This document shows positions 1 through 64,000 of a stretch of 64,000 bases of DNA, piece by piece (positions within the stretch are counted from its first letter, which is position 1; each line of letters begins with the position of its first letter). The notes beneath the pieces are model-generated. The model made no database searches. It had not been told where the DNA came from and saw only the letters and a program-made list of their open reading frames with translations. Origin of the DNA: Thermoproteus uzoniensis 768-20 (GTDB taxonomy: Archaea; Thermoproteota; Thermoprotei; Thermoproteales; Thermoproteaceae); NCBI RefSeq assembly GCF_000193375.1, contig NC_015315.1:1186622-1250621 (forward strand), in the 5' to 3' direction. Made by a program: the position numbers and the translations under genes.

Positions 1-39
1 AAGGTCGCCGAGGTCCTCAACAATGTGGCTCGAAGATGA
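1..39 (+). CDS. 3' end of an upstream gene (partial)
   Basis: Frame 1 is open from the window edge to a TGA at 37-39 and encodes the tail KVAEVLNNVARR. It overlaps the start of the next gene by 17 bp, a spacing seen between other co-directional genes here. Too little is present to identify the protein, and a chance open frame is possible. Confidence 0.4.
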   Translation, partial: KVAEVLNNVARR

Positions 40-811
40 GTGCAAGCTCTGCCTGGTCCACTCCCGCACGTCCGACGTAGTCAAACTCGGCGGCGCTCCG
101 CTCCTCCCCAAGCTTTTGGTCTATCTGTCGCAGGCGCTGGAGAAGGGGAGCAGGAGCGAGGCGTTCGCCGAGAGCTTCAAGGCGGTCGCCTCCATGCTCG
201 AGTCGCCGGATCCATACGGCGAGTACAAGAAGAGGCTGGCTGAGATCGGGCGGGAGGTCGCCGCAGTTGTCGAGAGGAAGCTCGAGGAAGCCGGCTGGGA
301 CTTAAGGCTGGCGTTGCGCGTAGCGGCGGCGGCCAACATAATAGACTCAAACGTCTTGGGGTATAGGCCGAGGAAGCTGGAGTTGGCCATATGGGATGAG
401 CCGGCTATAGAGGAGCGCGTCCGGTTACCAGAGAGGCTGTACTACGTCATAGACAACGAGGGCGAGGCGCAGATAGACTACGTCGTCATGGAGGCCTTGA
501 GGAGGAACGGGATCACGCCGGTTCCGGTCGCCCGCTCCGAGCCCTACGAGATAGACGTGGTGGCGGACTCCTCAAAGGGCTTTCTGGCCACTCCGGGCAA
601 CATATCGCCGATTAGGTGGCTCGGCGACGGCTTCATCTTGGCTAAGGGCATAGCGAACGCCGAGGCCTATCTGGAGTGGGGCGCGGGCAAGCCGGCTCTG
701 CTCCTCTTCAGAGCCAAATGCGACGTGCTGGCCCGGAGGCTGGGGGTCGAGAAGAACGCCTCAATAATTATAACGGGCGAGTCGTTGAGGAGGCTCCTAG
801 GTCAGAATTAG
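23..811 (+). CDS. DUF89 / ARMT1-like metal-dependent phosphatase
   Basis: This 262-residue protein resembles the archaeal DUF89 family of metal-dependent damage-control phosphatases, which hydrolyse phosphate esters of damaged sugar phosphates or cofactors. The N-terminal ECKLCL gives the CxxC of the microbial subgroup. Family-like motifs follow at about residues 105-117 (ANIIDSNVLGY) and 141-155 (YVIDNEGEAQID), the latter matching the D-N-x-G-E metal-site block. A second conserved Asp/Lys segment lies near residues 186-212. The length is usual for the short archaeal members. The ATG is preceded by the overlapping end of an upstream gene, suggesting an operon. The substrate cannot be read from sequence. 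Confidence 0.8.
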   Translation: MWLEDECKLCLVHSRTSDVVKLGGAPLLPKLLVYLSQALEKGSRSEAFAESFKAVASMLESPDPYGEYKKRLAEIGREVAAVVERKLEEAGWDLRLALRVAAAANIIDSNVLGYRPRKLELAIWDEPAIEERVRLPERLYYVIDNEGEAQIDYVVMEALRRNGITPVPVARSEPYEIDVVADSSKGFLATPGNISPIRWLGDGFILAKGIANAEAYLEWGAGKPALLLFRAKCDVLARRLGVEKNASIIITGESLRRLLGQN

Positions 812-1210
812 CTTCACCGGTATCCCCTGTTTGTACTGCACCGCTATAGGCGCCGATTCGAGGCCCCCCTCGGTGATCACCGTGTTGGCGACCTCCCTCA
901 CCTTCTTCAAGACCGAGAGCAGGTCGAGCATGTGGGCGTAGGACTGGCTGTATATGTCGTACTTGACGAGGGGGCTGGGATCGATATATATGCCGAGCCC
1001 AGTCACCTCTATGGTTGTCTGCCCGCCCTCCCCCGGCTTGAACTTCTTCAACAAGGCTTGAAGCCGCGAGTACTTCTCGGCAGCCGCCTTAAGCTGCTCG
1101 ACCTCGGCTCCCAACGCCTTGACCGACTCCTCGAGCTCGCTTATTTCTCTATCCAGCTCGGCGATGAAGTCGGCGGCCTTCTTGTAGAACTTGAGGGTAT
1201 ACACGTCCAT
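797..1210 (-). CDS. Coiled-coil protein, function unknown
   Basis: This 137-residue protein has an N-terminal heptad-rich helix at about residues 10-55, rich in Glu/Leu/Ala. A mixed segment follows with a short strand-like stretch (TTIEVTGLGIYID) and then another helical region. The size and coiled coil recall prefoldin-like proteins, but the central beta-hairpin motif of prefoldin alpha is not evident, so I leave it unnamed. It converges with the DUF89 gene, the 3' ends overlapping by 15 bp. A TATA-like box (about 1221-1227) lies close to the ATG at 1210, so an in-frame GTG at 1204 is an alternative start. Confidence 0.65.
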   Translation of the reverse strand: MDVYTLKFYKKAADFIAELDREISELEESVKALGAEVEQLKAAAEKYSRLQALLKKFKPGEGGQTTIEVTGLGIYIDPSPLVKYDIYSQSYAHMLDLLSVLKKVREVANTVITEGGLESAPIAVQYKQGIPVKLILT

Positions 1211-1245
1211 GGGTATCGAGAACTCTGAAAATATAAGTTCAACTG

Positions 1246-2535
1246 TCAGCTAATCCAGGGGTTCTTCGAGGAGAGCGGCGGGTACGTCCCCTTCTTGATC
1301 TCCTGGGGCCTCAGACCCAGCTCCTTGAGGGCCTTGTCGAGACATTCGCCTATCTCTCTAATCTTCCTCCTCCTTATCACGTATATCCTCGACTCCGCGA
1401 CGAAGGGGCCCACGACGTCGGAGCCGGCGTACTTCTCCACGAACTTGTCCGCGGCATCGCTGAAGACCGGGGGCCCCTCGTGTAGCTCGTACTCGGGGAG
1501 AGCCGTCGACTCGACCAAGAAGGCGATGTCGACGAAGGTCCTCTCATCGCTGTCCACGCCGAACCTCAATACCTTGAACCCGCACTCGTCCAGCTTATTG
1601 GCGAGGGCCCTAGCATACCTCTTGAACATCCCCCACACCACGTCGGGCGGCTTCTGGGGATAAGGGAACCGGAGGACCACGGCGGGCACGGGGAGCGCCC
1701 TCCCGGCGGCCTGCGGCAGGAAATAGGAGATGGAGGGCCTTTGGAGGAACCTCTTGGCGGCTAGGACGAAGGTGGCCATCGAGGTCATGGAGACCGCCGC
1801 CGCGACGTTTCTGTTTGGATCCACCGGGTCGACTACCACGAGAGGGCTTCTGAACTTACGGGCCGCCTTCCTCGGATCTTGGTAATGCCCTTCGGGATCC
1901 ACCACGGTCCTGTACGGCCTCCATCTGGCCGCCGCCTCCAGCACGGAGAGGAAGGAGCCGTAGTGGGCTACTAACAGCTCGGTTAGATAGCCCGAGAAGC
2001 CCTCTACCTTGACCTCGGCGCCGTATACGCCTACGGTCTTCATGAACCTCTTCAAGAGGCGGACGTCTAGCTTGAGCTTGTCGTTAAGCCTCGACGAGAG
2101 GTACCTGTGGTGGAGCGGCGATCTGTCGGCCGCCGTGAGGATCGGCTCGCCGGGCTTCATCTCGAAGCAGGGGACCACGTCGACCTCGACGCCCTCGCTG
2201 TGGGCGACCAGATAGGGATGCTCGGCGTAGCGCACCTCAACGGGCACGCCGTCCCTCTCCATCTCGGCTCTAAGCCTCTCCACCAGCTCCTCGAGGAAGT
2301 CCCTGGGATAGCTCCTGGGCAAGACCACGAAGACGTCCACGTCTATTCCGTCGGGTAGCCAAGTGCCTCTGGCAGAGGAGCCGACCAGCTCCACCGATCC
2401 CTCGACGCCCAGCCTGGAGAGGAGCCCGCCTACATATTCCTTGAACTTCTCCGATATGCGGCGCACCCTATCCTCCAGCTCGCGCGGCGGCGTTACGAGC
2501 CCCGCGGCCTCTCTCAGAACCTCCTCGACGGCCAT
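1246..2535 (-). CDS. cca: CCA-adding tRNA nucleotidyltransferase (archaeal class I)
   Basis: The enzyme adds or repairs the 3' CCA end of tRNA with CTP and ATP and no nucleic acid template. At 429 residues it has normal archaeal class I length. The nucleotidyltransferase signature is clear at residues 48-72: VGSSARGTWLPDGIDVDVFV contains the helix-turn GSS and the two metal-binding aspartates of DxD. A third carboxylate lies near residue 118 (VEVDVVP). The central and C-terminal RNA-binding regions follow. The gene starts immediately after the stop of thpR (2536), so the two are probably co-transcribed with TFE-beta upstream. Both neighbours act on RNA ends, which supports a tRNA maturation unit. 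Confidence 0.95.
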   Translation of the reverse strand: MAVEEVLREAAGLVTPPRELEDRVRRISEKFKEYVGGLLSRLGVEGSVELVGSSARGTWLPDGIDVDVFVVLPRSYPRDFLEELVERLRAEMERDGVPVEVRYAEHPYLVAHSEGVEVDVVPCFEMKPGEPILTAADRSPLHHRYLSSRLNDKLKLDVRLLKRFMKTVGVYGAEVKVEGFSGYLTELLVAHYGSFLSVLEAAARWRPYRTVVDPEGHYQDPRKAARKFRSPLVVVDPVDPNRNVAAAVSMTSMATFVLAAKRFLQRPSISYFLPQAAGRALPVPAVVLRFPYPQKPPDVVWGMFKRYARALANKLDECGFKVLRFGVDSDERTFVDIAFLVESTALPEYELHEGPPVFSDAADKFVEKYAGSDVVGPFVAESRIYVIRRRKIREIGECLDKALKELGLRPQEIKKGTYPPLSSKNPWIS

Positions 2536-3096
2536 CTAGGCGAGCCTCTTCACATAGAGGTCGCTGTATATGGGGCCGCGCGGCGTCAGGGTAGACCTCT
2601 TGAGCTTGACCTCGGCCACCTCAACCTCCCCGAAATAGTCCGAGCGGTGGGCCTCGATAAAGGCGGCCAGCCTATCGCGGTTTTTGGGACCCTTCACCCT
2701 CGCAACCGTGAGGTGCGGGGTGAACTCCTCGTCCTCCTCGGCGAACTCCCGCGTGAGCGCCCTCACGTCTTGCGCCAGCCTGACCAGCTCCTCCCTCCCT
2801 CTGCCTACGTCTATCCAGACCACTCTAGGGCTCGAGGGGTTCGGAAACGCGCCCACGCCCCTCAACTCGATGGCGAAGCGCCTGTGTGAGAGGCCCTCCA
2901 GCCTCCTGGCTATCTCGTCCAAGTTCCGCCTCGGCTGCTCTCCGAGGAATATGAGGGTTAGGTGTAGGTTGTGGGGCTCCACCGGCTTCAGATCGGCGCC
3001 GGTCTCCATAAGCCCTCTCTGCAACGCCAGCACTGCGTCGACCACTGCCTTCGCCGCCACGTCTATCGCGATGAAGGACCTAATCCTTTCGCTCAT
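2536..3096 (-). CDS. thpR: RNA 2',3'-cyclic phosphodiesterase (2H family, LigT/ThpR)
   Basis: At 186 residues this is a standard 2H phosphoesterase. The two catalytic H-x-T/S motifs are visible as HLTLIF (about residue 45) and HLTVAR (about residue 128). Family members open 2',3'-cyclic phosphates to 2'-phosphates, and some can ligate tRNA halves. The N-terminus RSFIAIDV is typical. The gene overlaps the end of the TFE-beta gene by 17 bp and abuts cca downstream. RNA end repair linked with CCA addition fits tRNA processing, which in Thermoproteales involves many tRNA introns. The in vivo role is inferred. Confidence 0.93.
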   Translation of the reverse strand: MSERIRSFIAIDVAAKAVVDAVLALQRGLMETGADLKPVEPHNLHLTLIFLGEQPRRNLDEIARRLEGLSHRRFAIELRGVGAFPNPSSPRVVWIDVGRGREELVRLAQDVRALTREFAEEDEEFTPHLTVARVKGPKNRDRLAAFIEAHRSDYFGEVEVAEVKLKRSTLTPRGPIYSDLYVKRLA

Positions 3097-3535
3097 TTTC
3101 CTCCAGGGACATGGACCATCTCGTGAGGAGCTCGCAGTGGAGGGGGTCCACGAAGCTGAAGCCGCATCTCTCTATATAGGGGCAGAAAGTGCAGGGGATC
3201 GAGAGAAGCGCCCTCAGCTCGTCGCCGAGCTTGCTCACGTCGAATCTGGCCATCTCCTCGGCCTTCTCTCTGAGCTCCGACAACATCTTGTAGGCCTTCT
3301 CGGTAAGCCTGACTATGTAGACCCCCCTCCTCTCGCCGCCCACCCTCTCTTTTTTTATCAACCCGCGCTTCTCCAACCTGCCGAGTATCGGCAACCCCGT
3401 CTTGCTGTCTATGCCTATATACTTCCACAGGTTTCTCTGTTGGTAGCTACCCCCAAGCCTCTCGAGGCCTTGAAGTATCTGTATCTCTATCTCGGTCAAG
3501 GTCTCCTCCTCCATTTGCTGGGTCTCCTCCCCCAC
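3080..3535 (-). CDS. Transcription factor TFE beta (RPC34/RPC39-like, wHTH plus Fe-S domain)
   Basis: The protein has an N-terminal winged helix (about residues 10-75, with the wing sequence KKERVGGERRGVYIVRLT). A short C-terminal cysteine domain reads CTFCPYIERCGFSF then LHCELLTRW. That C-x2-C-P-x4-C ... C-x4-x-W pattern is the [4Fe-4S] signature of the RPC39 subunit of RNA polymerase III and of crenarchaeal TFE-beta, which pairs with TFE-alpha to help open promoter DNA. The GTG at 3535 lies 24 bp from a TATA box (3556-3562). Longer (3547) and shorter (ATG 3514) starts exist. A plain MarR-type regulator is the alternative, but it would not explain the cysteines. Confidence 0.8.
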   Translation of the reverse strand: MGEETQQMEEETLTEIEIQILQGLERLGGSYQQRNLWKYIGIDSKTGLPILGRLEKRGLIKKERVGGERRGVYIVRLTEKAYKMLSELREKAEEMARFDVSKLGDELRALLSIPCTFCPYIERCGFSFVDPLHCELLTRWSMSLEENERKD

Positions 3536-3659
3536 GACGCTCCTCACGAGGGGTTTAATTAATATGCCTCGCGGCGCGACGCGCCCAGGCGCTAGGGCGC
3601 GTGACTGAGAAATCCGTCGAGCGTCGAATCGACGAAAACCGTCGGTGGAGTTGAAAAGG

Positions 3660-5399
3660 TTAGGTTATGCCTTTAAGCACGACGACGTTCAAGGAGCTGA
3701 GGTCTGTATCCACGTAGTTGCACGAGACGCCCACCACATTCGCGTAGCCTTGCGACTGCAACAAGCCCGTCGACCCCACCGCTCCGTCGTAAGACGATCC
3801 GTAGTAGTAGAGGACCGTCAAGCCGCTGGCGCCCCACACTGTGTTGGTGGGCGGCCATGTGTTTCCCACGCAACTCGTGCCCCAGACGCTCTGGCACGTA
3901 AGATCGTTGCTGATGGAGTAATAGAGCGGCCACTCGCCGACGTCGTAGGGGCTATCGCCCATCTGGAAACTCAGGGCGAAGTCTGTGTTGTTGCCGAAGA
4001 ACGAGGAAGAGGTATCGTTGGTCTCGAAGGCGATCGAGGGGTAGAAGATCGACGATGCGCTGTATGGGAAGGATACAGAGAAAGGCACCGGACTGGCGTT
4101 CACGGCCACAACCGGGTTAGCAAATCCCTGGACGCCTGGGCCTAACGATATCCCTATATAGTATCCTCCAGCGACCGGGTTCTCGTAGATAGTAGCGATG
4201 GTGTAGTTATTTCCGTTCACAGCCGCCGTTAGCGTTATCTGGTAGTTGCCGTTGCCGCTACTCAGTTGTGATATGCACAAGGTGACGCCCGACGCGAGCC
4301 AATCAACCGGGCTTGTGAGGGGCGTGCCGGCTACGCTGAGGGGCTCGCTACTCCCGGAAGGCCATACATTCTCCACTAGTGCGGGAGGCCACAGCTGGGC
4401 GACGACTTGCGGCATAAGGAACCTTACGATCCGCCCGTTGTTTTCGAAGTCTTGGAATATCGTCAGCGGCACGCCGGCATAGTCGCTGATGGGTATTACC
4501 AGATCGCTACCGTTTAGAGGGAATATATAGCCGCAGACCGCGTTGCTTGAGTTAATCTTGGCAAATGTAGACAAAGCCCACGTGGGATCTTTAGTGGAGT
4601 TGCCGGTGCGGCTCGTGGTGATATTCAGCGTAGACCATAGTTGCGGCGGGACAATGAGTTCGGGCGGCGTTATTTTTATAGGCCAATGAGGAACTATTAC
4701 TCTCACTTTTATCAGTGTAAAGTTCGCTGTATTTACCTCGTGCGGCCACGGCGGTTGTGGCCTATGTAACATCTGTTTAAGCAGATTCTCCGCGACTCCC
4801 ATCAAGGCCGCTAACGTGTTATTCCCCTTGACGATAGTTATTTCGTAGTTGGGCTTCACAGACGCCGGCGGTATTGTTACCCAGAAGCCGCCCGCCTCTA
4901 CCTGGATAACCTCCGTCCTAGCCTCCACGGCTATATTCGTGCCGTTAGGCATCACGAGGGTTAGGCGGTCTATGTGCCAGGCCAACCTGACGTGACTACG
5001 GTTGAGAGCCGAGGCGTTCAACGCAGAGCCCTCCGGCAAGCCCAGGCGTTCGTAGAGAAGGCGAGCGTAGGGGCCGACGACTGTGAACTCTGGAGGCAAC
5101 GTAGCAACCGCCAACACGTCGGCGTTGGGCTTGCCGCGCCCTATCCGCGGTCCGTTGCCCGAAGCGCCGGGCCCGGCCAACGCCGCGCCGATATTTATGC
5201 CGTTACGGCCCGTCGCCGGTTGCGCCCCGCCGGCCGAAATCCCGCCGATCCCCGCGACGAGGCCGCTCTTGTAGGCTACCACCAGCGCGACGGCTAGGAC
5301 TACTACCGTGATCACAAGGATGGACATTGTAGCCCTTGGGACGTTAACCTTTCTTCTATAACCAGCGCTTGATCGGACGGCCGAGGTGATCTTAGGCAC
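3660..5399 (-). CDS. Secreted or membrane-anchored surface protein, unknown
   Basis: This 579-residue protein has a basic N-terminus, one hydrophobic segment at about residues 25-45 (MSILVITVVVLAVALVVAY), and then a long extracytoplasmic region rich in Ser, Thr, Asn, Gly and Tyr with many N-x-S/T sequons. A few cysteines (for example near residues 290, 380 and 505-515) could form disulfides. No enzymatic motif is recognised. A surface-layer accessory protein, adhesin or extracellular enzyme are all possible. The ATG at 5399 is 24 bp from a TATA-like box (5418-5429), and a 14-bp palindrome lies between them. No partner gene is close. Confidence 0.75.
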   Translation of the reverse strand: MPKITSAVRSSAGYRRKVNVPRATMSILVITVVVLAVALVVAYKSGLVAGIGGISAGGAQPATGRNGINIGAALAGPGASGNGPRIGRGKPNADVLAVATLPPEFTVVGPYARLLYERLGLPEGSALNASALNRSHVRLAWHIDRLTLVMPNGTNIAVEARTEVIQVEAGGFWVTIPPASVKPNYEITIVKGNNTLAALMGVAENLLKQMLHRPQPPWPHEVNTANFTLIKVRVIVPHWPIKITPPELIVPPQLWSTLNITTSRTGNSTKDPTWALSTFAKINSSNAVCGYIFPLNGSDLVIPISDYAGVPLTIFQDFENNGRIVRFLMPQVVAQLWPPALVENVWPSGSSEPLSVAGTPLTSPVDWLASGVTLCISQLSSGNGNYQITLTAAVNGNNYTIATIYENPVAGGYYIGISLGPGVQGFANPVVAVNASPVPFSVSFPYSASSIFYPSIAFETNDTSSSFFGNNTDFALSFQMGDSPYDVGEWPLYYSISNDLTCQSVWGTSCVGNTWPPTNTVWGASGLTVLYYYGSSYDGAVGSTGLLQSQGYANVVGVSCNYVDTDLSSLNVVVLKGIT

Positions 5400-5400
5400 G

Positions 5401-5414
5401 CTGGCTCAAGCCAG
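5401..5414. promoter_or_regulatory. 14-bp palindrome over the predicted start of transcription
   Basis: CTGGCTCAAGCCAG consists of two perfect 6-bp arms around CA. It sits between the TATA-like box (5418-5429) and the ATG (5399) of the surface protein gene, where a bound protein would block initiation. A repressor operator is an inference. A small RNA hairpin at the 5' end is the alternative. Confidence 0.4.
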
Positions 5415-5568
5415 TAACGATATAAACCTTGTGTACTCGGAGTATATACCCTAGATCTTAGTAGAGGAGGAGTCGCGGGGTTTCTCGGTGTGGTGTTCTG
5501 TCCGCGTAGCTATGCGGTGGCTCTATAACGGCGTCTTGGCTAGGCTAAGGGGATTCGCCGCGTCTGGC

Positions 5569-5745
5569 CTATGGAGGTAGTCTGGCCACGACTTTCCTCA
5601 CTTTCTTCCCGTCGGGGGTCTTGAAAAGCGCAATCACGACGCCCGGCTTCCCCGGAGGCTGGAGCACCCAGATCTTCTCCGGCTTGAGGCGGTACTTCTC
5701 GCCGCCCACCTCCACCACGAACTCCCTATCCAGCAAATCCGACAC
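5569..5745 (-). CDS. creN7: Cren7-like chromatin protein
   Basis: A 58-residue basic protein is encoded from a GTG start. Its core [16 protein letters not shown] followed by [16 protein letters not shown] matches the Cren7 pattern (LxPEKVWxLxPKGRKGVKIGLFKDPxTGK). This is the SH3-like fold that binds the minor groove and kinks DNA in Crenarchaeota. The Trp after PEK, the G-V-x-I-x-L-F-K strand and the loop Pro/Gly residues are all present. It is about the same length as known Cren7. The GTG at 5745 is 23 bp downstream of a TATA-like stretch (about 5764-5771), supporting this start. It is easily missed because of its size and GTG start. Confidence 0.85.
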
Positions 5746-5952
5746 AGCAAAATACGAAAAACGACTTAAAAACCCACCGCGCGATGGCCGCAGAGCGTTA
5801 TGAGCGGCGGTAAACCTCGCCCCTCAGGTCAAGGTAGGGCTTTAACGCGGCATTAGTTTAGTTGTGGCGGTTGTGAGATCTGTAGCGGCGCCGCCCCTGC
5901 TGGACGGCAACCAGACACTGGACTTTCTTGAGAGAGGGATACAAGAGGTGTT

Positions 5953-6855
5953 CTAGACGTAGAGCTCTATATAGAGGAGATCCGCGAGTTCGTTCAGAAG
6001 ATCCCTTATGGGCGTCTCTGTCGACTCCGCCGCCCTAGCCACGTCCTTTTGGGTCACCTCGATGCCTGATATGAAGCAGGCGAAGTAAACGGCCACGGCG
6101 GCCAGCACTTGCGGCTTCCTGCCGTTTCTGATCCTCGGCGAGCGTATTATATAGCTCAGCAGATGCGCGGCGATCCTCTGCACCTGGGCCCCGAGCTCTC
6201 CGTCTAGGCCCAACGCAGAGACTATCCTCGGTATGTATACCCTCGGGTCGACCTTCGGCATCTTCTCGCCGGCTTGCGCCATGTAGCGCAGGAACTCCAT
6301 GTAGGCCGACATGAACGCGCCTCTGTCCAGCCCGGCCTTCTCCACCAAGGAGCGGTAGGTCACGGCGCCCACTCCGTGGCGCTTCACGGCGAAGTAGAGG
6401 GCCGCGGCGTAGCCCTCGCGCCTCGGCGATCTGAAGCCCATCTCGTACGCCTTCTTGTAAAGCGCCACCGCCTCGTCTATAATGGCTCTGGGGATTCCCA
6501 AGAGCTCGCGGAGGGAGTCGTAGAACTCCCTCATGTCGATCTCCAGCCTCTCCGATGCCGACGTGATGGGCTTCGCCGCGCGTTTAAGCCTCAACGCCCT
6601 CAGCTTGTCGGATATCTTGACGACGCCCCGCTCCACGTCGCCGAGCTCGGTCCCCGAGGCGCCCACGAAGGCCCTGGACGATTCCGGCCGCCGCCACTCA
6701 GGCCCCAGATCCACTATGCCCTCCCTAATGACGGTGCCGCATTCGGTACACACTATTACGCCCTGCTCGTAGTCCACGCGCACCTTATTCACGGCGCCGC
6801 AGTTGGGGCAGACGAGGTCCTGTTCGGCGAGCCAGGCCAAGATGCGCCGGGTCAT
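5953..6855 (-). CDS. tfb: Transcription initiation factor TFB (TFIIB homologue)
   Basis: TFB recruits RNA polymerase to the TBP-TATA complex. At 300 residues it has the expected layout: a zinc ribbon near residues 13-42 (CPNCG ... CTECG) and a B-reader/linker with GPEWR and the segment near residues 60-100. Two cyclin-like repeats follow (about 110-195 and 205-300), the second with a recognition helix for the BRE (VTQKDVARAAESTETPIRDL). It overlaps gar1 by 4 bp, a gene pair common in archaea. Thermoproteales usually carry more than one TFB, so this may be one of two paralogues. Confidence 0.97.
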   Translation of the reverse strand: MTRRILAWLAEQDLVCPNCGAVNKVRVDYEQGVIVCTECGTVIREGIVDLGPEWRRPESSRAFVGASGTELGDVERGVVKISDKLRALRLKRAAKPITSASERLEIDMREFYDSLRELLGIPRAIIDEAVALYKKAYEMGFRSPRREGYAAALYFAVKRHGVGAVTYRSLVEKAGLDRGAFMSAYMEFLRYMAQAGEKMPKVDPRVYIPRIVSALGLDGELGAQVQRIAAHLLSYIIRSPRIRNGRKPQVLAAVAVYFACFISGIEVTQKDVARAAESTETPIRDLLNELADLLYIELYV

Positions 6856-7112
6856 GTCCCTCCGCGCCTCCTCTTCTTCTTCAAGTCGGCCTCATCTATA
6901 TAGATCGCTTGGCCTATCACGGAGTTGTCTATAGCCGCGGGCTTGATCAAGCCGTAGGGCTCCTCGACGTTGCCTATAACGTCGTAGAGAACGCCAACTT
7001 TCTTCATGGTATACGTGTAGGTCGTAATGTACAATGGGGGAACTTGCGAAAGTTTTACAACAAGATTTTTTAGATTAGTATAGTGAAGAGCATAACCAAT
7101 ACGCCTAAGCAT
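6852..7112 (-). CDS. gar1: H/ACA ribonucleoprotein subunit Gar1
   Basis: Gar1 is the core protein of H/ACA pseudouridylation particles and binds Cbf5. The 86 residues contain the Gar1 beta-barrel sequence KKVGVLYDVIGNVEEPYGLI and GQAIYIDE, with a basic KKKRRR tail. The ATG at 7112 is 20 bp from a TATA-like stretch (about 7127-7137) and gives an N-terminus (RRIGYALHYTNLKNLVVKL) that aligns with other archaeal Gar1 proteins, so a shorter start at the internal Met is less likely. It is the first gene of the gar1-tfb operon and diverges from the eS8 operon. Confidence 0.9.
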   Translation of the reverse strand: MLRRIGYALHYTNLKNLVVKLSQVPPLYITTYTYTMKKVGVLYDVIGNVEEPYGLIKPAAIDNSVIGQAIYIDEADLKKKRRRGGT

Positions 7113-7250
7113 ATAGGGCCCGGATCACTTATTATTAAAGGTTGGCCCCCTTACTCGGTATTCCGCGTGTCTTATCGGCCGCGTCCGGCCGGCGAGGGCC
7201 AAGGCAGTGCCATGGCGTTAAAGCATTTATACCCAAGAACGCGACGTGCC

Positions 7251-7643
7251 GTGAAGTCGGCCGCCTTCTACCAAGGCAACGACTTGAGGAAGCCCACAGG
7301 CGGGGTCAAGGGCAGAGTGGCTAAGGTCAAACGCAAGGCGCTCTGCGGAGGCCCGCCGCGGGTCCCCCGCCTCGGCCCTCAGCTCGTCGAGGTGGAAAGG
7401 GTCACAGGCGGCAACGTCAAGGTGAGGCTGAGGTCTGCCCAATACGCCAACGTCTACAACCCCAAGGAGAAGAAGGCCGTCAAGGCCAAGATAATCTCCG
7501 TGATATCGACGCCTTCCAACCCTGACTTCGCCAAGAGGGGGCAGATAGTCAGAGGCGCCGTGATCCAAACCGAGGTCGGGAGAGCCGTAGTCACATCTAG
7601 GCCCGGCCAAGACGGCGTAGTCAACGCGGTGCTTGTTGAATGA
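7251..7643 (+). CDS. rps8e: Small ribosomal subunit protein eS8
   Basis: Family features are FYQGNDLRKPTGG near the N-terminus, NVKVRLRSAQYANVYNPKEKK in the middle and VTSRPGQDGVVNAVLVE at the end. The open frame extends upstream, but the GTG at 7251 gives 130 residues, the usual archaeal length, and lies about 23 bp after a TATA-like box (around 7224-7231). It heads an operon with SRP19 and a GPN-loop GTPase, joined by a 4-bp ATGA overlap. It is cytoplasmic and part of the 30S subunit. Confidence 0.96.
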   Translation: MKSAAFYQGNDLRKPTGGVKGRVAKVKRKALCGGPPRVPRLGPQLVEVERVTGGNVKVRLRSAQYANVYNPKEKKAVKAKIISVISTPSNPDFAKRGQIVRGAVIQTEVGRAVVTSRPGQDGVVNAVLVE

Positions 7644-7933
7644 AGAAGAAAGAGGGGAGGGTACTCTGGCTGGTATACATAGACGCCACAGTTCCTAGAT
7701 CCCTCGGCAGGATCCTCCCTAAACGTTTAGCGGTCCCCAAGCCCTCCATGGATGAGGTCGCGAAGGCTCTGGAGAGGCTGGGCATAAAATACGAAGTGCA
7801 CGGCGACAAGAAGTACCCAGCGCTGTGGTACGACGAGAGGGGGCGGGGCTATTTCGTTGTGTATGCAGATGACGTAAGGGACGTGGCCAGAAGGGTCGCG
7901 GAAGAGATATCTAGGTCTAGATCTCGGGGGTAA
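7640..7933 (+). CDS. srp19: Signal recognition particle subunit SRP19
   Basis: This 97-residue RNA-binding protein of the archaeal SRP prepares 7S RNA for SRP54. The family core is visible: VLWLVYIDATVPRSLGRILPK (beta-1 and the RNA-contacting loop with conserved Arg/Lys) and PSMDEVAKALERLGI, then YPALWYDERGRGYFVV. It starts within the eS8 stop (ATGA) and ends at a TAATG junction with the GPN GTPase, so the three genes are translationally linked. The basic tail (SRSRSRG) suits RNA binding. Confidence 0.95.
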   Translation: MKKKEGRVLWLVYIDATVPRSLGRILPKRLAVPKPSMDEVAKALERLGIKYEVHGDKKYPALWYDERGRGYFVVYADDVRDVARRVAEEISRSRSRG

Positions 7934-8682
7934 TGCTGGTCGTCTTCTTCATAGGGACTGCCGGCAGCGGGAAGTCGACCTTGGTCTCGGCCCTCTACAA
8001 CTGGATGGACGAACAAGGATACGACGTGGCCGTGGTCAACCTGGACCCGGCGGCCGAATATCTGCCGTACGTCCCCGACGTAGATATAAGGGAGAGGATA
8101 AACGCGCGTAAGATAATGAGGCAGTTCAAGCTGGGGCCCAACGCCTCCATAATAGCGTCTGTAGACATGGCCGTGGCGGAGGCCGACAGGATAAAGGAGG
8201 AGATAGGCGCCGTCGGCGCCCCCATCGTGCTCGTCGACACGCCGGGCCAGATGGAGCTCTTCGCATTTAGGGAGAGCGGATCCTATCTAGTCAAGCGTCT
8301 GTCAGACACGCACAACGTTGTGGTCTACGTGGGCGACGCCACCTATATGCAGAGCCCTGAGGGCTTCGCCACGACGGCCCTCCTCGCCCTCTCCAGCAGG
8401 ATCAGGTTTAAACTGCCCCAGGTAGTCGCCGTGAACAAAATAGATCTGCTCACGGAGGATCAGCTGGACAGGATATCTATGTGGGCCAGCGACTCGGAGG
8501 CCCTCGCAGACCTTCTCGAGTCGGCGCCGCTCGGCCGGGAGCTGTTGAGGGCCTCTCTGGGCTTGGGAGGCATAGGCGACTTGGTCTTCGTCTCGGCGCT
8601 GAACGGCACAGGCCTCGACAAGCTCTATTACGCCATACAGCTCCACTACACCGGAGGGGAAGACCAACAGATGCCTCCATAG
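7933..8682 (+). CDS. GPN-loop GTPase (GPN1/XAB1 family)
   Basis: This 249-residue P-loop GTPase has Walker A GTAGSGKST at residues 6-14 and the Gly-Pro-Asn insert as GPNAS near residue 67. Switch motif DTPGQME is near residue 100, and the base-specificity motif NKID is near residue 164. GPN proteins dimerise on nucleotide binding and in eukaryotes aid RNA polymerase assembly; the archaeal role is unsettled. The gene is coupled to srp19 through a TAATG overlap. Confidence 0.93.
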   Translation: MLVVFFIGTAGSGKSTLVSALYNWMDEQGYDVAVVNLDPAAEYLPYVPDVDIRERINARKIMRQFKLGPNASIIASVDMAVAEADRIKEEIGAVGAPIVLVDTPGQMELFAFRESGSYLVKRLSDTHNVVVYVGDATYMQSPEGFATTALLALSSRIRFKLPQVVAVNKIDLLTEDQLDRISMWASDSEALADLLESAPLGRELLRASLGLGGIGDLVFVSALNGTGLDKLYYAIQLHYTGGEDQQMPP

Positions 8683-8814
8683 CGTAAAAGCCTCCAGGGG
8701 CCGCCTCTCGTTGATCGGGATCGGAGACCTCGAACAGTCGTGCCTAACTGTCTATGCTTGAGGGCCCGCGGCCGGCGCCTACAATGTTTTTAAATTATGC
8801 CGAGTTGTCGGGGC

Positions 8815-9114
8815 ATGCCGAAGAGGACCCACGGCTATAGGTACAAGAGCAGGAAGCTGTTGACGAAGAAGCCGAGGGAGAAGGGGCTGGGCGGCTTGTC
8901 CCGGCTAATGTACGAGTACAAGGAGGGCGATAAGGTCGTCATAGATATAGACCCCACCTTTATAAAGTCGGCCCCTCACAGGAGGTATCAAGGCAGAGTG
9001 GGCGTGGTGGTCGGGAGGCAGGGAGACGCCTACGTAGTGCTTGTTGAGGTGGGGTCAAAGACCAAGAAGCTCGTAGTCACTCCGGAACACCTAGTCCCTC
9101 TAAGAAGCGCGTAG
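8815..9114 (+). CDS. rpl21e: Large ribosomal subunit protein eL21
   Basis: The 99-residue basic protein begins MPKRTHGYRYKSRKLLTKKPREKG, the classic eL21 N-terminus, and carries the KOW-like GRVGVVVGRQGDAYVVLVEVG. I chose the ATG at 8815 rather than an upstream in-frame ATG at 8797. It matches the family start and sits about 26 bp after a TATA-like run (about 8787-8796). It precedes rpo4 and a DUF655 gene, the order seen in many archaea, although rpo4 here has its own TATA box. Confidence 0.96.
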   Translation: MPKRTHGYRYKSRKLLTKKPREKGLGGLSRLMYEYKEGDKVVIDIDPTFIKSAPHRRYQGRVGVVVGRQGDAYVVLVEVGSKTKKLVVTPEHLVPLRSA

Positions 9115-9194
9115 CGGCTCTATTGGGGCGCGTCCGCCGGTCCAACGGCCGCCGTATCCTATGGAGACTTTAAAACCCCTTCGTAGTGCGGTAC

Positions 9195-9527
9195 GTGAGC
9201 GTGAAGAGGATAAGGAGATCTGAGGATATCACAAACGCCAAGGCGTTGGAAGTGCTCAGGAGCTTCTCTCAGAGCTTCGAGCTGAACGACGTCCAGAGGA
9301 AGACCATAGACTTCCTGGAGAAGGTGGTGACGGCTCCGGCGGACTCGGCCGAGGCAAAGGTCAACGAGCTGATCTCGCGTTTCGGGTTTGCGAGGATCAC
9401 GGCAATACAGCTGGTTAATCTGATGCCGGAGGACGTCGACGAGTTGAGATACCTACTGCAGATGTTGGAGCGCCGCGAGTTCTCCGACGACGAGATCAAG
9501 GAGATGTTGAAGATCTTGCGGTCATGA
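9195..9527 (+). CDS. rpo4: RNA polymerase subunit Rpo4 (RpoF)
   Basis: Rpo4 forms the stalk of archaeal RNA polymerase with Rpo7. The sequence has the family HRDC-like helical domain, including LNDVQRKTIDFLEKV and RITAIQLVNLMPEDVDELRYLL. GTG codons at 9186, 9195 and 9201 are in frame. The TATA-like box (9168-9175) favours 9195, giving about 110 residues, the usual length. The gene ends in an ATGA overlap with the DUF655 gene. Confidence 0.93.
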   Translation: MSVKRIRRSEDITNAKALEVLRSFSQSFELNDVQRKTIDFLEKVVTAPADSAEAKVNELISRFGFARITAIQLVNLMPEDVDELRYLLQMLERREFSDDEIKEMLKILRS

Positions 9528-10108
9528 GGAAAAGGGAGGATTACGGCTATGTCCTCGACATAATACCGCCGGAGCTGGCGGCGTACAAGCTCCCGGCCAG
9601 GATCAGGCGGGAGTTTCCCAGAGATTCCACCTACGCGCACGTGCTCGGCGAGGATCGCTTCACGCTTCTCGAGGTCACGTTAAAGCCCGGCGTCAAGGTC
9701 GAGGTAGGGGAAAGAGTCTACATAGGCGTAGGCCAGCGGGATAAGGTCGACAAGATAGTGCGCAGGATAAAGTTCGAGGATCTCCAGCCGCCGGCTAGGG
9801 AGGCCCTCGCCCAGCTCGTGAGGCAGATAGTGCAGTCCCAAGAGCAGAAGTACGTGGACTGGTTCAACAAGGCGGGTCCCCTCACCCTGAAGATGCACTC
9901 GCTGGAGCTCCTCCAAGGGATAGGCAAGAAGAAGGTCCAGGAAATATTGGCCGAGAGGAGGAAGAAGCCGTTCGAGAGCTACGAGGACATAAGGAAACGG
10001 GTAGGCGTGGATCCCGTGGAGTTGCTGGTCGGCAGAATAATGGCGGAGATACAGGGCAAAGATCCCTACTATATATTTGTCGCCCCTCCCCCCTCGGAGG
10101 CTACTTAA
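9524..10108 (+). CDS. DUF655 nucleic-acid-binding protein
   Basis: This 194-residue protein has an N-terminal OB-like part ([12 protein letters not shown] ... [22 protein letters not shown]). Its C-terminal helix-hairpin-helix region ([26 protein letters not shown]) is the hallmark of archaeal DUF655. Members are thought to bind RNA or DNA; the exact task is unknown. It is translationally coupled to rpo4 (4-bp overlap), and this neighbourhood recurs across archaea. It converges with aIF5A, the 3' ends overlapping by 8 bp. Confidence 0.92.
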
Positions 10109-10499
10109 CCCTCGTGATCTTGTAGCGGTCCAAGATCTGCCAGACCTCCACCTCAACGCCTGAGGCCAGCTTGCCCTTGGCCTCCTCCTCCACGTACTTC
10201 ATCGGCACTTCGAGGGTCTTGTAGTCCCGCATATCCATCAGCTGGACCGTGTCGCCGGATATTGCCAGGACTTGGGCCGTGAACTTCTCTATTATGGGGA
10301 CCTCCACCTGCGTGTCGACGGGCACGCTGAGAGTCCTCTTGACGTTGTCGAAAAGCCCGACGGCTACGACCCTCGCCTTGGCGGACCCGTGTTTCCCCGT
10401 CTTCGACTTCTCTATCTCGACAACTCGGCAAGGCTCTCCGTCTATTACTATGTACGAGCCCTCCTTCAACTCGCCGACTTCTACATACTTGGTGCTCAT
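10101..10499 (-). CDS. aif5A: Translation initiation factor aIF5A
   Basis: The 132-residue factor has an N-terminal SH3-like domain and C-terminal OB fold. The hypusine loop [11 protein letters not shown] is intact, with the modified lysine at about residue 37. aIF5A binds the ribosomal E site and relieves stalling, for example at proline runs. The ATG at 10499 has a TATA-like box upstream (around 10520-10530), so the mRNA leader is short or absent. No deoxyhypusine synthase gene is in the window. Confidence 0.97.
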
Positions 10500-10603
10500 A
10501 GAAGCCGTTGAAGGTACAGTTTAAGAATATAACGCTCGACGGCCTCGCCTTCGCGCGGACTGCTTCCAGCGGTTCAACTTATGCTCTGGTTCCTAGGCGA
10601 GCT

Positions 10604-11335
10604 TTACTGAGACCGGCGCTCACGGACGGCCGTCCGCCGCTTCAAGACGACGAGCTCCAGCTTCCTCCCGTCACACGTCTGCAAAAGCAACGTGCTCTTC
10701 ACGTCGTATTTCTTGACGAGCTCGGCCAGCTCGTCCTCGTCCCTCACGGCCTTTATCCTAAACGCGCCGTAGTCCACGTCTACAAGGCCGCAGGCGAGGC
10801 AGGAGCCCAAGGCCTTATCTATGGCGTTGGAGGCGCAGATGTATCTGGCCTCGTGGACCACCGCACTTAGCTTCTCCACGTCGTCTAGGACGGGGTTGAA
10901 AGCCACTGCCACCAGCTTGGCGTTGGGGATCGTGCCGTTAAAGCGCTCTAGCCTCCTCGCGTAGGCCTCAACCCTCTTGGGGTCCACCGAGTCGGTATAG
11001 AGGACGACATCGGCGTTGGAGAGGATCTTCACCGCCTCCGGCGTCAAGTCCCCGCTGACGTCGACGAGGTAAAGGCCCTCCAGCTCGGGCGCCGGGTAGA
11101 GCCTGTTTAGCAAAACTCTGTGGAGGAACTTCCTGCCCCTCGAGGGATCCATGACGCTGATTATGTAGCCGAGCTCGCGGAGCTTGACCAACGCAGATCT
11201 CAACGTCCTGGTCGAAAGGCCGGTGCCCCTCCTCAAATCGTCGAAGGTTAGCCAGACCCGCGAGTTGTACAGAGCCTCGAAGGCCATATAGTACAGCACC
11301 AGCCGCTGGGCCGGGGTCAGCTCACCTCCCGACAT
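10604..11335 (-). CDS. wHTH protein with degenerate tetrapyrrole-methylase-like domain
   Basis: The 243-residue protein has an N-terminal winged helix (residues about 5-70: LTFDDLRRGTGLSTRTLRSALVKLRELGYI). The second half begins LYLVDVSGDLTPEAVKILSNADVVLYTD, which recalls the first strand-helix of SUMT-type tetrapyrrole methylases, but the glycine-rich GxGPGDP loop is missing. A cysteine group (CASNAIDKALGSCLACG, near residues 175-191) could bind metal. It overlaps the E1-like gene upstream by 14 bp, so the two are co-transcribed. A ligand-responsive regulator of sulfur or cofactor metabolism is my inference. Confidence 0.6.
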   Translation of the reverse strand: MSGGELTPAQRLVLYYMAFEALYNSRVWLTFDDLRRGTGLSTRTLRSALVKLRELGYIISVMDPSRGRKFLHRVLLNRLYPAPELEGLYLVDVSGDLTPEAVKILSNADVVLYTDSVDPKRVEAYARRLERFNGTIPNAKLVAVAFNPVLDDVEKLSAVVHEARYICASNAIDKALGSCLACGLVDVDYGAFRIKAVRDEDELAELVKKYDVKSTLLLQTCDGRKLELVVLKRRTAVRERRSQ

Positions 11336-12059
11336 AGCCGCACACGGGGCAGTTCTCGTCCCTCTCCACCCGTATCTCGTCGAAGGCCATGTGTTTGAGG
11401 TCGACGACCAGCAACTTGCCGGCGAGCGACGGCGAGCCGAGGGCCGTCCTGAAGACCTCCAGAGCCATTATCGACGCCACGAGGCCTACGACGGGGCCCA
11501 ACACGGGGCAGAACCCCTGGGCGCAGGAGGGGAGCGACTTGAGCCGGCCGAAGAGGTCCTGGAGACAGGGAGTGACGCCGGGGATTACCGTGGTGACGTG
11601 GCCGTACCATTCCTGCACCGCGCCGTGCACCAACGGCTTGCGGGCCCCCACCGCCGCTCTGTTGACCACGTGCCTCGTCGCCCAGTTGTCCAAGGCATCG
11701 ACCAGCACGTCGGCCTTCGCGGCCAGCTCCGAGGCGAGGGACGGGCTTATCTCCTCGGCCACCGGCTCCACCTCGACCTCGGGGTTTATGTCTCTGAGGC
11801 GCCTCGCGGCGGCCTCGGCCTTGAGGGCGCCAACGTCCGATGTGGAGTAGAGGACCTGTCTGTGTAGATCCGGCAACGACACCTTGTCCGAGTCGACGAG
11901 GTAGAGTCTTCCGAAGCCGCCGGCCGCGAGGTAATACGCCACGTGGGTCCCCAGCCCGCCGACGCCGAAGACCGCGACGGACGTCCGCCTCAGCCTCCTC
12001 TGGCCCTCATCGCCTATGACGGCGATCTGTCTGCTATATCTGTCGAATATCTTCAACAC
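11322..12059 (-). CDS. moeB: E1-like adenylyltransferase (MoeB/ThiF/UbaA family)
   Basis: This family adenylates the C-terminus of ubiquitin-like sulfur carriers for molybdopterin, thiamine or tRNA thiolation. The 245 residues start with RYSRQIAVIGDEGQRRL and the nucleotide loop GVGGLGTHVAYYLAAGG, followed by the Asp that binds ribose (LVDSDKV) and DLHRQVLY. HGAVQEWYGHVTTVIPG with TPCLQDLFG is typical, and zinc ligands end the protein (CPVCG), paired with an upstream Cys pair (CAQGFCP). Crenarchaea often have one E1 serving several carriers. It starts with GTG and leads a two-gene operon with the wHTH protein. Confidence 0.92.
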   Translation of the reverse strand: MLKIFDRYSRQIAVIGDEGQRRLRRTSVAVFGVGGLGTHVAYYLAAGGFGRLYLVDSDKVSLPDLHRQVLYSTSDVGALKAEAAARRLRDINPEVEVEPVAEEISPSLASELAAKADVLVDALDNWATRHVVNRAAVGARKPLVHGAVQEWYGHVTTVIPGVTPCLQDLFGRLKSLPSCAQGFCPVLGPVVGLVASIMALEVFRTALGSPSLAGKLLVVDLKHMAFDEIRVERDENCPVCGYVGR

Positions 12060-12074
12060 AGACGACTAAGCCGG

Positions 12075-13250
12075 TCAATATATAAGCGCTACAGCGCCCG
12101 AGAGGGCGAGCAGAGCCAAGGCGGCCCAGTACGCCTTGCAGTAGGCGCCGCCGCAGGCCAGATCGCCCATGACGTCTCTGTCCATTGCCAGAAGGCCCAG
12201 CAAGACGCCGGGCACCACCAGCACCAGAGGCGAGACGGCCATGAGCTCCAGCGCAATCTCGGCGGCGTTGTTGCCGGGCATCAGCACGACGGCCGCCAGC
12301 GCCGGCAGAGGCTCGAGCGCGTAGACTAAATCGCGCCTAGATCTGTCCCTGATGCCGAGGGCCTCGACGGCCCCCCACGCGCTCGCCAGCGCGATCACCA
12401 CGTAGGCGAGGAACGAGGCCGTTATGAGCCCGACGCCGAAGACGTAGGGCGAGTAGGGCCCCGCCACGCGGGACAACGCAGACGCCAGCTGTGCGGGGCT
12501 CATGGGATCGGCCCCGTCGAGGCCAGCTGACGCGGCCATTATGGCAGACATCAATATCTGCGAGGCGATCGCGCCTGCGAGGGTCTCCCGCGAGGCCCAC
12601 GACGCCTTAGCCCGCCCGTCGCCGTCCGACGACGCGTATTTCCGCGAGGTGGCGGAAGCTTGGTAGAACAACATGAACGGCATAACGACGGCGCCTACGT
12701 TGGCCGCCACCATGAAGAGGAACTGGCGGTCGGCCGACACGTACAGGAGAGGGCTGGACGGATCGTAGCCCCTTATCGCTACCTCGGCGATGAAGGCCAG
12801 AGGCATGAGGAGGGCCACGGGGAGTATGTAGCGCTCCGCCTCCCTATAGCGCTTGCCCGCCACGGCCAGCAAGGCCGCGCCGTATAGGGCCACGAGGACC
12901 AGTTTGGGGAGGCCGAGCATTGCAGCCCCGACAGCCATGCCCGTGAACTCCACGGCGTATGAGAACATGTCCACGAAGAACATAGGCATGGCGGCCGCAA
13001 GAGCCCACCTAGGCCCGAACTTCTCCCTGATCAGCTCGCCGAGCCCTCTGCCGCGCCCCGCAACGCCGACGCGCCCAGCGACGTTCTGTATAAGGAACAG
13101 CGGGATCGTCAAGAGGGCCATAAGCCAGAGGAGGCCGTAGCCGTAAGTCTCGCCGGAAACTACAGCTGTCAGCACGCTGGCCGCGTCGACGTCTGCCATC
13201 ATGGCTATCCAAGCCGGGCCGAAGAGCTCCAAGAGCCTCCGCCTATCCAC
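12075..13250 (-). CDS. Nramp-related divalent cation transporter
   Basis: This 391-residue polytopic protein of about 11 helices begins GPAWIAMMADVDAAS, aligning with the Nramp first helix GPGWLAxxAxxDPGN. The metal-binding DPGN is changed to DAAS, keeping Asp but not Pro-Gly-Asn. The sixth-helix AxxMP is retained (AVVMPFM), but the usual His of MPH is Phe. Such changes occur in divergent Nramp branches with other substrates, such as Mg2+ in NRMT proteins. The substrate here is therefore open: Mn/Fe, Mg or another ion. It stands alone, with a TATA-like stretch just upstream of the GTG start. Confidence 0.8.
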   Translation of the reverse strand: MDRRRLLELFGPAWIAMMADVDAASVLTAVVSGETYGYGLLWLMALLTIPLFLIQNVAGRVGVAGRGRGLGELIREKFGPRWALAAAMPMFFVDMFSYAVEFTGMAVGAAMLGLPKLVLVALYGAALLAVAGKRYREAERYILPVALLMPLAFIAEVAIRGYDPSSPLLYVSADRQFLFMVAANVGAVVMPFMLFYQASATSRKYASSDGDGRAKASWASRETLAGAIASQILMSAIMAASAGLDGADPMSPAQLASALSRVAGPYSPYVFGVGLITASFLAYVVIALASAWGAVEALGIRDRSRRDLVYALEPLPALAAVVLMPGNNAAEIALELMAVSPLVLVVPGVLLGLLAMDRDVMGDLACGGAYCKAYWAALALLALSGAVALIY

Positions 13251-13657
13251 GTATTAACATCGTTTATTATTTTTAAGTGTAGCCCCCGCGACCTCGCCTC
13301 AAAAAATTCGGCGATTAATTTACTTAGTTAATAGTTCTATGACAAAAACGGTTTCGATAACGTCAAAAATCAGACCTCCGCCAAGTTTAAAACCCTCTGC
13401 GTCTGAGACCGCGGTGATGACTGGGAGACCTCGCCCGTAGCATGCGGAGTTTGCCGAGTGCTGAACCTGATAAGGTGGACATCGCTCGCGATTTCCTCAA
13501 CTCCGCTCTGCTACGCTGTTGCTTTGCCGACAGCGCGGATCTGGAGATACCGCCACAGCTCTTCGGCACGTGCTCTTCGATATAAACGGCGTCAAGAACG
13601 CCTCTGCCCTCAACGACGTCTAAGATACTTCTAGACGTCTACCTGCCTAAATAGCTC
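13251..13657. other. 407-bp gap with an sRNA candidate and coding remnants
   Basis: The gap holds AT-rich promoter sequence for the Nramp gene (13251-13350), a TATA-like box at about 13385-13392 and a candidate C/D box sRNA. A stretch of open frames follows that looks like a decayed gene: ATG at 13442 gives 47 codons (with SAEPDKVDIARDFLN) ending at a TAA, and another frame continues to about 13622 (LFDINGVKNASALNDV). No intact longer gene or tRNA is visible. Confidence 0.5.
13414..13464 (+). ncRNA. Candidate C/D box sRNA
   Basis: A C box GTGATGA (13414-13420) and a D box CTGA (13461-13464) bound a 51-nt unit, the size typical of Thermoproteales C/D guide RNAs. A TATA-like GTTTAAAA centred at about 13388 is 26 bp upstream of the C box, as expected for a leaderless small transcript. 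Internal C' and D' boxes are not clear, which lowers confidence. It would guide 2'-O-methylation if real. Confidence 0.4.
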
Positions 13658-14326
13658 TCACTCGACTATTACCCCGTCTCTCAGCCGCACGACTCTGTCG
13701 CAGTACTTCAAGAGCTCCAGGTTGTGGGTGACCATGACTATGGTTATCCCGAGCTCCTTCTTGAGGGAGAGGAAGGTCTCCATGACCTTCGCCGCCGTGA
13801 CGCTGTCGAGGTTGCCCGTGGGCTCGTCGGCGAGGAGGATGCGGGGCCTCGCGACTATGGCCCTGGCTATGGCCACCCTCTGTTGCTCGCCTCCCGATAG
13901 CTGGGTCGGTCTCTTCTTGGGATCCACGCCGTCTAGCCCCGCGAGCTTGAGCGCCTCTAGCGCCATCTCGCGCCTCCGGGCTTTCGGGACGCCGCGGAGT
14001 ATTAGGGGGAGCTCCACGTTCTCCAGCACCGTCATCCTGGGTATTAGGTAGAACATCTGGAAGACGAACCCGACGTTCTTGTTTCTGAAGTCGGCGAGCT
14101 GGTCGTCGTTGAGGTCGTTGAGCCTCACTCCGGCAACCCAGACCTCGCCCCTCGTCGGCCTGTCTATGCCGCCTATTATGTGCAACAAGGTGGTCTTGCC
14201 GCTGCCGGAGGGCCCCACAACGCACTGGAATATCCCTCGGGGGATCGAGTAGGTGATGCCCCTAAGGGCCTGGTAGCCCCCGTAGCTCTTGTGTACGTCA
14301 ACCAGCCTTATCTCCTCCTCCGCCAT
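13658..14326 (-). CDS. ABC transporter ATP-binding protein (MacB/LolD type)
   Basis: The 222-residue ATPase has Walker A GPSGSGKTT at about residues 38-46, Q-loop FVFQMFYLIPRMTV, signature LSGGEQQRVAIARAI and Walker B ILLADEPTGNLDS. LSGGEQQRVA with PTGNLDS is characteristic of the LolD/MacB/FtsE branch, which drives mechanotransmission or export rather than pore import. It overlaps the CARDB-type secreted protein gene by 19 bp, and the matching permease lies upstream. All three likely form one machine in which the ATPase powers FtsX-like permeases. Confidence 0.93.
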   Translation of the reverse strand: MAEEEIRLVDVHKSYGGYQALRGITYSIPRGIFQCVVGPSGSGKTTLLHIIGGIDRPTRGEVWVAGVRLNDLNDDQLADFRNKNVGFVFQMFYLIPRMTVLENVELPLILRGVPKARRREMALEALKLAGLDGVDPKKRPTQLSGGEQQRVAIARAIVARPRILLADEPTGNLDSVTAAKVMETFLSLKKELGITIVMVTHNLELLKYCDRVVRLRDGVIVE

Positions 14327-16422
14327 ATCCCGATCGCCACCAGCGCAACTGCGACCGCGGCCACCGCCGCGACCGCAACAACGGTCGCGTCTGACGCCGC
14401 TCCGCCCGCCCCCGGCGCGGCTCTCGTGAAGTTGCCGAACCGCCTAGTGGAGTTGCCGCCTATGGCCACCGGCAACGTGACTGTCTGGTTGTAGACGTGG
14501 CCGTACTGGTCTTGGTACGTCACGAGGAGTGTCACGACGTATCTGCCCGGCCTCGTGGCGTTCAGAGAGAACGTGGCGGTCTGCGACTGTTGTTGCGCGA
14601 GGTTGCCTATGTAGTTGAGCGTGGGGGTTATCGGCGTCAGCCCCGGCGGCGCCTCCAGCTGAACTTGTAGGTTGTTGACGGCCACAAAGCCGTTGTTTAT
14701 CACAGTGACGGAGACGAAGAAGGGGGCGCCGAGCGCGGGCGTCTGCGGGGTGACCGACGTCGACGATATGAGTACCGAGGGAGGCTGGAAGGACTGGACG
14801 TAGAAGACTCCTTGGGCTTGGCCGGAGCCGAGAGGCGTCGTGTAGTACACGGTGTACTGGAACGGCAGAGAGCCCGTCTGGCCTGCCGGCACCAGGAAGC
14901 TTATGGGCACCTCAACCACGCCGAGCGGCGGAAGCGACGAGAAGTTGTACACGACGGTGCCCATCAAGACAGGCGAGCCCGAGGCGGGCGCTATGACCAA
15001 TACGCCCTTCTCCACCGGCACATTGCCCTGGTTGACCAGCTTGACCACGACGGACCTGTTGCCGCCCGCCGTGACGGAGGTCGGGGAGGGGGCGGCGAGG
15101 AATATGTTTGAGGAGGTGGCAGGCAGATTGACTGTGTACTGTTGCGTCCCGCGCTCTGTCTGGATCGTCGCCGATATGGAGACTTGTTGCGCGGTGGGGT
15201 AGACCACGAGCGAGTAGGATGCCGAGCCGACGCCCGAGATGTATATGGGCATGGGCACGCCTGCGGACGCACCCGATATAGTTATAGCCGCGTTGAACCT
15301 CCCCGGCGCCTCTATTGTGAACGTTAAGTTGTTGGCCGAGTTGGATATGAGCACTTGCGGCGACACAGTGAAGCCGGCCAACGCAGTCGGCGGCTGGACC
15401 GCCCAGATCGATGCCGATATCTGCGCCGACTGTTGATAGCCCTCCACAGAGTAGGACACAGACGCCTGGAACGTCACCGAGGGCTGAAGCGGCGTTATCT
15501 CGACGGAGGCCTCGCCTCTGCCGTTGACTATCGGCACGACCACCGGGGAGGCGGGCGCCGAGGCGCCGGATATGAAGACCGCCGCTGTCCCATTAGCGCC
15601 GAAGGGCACAGACACCGATATCGTCACGTTGTTGAGCTGGTCTAGGTACAACGTGCTCGGCGATATGGATATCGTCGGCGTCGGGGGCTGCACGACTGGC
15701 GGATAGAGCGTGTAGGTGTACGAGACGGGGTTGCCCAAGGCGTCCTGCGACCTTATGGAGACCACGACGGCCGCCGACTGGGAATAGGGCACGACCTTAA
15801 GCGGTATGGCGACGTCGCCTCGTATGGACACAGGCGATGTGGGCGAGAGCACGGCGGCGGACTGCCCCGACACGGACACCTGCGCGGGGAAGGAATAGGG
15901 ATCCCGCACGACCAGCGCGAGCTCGCTCGGCAGGCCGAGGTAGGCGGATCCCTGCAGAGACGCGGAGAAGGTCGGGTACGGAGGCACGAAGACCGTCAGG
16001 AAGTAGGCGCCCGAGGCGTCGAGCGTCTGGCTGAAGCCCGCGCCGTACTGGGCGTCGGCGACCACCTCCAGAGGGCACGTGACGTTGAGCCGCTCTGCGT
16101 AGAGCTGGAGAGTGACGGAGAACATGGAGTTCGCCGGTATGGATTGGACGAAGGCCGGCGGCCCCGGCGAGATGTAGGGACACTGCGGCGCCAGCGTGAA
16201 CGTCACGGCGTGGTACGTGCAGGAGGAGTAGAATGTGAGCGTGAGCGAGGCCGAGCTACCGTTGTATTGGGGGAGGGAAGCCCACTGGGCGTTCAACAGA
16301 GTCAGCTGGAGCGAGGAGCAACTGCCGCCGGACGAGCCAGCCGAGGTTATCTGTATGGCCGGGCCCGCCGCGGCCAACGAGGCCATTACTAGGACTACCG
16401 CCATTAAGGCCTTGGCGTTCAT
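14308..16422 (-). CDS. Secreted CARDB/S-layer-like protein of an ABC cluster, C-terminal anchor
   Basis: The 704-residue protein has an N-terminal signal peptide (MNAKALMAVVLVMASLAAAG) and repeated beta-sandwich segments of about 100 residues rich in P, S, T, V and N. The last ones resemble CARDB/COG1361 modules, for example VVKLVNQGNVPVEKGVLVI near 460 and FVSVTVINNGFVAVNNLQVQL near 570. A C-terminal membrane helix (about 677-698) is followed by RRRR. Topology is outside, anchored at the C-terminus. It is encoded between the permease and the ATPase, so it is probably the extracytoplasmic partner. The ATG at 16422 is 23 bp from a TATA-like box, and a 19-bp palindrome lies just beyond. Confidence 0.85.
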   Translation of the reverse strand: MNAKALMAVVLVMASLAAAGPAIQITSAGSSGGSCSSLQLTLLNAQWASLPQYNGSSASLTLTFYSSCTYHAVTFTLAPQCPYISPGPPAFVQSIPANSMFSVTLQLYAERLNVTCPLEVVADAQYGAGFSQTLDASGAYFLTVFVPPYPTFSASLQGSAYLGLPSELALVVRDPYSFPAQVSVSGQSAAVLSPTSPVSIRGDVAIPLKVVPYSQSAAVVVSIRSQDALGNPVSYTYTLYPPVVQPPTPTISISPSTLYLDQLNNVTISVSVPFGANGTAAVFISGASAPASPVVVPIVNGRGEASVEITPLQPSVTFQASVSYSVEGYQQSAQISASIWAVQPPTALAGFTVSPQVLISNSANNLTFTIEAPGRFNAAITISGASAGVPMPIYISGVGSASYSLVVYPTAQQVSISATIQTERGTQQYTVNLPATSSNIFLAAPSPTSVTAGGNRSVVVKLVNQGNVPVEKGVLVIAPASGSPVLMGTVVYNFSSLPPLGVVEVPISFLVPAGQTGSLPFQYTVYYTTPLGSGQAQGVFYVQSFQPPSVLISSTSVTPQTPALGAPFFVSVTVINNGFVAVNNLQVQLEAPPGLTPITPTLNYIGNLAQQQSQTATFSLNATRPGRYVVTLLVTYQDQYGHVYNQTVTLPVAIGGNSTRRFGNFTRAAPGAGGAASDATVVAVAAVAAVAVALVAIGIWRRRR

Positions 16423-16453
16423 AGGCTAAGTTGCTTGGCGTTAATAAATACGT

Positions 16454-16472
16454 GACTCACCTCAAGTGAGTC
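16454..16472. promoter_or_regulatory. 19-bp palindromic operator, copy 1
   Basis: GACTCACCTCAAGTGAGTC is an inverted repeat with 9-bp arms around a central C and one arm mismatch. It lies immediately upstream of the TATA-like box (about 16441-16449) of the CARDB-type gene on the minus strand. Nearly the same sequence occurs at 17736-17754, before the permease gene. Shared regulation is inferred from position and identity. Confidence 0.7.
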
Positions 16473-16481
16473 GACGGGTGG

Positions 16482-17705
16482 CTACTCGTACCTCAACGCC
16501 TCTACTATGTTGAGCCTGCCGGCCCTGACAGCGGGGATCAAGGCGCCGATCAGATTTACGGCAAGCACCAAGAGCGCGGCCAGAGCCGCTATCCGGGGAT
16601 CGGGGGAGAGCGAGACAGAGCCGAAGGCGCCGGGTCCCCTAAAGGGGCCGAAGCCCCTCCCGCGCACAGACGGAGTCTGCACGTTTTGGCCCGCCAGCGC
16701 GAAGAAGTTTATCTTCACGAGACCCAGCGGCGCCATCAAGGCGGCCCCCGCCGCTATTCCTATGGCCGCAATTATTAGGGCTTCGTAGAGTATCATGGCT
16801 GTTATCTGTCTTCTTCTAAAGCCTACGGCTCTAAGTATGCCGAATTCCTTAGTCCTCTGGAGCACAGATATGGTCATAGTATCGTAAAGCCATAGCGCGG
16901 TGATTACAGTAGAGACGCCAGAAACCAAGCCGAGAAAAAGCTCGAGGCCTGTGAAGAACGCCGTTATGGTCTGGGAGATGGACTGAGGCGAGAAGACCTC
17001 GGCGTTTGGGAATATGGACTTGAGCAAGCTCTGGATCTGGGCTAGGTCGTCCTGGCTCCTCAAGGTGACCACTATCGTGCGGTATGTGTCGATGCCTGTT
17101 ATGGATCTGAACTCGTTTATGTCAACGACCACGGCGGTCATCGTATTGAGGGCTGGGTTGGGGGCGCCCGCCGCTATTATGCCGCCCGTGACGAGGGTGT
17201 GCGTCCTGCCCCTATAGCTTAAGACTATGGGGGTGCCCACGTAGAGCCTCTGTTGCCCGGTGGCCTCGTCGAAGGCCACGTAGTAGCCCACAAGAGTTAT
17301 GGGGCCCGCCACGGCGTCCGTCCCGGCGTAGAGCGCCGTGTTCGGTATGAGCGCGGATATGTTCTGGGCAGGGACGCCGTATAAGGTCGCCGCCGTGCTC
17401 TCTCCGCCGGGCACCTGGACGGTGACGGGCGCTGAGGCCACGGGCACCACCGCCACGACGTAGGGCGATATATACGACGTTATAGTCGCCACGTCGGCGT
17501 CGGTGAAGCTCTGGCCGACAATGTATATGTTGTTTACGCCGAAGCTACTCGCGAAGAACTCCTGCGTTGAGGCCTTGAACGAGTTGCCGACGGACACGGC
17601 CAAGGAGAGCGCCGCGAACGCTATCATGACGCCTACAATAGTCCCTATGGTCCTCCCCTTGCGTTCCCAAAGAGCTTTCCAAGCCAACGAGAGCTCGGCC
17701 AACAC
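16482..17705 (-). CDS. ABC transporter permease (FtsX/MacB family)
   Basis: The 407-residue permease has the MacB layout. Helix 1 is at about residues 18-40 (IGTIVGVMIAFAALSLAVSVG), a large extracytoplasmic domain spans about 45-245, and three helices lie at about 250-275, 303-330 and 368-392. It ends GRLNIVEALRYE, the usual family C-terminus. RTKEFGILRAVGFRRRQI near 283-300 is the coupling helix that meets the ATPase. The GTG start at 17705 is about 22 bp from a TATA-like box (17722-17730). Its promoter carries the perfect copy of the 19-bp palindrome. Confidence 0.93.
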   Translation of the reverse strand: MLAELSLAWKALWERKGRTIGTIVGVMIAFAALSLAVSVGNSFKASTQEFFASSFGVNNIYIVGQSFTDADVATITSYISPYVVAVVPVASAPVTVQVPGGESTAATLYGVPAQNISALIPNTALYAGTDAVAGPITLVGYYVAFDEATGQQRLYVGTPIVLSYRGRTHTLVTGGIIAAGAPNPALNTMTAVVVDINEFRSITGIDTYRTIVVTLRSQDDLAQIQSLLKSIFPNAEVFSPQSISQTITAFFTGLELFLGLVSGVSTVITALWLYDTMTISVLQRTKEFGILRAVGFRRRQITAMILYEALIIAAIGIAAGAALMAPLGLVKINFFALAGQNVQTPSVRGRGFGPFRGPGAFGSVSLSPDPRIAALAALLVLAVNLIGALIPAVRAGRLNIVEALRYE

Positions 17706-17735
17706 GGCTTGCGGGAAGCCGCTCTTAATATGCCG

Positions 17736-17754
17736 AACTCACCTCAGGTGAGTT
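17736..17754. promoter_or_regulatory. 19-bp palindromic operator, copy 2
   Basis: AACTCACCTCAGGTGAGTT is a perfect palindrome (9-bp arms, central C) just upstream of the permease TATA-like box (about 17722-17730). It matches the copy at 16454-16472 over ACTCACCTCA and GTGAGT. Its position next to the BRE could suit an activator or a repressor. The divergent nreA promoter starts about 40 bp away. Confidence 0.75.
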
Positions 17755-17825
17755 GCCGGCGCGGTCGGAGCGGCTCGCCCACTTCGGACGAGAGGTTTTT
17801 ATTGAGGCACCCCAATAGCGTCGGG

Positions 17826-18962
17826 ATGTACTCGATCTGCGCCAAGTGCCAGGGGCGGAAGATGTTGTGCGGTCTGCCTAGATGCCCCATAGTGGAGAGG
17901 ATCAACGCAGTCAAGTCGTCGCTCTTCAGAATCAGAGGGCGCGAGATCTTCGGCGCGACTCCGCCCAGCGCCGTCGTGGGCGAGGCAGGGTGGCCGCGGG
18001 TGAGGGTATACATAGGCGAGCCTCCCGAGGTGACGGGCGACGCGGCGAGGGCCTACGACGACCCCAGACTGCTCTGGGGAAAAGACCTCGAGGAGATAAT
18101 AAGGCTCAGGAGCTACATGGCGTTCGGCTTCCGGCAGACGTCCAGGCCTTGGGAGCTGGGCGAGCTGCCGCTGTTGGCCGTCTCCGAGAGACCTGTCGAC
18201 GTTGAGATGAGGCTCGCCAAGGATCCCGTCCAGACGATGAAGTTCGACTTGAGGGAGAAGCCCATGGGGCCTAGGGCGCCTCTCGACGGCGTGAGGATCG
18301 ACGGCAATCCCGTGGTTCCCAGAGCGCTCGAGAGGGCCATGGCCGACGACCTTCAAGCCGGCGAGGCGGCGGTTGAGCTCTACCGCCGCGGCGTCGACCT
18401 CTACACAATACAGAGGGCCTTCGCGCTGGGCCTGCTGGGCGCTAGGCATCGGAGGAGGCTGGTGCCGACTCGCTGGAGCATCACTGCGGTGGACGTGGCC
18501 GTGGGGGATTCCATCGCGGATAGGGTGAGGCAGATGCCCGAGGTCGCGCAGACGCTCTACGGCTACGCCGAGTATCTCGACAACCGCTACCTCGTCGTGG
18601 TGGCGCCGGGCCCTCTGCGGTTCTTCTACCTGGAGAGGTGGATATACGGCGGGAGGGCCGCCGAGATAGAGGTGGTGGAGGACCCGAGAGGCAGGAGGAG
18701 CACTATGGACGGAGGCTACGAGGCGGCGAGGCTGGCCGTCTTGGAGAAGCTGGCCTCTCTGGGCAGGAAGGGCACGGTCTCCATCGTGAGGAGGATCGGC
18801 GAGAGGTACTACGTCTCCGTCGGGAATTGGCAGATAAGGGAGACCCTCCGCCGGCTCCAGCTAAGGCCTCTGGACGAGGACTACCGCAAGTACGTCCAGC
18901 TCGTCGAGAGGGATCCCCTATCCCTTATAAGGACGCCGAAAAGGCTGGACGAATTCCTTTAG
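17826..18962 (+). CDS. nreA: NreA-type DNA repair protein (DUF650/DUF651)
   Basis: The archaeal Nre family is implicated in DNA repair and interacts with PCNA in some species. The N-terminal zinc-type motif CAKCQGRKMLCGLPRCP (C-x2-C-x6-C-x4-C) is characteristic, as are the later blocks ASMxF-like SYMAFGFRQTSRPWELGELPLLAVSERPVD and DVAVGDSIADRVR. The open frame extends upstream, but the ATG at 17826 is about 29 bp after a TATA-like run (17792-17800) and begins the family sequence MYSICAKC. The length is 378 residues. The C-terminus TPKRLDEFL is a weak candidate PCNA-interacting peptide. It converges with a radical SAM gene, 1 bp apart. Confidence 0.92.
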   Translation: MYSICAKCQGRKMLCGLPRCPIVERINAVKSSLFRIRGREIFGATPPSAVVGEAGWPRVRVYIGEPPEVTGDAARAYDDPRLLWGKDLEEIIRLRSYMAFGFRQTSRPWELGELPLLAVSERPVDVEMRLAKDPVQTMKFDLREKPMGPRAPLDGVRIDGNPVVPRALERAMADDLQAGEAAVELYRRGVDLYTIQRAFALGLLGARHRRRLVPTRWSITAVDVAVGDSIADRVRQMPEVAQTLYGYAEYLDNRYLVVVAPGPLRFFYLERWIYGGRAAEIEVVEDPRGRRSTMDGGYEAARLAVLEKLASLGRKGTVSIVRRIGERYYVSVGNWQIRETLRRLQLRPLDEDYRKYVQLVERDPLSLIRTPKRLDEFL

Positions 18963-20597
18963 CTATTCCTTGGCCCCGAAGGATATCCTGGTCAGCCAAT
19001 ACACCGACCTCAGAACGCCCAATGCGTTGTCCAGATGGATGGAGGACAGCTCTAGGGACGACCTCCCTCTGGTCTCCTTCAGCCGCTGGAACATCCAGTC
19101 TATCGAGCTGAAGACTCTATCTATCATGTAGTTGACTATCTTGCTCACCAGCTTGTTGCGGGAGTTCTGGAGAAGGACGGGGGCGAGCCTCCTAGTGACC
19201 TTCAGGTTGTAGCGCCAGCTGACGTAGAGGACGTCCCAGAAGCCCTCTGGGAGGTAGTCCAAGGTCGGATGCCTCAGATGCCTCAAGGCCGAGGTGTACA
19301 TGGGTATTACTGGGAGGGGGAACACCCAAGCCACGAAGTCGTGGTCCACTATCTTCTCGACTATCTCGAGGGTCTGCCTTATGTCCTCCTCCGTCTCGTC
19401 TGGATATCCTATGGTCATGGTGTAGGCGGGATAGATGTAGTTCTCGTTGAGTATCGCCGTCGCCTCCAACACTACGTCGTGCCACTTCTCGGGCGGGTAG
19501 GGATATGCCTTGTTCCTCATGTACTTGTTCAGAATCCTTATGCTACCAGTCTCCAGCCCTATCACGGGCGTGTCGCCCTTGTCCGGCCCCAGCCCTCCGA
19601 GCTCGGCGACCGCCTTGACGGTCCTAGGCGACTCCACGACGGGGGCCGCCGAGACGTGGCTGAAGAAGATGTGGCGGACCTTCCTCCCGTCGACCTCCAC
19701 GGACTTTATGGCCTCATAGAGCTTCACTATGGCGTCGTGGTTTACCTTGAGCCTGTTGGGGCCGTAGGGCGACGTGCCGTACAGCAAGAGGTCGTCGGTG
19801 ATTAGGTCCACCTGCGTCCAGCCGGCCCTCAAGTTGACCTCGACCTCCCTCACCACGGTGGATATGGGGATGGAGCGGAAGGTCACCGGAGTCACGGAGC
19901 AGAACTGGCATCCGCGGGGGCAGCCCCTCGTTATCTGGACCTCGCCGAGGCGCGCCGGGTTGACTATGGCCGGTATGTCCTCCGCCGCGGGGTACTCGTC
20001 CACGCCGGGCCTTATCACCGGCGGGACCTCCTCCCCGGCGAGTATTTTGGGGAGCCACTTGGGCAGCGTCACCTCGACGTCGTCGATGAATACAACGTCG
20101 GCCCACCTAGGCCTCCCCGCCCTCATCAACTGCTCCACGCCGGGGCCCCCCACCACTACCTTGAAGCCGTACTTGGCCTTAAGCCTCTCAACCCTCTCGC
20201 CGAGCTCCCTGAAGAAGCGAGCCGTCCACGTCTCGCCGCCTCCGAGTATCGTCGTCAGGAACGTGCTGACGGGCGAGAGGCCGTAGGGGTCGTGCCCCGC
20301 GCCGACGCCGAGGAGCTTGGTCCTTGGCCCCACGGCCCTCTCCAGCCTCTCGGGAGGCACCACCGCCACGTCCCTATAGCCGGCGTTGACCAGTATCGCC
20401 TCCACTTTCCTGAGGGCGTAGGGCGCGTGTATCGCCCTGCCCTCTCTGTCTGCCTTGGCAGGCGGCGTGAAGAACTTGTCCATGAAGAAACGGGGGACGA
20501 GCCTGGCCGGCATACAGGCGACGTAGCCGAGGGAGGAGTTGCCGCCGTAGTCGGTGAAGGAGGACCTATCGGCCGTGAGGACGAACTCCCACGGCAT
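18963..20597 (-). CDS. Radical SAM protein with N-terminal B12-binding-like domain
   Basis: The 544-residue protein has an N-terminal Rossmann-like region (about 40-165, including VVVGGPGVEQLM). A radical SAM core follows with the [4Fe-4S] motif CPRGCQFC at about residue 232, then SAM-binding segments GWTQVDLITDDLLLYG and PVIGLETGSI. A long helical C-terminus (about 430-540) follows. The architecture matches the BchE/MiaB-like group of archaeal radical SAM enzymes, but no conserved substrate motif is evident. Cobalamin dependence is uncertain because the DxHxxG motif is not seen. The start ATG lies about 26 bp after a TATA-like CTTAATAA. Confidence 0.88.
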   Translation of the reverse strand: MPWEFVLTADRSSFTDYGGNSSLGYVACMPARLVPRFFMDKFFTPPAKADREGRAIHAPYALRKVEAILVNAGYRDVAVVPPERLERAVGPRTKLLGVGAGHDPYGLSPVSTFLTTILGGGETWTARFFRELGERVERLKAKYGFKVVVGGPGVEQLMRAGRPRWADVVFIDDVEVTLPKWLPKILAGEEVPPVIRPGVDEYPAAEDIPAIVNPARLGEVQITRGCPRGCQFCSVTPVTFRSIPISTVVREVEVNLRAGWTQVDLITDDLLLYGTSPYGPNRLKVNHDAIVKLYEAIKSVEVDGRKVRHIFFSHVSAAPVVESPRTVKAVAELGGLGPDKGDTPVIGLETGSIRILNKYMRNKAYPYPPEKWHDVVLEATAILNENYIYPAYTMTIGYPDETEEDIRQTLEIVEKIVDHDFVAWVFPLPVIPMYTSALRHLRHPTLDYLPEGFWDVLYVSWRYNLKVTRRLAPVLLQNSRNKLVSKIVNYMIDRVFSSIDWMFQRLKETRGRSSLELSSIHLDNALGVLRSVYWLTRISFGAKE

Positions 20598-20733
20598 TAT
20601 AATTATCTAGGATTCCCGTTATTAAGCGTTATGGCCACGGCGGAATATCAAAAATTTATAAAGGAGAAAAACTATATTTCCATATATCGATTATATATCG
20701 GAATTATATTTAAGGAGAGAGGTGCGGAGGTCT

Positions 20734-20785
20734 GTGATGACAGGGTCGATGGATGGATAGGTGACGTCAGGAAGAGACGAGCTGA
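20734..20785 (+). ncRNA. Candidate C/D box sRNA
   Basis: C box GTGATGA (20734-20740) and D box CTGA (20782-20785) define a 52-nt unit. A C'-like GTGACG at about 20761-20766 leaves a 15-nt guide before the D box. A TATA-like ATATTTAAGG (about 20706-20714) lies 25-27 bp upstream of the C box, and no protein start fits this promoter. The RNA would overlap the 3' end of the ornithine cyclodeaminase-like gene on the other strand. D' is unclear. Confidence 0.5.
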
Positions 20786-21636
20786 ACGCCCAGACCAGCC
20801 TCTCTGGCCCTCCTGTAGACGTGGTAGATGGCGGCCACGTCGAAGGGGGCGTAGCCCACCGACTTGTAGAGGGAGATTTCGCCCCTCCGGCACGCGGCCC
20901 TGCCGGAGACGAGGTCCTCCAGGAGGACCAGCTCCAGCCCGGCCACGTCGTCCGTCTCCTCGGGCGCTTCTGGGCTGTCAACTACGGCGCATCGGGCCCT
21001 GGCCCTCACCGCGTCGTCCAGCTCCCGCACCGGCCTAGGCGCGCCGACCGAGACCACGAGGGAACCCAGCCTCAACGACGCGCCCCTCACCACGGGCTCG
21101 CGGCTGTTCGTCGCGGCTATCACCACGTCGGCCCTCAACACCTCGTCGATGCCCGCGGCCTCCACGCCCAGCCTAGACGCCAGCTCGGCCGCGCGGGATC
21201 TGCTGTAGACGACTATCCGGGACGGCTTGAACACCTCCCTGAACACCCTTATGTGGTACTCGGCCTGTACGCCTGCCCCCACAACGCCTACGACGTCCGC
21301 CGAAGCGCCCAACAGCCTGGCCGCGAGGGCACTCGCCGCGGCCGTCCTCCACCCCGTCAGCCCGGTGGCGTCGGCCAACGCCAGCGGCTCGCCGCTGTGG
21401 GCGTCGATCAAGACGGCCAGGGCCCTCACGGAAGGCCTCCCGCCCGGGTAGATGCCGACCAGCTTGGCGCCTATGCCCATCCCCTCCACATACGCCGCCA
21501 TGGGCGCGAACCAGACGCCGCCGAACTCCAACGCCTTGCGGGGCAACACGTGCTTGCGCGCCCTCAACGCCGCCGCGATGTCCTCGACGAGAGCCGCCGC
21601 GTCGACCACCCTATCCACGTCGGGAATGAAGATCAC
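20767..21636 (-). CDS. Ornithine cyclodeaminase / mu-crystallin family protein
   Basis: The 289-residue NAD(P)-binding protein contains the family region GIGAKLVGIYPGGRPSVRALAVLID with substrate-binding Lys/Arg, and LADATGLTGWRTAAASALAARLL. The dinucleotide fold starts VVGVVGAGVQAEYHIRVF, and VGAPRPVRELDD follows. Members include ornithine cyclodeaminase, alanine dehydrogenase (Archaeoglobus) and imine reductases, and sequence alone does not settle which. The GTG start is about 23 bp from a TATA-like CTTAAAAACG. No proline or arginine gene is adjacent. Confidence 0.9.
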   Translation of the reverse strand: MIFIPDVDRVVDAAALVEDIAAALRARKHVLPRKALEFGGVWFAPMAAYVEGMGIGAKLVGIYPGGRPSVRALAVLIDAHSGEPLALADATGLTGWRTAAASALAARLLGASADVVGVVGAGVQAEYHIRVFREVFKPSRIVVYSRSRAAELASRLGVEAAGIDEVLRADVVIAATNSREPVVRGASLRLGSLVVSVGAPRPVRELDDAVRARARCAVVDSPEAPEETDDVAGLELVLLEDLVSGRAACRRGEISLYKSVGYAPFDVAAIYHVYRRAREAGLGVQLVSS

Positions 21637-21701
21637 GAGGTAGATACGTCACCGTTTTTAAAGACCTCCGGCAAGTTTTTAAGCAGACCCATCAACATCT
21701 A

Positions 21702-22333
21702 GTGTCGCTGGCTGATGAGATAAAGAGGACTCTCCTGGAGCATCCGGAGATACTGGTGGAGGTGCTCACCGCGAGGCCCCAGATAATATACGAGGTGCTG
21801 GCGAAGGTGGCGCCGTGGGAGAGGCTGGCCACAAAGGAGGACTTAAAGGTCCTCGAGGAGAAGGTGGCGACAAAGGACGAGCTGAAGGCCCTAGAGGCCC
21901 GGATAGCCGCCAAGGACGACATAAGGAGGCTGGAGATAAGGATTGACGCACTGGGCGCCAGGTGGGGCCTCGCCTCGGAGGACGCTTTCAGGGAGGGGGT
22001 GAGGGAGTTGCTTAGGGAGGCCGGCTTCTCGGTGGAGAGGTGGACGTATTTCGACAGCGAGGGCTACGTGTACGGCTACCCGGCCGAGGTGGAGCTGGAC
22101 GTCGTAAGGGACGGGAGGACCTCCTTGTGGAGATAACGTCGGCCTTGAAGAGGGGCGATCTGCCCGTCGTCAAGAGGAAGGCCGAGCTCTACGAGAGTAA
22201 GACCGGCAGGAGGGCCGACGCCGTCATGGCGACTACGGTATACATCCACGACAGGAACCCCTCGCTGGTCCTCGCCGTGGCGCAACAGATGGGCATAAAG
22301 ATTGTGAAGCCCGAGGAAGCCGCACAGACCTAG
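21702..22333 (+). pseudogene. PD-(D/E)XK-like DUF3782 family gene split by a -1 frameshift
   Basis: Two overlapping frames make one protein. Residues 1-139 come from the first frame: helical, with coiled-coil KEDLKVLEEKVATKDELKALE, then REAGFSVERWTYFDSEGYVYGYPAEVELDVV. The second frame continues DLLVEITSALKRGDLPVVKRKAELYE to the stop at 22333. The nuclease-like signature (E-x-ELD ... VEIT ... K) is completed only if the frame changes at the G run 22113-22115, where one G is missing relative to a continuous frame. The GTG start has a TATA-like box about 25 bp upstream. It could be a true pseudogene, programmed slippage or a sequence error. Confidence 0.75.
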
Positions 22334-22347
22334 GCGGCGCGTCTCGC

Positions 22348-22411
22348 CGGGCCATCGGCCCGACTGCCGCCCCCGCGCGAGGCCTCAGCCGGTTGCGTCT
22401 ACGCGCGCAAC
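22348..22411. terminator. Hairpins between convergent genes
   Basis: Two perfect 6-bp hairpins occur between the converging genes that end at 22333 and 22435: CGGGCC-ATC-GGCCCG (22348-22362) and GTTGCG ... CGCAAC (22392-22411). No U-run follows either, so a role in termination or mRNA end protection is only likely by position. Confidence 0.35.
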
Positions 22412-22434
22412 CCCGCCGAGGGCGCCCGCCGCGG

Positions 22435-23952
22435 CTATCCCCACGCGGTTATGTTGTACACCCTCAGTTGCTGGCCCGTCTGCGTCTGGAAGCCCACGTA
22501 GTACGGCGTAGCGGCGAAGTAGCAGCCGTATCTCGCCAGTATGTTGCCGTAGCTGTCCCTAATTATTATATCGCCGAAGCCGTTCAGCGGCCTCAACTCC
22601 GCGTACGCCGCCGAGGGGTACGAGCCGAGCTGCGCTGTTGAGCCTCCGCAGATCGCCGAGAACATGGAGCCGGAGATAGATACGCCGAAGATAGGCGTAA
22701 GCGACTGCGTGAAGACGGCGTACGTGCCGGAGCCCGTGAAGTTAGCCACATACGTCAAGGCGCCTTGGATCAGCCGCATATAGGCCACGGCGTTGCCCGA
22801 GAGCTGGAGGTAGCCGGGATATACCTGGACGGTACCCAGACCATACCAGCCGTTCGGCAGAGGGCAGGTGGTAGGCGTAAACGACACGTTCGCGAAATAG
22901 CCCGTCGTCTCGCCGTTTGGCGAATATATCACAAGGGCTATCCCGACTATTCTGCCGGTGCTCCAGACGGGGGCCACGCTCCATTTAATCCAAGTGAGCG
23001 AAGGCGGCGATTGGCTTGAATACAGGATCGATACATTGGGCAGGCTGTAGCCGTAGATCGTCTTCGCCAGCAACATGGGATTTCTGCCGTTTACCGAGAT
23101 GTAGTAGACGACCTCTAGGTCGGGACGTCCGTCGCCTGTGGTGTCTATGAAGAAGTTTAGCTGGGCATAATCGGTACCGGTTAGAGACGATTTGAGGGCC
23201 CACCACGTCGTGAAGTTCCAGCTGGCGGGCACAGGCCCTATCCACTTGCTTATGTTTATGAAGGCGGCGGCGTAGCCGTTCTTTCCGTTGAGGACAAGGG
23301 CTTGGATAGAGCCGAGCTTACTCGGCGTGGTGCCGATATACGCTTCGGAATCGCCGCTTGTGTAGAAGGTGAGCCACGACGGTTGCGTCGTGAAGCTGAA
23401 CGTGTATGCGGGGCAGTAGAACGTCTGCTGGTAAAGCCTCTGCATGGGCTCCGCGGTGAAGTTGACCCACTGCCACGCGTATATGCCGCCCTTGTTGATC
23501 AGGGCCCTCGCCAGCACCGAGTAGCGGCTCGTGGCAGTCATGCTCCACGTCAGGGGGGCCGTGACTGGGACGTAGGGCCCGGCCGTCTGCGTGTTTGAAA
23601 TTTCGACCTGGCCGCCGAGAAATATTGCGAAGGGTCCGCCGGGGTTGCCCGATGCCGAGACCTCCACCAGCCGGGCCGACCAGCCGGACTCCCTCGCCGC
23701 GAGGGCCCCGACGACGTAGGACTCGGGCCAGCCGGGCATGAACTTGATGTAGTAGTAGGTCGCGTTTATGGGGCCTAGGACGTACCAGCTCCTGGCCAAG
23801 GGGTAGAGGGAGGCGTTGCCGGTCTTGAGCACCGGGGGCAACGTCGCGTTGACGGACCAATATGTCGCGTTTGAGAACGCCAGAAGCGCCAGCACTAGGG
23901 CGGCCGCCGACAGAGGAAGCGCTAGGAGCGGTAGGGCACGCCGCGCCGTCAC
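22435..23952 (-). CDS. Large secreted protein with TYWxVNATLPP N-terminal motif
   Basis: This 505-residue secreted or anchored protein has a hydrophobic N-terminus (about residues 5-28) followed by FSNATYWSVNATLPPVLK. The small secreted protein at 26619-27224 carries nearly the same sequence in the same place. The rest is beta-rich with many N-x-S/T sequons and a DTTGDGRPDLEVVY segment that resembles a calcium-binding loop. The GTG at 23952 overlaps the upstream regulator's TGA (GTGA), so I prefer it to longer starts. A minor pilin, tip adhesin or surface enzyme linked to the small paralogue is inferred. No catalytic motif is evident. Confidence 0.75.
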   Translation of the reverse strand: MTARRALPLLALPLSAAALVLALLAFSNATYWSVNATLPPVLKTGNASLYPLARSWYVLGPINATYYYIKFMPGWPESYVVGALAARESGWSARLVEVSASGNPGGPFAIFLGGQVEISNTQTAGPYVPVTAPLTWSMTATSRYSVLARALINKGGIYAWQWVNFTAEPMQRLYQQTFYCPAYTFSFTTQPSWLTFYTSGDSEAYIGTTPSKLGSIQALVLNGKNGYAAAFINISKWIGPVPASWNFTTWWALKSSLTGTDYAQLNFFIDTTGDGRPDLEVVYYISVNGRNPMLLAKTIYGYSLPNVSILYSSQSPPSLTWIKWSVAPVWSTGRIVGIALVIYSPNGETTGYFANVSFTPTTCPLPNGWYGLGTVQVYPGYLQLSGNAVAYMRLIQGALTYVANFTGSGTYAVFTQSLTPIFGVSISGSMFSAICGGSTAQLGSYPSAAYAELRPLNGFGDIIIRDSYGNILARYGCYFAATPYYVGFQTQTGQQLRVYNITAWG

Positions 23953-24602
23953 GAGGACGCCATTAGGTCCAGCTTCTCCCTGTCCTCTAGGGAGAGCGTC
24001 GAGGGGTCTACCGACGAGAGTATCACGTCGGCCGCGGCTCTCCTGTCCACATAGTAGTACGTGAAGGGACCCACCTTGACGGACTTCAGCTTCCCCTCCC
24101 TCTCCAGCACGTAGACGTGCCACTGGACGGCCCCCCAGCTCCTGCCCACGGCCTTGGCTATCTGGGAAAGAGTGGCGGCGCCCATCCTCTGCACGGCCTC
24201 GACGATCTGCCTCTTAAGGGGATCGTCCGCCGTCGCTCTCTTGTAGCGGCCGATTATGGGCGCGAGAGCCGCGAGGGCCCACTCCCTTCTGTTGAGGCCT
24301 ATCTGCGTCGCCGCGGCGGCCCCGGCCACAGCCGCGATAGCCGCAACGGGCAACGACTGGGGCGGGAGCGGAGGTGGCGGAGGGGGCGTCTGGCTCTGGA
24401 CCGCTACGTAGCCCCTAACCTCGACCGTCTTGTTCGTGGGGTTCACGCAGGTTATGACGGCCTCGCCCGACGCCTGGAAGGGCTGGTTGGGCGCGCAGAA
24501 GGGCGGGAGGTGAGGGTAAACGGTGTAGTTGCCCGGCAGGTATAGGTGTATGGGGTATACAGCCAGCGGCAGCAACACGGCGACTACCGTCACATTAAAC
24601 AT
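23949..24602 (-). CDS. Membrane-anchored winged-helix regulator
   Basis: From the ATG at 24602 the 217-residue protein has an N-terminal hydrophobic segment (about 3-20) and a short extracytoplasmic domain with Cys36 and Cys52 and sequons. A run of prolines (about 73-81), a membrane helix (about 84-103) and then a cytoplasmic basic linker follow. The winged helix at about 128-188 includes QIVEAVQRMGAATLSQIAKAVGRSWGAVQWHVYVLEREGKL. This is a one-component transmembrane sensor plan like the ArnR-type archaeal regulators. It is co-transcribed with the large secreted protein. The start is chosen because the TATA-like box (24621-24630) lies 24 bp away. Confidence 0.82.
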   Translation of the reverse strand: MFNVTVVAVLLPLAVYPIHLYLPGNYTVYPHLPPFCAPNQPFQASGEAVITCVNPTNKTVEVRGYVAVQSQTPPPPPPLPPQSLPVAAIAAVAGAAAATQIGLNRREWALAALAPIIGRYKRATADDPLKRQIVEAVQRMGAATLSQIAKAVGRSWGAVQWHVYVLEREGKLKSVKVGPFTYYYVDRRAAADVILSSVDPSTLSLEDREKLDLMASS

Positions 24603-24620
24603 ATCCACACCGACACGGCT

Positions 24621-24640
24621 GAATATATACTTTGCGTAGT
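24621..24640 (-). promoter_or_regulatory. Promoter with ACTACGCAAA element next to TATA
   Basis: On the minus strand ACTACGCAAA (24640-24631) directly precedes the TATA-like GTATATATTC (24630-24621) of the membrane regulator gene. The pilin-like gene promoter has ACTACGTAAA in the same place (27264-27255). The element overlaps the stop of the small membrane protein gene, so this is an internal promoter. Confidence 0.55.
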
Positions 24641-24990
24641 CATATAAGGAAGGGGTCGGGCAGGCCCAGCGCCCGAGCCACCGCGAGGAGCACGACGAGG
24701 TACGCCCAGCCGGATGCCGCGAAGAGGTAGGCTGTCCACCACCTCCTGTAGATGCCCCACCAAGAGTAGACGAGCGAGACCGCCATGAGCCCCAGCGCGA
24801 GCAGGTACGTCAGCCTGACGTAGAACTGGCCCCACAGCTGGGCGAGGACCCCCAACACGAAGCCGTCGGCGAAGGAGGCGAGAAGCCCGGCGGCTCTGAC
24901 GTAGTCGATCTCGGAGCCTTGGTACATCAGGGCCAGCAACGGCGTCAGCGCGAGGGCGGCGCCTATCAAGATGGCGAGTACGGGGTCCAT
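24640..24990 (-). CDS. Small polytopic membrane protein
   Basis: The 116-residue protein (start ATG 24990, MDPVLAILIGAALALTPLL) has about four hydrophobic segments near residues 3-22, 35-55, 60-78 and 90-108, with little soluble sequence. No family is recognised. It follows the other small membrane protein by 1 bp and shares an operon with two secreted proteins, so a role in their export, assembly or anchoring is plausible. Nothing catalytic such as a signal peptidase Ser/Lys pair is visible. Confidence 0.65.
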   Translation of the reverse strand: MDPVLAILIGAALALTPLLALMYQGSEIDYVRAAGLLASFADGFVLGVLAQLWGQFYVRLTYLLALGLMAVSLVYSWWGIYRRWWTAYLFAASGWAYLVVLLAVARALGLPDPFLI

Positions 24991-24991
24991 A

Positions 24992-25387
24992 TCAGAACAG
25001 CCAGAGCGTATACTGTCCCGACATCTGCGCCGTTGCCCAGAGCACGGCGAGGTAGACATACGGCGCGCTGGCGATGAGCGCTATGTCGAGGTCGCGCCTG
25101 GAGGGGTGGAGCGCTAATACAAATATCAAGAGCTGGCTCGCTACGACTAGCGCCAGCGCTATTAAGGCCGAGAGCCTGGCGTAAACCTGAGGCGCCCCGG
25201 ACGTTATGAGCAGGGCCAAGTAGACGTTGGCCGCCGTGCCGAATATTATGAAGGCCGTCGCGGCGTCTCTATCGGGGAACAGCTCCGAGCGGCCGGCACT
25301 CCCCGCGGCCTTCTGCTCAGCCCACTGCCTCGCCACAGCCAGCGCAAGGCCCCAGACCAGTCCGGCGAGGAGCGGGATCAGCTCCAC
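24992..25387 (-). CDS. Small polytopic membrane protein
   Basis: The start is taken as GTG at 25387 (ELIPLLAGLVWGLALAVARQW), overlapping the end of the upstream secreted protein gene by 10 bp, giving 131 residues. Four hydrophobic segments are visible (about 3-18, 46-65, 72-93 and 104-122) with a charged cytoplasmic loop (EQKAAGSAGRSELFPDRD). It resembles its 116-residue neighbour in plan but not clearly in sequence. Function is unknown; the conserved gene order with surface proteins suggests an assembly-platform role. Confidence 0.65.
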   Translation of the reverse strand: MELIPLLAGLVWGLALAVARQWAEQKAAGSAGRSELFPDRDAATAFIIFGTAANVYLALLITSGAPQVYARLSALIALALVVASQLLIFVLALHPSRRDLDIALIASAPYVYLAVLWATAQMSGQYTLWLF

Positions 25388-26619
25388 GGCCTCAGCCTCT
25401 CGACAGAGACAGACACTATCTGCGGGAGGCCGCCCCACCGCCCCGTTCTGTCCGCTATCACTACGAAGGGCCCTGCCCAGCCGGACGGCGCGCCGAAGGG
25501 CAGAGGCGCGTTGCGCGTGTAGGGGACCATGGGGCCTAGGTAGTAGTACGTCGTGCCGTTCTGGGGAAAGACCCAGAAGGGGCCTAGGCGGCCGGCCGGA
25601 GGCCTAGAGCCGAAGAGGACCAAGTCCGACGTGAGGTAGGCCGTTGGGGTGAAGTCGACGTAGTAGAGCAAAGAGTACATGCCCACAGAGGTGCCGAACC
25701 CGTATATATACACTGCGTCGGCTATGGAGGAGCCGTTGGCCGCCACCACCGTCGCCACAGGCCCCTCTATCGTGTAGGCCACAGACAGCTTGGGCTTCGC
25801 CAGCAAGTACGCTGTGGGCCTCGGCGCGCCGATAAGGCCTATGTTGTTAGACGACGCGATTGCGGGGACGTCGACGGCGGGCGCCGGAGGCGCCTTGACC
25901 TCGAGGCAGGGGGCCGGATAGACGTAGATAGTGGCGTTGCCCGATAGATCTAGGAGGAACGTATACCAAGGAGCGCCGCCCTTCGCGGGGATCCAGAGAG
26001 GCGAGCCGCTCACCAAAACGCCGGGGGCCAGCTGGGCGTAGGGGATCGGTTGCGTCACTAGGAGCGAGCCGCCTCGCTCCACGACGCATCCGTCGAGCGG
26101 GAGCTGGCCGACCGCGACGTTCCAGGCGTAGAGCGTCCCGTCGGGCGCCAGCTGGAGCAACTGCCAGCCCGATCCGTTGATAACCACGGCGACTCTCGTG
26201 TCGACGTTGGGGTACCAGTCTATCTCCTTGACCCTAAAGGAGAAGCTCGCCTTCCAGGAGGCGTAGAGGAACTCAACTCTGCAAGCCCCCTGATAGCCCG
26301 GCGGTACGAAGACGTCCAGCCTGTACTCCCCAGGCCCCCTTAGATATGTAGGCAGGCCGAAGGGGCAGTCCGAGTTGACGTAGACCAGGGGGGACTCCAC
26401 GTCGATTGGGATGAGCCCGGGGTACCTCCACGTCCCGAAGGGCGAACTGTAGAGGTAGAACGTCCCGTTCCTAAACGCCGCGTAGGGCGGCGGCGACGGC
26501 TGGGGGAGCAGTGCCGGCTGGGCCGCCTTGAAGACGTACTCCCCCGAGGGGGAGGCCACCGATATGAGAAAAACCAGAAAGGGAAGTAGAGAGACGAAAA
26601 AACGCTTGATTTGTCTCAT
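25378..26619 (-). CDS. Secreted protein of the surface cluster
   Basis: This 413-residue protein has a signal peptide (RQIKRFFVSLLPFLVFLISVASPSG) and then a beta-rich domain with Cys pairs near residues 85/112 and 178/238, sequons and Pro-rich linkers (AQPALLPQPSPPPYA and KAPPAPAVD). There is no C-terminal membrane anchor. It starts on the stop of the small secreted protein (TAATG), showing tight co-expression. A secreted structural subunit, chaperone or cap of the presumed filament is possible; nothing enzymatic is seen. Confidence 0.72.
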   Translation of the reverse strand: MRQIKRFFVSLLPFLVFLISVASPSGEYVFKAAQPALLPQPSPPPYAAFRNGTFYLYSSPFGTWRYPGLIPIDVESPLVYVNSDCPFGLPTYLRGPGEYRLDVFVPPGYQGACRVEFLYASWKASFSFRVKEIDWYPNVDTRVAVVINGSGWQLLQLAPDGTLYAWNVAVGQLPLDGCVVERGGSLLVTQPIPYAQLAPGVLVSGSPLWIPAKGGAPWYTFLLDLSGNATIYVYPAPCLEVKAPPAPAVDVPAIASSNNIGLIGAPRPTAYLLAKPKLSVAYTIEGPVATVVAANGSSIADAVYIYGFGTSVGMYSLLYYVDFTPTAYLTSDLVLFGSRPPAGRLGPFWVFPQNGTTYYYLGPMVPYTRNAPLPFGAPSGWAGPFVVIADRTGRWGGLPQIVSVSVERLRPWS

Positions 26620-27224
26620 TAAGTCGAGAATATTATGTCGACCTCGTAGGTGGCCAAGACCGTGTTTCCGTTTGCGACGCCGGCGCTATAGGCACTGGGA
26701 TCGACCAGAACCGATACGCCTAAAGTTATGCACTGATTCTGAGATATCTGGCCCAGAATAACAGGTCCGGTGCTGGGGGTGCCGGTATAGGTGAAGCCGA
26801 CCCACTGTCCGGTGTTGCTGGGGTTGTATACAATAAACTGTTTTACATAGTTCGAATATGGAGACGATCCGCTGACAGGCCCTACGTACTTTATAGATAC
26901 GGTGAGGGGACCGTTGTAGTAATAGTTGCATACCCTCAGGGCATTTGTGTAGTTCGTTATATCGCCAGTGAAGCCTACTATGGAGATCTTGGTAACGTTG
27001 AGGCCGTTGCCCGGGCTGTACCAAGTCACGTATATGTAGTTGCTGTAGCCGGAGCCGTCGCTTCTGCCGGTGATGCTTGTGTCTGAGCCGGCGTACTTCA
27101 TGGCGGGGGGCAACGTGGCGTTTACTTGCCAGTAGGTCACGTTGGTGAACTGCAACGCCGCAAGCGATATGGCGGCCAGCGCCAGGCCGGCGAACGCCAG
27201 CAGTCCGAGCCTTCTCTTGTCCAT
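26619..27224 (-). CDS. Small secreted pilin-like protein (possible TasA/AbpA-type subunit)
   Basis: The 201-residue protein has a short basic start (MDKRRL), a hydrophobic signal segment (about 6-24) and then FTNVTYWQVNATLPPAMK. A single beta-rich domain ending ATYEVDIIFST follows. There is no type IV prepilin motif. The size, signal peptide and beta-sandwich-like composition resemble the TasA/camelysin-like subunits of archaeal bundling pili known from Pyrobaculum calidifontis; that homology is my inference and was not tested. Two Cys (near 103 and 170) may pair. It is first in its operon, with the ATG 26 bp from TATA, consistent with high expression of a major subunit. Confidence 0.7.
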   Translation of the reverse strand: MDKRRLGLLAFAGLALAAISLAALQFTNVTYWQVNATLPPAMKYAGSDTSITGRSDGSGYSNYIYVTWYSPGNGLNVTKISIVGFTGDITNYTNALRVCNYYYNGPLTVSIKYVGPVSGSSPYSNYVKQFIVYNPSNTGQWVGFTYTGTPSTGPVILGQISQNQCITLGVSVLVDPSAYSAGVANGNTVLATYEVDIIFST

Positions 27225-27228
27225 GTAC

Positions 27229-27266
27229 TTTACATAGTTGAGCAGTATAAATATTTTACGTAGTTG
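27229..27266 (-). promoter_or_regulatory. Pilin-like gene promoter with repeated CAACTAYGTAAA
   Basis: On the minus strand CAACTACGTAAA (27266-27255) abuts the TATA-like ATATTTATAC (27254-27245). A second copy, CAACTATGTAAA (27240-27229), covers the predicted transcription start. The 26-bp spacing between copies brackets the TATA box. The first copy matches the element at the membrane regulator promoter. Confidence 0.6.
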
Positions 27267-27302
27267 TTTACGAGTAGTAAAGTAGTTTTTGATTCCTGAA
27301 TT

Positions 27303-27342
27303 AGACAGAGGCTCCCTAGCTGGCTGGGAGGCGTCTCTGTCT
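27303..27342. other. Stem-loop upstream of the pilin-like promoter
   Basis: An 8-bp arm AGACAGAG/CTCTGTCT encloses a second stem CTCCC/GGGAG around a short loop, followed by TCTATATATT repeats. It sits between two minus-strand transcription units, so it may terminate the small unknown genes at 27399-27931. No T-run is present on that strand, so a DNA-level role is also possible. Confidence 0.4.
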
Positions 27343-27398
27343 CTATATATTCTATATATTGCTGGGTTGACCGCCTCGGCCGGGGCGTCTGAGGCGCG

Positions 27399-27572
27399 TC
27401 AGCCTACCTCGGTCAGCAGGTAGAGGCCGGGCTCCTTAGCGGCCTTTCTGGCCTCCGCCGGCGTCTGGAACACGCCGACTATCGCCAAGTCGGACAGCCT
27501 CACTAGGGCCCAGCCGCGGCGTCCGCTCCTCCTGGCGGCCTCCTCGGCCCTCTCTATCAGCTCCTCGAGCAT
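27399..27572 (-). CDS. Small protein (57 aa), unknown
   Basis: ATG at 27572 opens a 57-codon frame: MLEELIERAEEAARRSGRRG then WALVRLSDLAIVGVFQTPAEARKAAKEPGLYLLTEVG. The alternation of a charged helix, the strand ALVRLSDLAIVGVFQT and another helix looks like a small folded alpha/beta protein. It overlaps the upstream 124-residue gene by 16 bp. Codon use is like its neighbours. I do not recognise a family. Confidence 0.6.
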   Translation of the reverse strand: MLEELIERAEEAARRSGRRGWALVRLSDLAIVGVFQTPAEARKAAKEPGLYLLTEVG

Positions 27573-27931
27573 AGCTCCCTCGCCAGCCTCGCCAGTTCCT
27601 CTGCTACTAGCCGGTAGAGGTCGGCCAGCCCTTCGGGGACTTGGGGCGGCTCTACGGGGCCGCAGTCTGCGCGGGCCTTGGCGAAGGCCGACGCTAGGGC
27701 TAGGTCGGCGCCGGTTATCCCCCCGGCCTCTACGCGGCCGTAAAGCAACGACAAGAGCGCTATGTGGAGGGCGTGTAGCCGCGCCGCCTCGCCCGCGACG
27801 TCTCTGCCCAGGTAGTGGTCGCCTAGGACGTACGTCTTCTCGCGGTGCACCTCGGCCAGCAACCTCCTGGCCTCCTCGGCGTCTCTCCTCGCCAGCGCGT
27901 CCAAGACGGCGGCGCGGAGCTTATTATCCAT
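27557..27931 (-). CDS. Helical protein, unknown
   Basis: The 124-residue acidic, almost all-helical protein is rich in Ala, Leu, Arg and Glu, with two Cys (residues 90 and 121) and conserved-looking His near HREKTYVLGDHYLGRD and RLHALHIALL. Metal binding by the His/Asp residues is possible. It is co-transcribed with the 57-residue gene and divergent from the 320-residue gene at 27983 across a single AT box. No family is recognised. Confidence 0.65.
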   Translation of the reverse strand: MDNKLRAAVLDALARRDAEEARRLLAEVHREKTYVLGDHYLGRDVAGEAARLHALHIALLSLLYGRVEAGGITGADLALASAFAKARADCGPVEPPQVPEGLADLYRLVAEELARLARELCSRS

Positions 27932-27954
27932 GTATTTCCCTGCCTGCGCGGCAC

Positions 27955-27964
27955 TTAATAATTT
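27955..27964. promoter_or_regulatory. Bidirectional TATA box
   Basis: TTAATAATTT is the only AT-rich stretch in the 51-bp gap between divergent starts at 27931 and 27983. It lies about 25-27 bp from both, the correct TATA spacing for leaderless transcripts in both directions. Confidence 0.55.
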
Positions 27965-27982
27965 GCGCCGTCGGTAGTTGCC

Positions 27983-28945
27983 GTGCAGGTAAAGGTGGGC
28001 GAGCGGCTCTACGAGGTGAGGAGCTTGGCCGAGCTGGAGGCGCTCTGCGCCGAGCTCAGATCGGCGCTTGAGGCCAAATGCGTCTACAACTCCTGGTACA
28101 TAAGGGTGCCTCCCGACAGGCTTCTGGAGATAGCGGCCGAGGCCTACCTGTCCTACCTAAGAGGCGAGGCGGAGGTCGGGGCCGTGGTGGGGAGGTACCT
28201 CGAGAGGCTGGGCCTCAGCAAGAGCTTGGCGAGGACCATTACGCCGACGCTCAGCGCCTTGGGCCTGTCTGCGGGGGGCGTCTTCTCGAGGCAGGCCCTC
28301 GAGATGGGCAGGCTCTTCCACGAGGGGAGGCGGCGCGAGGCCCTCGCGGCTCTTAGAGAGGCGGCGCTCAGGAACTGCGTTATTAGGGACATAGTCGAGA
28401 GGCTGGGCGACGGGTGCGACGGGCTGGCCGAGGCGGTGGACGCCGTGTTGAGGAGCTACGGCAAGTCGCCTAGGCCGGACGAGGCCAAGTACACGGCCGA
28501 CCTCGTCAGGGCTATCCACCCGCCGTGTACGCCGTGTAGCTTCAACTGCGTCGACAAGGCCTCTCTGGCCTCCTGCGCCGTGGCTCTCGTGGAGAGGGCC
28601 ATATACGGCGCCGCCGACCTCTTCGAGAAGCTCGACATATCGATCATGCCGATGCATCTGGCGCTGGTCAAGGCCGGGGAGGGCCTCTACGGCGTCGTGG
28701 TGAGGGAGACTAACAAGCTGGTGGGCCTCGCCGCCGTGGCGGATCCGATAGAGGGGGCCCAGATAAACAAGCTGAGGGACGTGTCCAAGAGCCTCGACGG
28801 GCTGGCGGGCGAGGGGGAGTACGAATTCTACATAAAGGTAGTGCCCATACTGGACGGCGCCCCTCCTTGCTATAGGGCCAAGGCCTTCGTGGAGGTCGTG
28901 AGGGCGGATCTCGAGAGGGCTTCCCGGATAATCAAGCTGGAGTGA
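27983..28945 (+). CDS. Conserved-looking cytoplasmic protein, unknown
   Basis: The 320-residue protein begins with a compact strand-turn (QVKVGERLYEVRS). It is helical to about residue 170, has a cysteine-rich stretch at about 183-204 (CTPCSFNCVDKASLASC), and ends with an alpha/beta domain (about 215-320). The four Cys could bind zinc or an Fe-S cluster. No membrane segment or signal peptide is seen. The GTG start is set by the shared TATA box upstream. It converges with an HD hydrolase gene with 8 bp between stops. I do not recognise the family. Confidence 0.7.
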   Translation: MQVKVGERLYEVRSLAELEALCAELRSALEAKCVYNSWYIRVPPDRLLEIAAEAYLSYLRGEAEVGAVVGRYLERLGLSKSLARTITPTLSALGLSAGGVFSRQALEMGRLFHEGRRREALAALREAALRNCVIRDIVERLGDGCDGLAEAVDAVLRSYGKSPRPDEAKYTADLVRAIHPPCTPCSFNCVDKASLASCAVALVERAIYGAADLFEKLDISIMPMHLALVKAGEGLYGVVVRETNKLVGLAAVADPIEGAQINKLRDVSKSLDGLAGEGEYEFYIKVVPILDGAPPCYRAKAFVEVVRADLERASRIIKLE

Positions 28946-28953
28946 GGCCCCCG

Positions 28954-29775
28954 TCACCTTATGACGTGGGTGGTCTCAAAAGTCCTGACTATCCAAGGCC
29001 TGCCTTGGACGAAGGTGCGGACCTCGACGTAGGGCGCCAGCCCCGACGTCGCTATCTTCTTGCCGAGCACCTCGTCTACCTGGAATATGCCGGTCTCCGA
29101 GTCCATGTAGACGTATATGGCCAGGGGCCGCTCCCTGCCTCTGCCCACGTAGACTCGCCTGATGGCCAGCGCCGAGAGGGCGTGTATGTCGTTTTTCCCT
29201 ATCTCGTAGGGCATTCTGGCCCTCCCCTCGGCCATGTCGGTGCCGTCGGCTATCTTGGCCACGGCGCCCTCGAACGTGAGGCAGTTGTAGGCCTCGTCGT
29301 GGCAGAACACCACGTGCATGACCTCCTGTTTGAGCATGTAGGCCTTCTTCGTGGCGCCGTATATGGGCTCCAGGACCTTCATGGCCACCTTGTCGGCTAT
29401 CATGGCGGAGTATATGGGGTGGTGGGTCCTGTGGACGCTGTTGCCTATGTCGTGGAGGTAGGCGCCCATTAGGGTCACCACGAGGGAGTCCTCCAGATCG
29501 CCAACGCCGTCCTTGACCACGCTCGGCTTGAAGCCCCCCTCGTAGAGGACCTTGTATATCGCCATGGCGCTCCCCGCCACTATCCTCGAGTGGACGGGCC
29601 CGTGGTCGTTGTAGTGAAGGCGCTTGACAGTGAAGACGTTGGACATCTCCAGGTACGCCTCTATCTCCTCGTCGGACGTGAGGATGCCCCACGCCTTGGC
29701 CACCTTGTCGTACTTCGGCATGACTTCGTCTATGAGCTTGACCCCCACCTCGTACAGCGGCTCTAGCGCCTCCAC
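28954..29775 (-). CDS. HD-domain phosphohydrolase
   Basis: The 273-residue protein has HD-superfamily metal ligands: an upstream His pair in NDHGPVHSRIV (about 63-73), HDIGNSVHRTHH (about 111-122) and later HVVFCHDEAYN and Asp in IADGTDMAEGRARM. HD enzymes hydrolyse phosphomonoesters or phosphodiesters of nucleotides; the substrate is unknown. The GTG start is about 24 bp from a TATA-like TATTTATAT. It diverges from the TauE-like gene, and each has its own TATA box. Confidence 0.85.
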   Translation of the reverse strand: MEALEPLYEVGVKLIDEVMPKYDKVAKAWGILTSDEEIEAYLEMSNVFTVKRLHYNDHGPVHSRIVAGSAMAIYKVLYEGGFKPSVVKDGVGDLEDSLVVTLMGAYLHDIGNSVHRTHHPIYSAMIADKVAMKVLEPIYGATKKAYMLKQEVMHVVFCHDEAYNCLTFEGAVAKIADGTDMAEGRARMPYEIGKNDIHALSALAIRRVYVGRGRERPLAIYVYMDSETGIFQVDEVLGKKIATSGLAPYVEVRTFVQGRPWIVRTFETTHVIR

Positions 29776-29850
29776 TCGCAGACGTTGATCTAGCTATATA
29801 AATACTCCTCTGTGTGAACAAAGTTTTTATTTCGGGGAATTGGGAGGGCC

Positions 29851-30711
29851 ATGCTCGACGCCTTGATGCTCTTCGTCGTGCTTGCTCTGACCAGCATGGC
29901 GGCCGGCTTCATGGGCTCGTTGACGGGCCTAGGCGGCGCCACGTTCCTCGTGCCTATCTACGTGCTTTTTATAGGGATACCGATACAGTACGCGGCGGGA
30001 GCCAGCTTGATCTCGACGATCGCGACGTCGAGCGGGGCCGGGTCCGCCTACGTCCGCGATAGGGTGACCAACGTGAGGATAGGCATGTCGCTGGAGATAG
30101 CGACCACCAGCGGCTCCATAGTGGGCTCTCTGACCGCCGCCTGGGTCTACGCCCACAACCTCCAACACGTCATCTACGTGATATTCGGCATAGTCCTCCT
30201 CGGCTCTATCTACACCCAGATAACCCGCTCCAAGTTCGAGCTCCCGGAGCCCAAGCCGCCCGATAGGTGGACCAAGTGGCTACAGCTATACGGCCGCTAC
30301 TACGACCCGGCGCTCGGCAGAGAGGTGGACTACCACGGGGTCAGGTGGTGGCTCGGCGAGCTGATAATGTTCGTTGCCGGCGTCATATCGGGCCTATTGG
30401 GCATCGGCAGCGGCGCGTTGAAGGTCCTCGGCATGGACTGGGCCATGAACCTCCCCATGAAGGTCTCGACGACGACCAGCAACTTCATGATAGGCGTGAC
30501 GGCCGCCACCGGCAGCTCCATCTACTGGTTCTTCGGCTACATACAGCCCTACTTCGCCGCCGCGACGGCGGTGGGCGTCCTCGCCGGATCTTTCGTGGGG
30601 AGCAAGGTGCTTCTGAAGCTCAGGAACGTGACCATACGCTATATCTTCATGGCGATACTGGCCATATTGGGCATCCAGATGTTGTTGAGAGGGCTGGGCC
30701 TCTATCCTTGA
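29851..30711 (+). CDS. TauE/SafE-family anion exporter
   Basis: The 286-residue permease has eight or so helices in the two-repeat TauE/SafE (DUF81) plan. The repeat motifs are GFMGSLTGLGGATFLVPIYV at about 18-37 and GVISGLLGIGSGALKVLG at about 177-194, both Gly-rich. Members export sulfite, sulfoacetate or related organosulfur anions. The ATG is about 24 bp after a TATA-like TTTTTATTT. The next gene, a DUF1634 membrane protein, is 1 bp away, a pairing common in prokaryotes. Confidence 0.92.
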   Translation: MLDALMLFVVLALTSMAAGFMGSLTGLGGATFLVPIYVLFIGIPIQYAAGASLISTIATSSGAGSAYVRDRVTNVRIGMSLEIATTSGSIVGSLTAAWVYAHNLQHVIYVIFGIVLLGSIYTQITRSKFELPEPKPPDRWTKWLQLYGRYYDPALGREVDYHGVRWWLGELIMFVAGVISGLLGIGSGALKVLGMDWAMNLPMKVSTTTSNFMIGVTAATGSSIYWFFGYIQPYFAAATAVGVLAGSFVGSKVLLKLRNVTIRYIFMAILAILGIQMLLRGLGLYP

Positions 30712-30712
30712 T

Positions 30713-31090
30713 ATGGATCTCGAAGACATTATCGGGTACACCTTGAGGATCGGCGTGATAATTAGCATAATCCTGATAGCGGCGGGCGTCGCCCTGCTGA
30801 TCGTGAAGCCGCCTGCGCCGCACATACTGCAACAGCTGTCCTACCCGCGCTCCCTCATCAACACCTCGTCGATAAGCCCAACGCAGGTCCTCTCGGGGAG
30901 CGCCGCGCTCAACGGCCTCGACGTGATACTGCTGGGCTTAATCGTGCTGATCGCGACGCCGGTCTTGAGAGTCGTCATGGGCCTTATACAGTTCGCGAGG
31001 GAGCGTAACTATATCTACGTAGCGATAACCTCTATTGTCTTGTTCAATTTATTTTTCGCTATATTTATAATTCCTATTCTCCTTAAATGA
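30713..31090 (+). CDS. DUF1634 membrane protein
   Basis: The 125-residue protein has three membrane helices at about residues 10-30, 70-88 and 100-122. The DUF1634 family sequence includes TLRIGVIISIILIAAGVAL, DVILLGLIVLIATPVLRVVMGLIQF and DYIYV-like NYIYVAITSIVLFNL. DUF1634 genes commonly follow TauE/SafE genes, so it is probably an accessory or modulatory subunit. It overlaps the next gene by 4 bp (ATGA). Confidence 0.9.
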   Translation: MDLEDIIGYTLRIGVIISIILIAAGVALLIVKPPAPHILQQLSYPRSLINTSSISPTQVLSGSAALNGLDVILLGLIVLIATPVLRVVMGLIQFARERNYIYVAITSIVLFNLFFAIFIIPILLK

Positions 31091-31560
31091 ATATTTTAAG
31101 GAAAAAACTCTATGTAGATATTTTGCTCCACCTCAAGAGAGCCGGGATAGACTACGGCAAGTCCATAGCCAGAGGCGTCGGCGCCCCGCTGGCGTCCGTC
31201 CTCGCGGCCCTCGACGAGCTCGAGAGGGCCGGCTTGATAGAGAGGGCGGGGGGACACGTGTTGAAGCGGAGTAAGGCCAGGATGAAGCTGAGCCCCGAGG
31301 TCAGAAAACACCACGTGTACTTCAAGCTGTCCAGATCGGGAGAGGCCGTAGTCAGGTGTCTGAAGAGGAGGGGCGCCGCGGCGTACCTCGACGCGCTGAG
31401 CGCCGAGGAGAGGAGGGCGTTGGCGGAGCTGTGCAGGGGAGAGAGGAAGGGCGCGCCTCCCTCGTTAATAGAGGCCGGGCTGGCCGATCCCTCGGGCTTG
31501 TTGACCCCCCTCGGCGTCCTCGTCGCCGCGTTGGTGGACCCCGCCTGCAAGAAGAAATAA
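31087..31560 (+). CDS. DUF2250-type winged-helix protein
   Basis: The 157-residue protein has a helix-turn-helix at about residues 8-55 (DILLHLKRAGIDYGKSIARGVGAPLASVLAALDELERAGLIER). A region resembling DUF2250 (KLSPEVRKHHVYFKLSRSGEAVVR) follows, then a helical C-terminus. It is translationally coupled to DUF1634 and probably regulates, or responds to, the transported anion. No sensor cysteines are obvious except two near residues 108 and 136. Confidence 0.8.
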   Translation: MNILRKKLYVDILLHLKRAGIDYGKSIARGVGAPLASVLAALDELERAGLIERAGGHVLKRSKARMKLSPEVRKHHVYFKLSRSGEAVVRCLKRRGAAAYLDALSAEERRALAELCRGERKGAPPSLIEAGLADPSGLLTPLGVLVAALVDPACKKK

Positions 31561-31580
31561 AGAGGTTACCGTTTCCGGCC

Positions 31581-31886
31581 ATGGGCCACGTGGTGGTGTA
31601 CATAACGGCGCCTAGGAACGACGGGGAGAGGATCGCGAGACATCTCGTGGAGAGGAGGCTGGCGGCTTGCGTGAACGTGGCGCCGGTCGTCTCGATATAT
31701 AGATGGGAGGGGCGCGTGGAGAGGGACGAGGAGGTGCTCCTGATAGTCAAGACGCGGCGGGAGAGGTTGAAGGAGTTGATGTCCGAGGTGAAGGCCGTCC
31801 ACCCCTACAAGGTCCCCGAGATAATCGCCTTGCCCATAGCCGAGGGCGACCCCGACTACCTCAAGTGGGTGGACGAATCGACCTAA
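31581..31886 (+). CDS. cutA: CutA1 divalent-ion tolerance protein
   Basis: The 101-residue trimeric CutA fold is evident: [29 protein letters not shown], then [21 protein letters not shown] and [26 protein letters not shown]. The ATG at 31581 begins the family sequence; the long upstream frame belongs to the shadow of the preceding gene. Roles in metal tolerance are reported in bacteria, while the archaeal function is unsettled and may be signalling. Confidence 0.95.
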
Positions 31887-31913
31887 CTTATATATCCGGG
31901 ACGCAAACCGGCT

Positions 31914-33149
31914 ATGACCTCGGTGTTGTGGATACTGTTCGACGGAGGCGGGGATAGGCCTAGAAACGGCGCCACGCCTTTCTTCGCGGCGCTGAAGCCC
32001 GTCATAGACAAGCTGGCCTCGCTCGGGTCTTGCGGGATCATGGACCCCATATCGCCGGGGGTGAGGCCCGGCTCCGACACGTCCCACCTGGCCCTCTTCG
32101 GGTACGACCCCTATAGGTACTACACGGGCAGGGGGGCCTTCGAGGCGCTCGGGGCCGGGCTGGAGCTGAGGCCCGGCGACGTGGCTTTCAGGACCAACCT
32201 CGCCACAGTGGACGCCAGGGGCGTGGTCGTCGACAGGAGAGCCGGCAGATACGTGGCGCCCGAGGAGGCGAAGGAAGTGGAGGCGATAATGGCGAGGATA
32301 GGCGAGGAGGTTGAGAGGAAGTTCGGGGTCTCCGTGGTCTACAAGTCGACGGTGGAGCACAGAGGGGTCCTCGTGCTGAGGGGGGCCGTCTCCCACAAGG
32401 TGTCGGACACGGATCCCCACAAGACCGGCGAGCTCGTGAGGCGCTCGCAACCGCTGGAGGACAGCAAGGAGGCGAGGACGGCGGCCGACGTCGTGAACTA
32501 CATATCCGACGCCTTCACGGCGTACTCCAAGGAACTGGAGGCCAATAGGAGGAGGGCGTCGAGGGGCGAGCCTCTGATAAACGCCGTGCTGGTTCGGGGC
32601 GGCGGCTATATGCCGAGCATCGAGCCGCTACGGCAGAGGTACAACGTCAAGGGGGCCGCAATAGCCGGCGTCGCTCTGATAAGAGGGGTGGCGAGAGCCG
32701 TGGGCATGGACCTCTACAGCGCCGAGGGCCTAGGCGGCACTAAGTTCGACAAGTTTGAGGAGGCCGCAAAGCTCGCCGTCGAGCTCCTCAAGAGGTACGA
32801 CCTCGTCTTCCTCCACGTCAAGGGGACCGACAGCGCCAGCCACGACGGCGACTTCAAAGGAAAAGTAGACGTGGTGGAGAGGCTGGACGCCGCCTTGAGG
32901 CCCTACGAGGCCGTTCTCGAGGAGAACTACGTCGTCGTCACGTCCGACCACGCGACTCCCGTATCAGTGAGGGAACACACCGGCGAGCCGGTCCCCATAC
33001 TCCTCTACGGCCCCGACGTGGTTAGAGACGACGTGGCCAAGTTCAGCGAGCTGACCTGCTGGCGCGGCGCGCTCGGCAGGATAAGAGGCATGGACGTCAT
33101 GCCAACCATAGCGAGCTATCTAGGCCTCTCCGAGAAATTCGGCGAATAG
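31914..33149 (+). CDS. apgM: Cofactor-independent phosphoglycerate mutase (archaeal ApgM)
   Basis: The 411-residue enzyme interconverts 3- and 2-phosphoglycerate in glycolysis and gluconeogenesis using two metal ions. Alkaline phosphatase-superfamily motifs are [11 protein letters not shown] at the start, [15 protein letters not shown] near 52-66 with the nucleophilic Ser, [13 protein letters not shown] near 302-314 and [20 protein letters not shown] near 342-361. A TATA-like TTATATAT lies about 25 bp before the ATG. It acts with the phosphohexomutase, RpiA, GAPOR and POR also encoded here. Confidence 0.96.
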
Positions 33150-33343
33150 GCGCCGACCCCGATCTCTCAGCAGGTACTAGGCTGAGGCAGGCTTGCGCGG
33201 GCCGTCCGCGTATAGGAGTGCGGCGCCTATAATAAGGCCATGACGTTGTGGATTTGCGGCTCGGCCGCGGGCGGGCCTTTCATCCAGCCGCGCAGACGCG
33301 CGGCGGTCCGACCCGTACAATACCCGCCAGAGGTATTAATCTT

Positions 33344-33874
33344 TTAGAGGTCGGCCAACGTCCTGGCCATTATATAGGCGTCCTCGCCGTCGCTGTAGTA
33401 CCTCGGTATGCGCCCCGCTATTTCGTAGCCGAGCTTCTTGTAGAGCGATATGGCCGGCGTGTTGCTGACCCTGACCTCGAGGAATACCTCCTCCGCGTCG
33501 TAGAACCTCTTCATGGCCTTCATGCCCCTTAACATCATGTTCGTGGCTATCCCGAGCCTCCTCGCGTGGGGGAGGACGCCGATAGACACCACGTGGCCCT
33601 TGTGGGCGGCCTTGCCCTTGTTTATGTAGCTCCAGCCGTACTCCACTCTGTTCATCATATAACCGACCAACTCGCCGTCCATCTCGGCGACTATGAACGC
33701 CTTGGGGAACGACATGTGGTGCTCCACGAAGAACCACTCGGGGTAGTTCTCGGGCAGGACGCGCCTGTTTATCGAAACGACAGAGTTGAGGTCCGCCATC
33801 TTGAACTCGCGCAGGACGTACCTGCGCCCGTCCTTGGCCGTGAACTCCTGGGGGCCCTCGAGGACTATCTCCAT
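33344..33874 (-). CDS. GNAT N-acetyltransferase (RimI/Ard1 type)
   Basis: The 176-residue GNAT enzyme has acetyl-CoA motif A VVSIGVLPHARRLGIATNMML (about 97-117) and motif B LEVRVSNTPAISLYKKLGYEIAG, matching the RimI/Ard1 N-terminal acetyltransferases. In crenarchaea these acetylate many protein N-termini and also Alba. ENYPEWFFVEHH near residue 40 matches the substrate-binding loop. The ATG is about 18 bp from an AT-rich promoter (33887-33897). Confidence 0.92.
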   Translation of the reverse strand: MEIVLEGPQEFTAKDGRRYVLREFKMADLNSVVSINRRVLPENYPEWFFVEHHMSFPKAFIVAEMDGELVGYMMNRVEYGWSYINKGKAAHKGHVVSIGVLPHARRLGIATNMMLRGMKAMKRFYDAEEVFLEVRVSNTPAISLYKKLGYEIAGRIPRYYSDGEDAYIMARTLADL

Positions 33875-33918
33875 CTCGGAGGTCTATATTATATGTTTTT
33901 AAAGACGCCGCCGCGGCT

Positions 33919-35055
33919 CTACGGCGTCGGCCTCTTGAAGCTCTGCGGAGGGCTCCACCCAGCCGCCTTCGAGGCCAACGAGGAGAGGTAGCCGTATATC
34001 CCCCTGTCGCCGCTCCTCCTGGCGGCGTCGACCATGGCCTCCAGAAGCGATATAAGCTCGTCGTAGGTCTTCCTGTCCACGGGGTAGGGGACGCCATCCT
34101 TGCCGCCTACGGCGAAGGAGAACTTAAACGGATCCACGTTGGCGGGGTCGGTCCAGTCCGCGGGGCTTCTGTATATCAGCTCGGCCACGAGGGCGAGGGC
34201 TCTGAGGGTCTTGGGGCCTACCCCCCTATGTAGCAGGAGCTCCTTGAAGCTGGACACGTCCCTGGGCAGAGACTGGGCTAGCCTGCGGGGATCGCCTATC
34301 TCCGACCTAAGCCTCTTGATGTCGACGTAGGGGTGGTAGTACGCGAGGCCCACCAACGTGGTCTGGCCTGTCAGCAACATCAAGTCTCTGGCCACCTTCT
34401 CGGGGCCCGACGAGACGACGTCTAGTATGGCCGATCTGTTCCCCGCGCTCTTCGACGAGGCTAGGTTCAACACGGCGCGTTCCCTCACGCCCACGATCCC
34501 GCTGTGGGGGTCGTCGAAGAAGCGGCCGGTCTCGAGCCAGTGGTACCTCCTCGCCATCCTGGCGGCGGGGTTCATGCCTTGCTGTATCACGGCCCACCTC
34601 CCCCTCTCCGTGACCACGAAGGCGTGGTGGTATATGGAGTAGCCGTCCTGCACGAGCGCGTTGTCCACCTTGGCCGCCAGCCGCGACGCCTCGGCCAGCC
34701 TCGCCCAGTCGAGGCCCCAGCGGTCTGCTATGGACCTCAGCTCGTCGGGCGTCCTCAACGCGGCCGCGCCCTTTCCGCCTGCTATCCTTATGGGCAGATC
34801 GGCCTTCTCCATGGCGTATTTGAGCACCGCCGTCGTCACCGTCGTGCTGCCGCTCGAGTCCCAGTCCATCCCTATGAGGTCGTTCACCGCCTGGAAGAAC
34901 ACGGGGCTGGCCAGCCTGACCAGTATCCCCTCCTCGCCCCAGAGGTCGTACATTATCTTCAAGAGAAGCGTAGAGAGCTTCTTCATCCTGGACAGTAGCC
35001 ACGGCGGGACGTGGCCTGTGTGGAGCGGCAGATCGGCGTAGCCGCTGAGCCTCAC
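33919..35055 (-). CDS. DUF763 family protein
   Basis: I take the GTG at 35055 as the start. It gives 378 residues beginning RLSGYADLPLHTGHVPPWL, the DUF763 N-terminus, and lies 25 bp after a TATA-like GATTTATAG. An upstream frame would add 20 residues before the promoter. Conserved blocks are DWDSSGSTTVTTAVLKYA, DGYSIYHHAFVVT, WAVIQQGMN and HPYVDIKR, with a helix-hairpin-helix-like LLLHRGVGPKTLRALALVAE near 280. The HhH suggests DNA contact; the function is unknown, although some DUF763 proteins have been linked to DNA repair by context. Confidence 0.9.
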   Translation of the reverse strand: MRLSGYADLPLHTGHVPPWLLSRMKKLSTLLLKIMYDLWGEEGILVRLASPVFFQAVNDLIGMDWDSSGSTTVTTAVLKYAMEKADLPIRIAGGKGAAALRTPDELRSIADRWGLDWARLAEASRLAAKVDNALVQDGYSIYHHAFVVTERGRWAVIQQGMNPAARMARRYHWLETGRFFDDPHSGIVGVRERAVLNLASSKSAGNRSAILDVVSSGPEKVARDLMLLTGQTTLVGLAYYHPYVDIKRLRSEIGDPRRLAQSLPRDVSSFKELLLHRGVGPKTLRALALVAELIYRSPADWTDPANVDPFKFSFAVGGKDGVPYPVDRKTYDELISLLEAMVDAARRSGDRGIYGYLSSLASKAAGWSPPQSFKRPTP

Positions 35056-35144
35056 GTAAGTTCTCGGGCCCAGCTCTATAAATCTAGCGGACGGCGCCGG
35101 CCGCCGACGGCGCAAAACGTAAATAGCGATATGTAGCTGGTGCC

Positions 35145-36446
35145 GTGTCGGTCTTCAAGGCCTACGACATACGCGGCGTCTACGGGAAAGACTTAACGCC
35201 CGATGTGGTTAGGCGCATCGGGTACGCCGTTGGCAAGTTCTTCGGCGGCGGGAAGATCCTAATAGGCATGGACGTCCGCACGCACTCCCCCGACGTGTTG
35301 AGGCACCTCGTGGCGGGTCTTTTGCCCGTCGCCGACGTCGAGCTGTTGGGCAACGTCACGACGCCGATGACGCACTTCGCGTCGCGACTGCTCTACGAGC
35401 CGGCGGTCATGATAACGGCCTCCCACAACCCTCCCGAGTACAACGGCCTCAAGGTCATGCACAAGGGCGGCATCGACCTAACCTCTGAGGAGCTCCAGAG
35501 GCTCAAGGAAATGTTGGAGGAGCCGCCCGAGGGGCAGAGAGGGCTCGTCTACGTACAAGACGTCAAGGAGAGGTATTTCCAGTACCTCGAGAACACCTTC
35601 GGCGAGTTCGATATATCTATAGGCTTCGACCCCGCAAACGCCGCAGGCGTGATCCTCCGGCCTCTGCTGAAGCGCCTCTTCAAGAGAGTCTCCGTAATCA
35701 ACGGGAGGCCCGACGGCAGGTTCCCCTCCCACCCGCCGGACCCCGAGAAGCCTGAGAATCTGCGCCAGCTGGCCGAGCTCGTCAAGGCGGAGGGCCTCGA
35801 CGCCGGCGTCGCCCTCGACGGCGACGGAGACCGCGTCGGCTTGGTGACGGCTAAAGGCGACGTGTTTAGGGCCGAGAAGATAGCCTATATGCTGATAAGC
35901 CACTACGCCAAGCCCGGCGACGTGGTGGTCCTCGACGCCACAATGCCCCTATATCTGGAGAGGGTCGCCGAGGAGAGGGGGGTCAAGATAGTGCGCGAGA
36001 GGGTGGGCCACAGCTTCCAGAAGCCTGCCGCCATCAGGAACAACGCGGCCTTCTGGGCCGAGTACAGTGGCCACGTAGGCTTTAGGGAGCACTACTACTT
36101 CGACGACGGGATATACACGGCGCTTAAAGTCCTCGACGTGGCCAGAGGCATAGGCAAGACGCTCGACGACCTCCTCGCCGAGGCCCCCAAGATCTACGAG
36201 GAGCGGATAGACATAAGGGTCGACGACCAGAGGAAGGTGATGGAGAAGGTCAGGAGCTCCGCCAGATCCATAGGCGGGGCCGAGATATATGAAATAGACG
36301 GCGTGGATATCAGGTTCAGAGACGGCGGAAGGCTGTTGATTAGGCCGAGCAACACAGAGCCTCTGATCAGAGTGAAGATCGAGGCCGGAAGCCCCGCCCA
36401 GCTCGGCAACTTAAGGGAGAGGCTGGGATCGCTCGGGCTCGCCTGA
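35145..36446 (+). CDS. manB: Phosphomannomutase / phosphoglucomutase
   Basis: The 433-residue alpha-D-phosphohexomutase has the phosphoserine loop TASHNPPEYNGLK (about 87-99), metal loop DGDGDRVG (about 225-232), a sugar-specificity loop near AEYSGH and the phosphate-binding RPSNTEPLIRVKIE at the end. Archaeal members often use both mannose and glucose phosphates, feeding glycan synthesis and glycogen turnover. The GTG start follows an AT-rich stretch. The next gene is a membrane glycosyltransferase, which would use activated sugars made from its product. Confidence 0.95.
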   Translation: MSVFKAYDIRGVYGKDLTPDVVRRIGYAVGKFFGGGKILIGMDVRTHSPDVLRHLVAGLLPVADVELLGNVTTPMTHFASRLLYEPAVMITASHNPPEYNGLKVMHKGGIDLTSEELQRLKEMLEEPPEGQRGLVYVQDVKERYFQYLENTFGEFDISIGFDPANAAGVILRPLLKRLFKRVSVINGRPDGRFPSHPPDPEKPENLRQLAELVKAEGLDAGVALDGDGDRVGLVTAKGDVFRAEKIAYMLISHYAKPGDVVVLDATMPLYLERVAEERGVKIVRERVGHSFQKPAAIRNNAAFWAEYSGHVGFREHYYFDDGIYTALKVLDVARGIGKTLDDLLAEAPKIYEERIDIRVDDQRKVMEKVRSSARSIGGAEIYEIDGVDIRFRDGGRLLIRPSNTEPLIRVKIEAGSPAQLGNLRERLGSLGLA

Positions 36447-36522
36447 CGCCGGCTTTCTCGCGAACGCGGAGCCCGCCTCAGAGATCTCGGAAAAGGAATT
36501 ATAAGAGGCCGTAGTTGTCACC

Positions 36523-38118
36523 GTGGATCCGCTGTACGGTAACATCAGCATCATTACTATTATACCCAACGTATCTAGTTATCTTCATAATATTTCATTA
36601 TATTTTAGAAATATTAGTAAATATTCATCAAATATAAGCTCAAATATTATTACATGTATAAATTCAAGTCAGTTCGTGGAGGGCTGCCGAGGCCCCTCGG
36701 CGCCTTCCATGACCTCCTCCGATATTTTTATCATATATTTTATTTATTCTATTTTATTGTTTTTCGATTTAATATTAATTATACAATTTATTATATATTT
36801 CAGAAAAGTAGCGAGGGGGGCGCCGCGCCGGTCTCCGCCCAAATCGGCGTCCGCCGATCCGCCGCCGATATCTTTCATAGTGCCCGTAAAGAACGAGCCG
36901 CTGGAGGTAATAGCCGCCATGCTGACCCGATTCTCCGACGTGGACTACCCCCGCGATCTGTTTGAGGTGCTCATCGTGTCCGACGACGAGCCGGACTACT
37001 TCGCGAAGATCAAGACGTTGGTAGACGCGTTGGCGAGGGAGCTCGGGATCGACGCGCGCGCCGTCAGGAGGACCGGCGGCGGGAAGTTCAGAGGGTCTGC
37101 GTTTAACTGGGCCGCCGAGGTGGCCAAGTACGACGTACTGGCGTTTCTCGACGTAGACAGCAAGCTCCCCAGGGATATAGCCAGGAGGATAGCCGGGGCT
37201 GTTGACGAGAGGACTCTGCTGTTTCTGGGCTGGGACGGCTACATCTCGCTCTTCACCAAGCTCGGGAAGCTTCTGAAATTCGTCTATAAGTACTTCCTGC
37301 TCTACGGCGCCTACCTCGGCCGCGCCTTGTCTGGCGACGTGTTGCTCGCGTTGGGGTCGGGCATAGCCTTGAGGAGGGACCTACTCCGTAGGGCAGGCGG
37401 GTTCTGCGACTGCGTGGCGGACGACTACGATATCTCGTTGAAGGTCCTGCTGGCGGGCGGCCGCATAGTCTACGACGGCGGCGCCCCCATCATGGTGGAG
37501 GTACCGTCGACGTACTTCGCGTTTAGGAAACAGTTCGCGAGGTGGGTCTTCAACTCCTCGTACATACTGCGCAGGTATCTGGTCAAGGTCCTCAGATCCG
37601 ACCTCCCGCTCAGAAGCAAGCTCAGCATCTTGCTCAACGTGGCGCAGCACCCGCTTCTGGTGACCACGGCCGTGTTCCTGCCCGTGGTGGGCCTCGCCGC
37701 GGCCTACACAGGCTATATCATACCGCCGCTTCCCGTGGCGATTCTGGAGGCGGCCCTCGCAGTAGCCACCGCGGTGCTCCTCAGATACGTCGTGGCCCTC
37801 GCGAGGAGGGAGGGCTACAGCCTCGCCGAGTCGCTCGCCATAGCGGCGCAGAACGGGATCATCTCCCTCATGATAAACATAACGGCGTTTGTGTACATGC
37901 TGATGGGCTTCTTCCGGAGCTCGATAACGTGGAGGGTGACGCCCAAGGGCTCGAGCCAGCTGGCGTTTAGGGAGAACTTCGCGCCCGAGCTGATCTACAC
38001 AGCCGCAGTGGCCGCCGTATTTGTCTGGGCCCTCCTGGCACATATGTGGATATTTGCGCTGAGTGCGTTGTCGCTCCTGGCCGTCCTCCTGTACGGGTTC
38101 TACCTAATTACGGGCTAG
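36523..38118 (+). CDS. Membrane glycosyltransferase (GT2) with sequon-rich N-terminus
   Basis: The 531-residue enzyme has a membrane helix at about 68-93, a GT2 catalytic domain at about 115-340 and at least four C-terminal helices. Catalytic motifs are ISFIVPVKNEP, FLDVDSK (DxD), the acceptor Asp in CDCVADDYDISLK and a QxxRW-like QFARW. This is the cellulose/hyaluronan synthase-like processive layout. The first 50 residues are unusual: six N-x-S sequons, four of them at 7-residue steps, coded by very AT-rich DNA. GTG is chosen because TATA is about 24 bp upstream. The product could be a surface polysaccharide or glycolipid. Confidence 0.88.
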   Translation: MDPLYGNISIITIIPNVSSYLHNISLYFRNISKYSSNISSNIITCINSSQFVEGCRGPSAPSMTSSDIFIIYFIYSILLFFDLILIIQFIIYFRKVARGAPRRSPPKSASADPPPISFIVPVKNEPLEVIAAMLTRFSDVDYPRDLFEVLIVSDDEPDYFAKIKTLVDALARELGIDARAVRRTGGGKFRGSAFNWAAEVAKYDVLAFLDVDSKLPRDIARRIAGAVDERTLLFLGWDGYISLFTKLGKLLKFVYKYFLLYGAYLGRALSGDVLLALGSGIALRRDLLRRAGGFCDCVADDYDISLKVLLAGGRIVYDGGAPIMVEVPSTYFAFRKQFARWVFNSSYILRRYLVKVLRSDLPLRSKLSILLNVAQHPLLVTTAVFLPVVGLAAAYTGYIIPPLPVAILEAALAVATAVLLRYVVALARREGYSLAESLAIAAQNGIISLMINITAFVYMLMGFFRSSITWRVTPKGSSQLAFRENFAPELIYTAAVAAVFVWALLAHMWIFALSALSLLAVLLYGFYLITG

Positions 38119-38156
38119 CGTCTCCGCCGCACTGTTGAGGACGGGCGAGCCGGCGA

Positions 38157-39602
38157 TCACTGGCCGAGCTCCCTCCTGGCGACGATCGGGAACGGTATCA
38201 CGTCCTTTATAGACTCGGCGCCTGTCGCTATCATGGCCAGGCGGTCTATGCCTATCCCTATGCCGCCGGTCGGAGGCATGCCGAAGGATAGGTCCTCCAC
38301 GAAGTCGTAGTCCAGAGGATGCGCCTCGTCTTTGGGGAACAGCTCCTCCTCTCTCTTGAAGAACTCGTACTGCTTTACGGGGTCGTTGAGCTCCGTGTAG
38401 GCGTTGGCCAGCTCGTGCCCGCCCGCGAAGGCCTCGAACCTCTCGACGAGGCCCGGCTTCTCCCTATGCGGCTTGCATAGAGGCGTCGACTCCTCAGGGT
38501 AGTCGTAGACGAAGGTGGGCTGGACGAGCTTCTTCTCGACCAGCTTCTCGAAGAGCTTGACGAGGGCTATCCCTCTGTTGTACGCCTTCAGAGGCACTTG
38601 CAGCGCCCTCAGCCTGTCCTTTATCTCGTCGTCGGTGAGCTTGTCCGGGTCGACGCCGCCGAACTCCCTCAACGCGTCGTACAGCGTTATTCTCCTCCAC
38701 GGAGGGGAGAAGTTTATGGTCGACTCGCCGTACTTAACCACGGCGGTCCCCAAGGCGGCTTGGAGCGCCTCGTAGGTAGTCTCCTCCATGAGCCTCATCA
38801 TGTCGTTGTAGTCCGCGTATGCCTGGTAGGCCTCTAGGGACCAGAACTCGGGGTTGTGCAAGGCGTCTATGTCCTCGTTGCGGAACTGGGGGCCTATCTC
38901 GAAGACCCGCGAAAAGCCCGCGATTATATAGCGCTTGAGGTAGAGCTCCGGCGATATCCTGAGGTACCAGTCCTCGTCTATGGCCCATATATGCGTCGTG
39001 AAGGGCCTGGCGGCGGCCCCGCCGTATATCGGCTGGAGCACCGGCGTGGGTATCTCGACGAAGCCGCGGCGCCAGAAGGCCTCGCGGAACGCCTGTATTA
39101 GACGGGCCCTCGTGTAGATCCTCCACCTCAGCTGTATGTCCAAAACCATGGAGACGGCGCGGTGGCGCATGTAGAAGGGGGATCCCCTATCCACCTTGCC
39201 CCACTCCGGAAGGGACTGGACGGCCTTAGCCAGAAGAAACAGCCTCTCGGCCTTCACGGCGTAGTCCCCCCTCTGCGTCTTCACCAACGCGCCGGACGCC
39301 CCGACGTAGTCCCCCCTCCATATATACTCCAGGAGAGGCTCCTTGGGGTCCACCATTATCTGGAACCTCGCCCCGTCCTCGTAGAGGTCTATAAAGACCA
39401 CGTTGGGATGGCGCCTTATGTCCGTGGCCCTGCCGGCGGTGGTCACCGTGGATCCCACCCAAGGATCCAGAAGCGCCTGCCTCCTCAGCTCGTTTAAGGT
39501 CTTGACGCTGTGCGTTATCTTGAAGCTGTGGGGATACGGCTCGACGCCGGCGCCCCTAAGGCTCTGGATCAATTTACGCCACTCGGCGACCTTGGAGTCC
39601 AT
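38157..39602 (-). CDS. lysS: Lysyl-tRNA synthetase, class II
   Basis: The 481-residue class II enzyme has an N-terminal OB anticodon-binding domain (about 40-140) and then catalytic motif 1 (FREAFWRRGFVEIPTPVLQP), motif 2 (FEIGPQFRNEDIDALHNPEF) and motif 3 (GIGIGIDRLAMI). Many archaea use the unrelated class I enzyme, so class II in this lineage is a useful marker. ATG 39602 follows a TATA-like ATTTTTATAG by 21 bp and is preferred to a TTG six bases upstream. Confidence 0.95.
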   Translation of the reverse strand: MDSKVAEWRKLIQSLRGAGVEPYPHSFKITHSVKTLNELRRQALLDPWVGSTVTTAGRATDIRRHPNVVFIDLYEDGARFQIMVDPKEPLLEYIWRGDYVGASGALVKTQRGDYAVKAERLFLLAKAVQSLPEWGKVDRGSPFYMRHRAVSMVLDIQLRWRIYTRARLIQAFREAFWRRGFVEIPTPVLQPIYGGAAARPFTTHIWAIDEDWYLRISPELYLKRYIIAGFSRVFEIGPQFRNEDIDALHNPEFWSLEAYQAYADYNDMMRLMEETTYEALQAALGTAVVKYGESTINFSPPWRRITLYDALREFGGVDPDKLTDDEIKDRLRALQVPLKAYNRGIALVKLFEKLVEKKLVQPTFVYDYPEESTPLCKPHREKPGLVERFEAFAGGHELANAYTELNDPVKQYEFFKREEELFPKDEAHPLDYDFVEDLSFGMPPTGGIGIGIDRLAMIATGAESIKDVIPFPIVARRELGQ

Positions 39603-39754
39603 GGCCAATCGAGAGCCCCTATAAAAATCTGGATAGGCCCAAGAGCCGAGCGGCCATCGATATATAATAAATTATCAACTAAAAATGATATATCAATTGA
39701 GCTACAGTAAAGAAAAATACCTAAAAGGCCGTATTTATTATGGTCCATCTTAAT

Positions 39755-39883
39755 ATGAAGCTGGTTGCGTATGCCTTAATTTCCATAGGCCTTATCTTGA
39801 TCACCGCCCTACACGAACGACATGATCTTCATGGCCACCGATTGTGTAAATTGTACGGACTTCAGGTGAGGTATGGCAACTAG
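39755..39883 (+). CDS. Possible small membrane peptide
   Basis: ATG 39755 follows a TATA-like GTATTTATT by about 20 bp and opens 42 codons beginning MKLVAYALISIGLILITAL, a clear signal or membrane segment. It then runs into His/Arg-rich sequence and overlaps the next gene. A one-base shift after ITAL gives YTNDMIFMATDCVNCTDFR and a TGA just before the next ATG, which reads more like a secreted peptide. A frameshifted or mis-sequenced tiny gene is possible. Confidence 0.35.
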   Translation: MKLVAYALISIGLILITALHERHDLHGHRLCKLYGLQVRYGN

Positions 39884-40868
39884 GGTATTTCTTGCGTTAC
39901 TCCTATTGTTATCGGCCGCCTTGGTATCGGCGATGATCGTATTTACCAATTTCGAGAGCGAGAAGCTGGGCAACCTTAGTCTAGCCTATGTATTGATACA
40001 GATACCTGGCAGGGAGGTCAAAATAGATGGATGCGTGCTATATGTGGTCAATATTATGAACAGCACTGTACAGCAGATGAATGCCCGCTCGGCCAATATA
40101 AGCTCGGCCGAGGAAAGATATCTGAAGAGCTGGGCCGGCGAGTTCGGCGTCGACGTGTGGCCCTCCATCGAGGAGGAGCTGAGGGCGGCCAACTACAGCG
40201 GCCCGCTAAGCTTCGACGACCCGAACAGCCCGGCGAGCGAGGCGCTGGCGAGGTCCAGTAGGTGGGCCCACGAGGCCCTGACCCTGGCCCGAGAGGTGGA
40301 GGGCACGTTGGCCGGGGCCGGCATCCGCGGCGTCTCGGTGTCGGTGTACGTAGATCGGGGAGTTATCCTCGTCGACGTCCCGGCCGAGATAAGGAGGGGG
40401 CCGGAGCAACTGGCCCGCGTCAAGGCCTTGCTCGGCCCGATTCTCGAAAAGTACAGAGGCCTCAAGGTGCTGGTGCTCCTATTCGTGGTAGAGACGCCGA
40501 ACCCGTTGCCCAGCTCCATCAACGTCACAGAGTTCAGGTCTATAATAGAGGGGCTTTACCGGGAGCGGGGCATCTCGATAAAGGACCCGCTCTCTATATT
40601 TATCGGGATACACGGCAATATATACCTATTGGAGACCGACGACGACATAGGCCTCCTCAGAGAGCTCGTCAACAAGACCGTCGAGAGGTTCGGCGTGTGC
40701 CCCAACGGCTCGGCGATTTATTTCGACGTGGAGCAAGACATCGTAAGACCCGCCGGCTATAGAATTGCGTGGAGGTACGCCGTGTTGGAGCTGGCAGGCC
40801 TAGCCATGATCGTCGCCGGATCCACATACCTCGCCACTAGAGCGCTGAGGAAAAGGCGGGCGGCGTAG
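39873..40868 (+). CDS. Membrane-anchored extracytoplasmic protein, unknown
   Basis: The 331-residue protein has an N-terminal signal/anchor (FLALLLLLSAALVSAMIVF) and a C-terminal membrane helix (about 305-324) followed by RALRKRRAA. The 280-residue domain between them lies outside, with several sequons and Cys near residues 55 and 275. Alternating strands and helices (VSVSVYVDRGVILVDVPAEIRR, KVLVLLFVVETPNPLPSS) suggest a ferredoxin-like or BON-like repeat fold. No family is recognised. The short leader ORF upstream probably belongs to the same transcript. Confidence 0.7.
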   Translation: MATRVFLALLLLLSAALVSAMIVFTNFESEKLGNLSLAYVLIQIPGREVKIDGCVLYVVNIMNSTVQQMNARSANISSAEERYLKSWAGEFGVDVWPSIEEELRAANYSGPLSFDDPNSPASEALARSSRWAHEALTLAREVEGTLAGAGIRGVSVSVYVDRGVILVDVPAEIRRGPEQLARVKALLGPILEKYRGLKVLVLLFVVETPNPLPSSINVTEFRSIIEGLYRERGISIKDPLSIFIGIHGNIYLLETDDDIGLLRELVNKTVERFGVCPNGSAIYFDVEQDIVRPAGYRIAWRYAVLELAGLAMIVAGSTYLATRALRKRRAA

Positions 40869-40907
40869 CCGGTCAGGATCGCTATATATACCGGGATTTT
40901 TTGGGAC

Positions 40908-41411
40908 ATGTTGGTCGGAGTGGTCTCGGACAGCCACGACAACGTGGACGCTATAAGGCGCGCCGCCCGCCTCTTTAAGGATAGGGGGGTCGAGCTGGTG
41001 ATTCACGCGGGGGATTGGGTCGCGCCCTTCAGCGCCAAGGCCTTGAGGGAGGCGTTGGGCGACGGCGTGAGGGTCGTGGGCGTTTGGGGCAACAACGAGG
41101 GGGAGCTCCTCTATTTCCAGAAAGTCGCCTCTCAGTTCGGCGTGGAGATTTTGGGCTACGCCGGCGTGGTGGAGGCCGACGGGAGGAGGATCGGCGTGTA
41201 TCACGGCACGTCGGATCTGCTTACGGAGGCAATGATAAGGTCGGGCATGTTCGACGTAGTCGTCTACGGCCACACCCATAGGGTCGACGTGAGGCGCGTC
41301 GGGCGGACTCTCGTGGTGAACCCGGGCGAGCTCTGCGGCTATCTGACCGGCAGGAGGACCGCCGCCGTTCTGGATACGGCCGGGCTGGAGGCCGAGGTAG
41401 TCGACGTATGA
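40908..41411 (+). CDS. YfcE/MJ0936-type metallophosphodiesterase
   Basis: The 167-residue calcineurin-like enzyme shows all metal ligands: VVSDSHDN (D-x-H), HAGDWV (GD), VWGNNEG (GNN/E), VYHGTS (GH-like) and VYGHTHR (GHTH). MJ0936 and YfcE are phosphodiesterases active on artificial substrates with Mn or Ni; the natural substrate is unknown. A TATA-like CTATATATAC is about 22 bp before the ATG. It overlaps the LysE-type exporter by 4 bp. Confidence 0.93.
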   Translation: MLVGVVSDSHDNVDAIRRAARLFKDRGVELVIHAGDWVAPFSAKALREALGDGVRVVGVWGNNEGELLYFQKVASQFGVEILGYAGVVEADGRRIGVYHGTSDLLTEAMIRSGMFDVVVYGHTHRVDVRRVGRTLVVNPGELCGYLTGRRTAAVLDTAGLEAEVVDV

Positions 41412-42019
41412 GCCAGGCCTTTGCCCAAATAGCCGCCGGCCTCGTCCTCGGCTACAGCCTGGCGGTGCCTCCGGGACCTATGAACGCGCTCATAGCGTCG
41501 TGGGCCCTCAAGGGGTTTAGACACGGCGTGGCGGTGGGGGCCGGCGCCATGACCGCCGACTTCATCTTCATGTTGCTGACGCTCCTCCTCTACGAGGAAG
41601 TCCTCGCGGCCGTCAGCTCCAGATACGTCGCGGTTATATATCTCGCCGGTTCGTTCTTCCTCTTGTATATAGCCTACAAGATAGCGCTCTCCAAGCCGCC
41701 CGACGCCGGGGCCCGCGGGGCTTCCGAGAGGGCCGTGAAGGGGTATCTACTGGGGCTCTCGCTGGGCCTGGCAAACCCGTACCAGCTGGGCTGGTGGCTG
41801 ACCGTGGGCCTCAGCTCCATCAGCTCCTTCGGCCTCTACTGGGCCTTGGGCTTATTCTCGGCGATAGCCGCTTGGATTACCTCGTTCCCGGCGGCGGTTA
41901 GAGCCGGGTGGAGGCTCAACAGCAGAGGCACTTGGCTGGCCATCAAGGCCTTCTCAGTGACGACTCTGGCCGCCTTCGGGGGCTACTTCGTATTTCTGTC
42001 GGTTAAGACATTAATTTAG
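41408..42019 (+). CDS. LysE-family exporter
   Basis: The 203-residue membrane protein has about six helices and the LysE/RhtB signature GYSLAVPPGPMNALIASWALKGFRHGVAVGAGAMTADF near the N-terminus. LSLGLANPYQLGWWLTVGLSS at mid-length is the second family block. Members export amino acids or related small molecules. Coupling to the phosphodiesterase by an ATGA overlap is suggestive of shared expression only. Confidence 0.9.
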   Translation: MSQAFAQIAAGLVLGYSLAVPPGPMNALIASWALKGFRHGVAVGAGAMTADFIFMLLTLLLYEEVLAAVSSRYVAVIYLAGSFFLLYIAYKIALSKPPDAGARGASERAVKGYLLGLSLGLANPYQLGWWLTVGLSSISSFGLYWALGLFSAIAAWITSFPAAVRAGWRLNSRGTWLAIKAFSVTTLAAFGGYFVFLSVKTLI

Positions 42020-42033
42020 CGCCAGATCCCCAA

Positions 42034-43326
42034 GTGGTAGACGTAGTAGTGATAGGCGCCGGGCACAACGGGCTGGTGGCGTCGGCTCTGCTGGCCAGGT
42101 CGGGGCTGGACGTCGTGGTCTTCGACAAGTTGAGCTGGCCTGGCGGCATGGCGGGCTACCACGTCTTGGGCGGCGCCGAGGTGGGCGTCGGGGCCTACGT
42201 CGTGGGCGTCATGCCCAGGGAGGTGCTGGACAGACTCGGCGTCGATCTGGAGGTAGAGGTCCCCGATCCCGTGGCCGTCTACGAGCTCGACGGGCAGTAC
42301 GTCAAGTGGTGGCGCAATCCCGGGAAGAGAGTCGAGGAGTTCAGGCAGTGGGGGCTCGGCGACGAGATAGCGGCGTTCTGGGAGAAGCTGACGGCGCTCA
42401 ACAGAGCCGCCCGGAGGTATTTCTTCGGCGGCCCTCCCTCAGAGGAGGCCCTGGCTGAGGACCCCGAGGCGGCCGAGCTGGTCAAGAAGACCGCGAGGGA
42501 CGTCATGTCGCAGTATCTGCCGGAGGAGTTCTGGCCCATGTTCCTCTACAGACATCTCTGGGACGAGCCAGCCTTCCTCCTCGCCTACTTCAACCCGCCT
42601 GAGGGCTGGGGACGCCCCGTGTGGCGCGGGGAGAGGGGGATCCAGGCGCTCTCCAAGGCGTTGTACAGAACCGCGCTGGAGTCGGGCGCCGAGGTGGTGT
42701 TGGGCGTCGGCGTTAGGAAGATAGTCGTCGAGCGCGGGGCCGTCAAGGGCGTAGAGCTCGACACGGGCAAGCTCGTCGAGGCACGGGCCGTGTTGTCGAC
42801 GGCCAGCCCGATCCACACCTTGCTTGAGCTGGTCGAGGGAATCGACGAGGGCGTGGCCCGCAGGTTACGGGACGCCGCGGCTACGGCAGGCCCGTATAGG
42901 CTCAACGTAGTCCTCTCGGAGCCCGTCAAGCTCAGGCGCGGGCTGGCCCCGTACCGCGACTCCATATTCCAACTGCCCATGGGCGAGATGCTGGTCGACG
43001 GCGACAGACTGTCTGTGGTGGGGGAGCCGGACATCGGCCGCCTTGAGAGCTACGTGGAGAACCTCGGCAAGGTCAAGGCCTTCGAGGTATGGACCCCGGC
43101 CGACTACCAGTCGACGTTCAATGCCGCGGGGGCCTACGTCAACCATCTGCCGATGGCGAGGGAGTTCCTCTTCTCTTGCCGGCCGGTGTGCGGCTGGGGC
43201 TACAGGACGCCGATAAGAGGCCTCTATCTCGGCGGCGCCGGCACATGGCCCGGGGGGCAGATCACAGGAGTCCCCGGCGTAAACGCTGCCGAGGCGGTGT
43301 TGAGAGATCTGTCGAGGAGGCCGTGA
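42034..43326 (+). CDS. FAD-dependent oxidoreductase, phytoene desaturase-like
   Basis: The 430-residue flavoprotein starts with DVVVIGAGHNGLVASALLARSGLDVVVFDKLSWPGG, the dinucleotide fold of the CrtI/phytoene desaturase and amine oxidase superfamily. It ends GLYLGGAGTWPGGQITGVPGVNAAEAVL, the second FAD block typical of CrtI-like proteins. In archaea, homologues include carotenoid desaturases and other isoprenoid-related oxidoreductases; no phytoene synthase is nearby, so the substrate is open. The GTG start lies 14 bp after the LysE-type gene, and it overlaps the MobA-like gene by 4 bp. Confidence 0.87.
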   Translation: MVDVVVIGAGHNGLVASALLARSGLDVVVFDKLSWPGGMAGYHVLGGAEVGVGAYVVGVMPREVLDRLGVDLEVEVPDPVAVYELDGQYVKWWRNPGKRVEEFRQWGLGDEIAAFWEKLTALNRAARRYFFGGPPSEEALAEDPEAAELVKKTARDVMSQYLPEEFWPMFLYRHLWDEPAFLLAYFNPPEGWGRPVWRGERGIQALSKALYRTALESGAEVVLGVGVRKIVVERGAVKGVELDTGKLVEARAVLSTASPIHTLLELVEGIDEGVARRLRDAAATAGPYRLNVVLSEPVKLRRGLAPYRDSIFQLPMGEMLVDGDRLSVVGEPDIGRLESYVENLGKVKAFEVWTPADYQSTFNAAGAYVNHLPMAREFLFSCRPVCGWGYRTPIRGLYLGGAGTWPGGQITGVPGVNAAEAVLRDLSRRP

Positions 43327-44120
43327 CCAAGCTCGTAATATTTGCGGGGGGCCAATCGCGTAGGTTCCAGCGGCCGGGGGAGCCTTGGGTGGACAAATGC
43401 ACCTACCCCGTCGGCGGCAGGCCCATGATAGAGGCTGTTGCGGAGGCCGCCCGCGGGTTTGTCGACGAGATATACGTGGCCCCCGGCAGAAACAAGGTGT
43501 CCGGGTACCCGACGGTGGAGGACAGCCCGGGCCTTTCAGGGCCTATCGCCGCGGTGGTCTCGGCGGCGTTTAGGTTCGACGACACGCTCTTGTTCGCGCC
43601 GTGCGATGTGCCGTATATATCCCCCAGAGCCTTCGGCGAGTTGTTGAAGGCGGCGGGCACCGCCGTCTACGTGGCGCCGAACGGCTTAGTGGAGTCCCAC
43701 ATATTCAAGGCCGAAGCGGGCGAGCTGAGGCGTATGGCCGATATGTTGTCCAGGAGGGGCGGGAGGCTTGACGACGTGTTCAGGCTGTCCCGAACTGCGA
43801 CGTACCTAAGCGCCGTGAGGCACGGAATCTCGCGGAGGGAGCTCCACAACGTCAACTTCAGAGAGGATCTGGAGCCGCCCGCCGAATGGGTCGGCGACGT
43901 CTTCGACGACGATCTAAGGCTTGAGTGGGACCCCCCGCTCGCCGGCTATCTGGCCACGGGCTCCGCCGAATTTCTATGGAGGGAGTTGCGGGCCTATCTG
44001 GAGGCCGGCCTATACTCCATGGCGGCCCACGTCCTGGAAGATCTGGCGGAGGCGAACAGACGGCTGGCGCCGGCGGCCAGGGCCTTGAAGGAGCTCGTGG
44101 GTATCCGAAAATCAGCCTAA
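43323..44120 (+). CDS. MobA-like NTP transferase with C-terminal extension
   Basis: The 265-residue protein has an N-terminal nucleotidyltransferase domain: LVIFAGGQSRRFQRPGEPWVDK matches the GG-x-S-x-R-x-G-x-x-K pattern imperfectly (Pro-Gly-Glu in place of the Gly), then SGPIAAVVSA and LFAPCDVPYIS with the metal Asp. This suits MobA (molybdopterin guanylyltransferase) or a related guanylyltransferase. About 70 extra C-terminal residues (from EWDPPL) form a helical domain not found in MobA. The GTG start at 43323 sits in the previous stop (GTGA). GAPOR and other tungstopterin enzymes may need such an activity. Confidence 0.8.
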   Translation: MTKLVIFAGGQSRRFQRPGEPWVDKCTYPVGGRPMIEAVAEAARGFVDEIYVAPGRNKVSGYPTVEDSPGLSGPIAAVVSAAFRFDDTLLFAPCDVPYISPRAFGELLKAAGTAVYVAPNGLVESHIFKAEAGELRRMADMLSRRGGRLDDVFRLSRTATYLSAVRHGISRRELHNVNFREDLEPPAEWVGDVFDDDLRLEWDPPLAGYLATGSAEFLWRELRAYLEAGLYSMAAHVLEDLAEANRRLAPAARALKELVGIRKSA

Positions 44121-44405
44121 GGTGATCTTCTTGTTCATCTCCTTCACCTTCTGGTTCACCTCCTCCAGTATCTGCTCCTTGGTCTTGCCCTCTGTGCTTA
44201 TGCCGAGGCTTCTGGCGACGTCGAGCAACTTCCTGTACTCCTCGTCCTCGTTAGTGGCTAGGCCCTGGGATGCCCTCCTAAACTCGTGGAGCGCTTGGCC
44301 GAGGCCTCTGGCGAGGGCGGGGAGTTTAGAGGGACCCCATATCAGCAGTATGACCACAGCTATCAAGATTATGAGCCAGTCCTGCCCCGTGATGAACAGC
44401 AACAT
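44112..44405 (-). CDS. tatA: Twin-arginine translocase subunit TatA
   Basis: The 97-residue protein has one N-terminal helix (WLIILIAVVILLIWGPSKLPALARGLGQALHEFRRA) with the TatA hinge Gly-Pro and amphipathic helix, and a charged C-terminal tail. The helix starts with a short polar N-terminus as in other TatA proteins. ATG 44405 is 25 bp from a TATA-like TTTTTATC, which rules out the 17-residue longer start. TatC is not in the window. It exports folded proteins with RR signals. Confidence 0.93.
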   Translation of the reverse strand: MLLFITGQDWLIILIAVVILLIWGPSKLPALARGLGQALHEFRRASQGLATNEDEEYRKLLDVARSLGISTEGKTKEQILEEVNQKVKEMNKKITLG

Positions 44406-44442
44406 GCATAGTTGGATCGCCTTGCGATAAAAATCTTTCGCG

Positions 44443-45417
44443 TTAACTCGATGCAAGAGCCCATCTATATATTTCGTAGGAGCACGACAACAACTTATTC
44501 GGAGGGCCGTCGAACTCGATACCTACATCTATCGATACGAGGTTCAGTCTATCTATGTTTATTCCGGTGCCGTTGAGGGCCCTTTCGGCGATCCTCACAA
44601 GGTCGCCGATCGACAGAGCTACGGAGCCGCTCTTGATCGGCCTTTCGAACGCCAGTATGAGGACGGACCAGGACGACCGGTCTATGTGCAGGAACGCCTT
44701 TATGGGCATATCCACGCGGTTCCCGTTGACATACGCGCTGGCAGTGTAGGACCCGGCGGAGGACCAATAGGGGCTTGGGGCGCTCTGGGACAGCGGAGTC
44801 GTGTAGTACATCCACAGCATCAGCTCGAGGTCGCCGGGGCCTAGGCCCGGCCCCTTGGTGAACCAAATGTCGTACGAGAAGTCGGTCACGTCGCAGTTGC
44901 CCGGCTGGATCGAATAGTCTATCTCGATCACCGCGTCCGCGTTGGTCGCGGGGAGCGGTAGCTTGAGCGGCGGCTCGGTGGCCGTACAGGCCCCGAAGAG
45001 CGGGTCGCAACCGTAGCGGGCGCTCGGATAGCCCAGGACTGGGGCATAGGGGTTGTACTTCTCGGAATACGAGGCGTTGATCTTAGCTATAAGCGCTGAG
45101 CCGTTGTAGACGGTCTCCACTTCGCCTCTCCACGACTTCATGTTCCACGGGTATGGAGTTATCATCACCGAGCCGTTGCCTATGTAGTACGCGGCCATCA
45201 TCTCGGCGGGCGACCGGGAGATTGCTCTGACGAGCGTCGTGCCGTTCGGTATCAAGAGGACCTCTACGCGTTGCGGCTGGCTGGCCGACGTGGGCGTCTG
45301 GACGCGTGAGCCCATCGTGCCGTTCGATACAGACTGTCTTTGGCCGGTCATGGCCACGATAGCGAAAACCGCGACAATTATTATAGCAACAACAGCCGCC
45401 CAGACCCACCTAGCCAT
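44443..45417 (-). CDS. GH12 endoglucanase-like secreted glycoside hydrolase
   Basis: The 324-residue protein has an N-terminal membrane segment (ARWVWAAVVAIIIVAVFAIVA), a Ser/Thr/Pro linker and a catalytic domain with GH12 features. FSYDIWFTKGP and LELMLWMYY hold the likely nucleophile Glu. LVSIDVGIEFDGPPNKLLS with YEIYRWAL holds the likely acid/base Glu near the C-terminus. Crenarchaeal GH12 enzymes cleave beta-1,4-glucans at high temperature. The ATG at 45417 is 25 bp from a TATA-like TTTTTAAAT on the other side of a short gap shared with the divergent gene. The octapeptide GSRVQTPT follows the membrane segment. Confidence 0.82.
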   Translation of the reverse strand: MARWVWAAVVAIIIVAVFAIVAMTGQRQSVSNGTMGSRVQTPTSASQPQRVEVLLIPNGTTLVRAISRSPAEMMAAYYIGNGSVMITPYPWNMKSWRGEVETVYNGSALIAKINASYSEKYNPYAPVLGYPSARYGCDPLFGACTATEPPLKLPLPATNADAVIEIDYSIQPGNCDVTDFSYDIWFTKGPGLGPGDLELMLWMYYTTPLSQSAPSPYWSSAGSYTASAYVNGNRVDMPIKAFLHIDRSSWSVLILAFERPIKSGSVALSIGDLVRIAERALNGTGINIDRLNLVSIDVGIEFDGPPNKLLSCSYEIYRWALASS

Positions 45418-45486
45418 AAAGCCCTCCGAGCCGGCTCTTTTTAAATATGTTAAGTAAACTATTAAAACCACGCGGTATTCGGCCGC

Positions 45487-46119
45487 GTGGCTAAGAAAAA
45501 AGAGGGCAAGACGGGTAGGCGCAGGAACCGGAAGATCTTCGTTATTGCTTTGTTGGCGATCATATTCGCCGAGGTCGGGTGGATATTGGCCACTATGCCA
45601 GGCTTCAGGCTTTTCTTCGGCTCGCGCGTCCAGACGCCAACGTTGGCCGACCTCCTAGAGAACACGCAGATGTGGGTGTTGACCCAAAGGGGATATGCGC
45701 CGAGCGGGCTACAGCCGCCTCTCTACAACGACTCCATAGTAGTCGTGACTGTGTCGGGCGTCCAATTGCCTCGGTCTCTGCTTAACTCGACCGTGCCGGT
45801 GTACGTGCTAATGATAGACCCGTTCTACGGCCCCTACTCCTTCACCGCCGCTAACTACTTCTACACCACGCTGTTCGGCGACAACTACACGGTGGCGTCC
45901 AGATACAGAGACAGAATATTCCTCTTAATGCCCGGCGACCAGCAAAGCCAAGCCACAGCCGTGTTCCAGTGGATAGGCGAGGCGCTGGCCATGGGCAACG
46001 CCACGATCACCGCGACGGACGCCCAACAAGCCCTCTCCCAACTGTTGAACTACCTACCCATAGTGGCCCGCGTGTCTGGCGGAAAAGTCGTCAGCGTAAG
46101 CCTAGGCGCGGCCGGCTGA
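45487..46119 (+). CDS. Membrane-anchored extracytoplasmic protein, unknown
   Basis: The 210-residue protein has a strongly basic start (MAKKKEGKTGRRRNRK), one membrane helix (about 17-38) and then GSRVQTPTLADL and an outer domain with sequons near residues 81, 99, 132 and 170. There are no cysteines. The GTG start is 23 bp from a TATA-like CTATTAAAA. It diverges from the GH12 gene, with which it shares the juxtamembrane octapeptide. It may assist or regulate the secreted hydrolase; no family is recognised. Confidence 0.68.
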   Translation: MAKKKEGKTGRRRNRKIFVIALLAIIFAEVGWILATMPGFRLFFGSRVQTPTLADLLENTQMWVLTQRGYAPSGLQPPLYNDSIVVVTVSGVQLPRSLLNSTVPVYVLMIDPFYGPYSFTAANYFYTTLFGDNYTVASRYRDRIFLLMPGDQQSQATAVFQWIGEALAMGNATITATDAQQALSQLLNYLPIVARVSGGKVVSVSLGAAG

Positions 46120-46168
46120 CGGCGGCTTCCTCCGGTCAAGCTTTATATAGGAGGTCGCTGAGGCGCGC

Positions 46169-47443
46169 GTGGAGAGCTACAGGAGGGTGAGGCTCTATCT
46201 GGATTCGGGGGAGGTCGTCGAGGGCGTCCTTCTCCCTTCCACGGCCTACTCGAGCCCCGACGTATATGTGGTTAAGCTGAGGAACGGCTACAACGTGGGC
46301 TTTGCCAAAAGCAGGGTGAGGAAAATTGAGGATCTGGGCGAGGTGGCCGGCACAGGCGCGAGGCCCGAGAAGACGAGGGAGGTGGATACCGGGAGGCCTT
46401 GGGTCTCCATAATCGCCACCGGCGGCACCATACTGTCGAGGGTTGAGTACGCCACGGGCGCCGTGTACCCCTCCACCGATCCCGCCCTGCTCTTCGAGAT
46501 GGTTCCCGAGATCTCTGACGTGGCGTCTATCAGAGTCGAGGCGCTTATGTCTAAGTTCAGCGAGGACATGACGCCGGCTGATTGGTCTGCCATGGCCGAG
46601 AAGATAGCCGAGCAGTTCAGGAAAGGCGCCGTGGGCGTGGTCGTGATGCACGGCACGGACACCATGCACTACAGCTCGGCCGCCATGGCCTTCGCGTTTA
46701 AGGAATCGCCGGGACCCATCGTCTTCGTGGGATCTCAGAGGTCGAGCGACCGGCCGTCCAGCGACGCCTTCCAGAACATACTGGGGGCCGTCATCGCCGC
46801 GGCCTCGGCCCCGTTCGCCGAATCCACGGTGGCCATGCACGGGGCGTCCAGCGACGGAAAGATCTATATACATAGAGGCACTAGGGTGAGAAAGATGCAC
46901 ACGTCGAGGCGCGACACGTTCCAGAGCATAGGGGTGGGGCCTCTCGCCGAGGTCGACGTCGAGTCTAGATCCCTCAAGCTCCTCGCGGGTCCCTACAAGG
47001 CTAGAGGCGGCCTCTCGTACTCGGCGGGCTTCAGCGACAAGGCGGCTCTCGTGAAGTTCTACCCCGGGATGGATCCCCGAATAATAGACGCCTTGGTCGA
47101 TCTCGGCTTCCGGGGCCTAGTCGTCGAGGGCACCGGCTTCGGCCACGTGAGGGAGGCCCTACTGCCCTCGATAAAGAGAGCCGTGGACTCCGGCGTGGTT
47201 GTGGCCGTGACCAGCCAGACCATTTACGGGCGCGTGGATCTCTACGTCTACAGGCGCGGCAGAGAGCTTCTGTCCCTGGGCGTCGTCCCGCTCGATGACA
47301 TGTTGCCCGAGGCGGCCTACGTCAAGATGTCGTGGGCGCTCGCCAACTTTAAGCCGGAGGAGGTGCCGGCCGTCTTGAGGACCCCGATAGCCGGCGAGAT
47401 AACCCCGAGGAGCGACCCAACCGAGTTCCCCGGGAAGCTTTGA
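46169..47443 (+). CDS. gatD: Glu-tRNA(Gln) amidotransferase subunit D
   Basis: GatD is the asparaginase-like subunit of the archaeal GatDE enzyme that converts Glu-tRNA(Gln) to Gln-tRNA(Gln). The 424-residue protein has the GatD N-terminal Tudor-like domain (about 1-70) and then IIATGGTILSRVEYATGAVYPS with the catalytic Thr. VMHGTDTMHYSSAAM with Thr-Asp is the second triad region, and IHRGTRVRKMHTSRRDTFQS is also present. The GTG is about 25 bp after a TATA-like CTTTATATAG. GatE is not in the window. The downstream HD gene begins in its stop (TGATG). Confidence 0.95.
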   Translation: MESYRRVRLYLDSGEVVEGVLLPSTAYSSPDVYVVKLRNGYNVGFAKSRVRKIEDLGEVAGTGARPEKTREVDTGRPWVSIIATGGTILSRVEYATGAVYPSTDPALLFEMVPEISDVASIRVEALMSKFSEDMTPADWSAMAEKIAEQFRKGAVGVVVMHGTDTMHYSSAAMAFAFKESPGPIVFVGSQRSSDRPSSDAFQNILGAVIAAASAPFAESTVAMHGASSDGKIYIHRGTRVRKMHTSRRDTFQSIGVGPLAEVDVESRSLKLLAGPYKARGGLSYSAGFSDKAALVKFYPGMDPRIIDALVDLGFRGLVVEGTGFGHVREALLPSIKRAVDSGVVVAVTSQTIYGRVDLYVYRRGRELLSLGVVPLDDMLPEAAYVKMSWALANFKPEEVPAVLRTPIAGEITPRSDPTEFPGKL

Positions 47444-47991
47444 TGGACCTCATCAACGTAGTCGACGCGCTCTGCAACATCAAGCGCATCGGCTGGTTGC
47501 AGAGGGGGGTCGAGGCGGCCGAGACCGTGTGCCAACACGCCTTCTTGGCCGCGCTTCTGGCCGGCGAGATAGCGGCCGAGTTGAGGTCTAGAGGCGAGGA
47601 CGTAGACGTCGCCGAGGCGATCGCGGTTGCGGCCATACACGACTTGGCCGAGGCCGAGCTGGGGCATCCCGGCAACGGAGTCCGGGCCGTCGTGGACTGG
47701 GAGTCTCTGGAGCTCGACGCCATGAGGCGCCTATATCCACACCTCTACGAGCTTTTCCAGAGCTACAGGAAAGCCGACGGGAAACTCGGCCTTTTGGTCT
47801 CCTTCGCCGACAAGCTTGCGACTCTAATAAGGGCGTGCCGCTACGCCGAGAGGGGCTACGACACAAGGGACCTAATCGAGACGTTCGTCAAGAAGCTTTC
47901 CGGCTACCCGCCGCCCTACCCCGACCTGCTGAAGGCATACCTAGCTAGGTACTGCCGAGGGGCTCTATCCTCACAAGCTCGGGCCGTCTAG
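47443..47991 (+). CDS. HD-domain nucleotidase (YfbR-like)
   Basis: The 182-residue protein has the YfbR/YfdR-like HD signature: RGVEAAETVCQHAFLAALLAGEI provides the first His, AVAAIHDLAEAELGHP the HD pair, and later LVSFADKLATLIRACRYAERGY the Asp. Bacterial YfbR dephosphorylates deoxynucleoside monophosphates; the substrate here may differ. It is coupled to gatD through TGATG and converges with ZPR1 (47-bp 3' overlap). Confidence 0.88.
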   Translation: MDLINVVDALCNIKRIGWLQRGVEAAETVCQHAFLAALLAGEIAAELRSRGEDVDVAEAIAVAAIHDLAEAELGHPGNGVRAVVDWESLELDAMRRLYPHLYELFQSYRKADGKLGLLVSFADKLATLIRACRYAERGYDTRDLIETFVKKLSGYPPPYPDLLKAYLARYCRGALSSQARAV

Positions 47992-48478
47992 GGACGACCA
48001 CGCTCTTGCCCAAAGGATCCTCTACAATCAGCGTGAAGCCGCCGGCGTCTATGGCCCTCCGCACTCTCTCCATGAACTCGTCCACCCTCTGCGCGCTCTC
48101 GGGCTCCAACACCTTCAAGCGCTCTGCGTAGTCGAGGGCTCTGTAGAGGAGTCCCTCCACCGTAGTCACGAAGGGCTCGGCCTGGGGGCCCGGCTCGAGG
48201 CTGAAGCCCAGATCCGGCGATCTGACGCTACCAGTCTTCGACCTGATCAACAACGACTTCGACACGTCGTCGCCGTCCTCCGCCTTGAAGACGACCCGCG
48301 TGGGGTTGCCCGACTCGGCGTAGTCTACGTCGAAGAATCTGTAACCGCACGTCCTGCAGAAGCCTGTCGAGACCACTATGTTGCCGAAATACGGCGCGTC
48401 GTAGAGGAACTCCGTGTAGCTGAATGTGTTGGCGCCGCATACCGGACACCTCGTCACTGTCTGGGTCAGAATAGACAT
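47945..48478 (-). CDS. ZPR1-type zinc-finger protein
   Basis: The 177-residue archaeal ZPR1 protein has the zinc finger CPVCGANTFSYTEFLYDAPYFGNIVVSTGFCRTCGYRF (C-x2-C ... C-x2-C), followed by VDYAESGNPTRVVFK. It carries one ZPR1 unit, where eukaryotic ZPR1 has two. In eukaryotes ZPR1 assists EF-1A folding, but the archaeal role is not settled. A TATA-like TTTTTAAATA is about 23 bp upstream of the ATG, back-to-back with the next gene's promoter. Confidence 0.92.
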   Translation of the reverse strand: MSILTQTVTRCPVCGANTFSYTEFLYDAPYFGNIVVSTGFCRTCGYRFFDVDYAESGNPTRVVFKAEDGDDVSKSLLIRSKTGSVRSPDLGFSLEPGPQAEPFVTTVEGLLYRALDYAERLKVLEPESAQRVDEFMERVRRAIDAGGFTLIVEDPLGKSVVVPRRPELVRIEPLGST

Positions 48479-48546
48479 GGCGTCGAACCCGGCACCTATT
48501 TAAAAACAGCTCGGAACATTTAAATGGGCTTCCCGTCGCGGGGTAC

Positions 48547-48825
48547 ATGCCGCGCGGGACCGACAAACTCGCCTTGGTCATAACGGTAGTTGCCGCAGTC
48601 CTAGTGGCCCTATTTCTCCAGGGCTTTTGGTCCATAGTGCTCTTCCCCTCACTGTGCGGGGGCCTGCTGTGGTACACTGTCCTCGGCGTCTTGACGGCCA
48701 TCGCGGTCTTCTACGCCCGCGATAGGAACAGCACGCTCTTGTGGGGCGCTGTCGTAGTCCTGTTGCTGGCATACGTGGTGCTGGCGTTGTACCTCACGGC
48801 GAACGCCCCCGCGGTCACTTGCTAG
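48547..48825 (+). CDS. Small membrane protein with three helices
   Basis: The 92-residue protein has three hydrophobic segments (about 8-33, 40-56 and 63-83) separated by short charged loops (YARDRN) and a Cys near each end. No family is recognised. It has its own TATA-like CATTTAAATG about 25 bp before the ATG and overlaps the 3' end of the isopentenyl phosphate kinase gene by 11 bp on the opposite strand. Confidence 0.6.
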   Translation: MPRGTDKLALVITVVAAVLVALFLQGFWSIVLFPSLCGGLLWYTVLGVLTAIAVFYARDRNSTLLWGAVVVLLLAYVVLALYLTANAPAVTC

Positions 48826-49534
48826 GCCTAGCCACGCTACAAGTCTCCGGCTCTCTGCCCGCCGCCAGGTCGGCGACGGCCGCAACGTCGTCAATGGAAC
48901 AATAGTACGCCGGTATCCCGAGCCCGGCGATGGCGAGCCCAGCCTCGACCTTCTTGGCTATGCCGCCCGTCACGTCTATGCCGGCTGCCCCTCCCGCCAC
49001 GCCGCCTGCGATCTCCCTCAACTTCACGGCGCCTGGAGTTCCCGGCTCCGCGGTGTATATGCCGTCGACGTCCATCAAGAAGACGACGGCCCGAGGCCTA
49101 TACGCCGAGGCCAGCTCCACGGCCATATCGTCCCCGCTCACCACGACGTAGCCGCCGTCGGACGGGACCACGTCTCCGTGGAGAAGCGGATACAGCCCCG
49201 CCGACAGAGCCGCGTCGATGGGCTCTCTGCGGACGAGCTTGGCGCCCCAGAAGACCTCGCTGGGCTCAATCGGCATGGCGTAGATGCTTGCGGCCGCCAA
49301 GTCCTCCACCACCATCGCGGTCTGTCTCCTCAAGGCGGCCTTGGTCTTAGCCACGCCGGCCGGCGTTAGGCCGAAGGCCTTTACGTGCGGATGGGCGAAG
49401 GAGCCCGCACCGTGTATGAGTATGGCGCGCGTCCCCCTAAGCGCCTGGGCGGCCGCCCTCAGCCTCCCCCACCTATACGTATAGGGCCTCTTCTTGTCCG
49501 TGATTGCGGAGCCGCCGAATTTGACCACCAACAT
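48815..49534 (-). CDS. Isopentenyl phosphate kinase
   Basis: This enzyme phosphorylates isopentenyl phosphate to IPP in the archaeal mevalonate route. The 239-residue amino acid kinase fold starts VVKFGGSAITDKKRPYT and has HGAGSFAHPHVKAFG with the catalytic His, a hallmark of the archaeal IPK branch, then HGDVVPSDGGYVVVSGDDMAV and MDVDGIYT. The gene begins in the GGPP synthase stop (TGATG), so the two consecutive pathway steps are co-translated. Confidence 0.95.
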   Translation of the reverse strand: MLVVKFGGSAITDKKRPYTYRWGRLRAAAQALRGTRAILIHGAGSFAHPHVKAFGLTPAGVAKTKAALRRQTAMVVEDLAAASIYAMPIEPSEVFWGAKLVRREPIDAALSAGLYPLLHGDVVPSDGGYVVVSGDDMAVELASAYRPRAVVFLMDVDGIYTAEPGTPGAVKLREIAGGVAGGAAGIDVTGGIAKKVEAGLAIAGLGIPAYYCSIDDVAAVADLAAGREPETCSVARPSK

Positions 49535-50538
49535 CAGAACTGCCTCTGTACTATGAAGGCCGCCAGCTCCTCCAGGTCCTTGCTGTGCGGCATCTTGGAG
49601 AGGCTCGCAAGAGCCCTTTCCCTATACTTGTCGGCTAGGGCCAGGGCCCTCTCCTTGGCGTTGGTGCCCTCCAGTATACGGACGCCGCGTCTGGCGTCCT
49701 CGTCGCTCACCGTCGGCTTTGACAGGATCGAGAGGAGCTCGCCGCGCAACCTCTCGTCGAGCTCCTCAAGGCCGAGCAACACGACGATGTTGCCCCTCTT
49801 GTGCTCCTTTATGTCCTTCCCGATCTCTTTTCCGAACTTTTTCGGGTCGCCGAATATGTCGAGGACGTCGTCGACTATCTGGAAGGCTATGCCGGCGTTC
49901 ATGCCGAAGTCCCACGCGGCGTCCGCGAGCTGTCTGTCGTCGGCGACGCTCATGGCGCCCCATTTGGCTGCCGCCGCTATCAAGGCCCCCGTCTTTAAGC
50001 CAACCATCCTTATATAGTCGTCGAGCTTGACGGAGGGCCATCTGGCCTTGACGAAGTAGGGATCGTCCCGGCCGGCCAGCTCGAAGAGTATGTCGAGTCT
50101 CTCGCCCTCGTCTATGGCCTTTATCACCTTGGCCACCTCTCTGGCGAACTCCGACGGCTTGGGCGTGTCCAACACGGCCTCCTCGATGGCCTCGCGGTAC
50201 CATATGCCGATAAGGATGGCCGCGTAGTCGCCGAAGGCAGCCCTCGTCGTCGGCTTATTCCTCCTGACCTCGCCCCTATCGATTATGTCGTCGTATATGA
50301 GGCTGTAGTTGTGTATGAGCTCCACTATGGCCGCCGCCGGCAGGGCCCTCTCGTAATTGCCCGACACAGCCTCGGCGACCGCCAGCGTCAAGATAGGCCT
50401 CAGGCGCTTGCCGCCTGTGGAGATCTGGTAGAGCACCGCGTCTTTGAAGTCGTCAGCCGCGTCCCTCAACAGATACTTCGCCAATGCCTCCTCGATGCGG
50501 GGGCCGTACTTCTCCGACAGCCTGTCAAGCACGTCCAT
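49534..50538 (-). CDS. Geranylgeranyl diphosphate synthase
   Basis: The prenyltransferase has the first Asp-rich motif [14 protein letters not shown] (DDxxD type) and second motif [12 protein letters not shown] near residue 225, with GGKRLRPIL and KTGALIAAA as other family blocks. It makes GGPP for archaeal lipids. The ATG at 50538 ([14 protein letters not shown]) gives 334 residues and lies about 22 bp from the minus-strand TATA-like CTTTAAAT. A longer frame from 50577 would start inside the promoter and is rejected. Confidence 0.94.
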
Positions 50539-50556
50539 GGCGCCGTCATACACTTT

Positions 50557-50574
50557 CTTTAAATGGATATATAC
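50557..50574. promoter_or_regulatory. Back-to-back TATA boxes for GGPPS and DUF92 genes
   Basis: CTTTAAAT (50557-50564, serving the minus strand) and GATATATAC (50566-50574, serving the plus strand) lie side by side. Each is about 22-26 bp from the start chosen for its gene (50538 and 50593). Only one pre-initiation complex could fit at a time, so the divergent genes would be mutually limiting. Confidence 0.55.
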
Positions 50575-50592
50575 CATAGGCTGGTGGAGGGC

Positions 50593-51342
50593 GTGGACCT
50601 CGCCCAGCTGGCCATAGCCGCGGTCGTTCCGGCCTTCGCCTTCGCGGCGTATAGAGCCCGTTTCATAAACCTAAGGGGGGCCGTGGCGGGTACGTTGATA
50701 GCTTGGGCTCTCGCCGCCGCCGGGATCGCCGTCTTCGCCGTATTCGTCTACTTCTTCGTGTCGGCGAGCCTCTTGACGAGGCTGAGGGGGTCTTGGAAGG
50801 CCCAGCGCGGTTTTAAGGACGTAGCCGGCAGATCCATAACCCAGGTGGTCGGGGTGGGGACCCCGATGGCGCTCTTCGCGTTGCTGTACATTGCGGGCGT
50901 CCGCCCCGCGCTGACCGCCACAGCGGCCGCCATAGCTATAGCCACTGCCGATACGTGGGCCAGCGAGGTCGGCGTGGCCTACGGCGGAAGGCCGAGGTTG
51001 ATAACTAAGCCTTGGGTGCGGGTGGAGCCGGGCACGTCGGGCGGCGTCACTTTGGCCGGGACGCTGGCCTCTCTGGCGGGGGCCGCCTCCGCCGCCCTCC
51101 TCTCGTACTTGCTCCTCGGCGTCAACCCCTACGTGGTCTGGGGCCTGGGCTTCGCCGGCGATGTCCTCGACAGCGTGGTGGGCGCCGTGGCGCAGAGGAA
51201 GTTCTTCTGCGGCGCCGATATGTACGACGAGCCGAGATGTCCCGACTATAGGGTGTCCGGCTACTTGACAAATGAAGCAGTAAACTTGATAGTCGAAGCA
51301 TCTCTTGGCTTGACATATATTGTGATATCGCTCTATTTATAG
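50593..51342 (+). CDS. DUF92/VTE6-like membrane protein (putative prenyl-phosphate kinase)
   Basis: The 249-residue protein has about six or seven helices and the COG1836/DUF92 signature [27 protein letters not shown], then [44 protein letters not shown] and [13 protein letters not shown]. Plant VTE6 of this family phosphorylates phytyl phosphate. A kinase for geranylgeranyl phosphate or related prenyl phosphates would suit its place divergent from GGPPS and IPK, but the substrate is inferred. The GTG at 50593 fits the TATA box; the ATG at 50563 lies within the promoter. Confidence 0.86.
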
Positions 51343-51506
51343 CACTCTCGCAATTATCACCCCTGTAATAGACCTGTACGTCTTCAGACCGGCGTATTTA
51401 AGCCGTACATTCACCGCGGCACACTAGGCCTGTATCACAGGCAGAATGGACCTAGGGGTATCCCATCCGGTTTGTGAGTCTTATTTTCGCCGAGAGTCCC
51501 CCCTAC

Positions 51507-51839
51507 ATGAGGCCGTTTAACATCACGGACTTTAGAGAGGTGACCAAGACCGTCGCACTGGGGCTTTACAAGATAGTCTCGGAGGCCCGCGGCAACTGCG
51601 TCTCGTTTACGCCGCGCAGAGTTCTGGAGTTCGCCGGCATAGACACGACGGCGCCTATAGCCCTCACATTGGTCAAACACGTCCTGGAGGGGCTGACCGC
51701 CAAGGGCCTCGTGACGAGAGACGACAGCAGGTCCAAAATCCGCTATATCATCTGTCGCGACAGATCGCCTCTCTGGATCCCTCTGAAGAACGGGGAGGTG
51801 GACAACGTAACCGATTTAATCTATAGGTCGGTGGAGTAG
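51507..51839 (+). CDS. Winged-helix-like protein
   Basis: From ATG 51507 (TATA-like TCTTATTTT about 26 bp upstream) the 110-residue protein shows an alpha-helical start and a winged-helix-like region: NCVSFTPRRVLEFAGIDTTAPIALTLVKHVLEGLTAKGLVTRDD then SKIRYIICRD. It may bind DNA. Its stop abuts the thiL GTG start exactly (51839/51840), so it may regulate or simply accompany thiL. No named family is recognised. Confidence 0.7.
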   Translation: MRPFNITDFREVTKTVALGLYKIVSEARGNCVSFTPRRVLEFAGIDTTAPIALTLVKHVLEGLTAKGLVTRDDSRSKIRYIICRDRSPLWIPLKNGEVDNVTDLIYRSVE

Positions 51840-52694
51840 GTGGACGAGAAGGTACTCCTCCGTCTTTTCCTTAAAGAGCTGGGCGAGGAGGATAACGACG
51901 TATCCTACGTCGACGGGCTCGCCGTCAAGATAGACGGATTCGCGGAGAGCTGGGCCAAGTTGCCGTTCCACACCTACGCCGACCTGGGCTGGAGGGCCGT
52001 CGCCGCTACCTTGAGCGATCTGTTCGTCAAGTTCGCCGTCCCTAAAGCCCTGCTCAGCTCCATAACGGCTCCAGACGCCCAGAAGGCTAGGGAGGTCTTC
52101 GACGGGATTAGGGAGGCGGCGGCCCACTTCGGCGTTAGGTACCTCGGCGGCGATCTCAACCAAGGACGAGAAGTCGTGGTGGACGTAGCGGCAATAGGCG
52201 CGGTCCCCGTAAAGATAGGCAGGAGGCCGAGGGCCGGCCACGTCCTCATCGCGCCTCCTCTGTTCGGCTACACCGGACTCGCCTTCGTGGCGTCTAGAGA
52301 GGGAGAGAGGTCGCCCGTCGTCGCCAAGGGCATCGCGTGGCTGAAGAGGCCCATGCTCGATTGGCCTAAGCCTCCGCCGCCCGACTGCGTCTCCGCCTCC
52401 ATGGACTCGTCGGACGGCGTCGCGGACGTGTTGTGGACTATGGCCAGAGGGGTCGACATAATCTTGGAGAAGTTGCCGGCGCCTGAGGAGGTGATCTCGG
52501 AGGCCTTAAATCTAGGCGTGGAGCCCGAGGAGGTCGTCCTAAACGCGGGCGAGGAGTACCTCCCCATCTTCGCCGTAGATCCCCGTTGCGTGCCTGAAGG
52601 CTACGTGGCGTTTGCCAAGGTTGTCGAGGGCGAGGGGAAGGTGTACTACAAGGGCGAGGAGTTGAAGTACAGAGGCTGGGCCTACTTCAGATAG
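51840..52694 (+). CDS. thiL: Thiamine-monophosphate kinase-like (ThiL, PurM fold)
   Basis: The 284-residue PurM/ThiL-superfamily protein has DGLAVKIDGF, DLGWRAVAATLSDLFVKFAVP (the ATC-x-SDL block), RYLGGDLNQG, SASMDSSDGVADVL and NAGEEYLPIFAV. These correspond to the metal and nucleotide contacts of ThiL, which makes thiamine diphosphate from the monophosphate. It is somewhat shorter than bacterial ThiL and shows variations such as NAGEEY in place of GGEDY, so a related kinase is possible. POR and other TPP enzymes nearby need the product. Confidence 0.85.
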   Translation: MDEKVLLRLFLKELGEEDNDVSYVDGLAVKIDGFAESWAKLPFHTYADLGWRAVAATLSDLFVKFAVPKALLSSITAPDAQKAREVFDGIREAAAHFGVRYLGGDLNQGREVVVDVAAIGAVPVKIGRRPRAGHVLIAPPLFGYTGLAFVASREGERSPVVAKGIAWLKRPMLDWPKPPPPDCVSASMDSSDGVADVLWTMARGVDIILEKLPAPEEVISEALNLGVEPEEVVLNAGEEYLPIFAVDPRCVPEGYVAFAKVVEGEGKVYYKGEELKYRGWAYFR

Positions 52695-52715
52695 CCGGCT
52701 GAGCGGACGGCTAAG

Positions 52716-53444
52716 GTGGCGATAAAGACGCTGTATGGCGTGTACTCAGTAGCGGCTACGGCTATCTTCGCGATCGTTCTGGCGGCCTTCGTAGCGATCT
52801 ATTCCGTATACTACCTCTACGACAAGGCCCTCCGCGCGTATCTGCCCGTCAAAATCGCCTTGGACGCTTGGCAGGAACTAACAAGCCAGTTGCCCAACGC
52901 CACAATCTGTCTAGTCGAGTCCGATGCGGTCAAGGCGGTGTCTGCGTCGGACCCCGCTATATATCTCTCGGCGTCGGCTACATTCAACGCAACCTTGAGA
53001 GAGCTGAGCCGCTATCCGCCGTTGCGGAGCCTTAGAGGCGGGGCGCATTTCGCGGGGGAGGCCTTCGACTACGTAGTGCACTACCTCAACCGCACCGTTG
53101 AGGGCAGGATAGACTGGGTCAAGCCCATCACGCTCCTACGCGTCGCCGAGGCCGTCTCGACGGCCAGCATCCAGGGAGGCCTAGATGACGTCGGGCAGGA
53201 GCTGGCGGCCTACGTGCCGCCGGGGTTCTCCCTAGAGGGGTACTTGGAGGGCGTCCTGCACCAGCAGGGCGACCGTTTCGTGGGAACCTTAAGCGGCTCT
53301 CTAACCTTAACGGAGAGGCAGAGGATGAGGTGTCTCGGCTATTACCTCAACAAGACGTTCGTCCCGCACATATACGCCTCTCTCTCAATCGACGACAACT
53401 CGACGGCTATATACATCTATATACCCGTGGACATTGTAAAATAG
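52716..53444 (+). CDS. Membrane-anchored extracytoplasmic protein, unknown
   Basis: The 242-residue protein has one N-terminal hydrophobic helix (about 8-33, SVAATAIFAIVLAAFVAIYSVYYL) and an outer domain of mainly helices, with sequons near residues 61, 90, 124, 214 and 227 and Cys near 64 and 206 that could pair. It follows thiL by 21 bp and may be in the same transcript. No family is recognised. Confidence 0.66.
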   Translation: MAIKTLYGVYSVAATAIFAIVLAAFVAIYSVYYLYDKALRAYLPVKIALDAWQELTSQLPNATICLVESDAVKAVSASDPAIYLSASATFNATLRELSRYPPLRSLRGGAHFAGEAFDYVVHYLNRTVEGRIDWVKPITLLRVAEAVSTASIQGGLDDVGQELAAYVPPGFSLEGYLEGVLHQQGDRFVGTLSGSLTLTERQRMRCLGYYLNKTFVPHIYASLSIDDNSTAIYIYIPVDIVK

Positions 53445-53454
53445 GCCGGGACTA

Positions 53455-53496
53455 GCGGCGCCGAGGGCCGGCCGAGCCGGCGCGGTGAGGCGCCGC
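53455..53496. terminator. Nested GC-rich stem-loop
   Basis: An outer perfect 8-bp stem GCGGCGCC/GGCGCCGC encloses an inner perfect 6-bp stem GCCGGC-CGA-GCCGGC, followed by GGGAATTAATTTTTA. It lies just after the membrane protein stop and before the TATA of the next gene. A terminator or 3' end stabiliser is likely. Archaeal termination mostly depends on T-runs, so the TTTTT after it may be the active part. Confidence 0.45.
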
Positions 53497-53527
53497 GGGA
53501 ATTAATTTTTATGGAGATCGAGTAGCG

Positions 53528-54571
53528 GTGGAGCGGCGGAGGGAGGTCTACTTCGTCGACGGGCTTCCGCAGATCGGGACGCGTTATTATGGCATTGTGG
53601 ACCAAGGCACCAACGTAGTTGAGGTAAGGCCGACGAGCCTCTGCCCCCTCAACTGCGTGTTCTGCTCCGTGGCGGCAGGCCCTCTGGAGCCCCGCAGGTG
53701 GGCGGACTTCGTGGTGAGGAGGGACGCCCTTGTCGAGGCCCTCAAGGCCGTGGTGAAGTACAAGGGCGGCGGCGTCGAGGTGCACATAGACGGCATGGGC
53801 GAGCCGGCCGTCTACAACGAGCTGGTAGATCTGGTCCAAGACATGAAGTCCATAAGGGGCGTGTCCGTAGTGTCGATGCAGAGCCGCATGTTCACCCTCA
53901 CCGAGAGGAAGATAGAGGAGCTCGCCGAGGCCGGCCTCGACAGAATAAACCTCAGCCTAGACGCCGTCGAGCCCTCCCTCGCGGCGAAGCTCGCCAACGC
54001 CAGCTACTACGATCCCCGGAGGGCCATGGCGCTGGCCGAGTACGCTGTCGGAAACACCTCCATGGACGTCTTGGTCTCCCCCGTATGGCTACCAGGCGTC
54101 AACGACGACCAGATACCGAAGATCGTGAGCTGGGCGAGGGCCGCCGGTTTGGGCAAGAGGTGGCCTCCCGTGCTTATACAGAAGTATGTACCGCACAAGA
54201 GGGGCAGGCACCCCAAAGGCGTTAGGGCGGTGGACTGGGGCGTCTTCTGGGCCAGAATCAAGGCGTGGGAGGCGCAGTTGGGGATAAGGCTGGACTGGCG
54301 CGGGGAGAACCCGTTCGGCGTCGAGAGGAGGCCCGCTCTGCCGAAGACCGTCAAAGCCGGCCAGAGGATAAAGGTGAGGATAGTGGGCCGCGGCATCTTC
54401 AGAAACGAATATCTGGCGGTGCCGAACAAGCTCGCCGACGATCCGTTGACCGACCGCGCGGTCACTGTCGTCTCCGAGAGGCCCTTGAGGCCCGGCGCCG
54501 AGGCGATCGTCAGAGTTGTCGAGGACGAGGACAATATAATAATCGCCAAGACCGAGGTGGTCTTCCTATAG
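53528..54571 (+). CDS. Radical SAM protein of the COG2100 type with TRAM-like C-terminus
   Basis: The 347-residue protein has the cluster motif CPLNCVFC near residue 39, then VEVHIDGMGEPAVYNELVDLV, SLDAVEPSLAAKL and other SAM-fold strands. The last 70 residues (VKAGQRIKVRIVGRGIFRNEYLAV ... IIIAKTEVVFL) look like a TRAM/OB nucleic-acid-binding domain. This pairing suggests tRNA or other RNA modification, as in the MiaB group, but a second cluster is not evident. The GTG start follows a TATA-like AATTTTTA by about 22 bp. Confidence 0.87.
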   Translation: MERRREVYFVDGLPQIGTRYYGIVDQGTNVVEVRPTSLCPLNCVFCSVAAGPLEPRRWADFVVRRDALVEALKAVVKYKGGGVEVHIDGMGEPAVYNELVDLVQDMKSIRGVSVVSMQSRMFTLTERKIEELAEAGLDRINLSLDAVEPSLAAKLANASYYDPRRAMALAEYAVGNTSMDVLVSPVWLPGVNDDQIPKIVSWARAAGLGKRWPPVLIQKYVPHKRGRHPKGVRAVDWGVFWARIKAWEAQLGIRLDWRGENPFGVERRPALPKTVKAGQRIKVRIVGRGIFRNEYLAVPNKLADDPLTDRAVTVVSERPLRPGAEAIVRVVEDEDNIIIAKTEVVFL

Positions 54572-54588
54572 AGCCGCACCCGAGGAGG

Positions 54589-55269
54589 TCAGAGAGCGAA
54601 GACCCCCCTCTCGTCTGCCAACAATATCACCGCGTCTCTCCTCTTGGCGAAGAGGCCCGTGTCGACTACGCCGGGTATGGCCTTCAGCTCGTCCTCCAGC
54701 TCGGGGTAGGCCGGGCCGGGGGGGACCCAGTCCAGTATGAAGTTGCCGTTGTCGCTTATTAGGGGCCCCAGCTTGCCGCCGCATTTGCAGGCCCTCAGCT
54801 CGGTTTTCCCGCCCCACCTCCTCTCCACGTCCCTCGCGACGAGCCTCCAGGCCGCCGGCAGGACCTCTATCGGGATCGGGCGGTTGCTGGGTAACCTATC
54901 GACGAGCTTATGGGCCTCGGCAATTATCACGAGCGTCGACGCCCTGTAGTCTACCACCTTCTCGCGGACCATCGCGCCGCCCCCTCCCTTTATGAACATC
55001 CTGTCTCTAGAGATCTCGTCGGCCCCGTCAACGGCTAGGTCTATGCTGTCGACAGCCCAAGGCGGCACTAGGTAGGGGCCGAGCCCGACCTCCAACGCCT
55101 TCAGCTCGCTGTCGATGCTGGTGGCGACGAGGGTGACCCTTATGCCCTTCTCAGCGACCGCCCTGGAGAGCTCCTCTATGAAGGCCTTCGCCGTGGAGCC
55201 CGAGCCCAAGCCGACGACCGATCCGTCCCTCACGAACTCGACCGCTTTGCGAGCCAGTAGCTCCTTCAC
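54589..55269 (-). CDS. rpiA: Ribose-5-phosphate isomerase A
   Basis: The 226-residue RpiA interconverts ribose 5-phosphate and ribulose 5-phosphate. Its signature blocks are VGLGSGSTAKAFIEEL, DLAVDGADEISRDRMFIKGGGGAMVREKVVD with the catalytic Asp/Glu/Lys set, and IPIEVLPAAW. A TATA-like ATTTAAGG is about 22 bp before the GTG. It supplies pentoses for nucleotides, since Thermoproteales mostly lack a full oxidative pentose phosphate pathway. Confidence 0.96.
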   Translation of the reverse strand: MKELLARKAVEFVRDGSVVGLGSGSTAKAFIEELSRAVAEKGIRVTLVATSIDSELKALEVGLGPYLVPPWAVDSIDLAVDGADEISRDRMFIKGGGGAMVREKVVDYRASTLVIIAEAHKLVDRLPSNRPIPIEVLPAAWRLVARDVERRWGGKTELRACKCGGKLGPLISDNGNFILDWVPPGPAYPELEDELKAIPGVVDTGLFAKRRDAVILLADERGVFAL

Positions 55270-55301
55270 AGCTCCAAAAAACGACCGCCTTAAATAGAGG
55301 A

Positions 55302-55688
55302 TTAGGGGTAGGCCCCCTCCAGCGCTATCAAGCTCCTCAAGGCGTCCCTTATGCTCAAGATGCCGACCACCCTATTGCCCTCGACAACCGGTATATGCCT
55401 TATGTTGTGCTCGATCATCTTCTGCGCGGCCATGAACACGGACTCGTTGGGGTAGGCCTTTATCAGCTCCTTAGGCGCCAGCTTCTCGAGAGGCGTGTCG
55501 AGGCTTATCCCCTCGGCCACGACTTTGACGAGATCCCTCTCCGTAAATATGCCCACGGGGCTCCCCACGTCGTCGACGACCAGCACCGCGCCTATGTTGT
55601 AGGCGTACATTTTAGAGACAGCGCACCTTATGGTGTCGCGCGTGGTGCAGTAGACGACGCGATCGCTCATGATATTTTTGACCTCCAT
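55302..55688 (-). CDS. Stand-alone CBS-pair protein
   Basis: The 128-residue protein consists of two CBS repeats (about 1-60 and 68-125). Each has the typical ends: GAVLVVDDVGSPVGIFTERDLVKVVA and HIPVVEGNRVVGILSIRDALRSL. CBS pairs bind adenosyl ligands such as AMP, ATP or SAM and report energy or metabolic state; here the partner is not encoded nearby. It diverges from GAPOR across about 86 bp. Confidence 0.92.
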   Translation of the reverse strand: MEVKNIMSDRVVYCTTRDTIRCAVSKMYAYNIGAVLVVDDVGSPVGIFTERDLVKVVAEGISLDTPLEKLAPKELIKAYPNESVFMAAQKMIEHNIRHIPVVEGNRVVGILSIRDALRSLIALEGAYP

Positions 55689-55774
55689 AAAGGGCCTAAT
55701 AACACACCATAATAAGTTTTATCATTATTATTGAGTATACCAAAAAGGATAAGAGGAATAATGCCCGTATACCC

Positions 55775-57652
55775 ATGCGAGTCGCCTTCGTGGACTTGGG
55801 CAGATCCTCGGTGGAGGTGAGGGAGGTAGAGGCGCAGGGCCCAGTCAGCCTCGGCCTAAAAGTGCACGAAGAGGCGGAGAGCTGGCGCCGCGACCCCCTA
55901 TCGCCGGAGACGCCGCTGGTTATAGGCATGGGCCGATTCGTCGGAGGCCGCCTCATAGGCGTGCACAGGATTGTGGCCGTTTTCAGAAGCCCCATGACGA
56001 GGGGGCTCCACTCGAGCGCCTTGGGGGGAGCCGCCTACAAGATGATGGGGGCCGGCGTAGACGCCTACGTGATCACCGGCAAGGCGCCGGAGCCCGTCGT
56101 GTTGCTGGCATCCCAAGAGGGGATCAAGATAGAGCCCGTGAAGCTAGTGTACGAATATCAGGGACTGCGCGGCGTCTACGCCTTCACCAAGTACCTCTAC
56201 GACTCCTATAGGGATTTCTTCCAGAGGAACAACGCCCGGGCCGTCGTAGTGGGGCCCGCGGCGTGGCGCACCTACAACGGGGCCCTGGCCTCCATAGACT
56301 TGACTCCGAAAGGCGAGCTCTCTAAAGGCGCCGAGGATTTCGCCGCGAGGGGAGGGCCCGGCACGGCGGCCGCCCAAGGCCACAACCTGGCGGCGTTGAT
56401 AGCGGGCGGCAAGGCGAGGGCGCGGTACCAGGCGGTGGCCGACATACACAAGATCGACGAGGTGGCTAAGGTGAGGCTCAAGAAGGGGTACCTAGAGTCT
56501 TTGCAAGAGAAGACTATCAAGTACCGTTTCGACCCGAGTCTCGGCACCGGCGGCACCTTCGGCGTCAACTACGTCCACTATAGAGACCTCGTCCCGCTCT
56601 TCGGGTATAAATCAATATATATGGACAGAGACGAGAGAGTGAGGCACGCCGACGCGATACTTAGGCTGTTCTGGAAGCCCTTCAACGAGCTGGTTTTCGA
56701 GAAGGCGAGGAGCTGGTACAACTGCGGCGAGCCCTGCCCCGTGACTTGCAAGAAGGTCTGGCAGGGGAAGAAGGTAGACTACGAGCCGTTCCACGCCATG
56801 GGCCCCTTCATAGGGGTCTACACCTTCGAGGACTCGGTTAAGCTAGTCGACGAGGTAGACGCCTACGGCCTGGACGCCATAGAGATGGGCCACGTCACCG
56901 CTTGGCTCTTCGACGCGGTGGAGCACGGACTGCTGAGGCCCGAGGAGGTGGGGATAGGCGACGCCCCCGTCTTCGACCCCTACAAGTTCAAGCCCGAGAC
57001 GGACTCCAAGAAGAACGCCAGATTGGCGGGCGAGCTTCTGAGGGCGTTCGTCGAGGGCGGCGGCGAGGCCGTGGAGGACGTCGCGAGGCTGGGCATCAGG
57101 AAGGCCGCGAGGGCCTTCGAGGCTAAGTACGCCGATAGGGTGGCCAAGGCCGGCGTCAGGTTCAGAGACCTCGCCGTCTTCGTGGCGTACGGCGACGAGG
57201 GCTACATGACGCCCAACTTCTACTGGGCGCCCGGCATGGTGGCCCCCATGTACGTGCAGGGGAAGTACTGGACAAACTACAACCCGACCTACATGCCGCC
57301 CGAGGAGTTCGCCAAGACGGCGTACGACCGCGCCGTGATGGAGTCGTTGGTGGAAGACGCCGGAATATGCAGATTCCACAGAGGGTGGGCGGAGCCCATC
57401 TTGGGAGATCTCTTCAAGCTGACGGGGATCGACATGGATAGGAGCCTCTACAAGAGATTCGCCGAGTACTCGATAAAGGCAGGCGCAGATCCGAGGCCGT
57501 GGGAGAGCAGGAGGGCTATGGACGTGGTGTCGACAATGGCGAGGGAGCTCGGGGCCAAGGACTGGAAATTCGACTCCGACGAGGCCTACATGGAGTGGTG
57601 GCGCCGCTACAAGGAAGCGCTGGACAAGCTCCTAGGTATAACAGTATCATAA
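55775..57652 (+). CDS. gor: Tungsten aldehyde:ferredoxin oxidoreductase, probably GAPOR
   Basis: The 625-residue protein belongs to the AOR family. It has tungstopterin and Fe-S ligands in CGEPCPVTCKK, and the N-terminal segments FFRSP-like FRSPMTRGLHSSALGGAAYKMMGAGVDAYVITGKAPEP and RGGPGTAAAQGHNLAAL. LVIGMGRFVGGRLIGVHR and the length fit GAPOR, which oxidises glyceraldehyde 3-phosphate directly to 3-phosphoglycerate with ferredoxin, better than the broad-range AOR. Reduced ferredoxin would link to POR. A general AOR or FOR cannot be excluded. Confidence 0.8.
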   Translation: MRVAFVDLGRSSVEVREVEAQGPVSLGLKVHEEAESWRRDPLSPETPLVIGMGRFVGGRLIGVHRIVAVFRSPMTRGLHSSALGGAAYKMMGAGVDAYVITGKAPEPVVLLASQEGIKIEPVKLVYEYQGLRGVYAFTKYLYDSYRDFFQRNNARAVVVGPAAWRTYNGALASIDLTPKGELSKGAEDFAARGGPGTAAAQGHNLAALIAGGKARARYQAVADIHKIDEVAKVRLKKGYLESLQEKTIKYRFDPSLGTGGTFGVNYVHYRDLVPLFGYKSIYMDRDERVRHADAILRLFWKPFNELVFEKARSWYNCGEPCPVTCKKVWQGKKVDYEPFHAMGPFIGVYTFEDSVKLVDEVDAYGLDAIEMGHVTAWLFDAVEHGLLRPEEVGIGDAPVFDPYKFKPETDSKKNARLAGELLRAFVEGGGEAVEDVARLGIRKAARAFEAKYADRVAKAGVRFRDLAVFVAYGDEGYMTPNFYWAPGMVAPMYVQGKYWTNYNPTYMPPEEFAKTAYDRAVMESLVEDAGICRFHRGWAEPILGDLFKLTGIDMDRSLYKRFAEYSIKAGADPRPWESRRAMDVVSTMARELGAKDWKFDSDEAYMEWWRRYKEALDKLLGITVS

Positions 57653-57710
57653 CTTGCCGATTGCCGACATAACAGATCAATAATTTTAAACTCCGCGATA
57701 ACACCTATCC

Positions 57711-60389
57711 ATGAGGTATGTATACTCGAACAACATCGCGTCGGGCGTTGCGCTGGGCGGAATAGGCGCGGGCTCCGTCGAGATAAGGGCCGACGGCCTC
57801 CTCCACGACTGGCTCATATTCAACAACGGGCCTTGGACCACGATAGACGCCCACAGAAAGCTCTACCCCCTAGACGAGAAGGGGTTCCTCCTGGCGGTGC
57901 GGGTCGACGGCGGCGAGGGGCCGCTCGTGAGGCAACTGCAGTCGGCCGGCTACATACTGGGCGGGGATCCCTATAAGGCTCCTTGGCTCAAGCCGGTCAA
58001 GGGAGTGGACTACCGCGGGGAGCCGCCCCTAGCCCTGCTCAAATACGTCGACGATCTGCCCGTGGAGATCGAGGCCGAGTTCCTCTCGCCGTTCATCCCA
58101 GGCGATCTCAAGAACTCTGCGTTGCCGGCGTTTATCGCGGTCGTCAAGTTCAGAAACCGCTCCGACAAGCCGTTAGACGTATCGCTCTGGGCGATGTTGA
58201 AGTCGCCCTTCAGCAAGGCGGTGGCCAAGGCCAAGGGCGACACGGTCGTCCTACAAGACGGCGGCGAGCCCGGCGACAGCCCACTCCGCGACGGCTCTAT
58301 GGCTTTGGCCGTGCGCGCAGGCGAGGTCCACGCCGCCGTAGTGAGGGCGCCGGGGTACGACGAGTACGGGTTCCAGAGATACGACGACTCGCTCGAGATG
58401 TTGCAGGCCTGGATAGATTTCAGAAGGGAGGGGAGAGTCAGGGGGCCCGCCGCGCGCTCCGGGGACGGCCTCTGGGCCGTCGTCACGGCGCCTCTCAAGC
58501 TGGCGCCTTCCGAGGAGAAGTCCGTCGTCTTGGTGCTGGCCTGGTTCTTCCCCAACCACGTGGACCAGTTCGGCGAGCGGCTCGGCCACTACTACGAGAA
58601 CTTCTTCTCGGACGCAGGCTCTGTAGCTCGGTACGTCTTGGACAACTTCGAGTACCTGTATGGGAAGACGAAGAAGTTCCACGACGCCCTATACGACGTA
58701 AAGGGCGTCGAGAGCTGGATCGCCGACCTTGTGGCCTCCCAGCTGAGTACCTTGGTCAAGATAAGCTGGCTCACCAAGGACGGCAGATTCGCTCTGTGGG
58801 AGGCCTTGGGCGATAAGTACTACGGAGGCCCGGAGCGTAACGCATTCAACACCACCGACGTGATCGCCTACGCGACGCCCGCGCTGGTATCGCTCTTCCC
58901 CGAACTCGCCGTGAAGTACCTAGTCCAGCACTCCGCCTTCGCGTTGAGGCGAGGGACGCCCGAATGGGTGATCTACGCGCTGGCGATTCCCGAGAACAGG
59001 CGCGAGTTCGAGAAGGCGCTGGAGAGGGAGCCCTATCTGGCCCTGGACTGGCAGAGGCTCGTCGAGGCCGTCTCGAGGATAGTAGAGAGGACGGGGAAGG
59101 ACCCGGCGGGCCGGATAGCCCACTTCCTCAACAAATCGATCAAGGGGATCGACGGCTACCACATGATTGATCTCATGCCTAAGTACGTGTTGATGGCCTA
59201 CGCAACCGCCAAGTGGACGGGCAACGCCGAGCTGTTGAGGAACCTCTGGGATGTCCTCGACGGCGCTGTGGACAGCGTGGCGAAGGCGCAGAGCGTAGAA
59301 GGGTTGCCCTACCACACGACCCCCGCCGGCATCGAGTGGATGAGGGCTGTGCAGGCGATCTTCAAGGAATCCGCCTCGCAGATATCGACGGCGGTGGTCC
59401 AGCTGTTGAGCCAGAGGGCCGTCCTCATGGGCTTTCAGACTTTCGATACCTGGGCCTTCTACGGGGTCTCGTCCTACGTCCTATTCCTCTGGGCCGCCGC
59501 GCTCAAGGCCATGGTCGAGGGCGCCAAGCTGACGGGCAGAAGCCCCGAGAAGTACGCGGAGCTGTTGCGTAGGGCCTTCGAGGGGCTGGAGAGGCTGTGG
59601 AACGGCGAATATTTTGACCTATGGTGGGATCCCGTCACCGGCGAGAGGGACAGGGCCTCCATGGCGGCCCAGCTGTTCGGGCAACTGCTCGCCCACGTGG
59701 CCGACCTGGGCTACCTATCGGACAAGCAAAGGGTGATCTCGGCTCTGAGGGCTGTGGCCAAGTACAACCTGGCGCCGGACGAGGGGCTCATAAACGGGAT
59801 GTATCCCGACAGGCGCAGGCCCTCCTTCGTCGGGCCGACACTCTACGAGAACTTTACGCGCGGCCCCTACCTGCCGACGTGGCAGATGGACACCCCGTGG
59901 ACCGGCGTCGAGTACGCCGTGGCGGGCCATATGTTTTACGAGGGGCTTGTAGAGGAGGGAACCGCCGTCCTCAAGGCGTTGCACGAGCGCTACGAGCGGG
60001 GAGGGCACTACTGGAACCACATAGAGTGGGGGACGCACTACATGCGGCCGCTTTCGGCGTGGGCGGTGGTCATGGGCATGTGGGGGCTTAGGTACGACGG
60101 GTTCGACAAAAGGCTGACGTTGAGGCCGGCGGTGGCGCCGCTTAGATGGGTGCTCGCCGTGGGCGGAAGCTGGGGCGTCTTGGACTGGACCGGCGATGCG
60201 GCGAGGCTGGAGCTGGCCCACGGCGCCTTGAAGCTCAGATACTTGAGGCTACCCAAGAGGCCCGGCTCCATTAAGCTGGATGGCAAGCCTCTGCAGTTCG
60301 AGATAGCGGAGATGGACGGCGCCTACGAGGCGAGGCTGACCCAGGAAATCGAGCTGGCGTCCGGCCAGACGCTCGAGATAGGCTTCTAG
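57711..60389 (+). CDS. GH116 beta-glucosidase/xylosidase-like (GBA2 family)
   Basis: The 892-residue protein has the GH116 opening SGVALGGIGAGSVEIRADGLLHDWLIFNN, an N-terminal beta-sandwich (about 1-300) and an (alpha/alpha)6 barrel (about 330-850). The barrel contains EGLPYHTTPAGIEW near 528 and MDTPWTGVEYAVAGHMFYEGLVEEG near 725-750. Archaeal relatives hydrolyse beta-glucosides and xylosides, and human GBA2 glucosylceramide. It has no signal peptide, so it acts on imported or intracellular glycosides. The ATG is about 24 bp from a TATA-like AATTTTAAAC. It may work after the secreted GH12 enzyme. Confidence 0.9.
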   Translation: MRYVYSNNIASGVALGGIGAGSVEIRADGLLHDWLIFNNGPWTTIDAHRKLYPLDEKGFLLAVRVDGGEGPLVRQLQSAGYILGGDPYKAPWLKPVKGVDYRGEPPLALLKYVDDLPVEIEAEFLSPFIPGDLKNSALPAFIAVVKFRNRSDKPLDVSLWAMLKSPFSKAVAKAKGDTVVLQDGGEPGDSPLRDGSMALAVRAGEVHAAVVRAPGYDEYGFQRYDDSLEMLQAWIDFRREGRVRGPAARSGDGLWAVVTAPLKLAPSEEKSVVLVLAWFFPNHVDQFGERLGHYYENFFSDAGSVARYVLDNFEYLYGKTKKFHDALYDVKGVESWIADLVASQLSTLVKISWLTKDGRFALWEALGDKYYGGPERNAFNTTDVIAYATPALVSLFPELAVKYLVQHSAFALRRGTPEWVIYALAIPENRREFEKALEREPYLALDWQRLVEAVSRIVERTGKDPAGRIAHFLNKSIKGIDGYHMIDLMPKYVLMAYATAKWTGNAELLRNLWDVLDGAVDSVAKAQSVEGLPYHTTPAGIEWMRAVQAIFKESASQISTAVVQLLSQRAVLMGFQTFDTWAFYGVSSYVLFLWAAALKAMVEGAKLTGRSPEKYAELLRRAFEGLERLWNGEYFDLWWDPVTGERDRASMAAQLFGQLLAHVADLGYLSDKQRVISALRAVAKYNLAPDEGLINGMYPDRRRPSFVGPTLYENFTRGPYLPTWQMDTPWTGVEYAVAGHMFYEGLVEEGTAVLKALHERYERGGHYWNHIEWGTHYMRPLSAWAVVMGMWGLRYDGFDKRLTLRPAVAPLRWVLAVGGSWGVLDWTGDAARLELAHGALKLRYLRLPKRPGSIKLDGKPLQFEIAEMDGAYEARLTQEIELASGQTLEIGF

Positions 60390-60483
60390 GGCGCCTCAAT
60401 TCGCTATATGGCTAAAAATATGACGTTTATAACCGTGTTCGTAAAGGATGGTTAAATATTTATTACGATGAGATCGCTATGTC

Positions 60484-61005
60484 GTGATCGAGATAAGGTT
60501 CCACGGCCGCGGAGGCCAGGGCATGGTCACGGCCTCGCAAGTCCTGGCAACCGCCGCTATAATGGAGGGGAAATACGCGCAGGCGTTCCCGGAGTTCGGC
60601 CCCGAGAGGCGCGGAGCCCCCGTCAAGGCGTATCTGCGCATAGACGACAAGCCGATATACAAGCGCGAGCCTGTAGTGGAGCCCGACGTCGTGGTCGTCG
60701 GCGACCAGTCGCTTTTCGTCTCGGAGAACCCGCTCGAGGGGCTTAAACAGAACGGGATTCTGGTCGTCAACGGCGCCTATAAGGCGCCCGTAAAGACCTA
60801 CTACGTCGACGCCACATCCCTCGCCTTGAAGGTATTGGGCAAGGCAATAGTGAACACCGCCATGATAGGCGCCGTGGTCAAGGCCACCGGCGTGGTCCGC
60901 CTCGAGACCGCCCTCGCCGCCTTGGGCAAATACTTCAGCGGCAAGATATACGAGCTAAATGCGCAACTGGTAAAAATAGCATTTGATCAGACCAAGGAGC
61001 TATGA
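60484..61005 (+). CDS. porC: 2-oxoacid:ferredoxin oxidoreductase gamma subunit
   Basis: The 173-residue gamma subunit has IRFHGRGGQGMVTASQVLA at the N-terminus and EFGPERRGAPVKAYLRIDDKPI, and completes the four-gene POR operon. The GTG lies about 27 bp from a TATA-like AAATATTTATTA. POR cleaves pyruvate to acetyl-CoA, CO2 and reduced ferredoxin. Confidence 0.95.
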   Translation: MIEIRFHGRGGQGMVTASQVLATAAIMEGKYAQAFPEFGPERRGAPVKAYLRIDDKPIYKREPVVEPDVVVVGDQSLFVSENPLEGLKQNGILVVNGAYKAPVKTYYVDATSLALKVLGKAIVNTAMIGAVVKATGVVRLETALAALGKYFSGKIYELNAQLVKIAFDQTKEL

Positions 61006-61310
61006 GCCTCCCGCGCGTCCACGAGATACCCATAGGCGGCATAATAACAGAGCCAGGCTCGTCGCGCAAGAACCTCACTGGCGGATGGCGCAGTCTGAAG
61101 CCCATAATACACGACGATAGGTGCATCCGTTGCCGCATATGCTGGACGTATTGCCCCGAAGGTACTATAAAGGAGATCAAGGGAGAATTTGTTGTTAAAG
61201 GGCGTAAATACCAATATAAGTATGAAATAGACTATAACTACTGCAAGGGATGCGGCATATGCGCACACGAGTGCCCGACTAAGGCAATAGAGATGGTGCC
61301 GGAGGCATGA
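61002..61310 (+). CDS. porD: 2-oxoacid:ferredoxin oxidoreductase delta subunit (2x[4Fe-4S] ferredoxin)
   Basis: The 102-residue ferredoxin-like subunit has two [4Fe-4S] motifs, CIRCRICWTYCP and CKGCGICAHECP, preceded by a GGWRSLKPIIHDDR segment typical of PorD. It overlaps porC by 4 bp and porA by 4 bp. It carries electrons from the TPP-bearing subunit to ferredoxin. Confidence 0.96.
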   Translation: MSLPRVHEIPIGGIITEPGSSRKNLTGGWRSLKPIIHDDRCIRCRICWTYCPEGTIKEIKGEFVVKGRKYQYKYEIDYNYCKGCGICAHECPTKAIEMVPEA

Positions 61311-62497
61311 CCGCCGCGGCGGCTCTCCAAAAGGCCAAGACGACGCTTGCGTTGACCAGCAACTACGCAGTAGCCTATGCCGTCAAGGCCGCCGATGTCG
61401 ACGTCGTTGCGGTCTACCCCATAACGCCGCAGACCACCATAGTGGAGAAGATAGCCGAGTTCGTCGACGATGGCGAGCTGAACGCCGATTTGATACATGT
61501 AGAGTCAGAGCACTCGGCCATGTCGGCCGTAGTCGGCGCTGCGGCCGCCGGGGCTAGGGTCTTCACGGCGACCAGCAGCCAGGGGCTCGAGCTGATGCAC
61601 GAGGTCCTGCACATAGCCTCGGGCCTCCGTCTGCCCATTGTGATGGCCGTGCCGGCCCGCGCCCTCTCCGCCCCCATAAGCATACACGGCGACTACAGCG
61701 ACGTGATGAACACAAGGGATACCGGATGGATAACCTACATAGCGTCCTCGGCGCAGGAGGTCTACGACACGGTGATACAGGCGTACAAGGTGGCCGAGAC
61801 CGCGTTGCTCCCCGTCATGGTGTCCTACGACGGCTTCTTGATGTCCCACACGACAGAGCCCGTGGAGCTCAACGACGAGGAGGAGGTGAGGCGCTTCCTC
61901 CCCAGAAAGGATAGGCCGAACGTCTTAAGGCCCGAGAAGCCGATCACCATGGGCGCCTTCGCTATGCCCGACTGGTACTACGAGATAAAGTACCAGGTCC
62001 AGGAGGCGTTAATGGGCTCTCTAAAGGTAGTCGAGGAGGTCGATGCGGAGTACGGCAAAATCTTCGGGAGGAGCTACGGGATAGTCCAGACGTACAGGAT
62101 GGAGGACGCCGACTATGCCATAATAGCATATGGCGGAGCCGCCTTCGGCAACGCCCGCGAGGCCGCCGACATAGCTAGGGAGAAGGGCATAAAGGCAGGC
62201 GCGATAAGGTTGCGGGTGTGGAGGCCGTTCCCCACGAGCCATCTGCTCAAGCAACTGGCCGGCGTCAAGGCGTTTGCGGTGGTCGACAGAGCCATCGCGT
62301 TCGGCTCATCGGGAGGAGGGCCGGTGTTCTTGGACGTGGCCGCCGCGCTCTGGATGAACGGCATCGACATACCCGGGCTGTCCGTGATACACGGCATAGG
62401 GCAACGCTCTATGTACGTCGAGGACTTCGTCAAGATATACGAGATGCTGAAGAGCGGCGAAAGGAATAAAGTGATCTACATGGGGCTGAGGCTATGA
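61307..62497 (+). CDS. porA: 2-oxoacid:ferredoxin oxidoreductase alpha subunit
   Basis: The 396-residue alpha subunit has the N-terminal domain AVYPITPQTTIVEKIAEFV and ESEHSAMSAVVGAAAAGARVFTATSSQGLELMHEVLHIASG, both core POR blocks. The C-terminal transketolase-like domain includes RLRVWRPFPTSHL. It binds substrate and helps place TPP. It overlaps porD and porB by 4 bp each, so subunits are made in tight ratio. Confidence 0.96.
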   Translation: MTAAAALQKAKTTLALTSNYAVAYAVKAADVDVVAVYPITPQTTIVEKIAEFVDDGELNADLIHVESEHSAMSAVVGAAAAGARVFTATSSQGLELMHEVLHIASGLRLPIVMAVPARALSAPISIHGDYSDVMNTRDTGWITYIASSAQEVYDTVIQAYKVAETALLPVMVSYDGFLMSHTTEPVELNDEEEVRRFLPRKDRPNVLRPEKPITMGAFAMPDWYYEIKYQVQEALMGSLKVVEEVDAEYGKIFGRSYGIVQTYRMEDADYAIIAYGGAAFGNAREAADIAREKGIKAGAIRLRVWRPFPTSHLLKQLAGVKAFAVVDRAIAFGSSGGGPVFLDVAAALWMNGIDIPGLSVIHGIGQRSMYVEDFVKIYEMLKSGERNKVIYMGLRL

Positions 62498-63441
62498 AGG
62501 TGGTGTACAAGTCAATCTGGGATCTGCCAGCCGAGGAGCTGTTTGCCTCCGGCCACCGCGCCTGTGCGGGTTGCGGGCCCGCCATTGCCATGAGGTGGAT
62601 AACCAAGACCGCCGGGCCGAACACCATCGTGGTCAACGCCACTGGCTGTATGGAGGTCACCACCACGCAATACCCGGAGACCGCTTGGATGGTGCCCTAC
62701 CTACACGTCGCCTTCGAGAACGCCGCGGCGGCCGCCGCGGGCATCGACTCGGCCATAAGGGTAATGTCCAAGAAGGGGCTCTGGAGCTCCGGCAAGACAA
62801 ACGTCGTGGTCATAGCCGGCGACGGCGGGACCTACGACATAGGCCTCCAGTCCCTCAGCGGCATGCTGGAGAGGGGACACCACGTGCTCTACATACTCTA
62901 CGACAACGAGGCCTACATGAACACCGGCATACAGAGGAGCGGCGGCACGCCGCGCTTCGCCTGGACTACCACGACGCCTGTGGGGAAGGCCATAAGAGGC
63001 AAGATACAGGCTAAGAAGGACATAATGGGTATCGTGATGGCGCATAGAGTGCCCTACGCCGCCACCGCCACCATATCCAACATAGTGGACATGGCCAACA
63101 AGATAAAGACAGCGCTGGAGTACACGGCGGAGGGCCCCACCTTCCTGCACATACTGGCGCCTTGCCCGCCGGGCTGGCGCTTCCCCGAAGAGCGGACTGT
63201 GGAGGCGGCTAGGCTGGCGGTGGAGACAGGCTACTTCCCGCTTTACGAGTACGACCACGGGAAGATAAGGCTGAATCCGCCCACCTCGAACATGGTGGCC
63301 GACCCGAAGCGCAGGAAGCCGCTGAGGGAGTTCTTGAAGTTCCAGGGTAGGTTCGCGCACTTGACCGACGCGGAGATAGAGGAGCTGGAGAAGGAGGTGG
63401 TCGCCAATCTGGAGTATTTGGCCAAACTGGCTTCGCTTTAA
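62494..63441 (+). CDS. porB: 2-oxoacid:ferredoxin oxidoreductase beta subunit (TPP-binding)
   Basis: The 315-residue beta subunit has GHRACAGCGPAIAMRW with cluster cysteines, and ATGCMEVTTTQYPETAW. The TPP motif is GDGGTYDIGLQSLSGMLERGHHVLYILYDNEAYMNTGIQRSG (GDG ... N). PCPPGWRFPEE near residue 225 is a later conserved block. It is the catalytic partner of PorA. The stop overlaps the promoter of the cupin gene. Confidence 0.96.
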   Translation: MKVVYKSIWDLPAEELFASGHRACAGCGPAIAMRWITKTAGPNTIVVNATGCMEVTTTQYPETAWMVPYLHVAFENAAAAAAGIDSAIRVMSKKGLWSSGKTNVVVIAGDGGTYDIGLQSLSGMLERGHHVLYILYDNEAYMNTGIQRSGGTPRFAWTTTTPVGKAIRGKIQAKKDIMGIVMAHRVPYAATATISNIVDMANKIKTALEYTAEGPTFLHILAPCPPGWRFPEERTVEAARLAVETGYFPLYEYDHGKIRLNPPTSNMVADPKRRKPLREFLKFQGRFAHLTDAEIEELEKEVVANLEYLAKLASL

Positions 63442-63461
63442 ATAGAGCCGGTATTCCCTTT

Positions 63462-63800
63462 ATGGGTTGGGTGTTCGAGAAGCTCAACGAGTGTATCGAG
63501 AGGCGTTATATATCGGGGAGGAACCTCACGTTGGCGCAGTTCAGGATTAAGGCCGGCTGCGTCGTGCCGGCGCACAGCCACGAGAACGAGCAGATAAGCC
63601 TCATCCTCGAGGGCAGGGCCCTCTTCGTGGTCGGCGGCGTAACGCGGGAGGTGTCCGCGGGCGAGGTAGTGCACATACCGCCGGGAGTCCTCCACGAGGT
63701 GAAGGCGCTCACCGACGTGGTGGTCGTCGACGTGTTCTCGCCTAGACGCGACGACTGGGAGAAAGGCGGCGACAGCTACCTCCGCGGAGGGGCCAGATAG
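63462..63800 (+). CDS. Cupin-domain protein
   Basis: The 112-residue single cupin has motif 1 PAHSHENEQISLILEGRALFVVGG (two His, Glu) and motif 2 GEVVHIPPGVLHEVKALTDVVVVDVF with the third His, so metal binding is expected. Substrate is unknown. The ATG is about 21 bp from a TATA-like CTTTAAATAG that overlaps the porB stop. It may be an isomerase, a dioxygenase or a small binding protein. Confidence 0.85.
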   Translation: MGWVFEKLNECIERRYISGRNLTLAQFRIKAGCVVPAHSHENEQISLILEGRALFVVGGVTREVSAGEVVHIPPGVLHEVKALTDVVVVDVFSPRRDDWEKGGDSYLRGGAR

Positions 63801-63841
63801 GCGGCGTTTGCTATCCGCCGGCCGGCTAAGATCGCCGCTAG

Positions 63842-63860
63842 CCCGGCCCGCGGGGCCGGG
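63842..63860. terminator. GC hairpin after the cupin gene
   Basis: CCCGGCCC-GCG-GGGCCGGG is a perfect 8-bp stem with a 3-nt loop, followed by TAAATAAAGGTATTTTCC. It lies 42 bp after the cupin stop and before the next promoter. Termination is likely from position and the A/T-rich tail. Confidence 0.45.
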
Positions 63861-63962
63861 TAAATAAAGGTATTTTCCAGAAACAATATCACTTAGCTAA
63901 TATATAGATCCTACTGGTTAAAGGTGTGCATAGGTCTTATTAAATAACGGCGTCGGAGACTC

Positions 63963-64000
63963 ATGCGCCTAAAATTCCTGCCCCTAGCGTTAATAGGGCT
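63963..64000 (+). CDS. 5' end of a gene with a signal-like N-terminus (partial)
   Basis: ATG 63963 opens a frame to the window edge: MRLKFLPLALIG. A basic residue pair followed by a hydrophobic run suggests a signal peptide or membrane anchor. A TATA-like CTTATTAAATA (about 63934-63943) lies about 24 bp upstream, which supports it as a real start. The rest of the gene is outside the window. Confidence 0.5.
   Translation, partial: MRLKFLPLALIG

Follow-up and report, generated by a model that had tools for sequence, protein, structure and literature searches.

The six genes at positions 22,435 to 27,224 of the window, a 64,000-nucleotide stretch of the Thermoproteus uzoniensis 768-20 genome, probably form a biogenesis and control operon for an AbpA-type bundling pilus, a donor-strand-complemented fibre that would be assembled without type IV machinery (probability about 0.72). 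We refer to these genes, in reading order, as A to F. The first encodes an orthologue of the pilin AbpA, the last a candidate terminal adhesin carrying the same donor strand, and the fifth a membrane-bound winged-helix protein that probably regulates both abpA and itself.

All six genes lie on the minus strand of a genome that consists of a single contig of 1,936,063 bases (Table 1). A and B overlap by 1 nt, B and C by about 10 nt, and E and F by 4 nt, while C and D are 1 nt apart. The original prediction of overlapping or touching genes on one strand thus stands for the strand and for most junctions; it fails between D and E, which are separated by about 31 nt containing a promoter-like element. 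Alignment of relatives indicates that the GTG at 25387 is probably the true start of C, giving a protein of 131 aa. Single N-terminal hydrophobic segments in A, B, and F, two such segments in E, the polytopic character of C and D, and a PF13412 match in E agree with the predicted set of three secreted proteins, two polytopic proteins, and one transmembrane winged-helix protein. Pfam and NCBIfam searches with A, B, C, D, and F returned no match, and no relatives were found in viral contigs. Next to the block, a DUF3782 gene at 21702-22333 (+) is apparently split into two overlapping frames of 144 and 97 aa.

Table 1. Positions of the operon genes, the elements near their promoters, and the prepilin-like adhesin genes; positions without a locus label are those of the window.
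Feature	Position	Strand	Description
A (abpA orthologue)	26619-27224	-	201 aa, predicted major pilin
B	25378-26619	-	413 aa, exported, single N-terminal hydrophobic segment
C	24992-25387	-	small polytopic membrane protein; start in the open reading frame list, 25438
D	24640-24990	-	116 aa, small polytopic membrane protein
E	23949-24608	-	219 aa; start more likely at the ATG at 24602
F	22435-23952	-	505 aa, secreted
CTACGTAAAATATTTA	27248-27263	-	promoter/operator-like; corresponds to Pyrobaculum CAACGTTRAATATWWA; 23 nt upstream of the abpA start codon
CTATGTAAAGTA, second copy of the element	27226-27237	-	adjoins the abpA start codon
CTACGCAAAGTA followed by TATAT	24628-24639	-	same element, in the D-E gap, before E
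Prepilin-like adhesin with F-like head	L157:5777-9301	-	
Prepilin-like adhesin with F-like head	L158:3101-6736	+	

On sequence grounds, A is an AbpA orthologue, homologous over its full length. Residues 6-201 match 7ueg_A with an E value of 5.6e-55 (phmmer), and a profile of 15 relatives matches 7ueg at E 2.8e-87 and no other PDB entry. We take 7ueg to be AbpA, the bundling pilus subunit of Pyrobaculum calidifontis, and presume that locus L032 belongs to this species because it encodes a protein identical to 7ueg_A (204/204 residues); the gene sits inside the same operon. The link to AbpA, originally inferred, is confirmed by this match and by the operon around the 7ueg_A-identical gene, and since A is orthologous to a solved pilin, the filament type is already known rather than uncharacterised as first proposed. 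AbpA-type pili are biofilm-forming surface fibres arranged in bipolar bundles. AbpA is reported to have a TasA-like jelly-roll fold and structural kinship with TasA. Of the TasA/camelysin-like plan in the original prediction, the AbpA part holds by sequence, but the camelysin family PF12389 matched nothing genome-wide at E values up to 10, nor any AbpA relative.

A begins with an N-terminal Sec-type signal (hydrophobic segment 6-24; cleavage site judged by eye), directly followed by the donor strand FTNVTYWQVNATLPP, in which N, Y, W, PP, K, and Y show little or no variation across 15 sequences. As had been predicted, neither A nor F shows a class III prepilin signal on inspection by eye, and the window contains no type II/IV secretion ATPase (PF00437), the six copies in the genome all lying at least 100 kb away; the locus lacks both the prepilin signal and the ATPase that mark a type IV pilus. 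A separate family of about 130 aa without a signal peptide matches the C-terminal half of AbpA and is widespread in the order, even where abpA is absent. It occurs in this genome (L152:5218-5622, -; G000:C1 near 1797325) and at L153, L154, L155, and L156; in L152 and L154 its gene adjoins one for a polytopic membrane protein.

The donor strand recurs in F. Directly after the signal, A has FTNVTYWQVNATLPP and F has FSNATYWSVNATLPP, both fitting exactly the pattern FxN[AV]TYWxVNATLPP that was first noticed from the sequence alone, and the similarity is far beyond chance: the 17-residue donor segments score 71 in BLOSUM62, against a maximum of 26 among 20,000 random 17-mers drawn from AbpA-body composition. 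Only the signal and donor strand of F match 7ueg (residues 8-48, E 3.8e-5); a comparison of profiles gives E 1.1e-12 over the N-terminal 100 residues, and with the donor strand removed the body of F matches AbpA with a probability of 12%. Identity between donor segments is 0.50 and 0.44 within the A and F families, as against 0.33 and 0.38 between them. In the strand it holds in common with the major subunit, F has one feature expected of a donor-only terminal subunit of the TapA or Saci_0405 type.

F has conserved N- and C-terminal domains with a variable middle between them. In two sister species (L040 and L041), F identity is about 97% over the N-terminal part and about 94% over the final 100 alignment columns, but drops to 10-50% in the stretch between, which is, judging from these values, a cassette swap between the two species. 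The middle of the window's F shares 49-52% identity with its counterparts in L035, L037, and L041, and 16-25% with all others. Three genomes of the Thermofilum-like family f14 have a different protein in the F slot, with an N-terminal body that is weakly AbpA-like (probability 77%, E 2e-5) and another C-terminal part; DUF2341 occurs once in the C-terminal part of these f14 proteins. At L034:4611-6844 (-), F is split into two frames by a frameshift or sequencing error.

Large adhesins (1174-1211 aa) that begin like a type IV prepilin (RGLSTVASF) also carry F-like heads. The C-terminal domain of these adhesins is 88% identical to that of F from the same genome in P. calidifontis, 86% in G033, and 96% and 94% in the sisters G029 and G036, whereas the P. 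calidifontis adhesin domain reaches at most 53% with F of other genomes; the N-terminal domains of adhesin and F are 32-46% identical everywhere. The head domain common to F and these adhesins is thus homogenised within genomes and evolves in concert, which is our main reason for reading F as a displayed terminal adhesin and not as a buried part. No prepilin-like adhesin paralogous to the F head was found in the window's own genome. AlphaFold models were poor (whole F, two-sequence input, pLDDT 35; N-terminal domain alone, pLDDT 56, pTM 0.54). Foldseek searches of the PDB with the poor N-terminal model placed the fimbrial donor-strand subunits AggB, AggA, SefD, and CooA among the top matches, none with E <0.001, so we give them no weight, and a search of BFVD with the same model was uninformative. 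Together, the sequence evidence suggests that F is a candidate donor-strand-linked terminal (cap or tip) adhesin. The earlier proposal of a larger minor or tip subunit with a shared N-terminal strand gains indirect support from donor-strand similarity, kept synteny, and cassette swapping in F.

We assigned genus labels to the relatives (Thermoproteus, Pyrobaculum, Thermofilum-like) from presumed kinship. Nearly all Pyrobaculum and Thermoproteus loci that have a complete abpA preserve the order A-B-C-D-E-F. In f14 the order is E-A-X-F, with D nearby in some genomes, and X is homologous to B (hhalign probability 95.8, E 7.7e-9). Synteny in Thermoproteales, which the original prediction had named as a check on its reading, is thus borne out across Pyrobaculum and Thermoproteus and, as E-A-B-F, in the Thermofilum-like genomes. 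Some genomes have a second abpA beside the operon or an extra abpA elsewhere. Three Thermoproteus genomes lack both a full abpA and B, which makes the system accessory. G030 retains abpA as a fragment of 114 aa, has no B, and matches E only through a short wHTH protein. At L037 and L003, C and D went undetected and a HEPN/MNT pair sits between B and E; at some other loci, including L040 and L041, an MNT/HEPN pair lies between D and E. Such insertions of a HEPN (HepT-like) and a nucleotidyltransferase (MNT) gene affect several Pyrobaculum-like genomes and include L037:2121-3052 and L044:5899-6674, the two loci to which the Pfam assignment applies.

B is the conserved second gene of the operon. 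It has no relative in Pfam or the PDB, and we regard its product as a candidate membrane-tethered anchoring or assembly factor. At L033:5594-6822 (+) and L036:7228-8534 (+), B is split into two frames by a frameshift or sequencing error. D appears linked to E, since in G075 the two lie together about 11 kb from the pilin gene; D keeps its place beside E where E and the pilin gene are apart (L206). We considered C and D as tandem duplicates and rejected this (hhalign probability 0.7%).

Most Pyrobaculum genomes encode a further protein, G, as the seventh gene after F or nearby. It has a charged N-terminus, an N-terminal transmembrane segment, and an AbpA-like body (hhalign against AbpA 80-199, probability 97.2, E 3e-11) without a donor strand, features that make it a candidate membrane-anchored acceptor base. 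Thermoproteus has no G, nor was one found at the f14 loci, so G is not a universal base; in f14 this role may fall to B, through its N-terminal hydrophobic segment. With G as the acceptor base and F as a donor-only end, the donor tails would point toward the cell and F would be distal. Donor tails facing the cell beneath a distal cap correspond to hypothesis 2 of the paper on archaeal threads (PMC9715654).

The winged helix of E matches PF13412 at E 5.5e-6 and is preceded by both hydrophobic segments (6-24 and 86-104), a topology that would give E a small ectodomain and place the wHTH in the cytoplasm; mean column identity over 10 relatives is 65%. Elements common to the abpA and E promoters accompany it. 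In the window's genome, the exact pattern CTAYGYAAARTAT matches twice, before abpA and before E, a count that is descriptive because the pattern was derived from these two sites. Allowing one mismatch adds 15 matches in the genome, with 4.5 expected from base composition; the second copy before abpA is among these 15. In Pyrobaculum, the sequences ahead of abpA have GCRCAACGTTRAATATWWA in common, which consists of a CAACGTTG palindrome and the adjoining TATA box. This pattern was found at abpA and then matched E independently. In the eight Pyrobaculum genomes with placeable matches (at most one mismatch), 16/16 sites lie 21-23 bp before a start codon, 12 at abpA copies and 4 at E; about 0.003-0.013 sites per genome would be expected by chance, and reversing the pattern yields no match. 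Two more one-mismatch matches fall at unrelated genes in two other genomes. One of these, at positions 1501-1519 of L168 in G041, a Thermoproteus genome without abpA, directly precedes a class III prepilin gene (MKGLTSIELAILLAIIIVIAV), where the element may serve another pilus. The E promoter of P. calidifontis has no good motif. In f14, GAACTAAWAAGWWTATAA occurs before A and, in two genomes, before E, with one unplaced match elsewhere across eight genomes.

Three lineages thus have three different elements, each common to the abpA and E promoters, and in G030, where a short wHTH protein is all that remains of E, the site before the abpA fragment has decayed. Self-regulation by E best explains such lineage-specific elements that each pair these two promoters: E, a predicted DNA-binding protein, probably controls abpA and itself. 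Because the element overlaps the promoter, repression by occlusion appears likely, and activation would also be possible. The original prediction had given the system its own regulator, and the motif common to both promoters in three lineages makes that case stronger than it was. We also asked whether the E ectodomain mimics a donor strand and rejected the idea, as the best match in the window's E is the signal segment and does not exceed shuffled sequences (p 0.27); the E relatives at L032 and L043 do score for a donor strand in this region, but the match does not hold across the family. A second full-length E paralogue (L202:7888-8562, -; L203:7767-8438, +; L204:7749-8420, +) sits in another conserved operon with what read from sequence as a P-loop ATPase and a ParA/MinD-like protein, and its promoter lacks CAACGTT.

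Each of these assignments has competitors. F could belong to the matrix, bound to the side of the fibre or associated with the S-layer and borrowing a single AbpA groove, or it could act like TapA as an initiator that either departs from the fibre or remains at its base. Such a placement has a precedent in TapA, which donates only its N-terminal strand and is located at the start of the TasA fibre (PMC9674648, PMC10151520), and it would accord with the unknown polarity of archaeal threads (PMC9715654) and with the lack of G in Thermoproteus. An exchangeable middle and a C-terminal domain held in common with a prepilin-like adhesin nevertheless fit an outward, selected head better than a buried base, and we consider a non-terminal F possible but unlikely.

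It is rather improbable, in turn, that the abpA/E motif is bound by another, unlinked factor or represents an unusually strong BRE/TATA variant, with E not binding it. The element does abut the TATA box, and the one-mismatch site before the class III prepilin gene occurs in a Thermoproteus genome that has neither abpA nor full-length E; yet the site occurs almost exclusively at abpA and E, the pairing of these promoters persists while the motif changes from lineage to lineage, and the site has decayed in G030 along with the pilin and the full-length regulator. An S-layer or exported-polymer locus unrelated to pili, a reading open to genes such as B, C, and D that have no known relatives, is contradicted by a first gene orthologous to a solved pilin (E 5.6e-55) and is very unlikely indeed.

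In the bundling-pilus reading that we prefer, AbpA would be exported by Sec, its signal would be cut by signal peptidase I, and its subunits would polymerise by insertion of the N-terminal strand of each into the groove of the next. The strand of F would fill the AbpA groove at one fibre end and its variable adhesive head would be displayed, while B, together with G in Pyrobaculum, would hold or start the fibre at the membrane, donor tails toward the cell and F distal. E would be a one-component membrane regulator, perhaps with D as its membrane partner, and its winged helix would bind the element overlapping the abpA and E promoters, so that pilus genes and regulator are controlled together. 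The polarity of the filament, what B, C, and D do, and DNA binding by E are inferred here. A fuller picture is tentative, and we think it doubtful as a whole: a complete self-regulated donor-strand pilus, its AbpA shaft rising from a membrane acceptor base and ending in a donor-only adhesin with recombining heads that a type IV prepilin-like adhesin also has. Two unrelated pili would thus bear the same head, and E would sense assembly across the membrane and switch abpA and itself through a lineage-specific operator.

The AbpA locus of P. calidifontis resembles the one described here in its full-length orthologue of A and in the same operon around the 7ueg_A-identical gene; it differs in a longer F (754 aa against 505), in its operator sequence, and in that G is missing here. 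ArnR-type regulators of Sulfolobales are membrane-bound winged-helix proteins. By description, they resemble E as membrane-bound wHTH proteins beside surface-filament genes, whereas in E the ectodomain is N-terminal and the cytoplasmic wHTH C-terminal. In chaperone-usher tip adhesins (FimH/PapG), as proposed for F, a donor-strand fibre bears a receptor-binding head that varies. FimH itself has no donor strand, and its head precedes the pilin domain, whereas in F the strand is kept and the head comes after it, implying a polarity opposite to that of FimH. The TasA/TapA/SipW (camelysin) system of Bacillus subtilis likewise combines a donor-strand-exchange fibre with a second protein, TapA, that has the same donor strand (PMC9674648, PMC10151520), but the present genome has no PF12389 match, the operon has no recognised gene for a dedicated signal peptidase, and F, unlike TapA, is a large multi-domain protein. 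Sulfolobus acidocaldarius threads, a separate class of unknown polarity and assembly machinery, offer an archaeal donor-strand-complemented filament (Saci_0406) and a co-transcribed proposed donor-only cap (Saci_0405) (PMC9715654); here, in contrast, the candidate cap is large, variable, and equipped with a signal peptide, and the operon encodes a membrane-bound wHTH protein.

Outside the original paper on the AbpA pili of P. calidifontis (Wang et al. 2022, PNAS e2207037119, as cited in PMC9715654), we found no description of partners B-F in the literature. What appears to be new is the picture at operon level, which combines a variable donor-strand terminal adhesin with a candidate anchor and with a membrane-bound regulator that has an element of its own. 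The operon provides a small, conserved parts list for archaeal donor-strand fibres, comprising a candidate cap, anchor, and regulator and a short, testable DNA element, and through these partners and this switch the building, tipping, and regulation of the fibre become testable. The swapping of modules in F and the C-terminal domain it has in common with a prepilin-like adhesin point to selection on what the fibres bind.

Follow-up and report, generated by a model that had tools for sequence, protein, structure and literature searches.

The stretch of DNA analysed here (the window, 64 kb in length, from a genome of 1,936,063 bases, G000 where it has to be told from others) carries on its reverse strand a cluster of genes for a TasA-like bundling pilin and its presumable companions, in the midst of which lies a frame for a putative membrane-borne transcription regulator, referred to below as the sensor. 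In window positions, the features relevant to the argument are the following:

22435..23952 (-): AbpL, large subunit with an AbpA-like N-terminus (hhalign to AbpA, 97.8%; profile to PDB 7ueg, E 4.7e-6)
23949..24602 (-): sensor/regulator gene, 217 aa (open frame; relatives matching over the whole length in 21 of the 398 genomes of the phylum)
24051..24224 (-): sensor residues 127-184, winged helix (Pfam HTH_24; model pLDDT ~90; PDB winged helices at Z ~10)
24096..24137 (-): sensor residues 156-169, predicted recognition helix SWGAVQWHVYVLER (helix 3 of the AlphaFold2 model; W161/H162 invariant)
24297..24353 (-): sensor residues 84-102, membrane helix, then NRRE (hydropathy, KD 1.62, and positive-inside rule)
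24354..24536 (-): sensor residues 23-83, ectodomain of 61 residues with C36 and C52 (Cys and sequon counts)
24360..24386 (-): sensor residues 73-81, PPPPPPLPP linker (sequence)
24537..24593 (-): sensor residues 4-22, signal peptide or first anchor at the N-terminus (KD 2.02)
24623..24639 (-): sensor promoter element CTACGCAAAGTATATAT (one of two window matches)
24640..24990 (-): TM139, small membrane protein adjoining the sensor, probably with four TM segments by eye (a search of 61 genomes gave homologs in 14)
24992..25387 (-): TM148, membrane protein with four TM segments (cluster homologs, four hydrophobic segments; GTG start by eye)
25378..26619 (-): S413, exported protein of 413 aa (a search of 61 genomes showed it conserved in 13)
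26619..27224 (-): abpA, TasA-like bundling pilin (phmmer to PDB 7ueg, E 5.6e-55, residues 6-201)
27247..27263 (-): abpA promoter element CTACGTAAAATATTTAT (one of two window matches; genome-wide counts)

The earlier note had described the sensor as one chain of 217 aa lying among secreted proteins and starting within their cluster, all of which stands: the frame is open throughout, and 14 genomes of the window's family, its own among them, carry relatives of 217-232 aa having the same architecture (34-73% identity to the window's sensor in alignment A1), which speaks for one gene and against two separate ones. An alternative GTG upstream would lengthen the protein by two residues. The secreted neighbours can now be named as the AbpA bundling-pilus (abp) cluster, in which the sensor has a TATA-type promoter of its own, ~20 nt 5' of its ATG, and its stop overlaps the start of AbpL by GTGA.

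The two cysteines and the nine-residue proline-rich stretch had likewise been read correctly; exactly two ectodomain Cys are present in 24/24 family members, and a Pro-rich linker in most of the same-family relatives, the exact string not being kept. The single membrane helix proposed earlier exists, to which a hydrophobic segment at the very N-terminus, then uncounted, has to be added (such a segment is present in all 23 sensor sequences scanned). A hydropathy scan of the window's sensor places K/R after the second hydrophobic segment only, and the composition of 24 family members points the same way, with 44 N-X-S/T sequons in 1852 ectodomain residues versus none in 2917 cytoplasmic ones, and K/R at 88/1852 between the hydrophobic segments versus 461/2917 after the second; the winged helix is thus placed inside, as had been claimed, and the ectodomain outside, a call made by hydropathy and composition arguments (the positive-inside rule among them) rather than by a trained topology predictor. 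The ectodomain is probably glycosylated.

That the cytoplasmic part is a winged helix is upheld by Pfam HTH_24 at residues 127-172 (26.3 bits versus a cut-off of 21.9) and by the AlphaFold2 model (three-row alignment), confident at residues 125-217; NCBIfam gave sub-threshold HTH matches only, PF24266 (HVO_0163-type winged helix) scored 17.9 bits, under its curated cut-off of 31, while matching 19 of the 20 aligned sensor members at E<=0.01, and the PDB comparison, done with the winged helix only, returned many winged helices tied at about the same Z, naming no single family. This is also the best conserved part of the protein, the Trp and His of the predicted recognition helix being invariant across the 20 aligned sequences. 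Two AlphaFold2 runs with three-row alignments yielded no confident fold for the ectodomain (pLDDT <50 for residues 1-124 in the whole chain; mean pLDDT of 64 for the ectodomain alone). Mimicry of the pilin donor strand (TYWxVNATLPP) by the LPP-strand motif of the ectodomain was considered and rejected, as the ectodomain profile met AbpA/AbpL at 0.1-0.2% probability.

Apart from the sensor, Pfam and NCBIfam recognise no DNA-binding protein within the abp cluster, and 7ueg is the sole PDB match of the AbpL profile. The AbpA of one Pyrobaculum-type locus (L058, genome G009) is, by eye, the same as the 7ueg chain where the printed stretches overlap. AbpL varies in length, with 505 aa in the window, 506 in G002 and frames of ~705-780 aa elsewhere, the middle part being missing from the short forms; a search for direct repeats inside the cluster gave short two-copy matches at most. 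Pyrobaculum cells, according to PMC9905601, aggregate through such bundling pili, which are similar to the TasA fibres found in the biofilms of bacteria.

The sensor and the pilin are inherited together. At E<=1e-12, the sensor profile finds 42 of 398 phylum genomes, with a whole-length match in 21 of these, 14 from the window's own family (f1, Thermoproteus/Pyrobaculum, with a Thermoproteus-like genus g1 and a Pyrobaculum-like genus g3) and seven from a second one (f5, which we take to be Thermofilaceae), and AbpA matches are found in 24. Both occur in 20 genomes, the full-length sensor only in one (G004), AbpA only in four (G010, whose pilin is truncated, G028, G060 and G231) and neither in 373, relatives being included in these counts, which are hence not independent. 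The two genes share a cluster in 19 of the 20 genomes having both (13/13 in f1, 6/7 in f5). The order abpA-S413-TM148-TM139-sensor-AbpL recurs in f1, the two small membrane proteins not having been found in the G017 cluster; in f5, a sensor of ~290 aa stands ahead of abpA, an exported protein of ~470-498 aa and AbpL, adjoining abpA or lying within ~1.2 kb of it in six of seven genomes. A TM139-like protein is beside or near the sensor in four of the seven (profile matches), including G049, in which the sensor and abpA are 12 kb apart.

Sensor paralogs also stand alone in three Pyrobaculum-type genomes (L047:6888-7562, L052:5767-6438 and L054:5749-6420), those of L047 and L052 having two ATPases, one ParA-like and one of AAA type, and small genes nearby, and a fourth such copy, in G012 (C1:2028832-2029305), is interrupted by stop codons. 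In the tree, the sensors of G000 and G002 group with these paralogs (87/97 and 94/92, not starred), despite which both are located in abp clusters and carry the promoter element described below; if that placement is right, the element goes with location and not with the ancestry of the sensor. Relatives of the DNA-binding part of ~105 aa, which are probably soluble, being too short for an ectodomain and a membrane helix, occur in most Pyrobaculum-type genomes (e.g., G013, G016, G011, G009 and G010), and two other archaeal frames (L102:9421-10743 and L103:8869-9873) combine a long, different ectodomain and a membrane segment with a related winged helix.

An element shared by the abpA and sensor promoters at the BRE position is a new finding of this work. 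Allowing for <=2 mismatches, the whole window matches it at these two promoters only, with 0.02 matches expected, and at both it lies directly 5' of the TATA box and ~20 nt before the start codon; genome-wide, one further exact site of a slightly wider pattern, at 14304, lacks a clear gene start at the right distance. In G001, CTACGCAAAATATATAT is found at both promoters, which are that genome's sole sites at <=1 mismatch (2/2 exact). A search of 16 genomes with the Pyrobaculum-type pattern, CAACGTTRAATATWWA, gave 17 exact sites, which all lie directly 5' of abpA copies (12) or sensors (5), although it should be stressed that the patterns were derived from sites seen beforehand, so that on-target matches arise by construction and only the scarcity of off-target ones is a test, and that sites of related genomes are not independent. 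With one mismatch, 12 more sites appear, two at sensors and 10 elsewhere, the reversed control pattern giving eight at <=1 mismatch. One of the 17 exact sites precedes a lone abpA (G011:C1:1471921-1472490) ~750 kb from the pilus cluster, which may be a recent copy duplicated along with its promoter. The CAACGTTG part of the abpA promoters is a perfect 8-bp palindrome, which in G009 spans, by hand count, -38 to -31 and so covers the BRE position, on the assumption that transcription begins at the ATG.

A core, ACG[TC][TA], abutting the TATA box was counted among putative leaderless promoters of the fetched f1 loci (loci L114-L132, to which the pattern itself had led, are excluded, and abp genes with an unrecognised TATA box, e.g., the sensors in L055, L058 and L059, are skipped by the count). 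It is present in 31 of 34 abp promoters, those of TM148 in five genomes included, versus three of 105 others (Fisher p 3.7e-24, a value that ignores relatedness and concerns a core selected with the sites already in view). TM139 frames make up all three of the abp cases without it, and these are probably not true promoters; the stand-alone sensor paralogs have the core in neither of their two distinct promoters, and the G009 sensor promoter, CAACACAAAAC, departs from it, being without ACG. In f5, a different element, GAACTAAWAMGNWTATAA, has seven sites at <=1 mismatch in eight genomes, six of them abpA/sensor promoters of three genomes, and is common to abpA and the sensor in three of seven genomes only (G297 was searched with this pattern, its promoters not being read).

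The Thermoproteus-type pattern is less specific: it has 21 sites at 0-1 mismatch in seven genomes, five of which are sensor/abpA promoters, and it misses the abpA promoter of G002, TACGTAAAGAATATATAT. By eye, this element or close variants of it stand at the same spacing before type IV pilin-like and MscS-like genes in G002 and G003, so that in Thermoproteus it is not private to abp or sensor genes, and as both abpA and a full-length sensor are missing from G003, another factor can use such promoters. These loci (L118, L120, L124 and L126) hint at a wider surface regulon in Thermoproteus.

Taking together what was computed here (the build of the protein, its gene cluster, its joint inheritance with AbpA and the common promoter element), we regard it as fairly probable that the sensor is a transmembrane one-component autoregulator of the abp pilus cluster, acting through the shared promoter element, which the sensor protein would itself bind. 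The two-Cys ectodomain would face the outside, one helix would cross the membrane and the C-terminal winged helix would bind DNA, most likely at the element directly 5' of the TATA box, that is, on the BRE, with the promoter of the pilin operon and that of its own operon (sensor plus AbpL) as the targets. The proposal of the earlier note, a membrane protein that passes a surface signal to DNA with no kinase in between, agrees with this anatomy and its conservation; pilus subunits, surface contact or the redox state of the Cys pair might serve as the signal, for which the Pro-rich linker and the single helix would offer a short path through the membrane. The outcome would be autoregulation and a pilin output set by an outside cue, perhaps by the state of the pilus itself. 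Archaeal repressors that sit on the BRE can work by exclusion of TFB/TBP, and with the putative operator on the BRE, we lean slightly toward the sensor mainly repressing in this manner, activation being possible as well. A more ambitious version, in which the ectodomain and TM139 read AbpA/AbpL assembly in an outside-in feedback switch, the winged helix occupies the BRE both at the pilin promoter and at its own, and the sensor and its operator have changed together in the two families as a self-contained regulon under one rare element, is, for the time being, rather doubtful.

The strongest competitor would make the element a variant BRE, recognised either by a divergent paralog of TFB or by one of the small soluble winged-helix relatives; the sensor would then belong to the regulon without binding the element, or would act on different genes. 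The BRE position itself suits this, as do the elements or variants before other surface genes of G003, a genome devoid of a full-length sensor, the ~105-aa relatives in most Pyrobaculum-type genomes and a divergent second TFB inside the window at ~5983-6264(-) (G000:C1:1192604-1192885). Divergent TFB paralogs, however, are found in genomes of the family both with and without abp, which neither proves nor excludes their involvement, whereas a general TFB would leave the confinement of all 17 exact sites to abp genes unexplained, and the f5 promoter pair has a different common element; we thus find this explanation unlikely. Were the Cys pair, kept in every family member counted, to make the sensor a general envelope-stress or redox sensor with abp as one target of a broad surface regulon, the element-like promoters of MscS-like and type IV pilin-like genes in G002 and G003 would fall into place, and so would the stand-alone sensor copies outside abp clusters, but Pyrobaculum-type genomes have the exact element at abp genes only, and the sensor is nearly always co-inherited with AbpA, making such a role improbable. 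Least credible of all, and very improbable in our view, is a membrane factor for assembly or anchoring of the pilus, with a winged helix that no longer binds DNA: the GTGA overlap with AbpL and the conserved membrane partner TM139 would agree with it, whereas a common promoter element and a winged helix that is the best conserved part of the protein, invariant Trp and His included, would not.

The autoregulator reading has several counterparts among known systems. Both sequence features of transmembrane transcription regulators (TTRs) given in PMC10269533, a predicted DNA-binding domain and at least one membrane segment, are present in the sensor, and TTRs such as those of the ToxR class, as described there, similarly join the two in one chain without a kinase and may have a small membrane protein beside the regulator (ToxS/TcpH-like partners), as TM139 is beside the sensor. 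The sensor differs from them in being archaeal, in having an N-terminal ectodomain and a C-terminal winged helix and in being tied to TasA-like pili. The domain order of ToxR is the reverse of that of the sensor. Another counterpart is Rsp of Neisseria gonorrhoeae, according to the same survey (PMC10269533) a PilS receptor fused to the DNA-binding part of PilR, i.e., membrane receptor first and DNA-binding part last, and it also controls a pilin gene; that gene, however, belongs to a bacterial type IV pilus and the origin is unrelated, a distinction drawn by description and not by sequence. As for the likeness to ArnR suggested in the earlier note, it holds loosely: ArnR/ArnR1 of Sulfolobus acidocaldarius are, according to PMC6396743, also archaeal membrane-bound one-component regulators of surface filaments, but with the polarity reversed: in ArnR the HTH stands at the N-terminus, a HAMP and sensing domain borders the membrane and two membrane helices close the chain, whereas the sensor has its ectodomain first and its HTH last, behind the membrane segments. 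ArnR/ArnR1, furthermore, target a type IV filament, whereas the sensor goes with donor-strand (Abp) pili and has a true ectodomain; its Pfam matches include no HAMP, ArnR having been compared by description and not by sequence.

The archaeal bundling pili built of this same pilin, AbpA, have had their structure determined (7ueg; PNAS 2022 e2207037119), and the regulator and the element proposed here are a layer separate from that work, so far as papers citing it show. No report on the regulation of bundling (Abp) pili was found in the literature searched, beyond the reach of which lay the original AbpA paper, which may mention the gene. The sensor is therefore put forward as a candidate switch for the bundling pili, with a candidate target of 16-17 bp, both of which are testable in an organism whose pilus structure has been solved; if the proposal is true, it would provide a clean case of a transcription factor working from the membrane at the core promoter.
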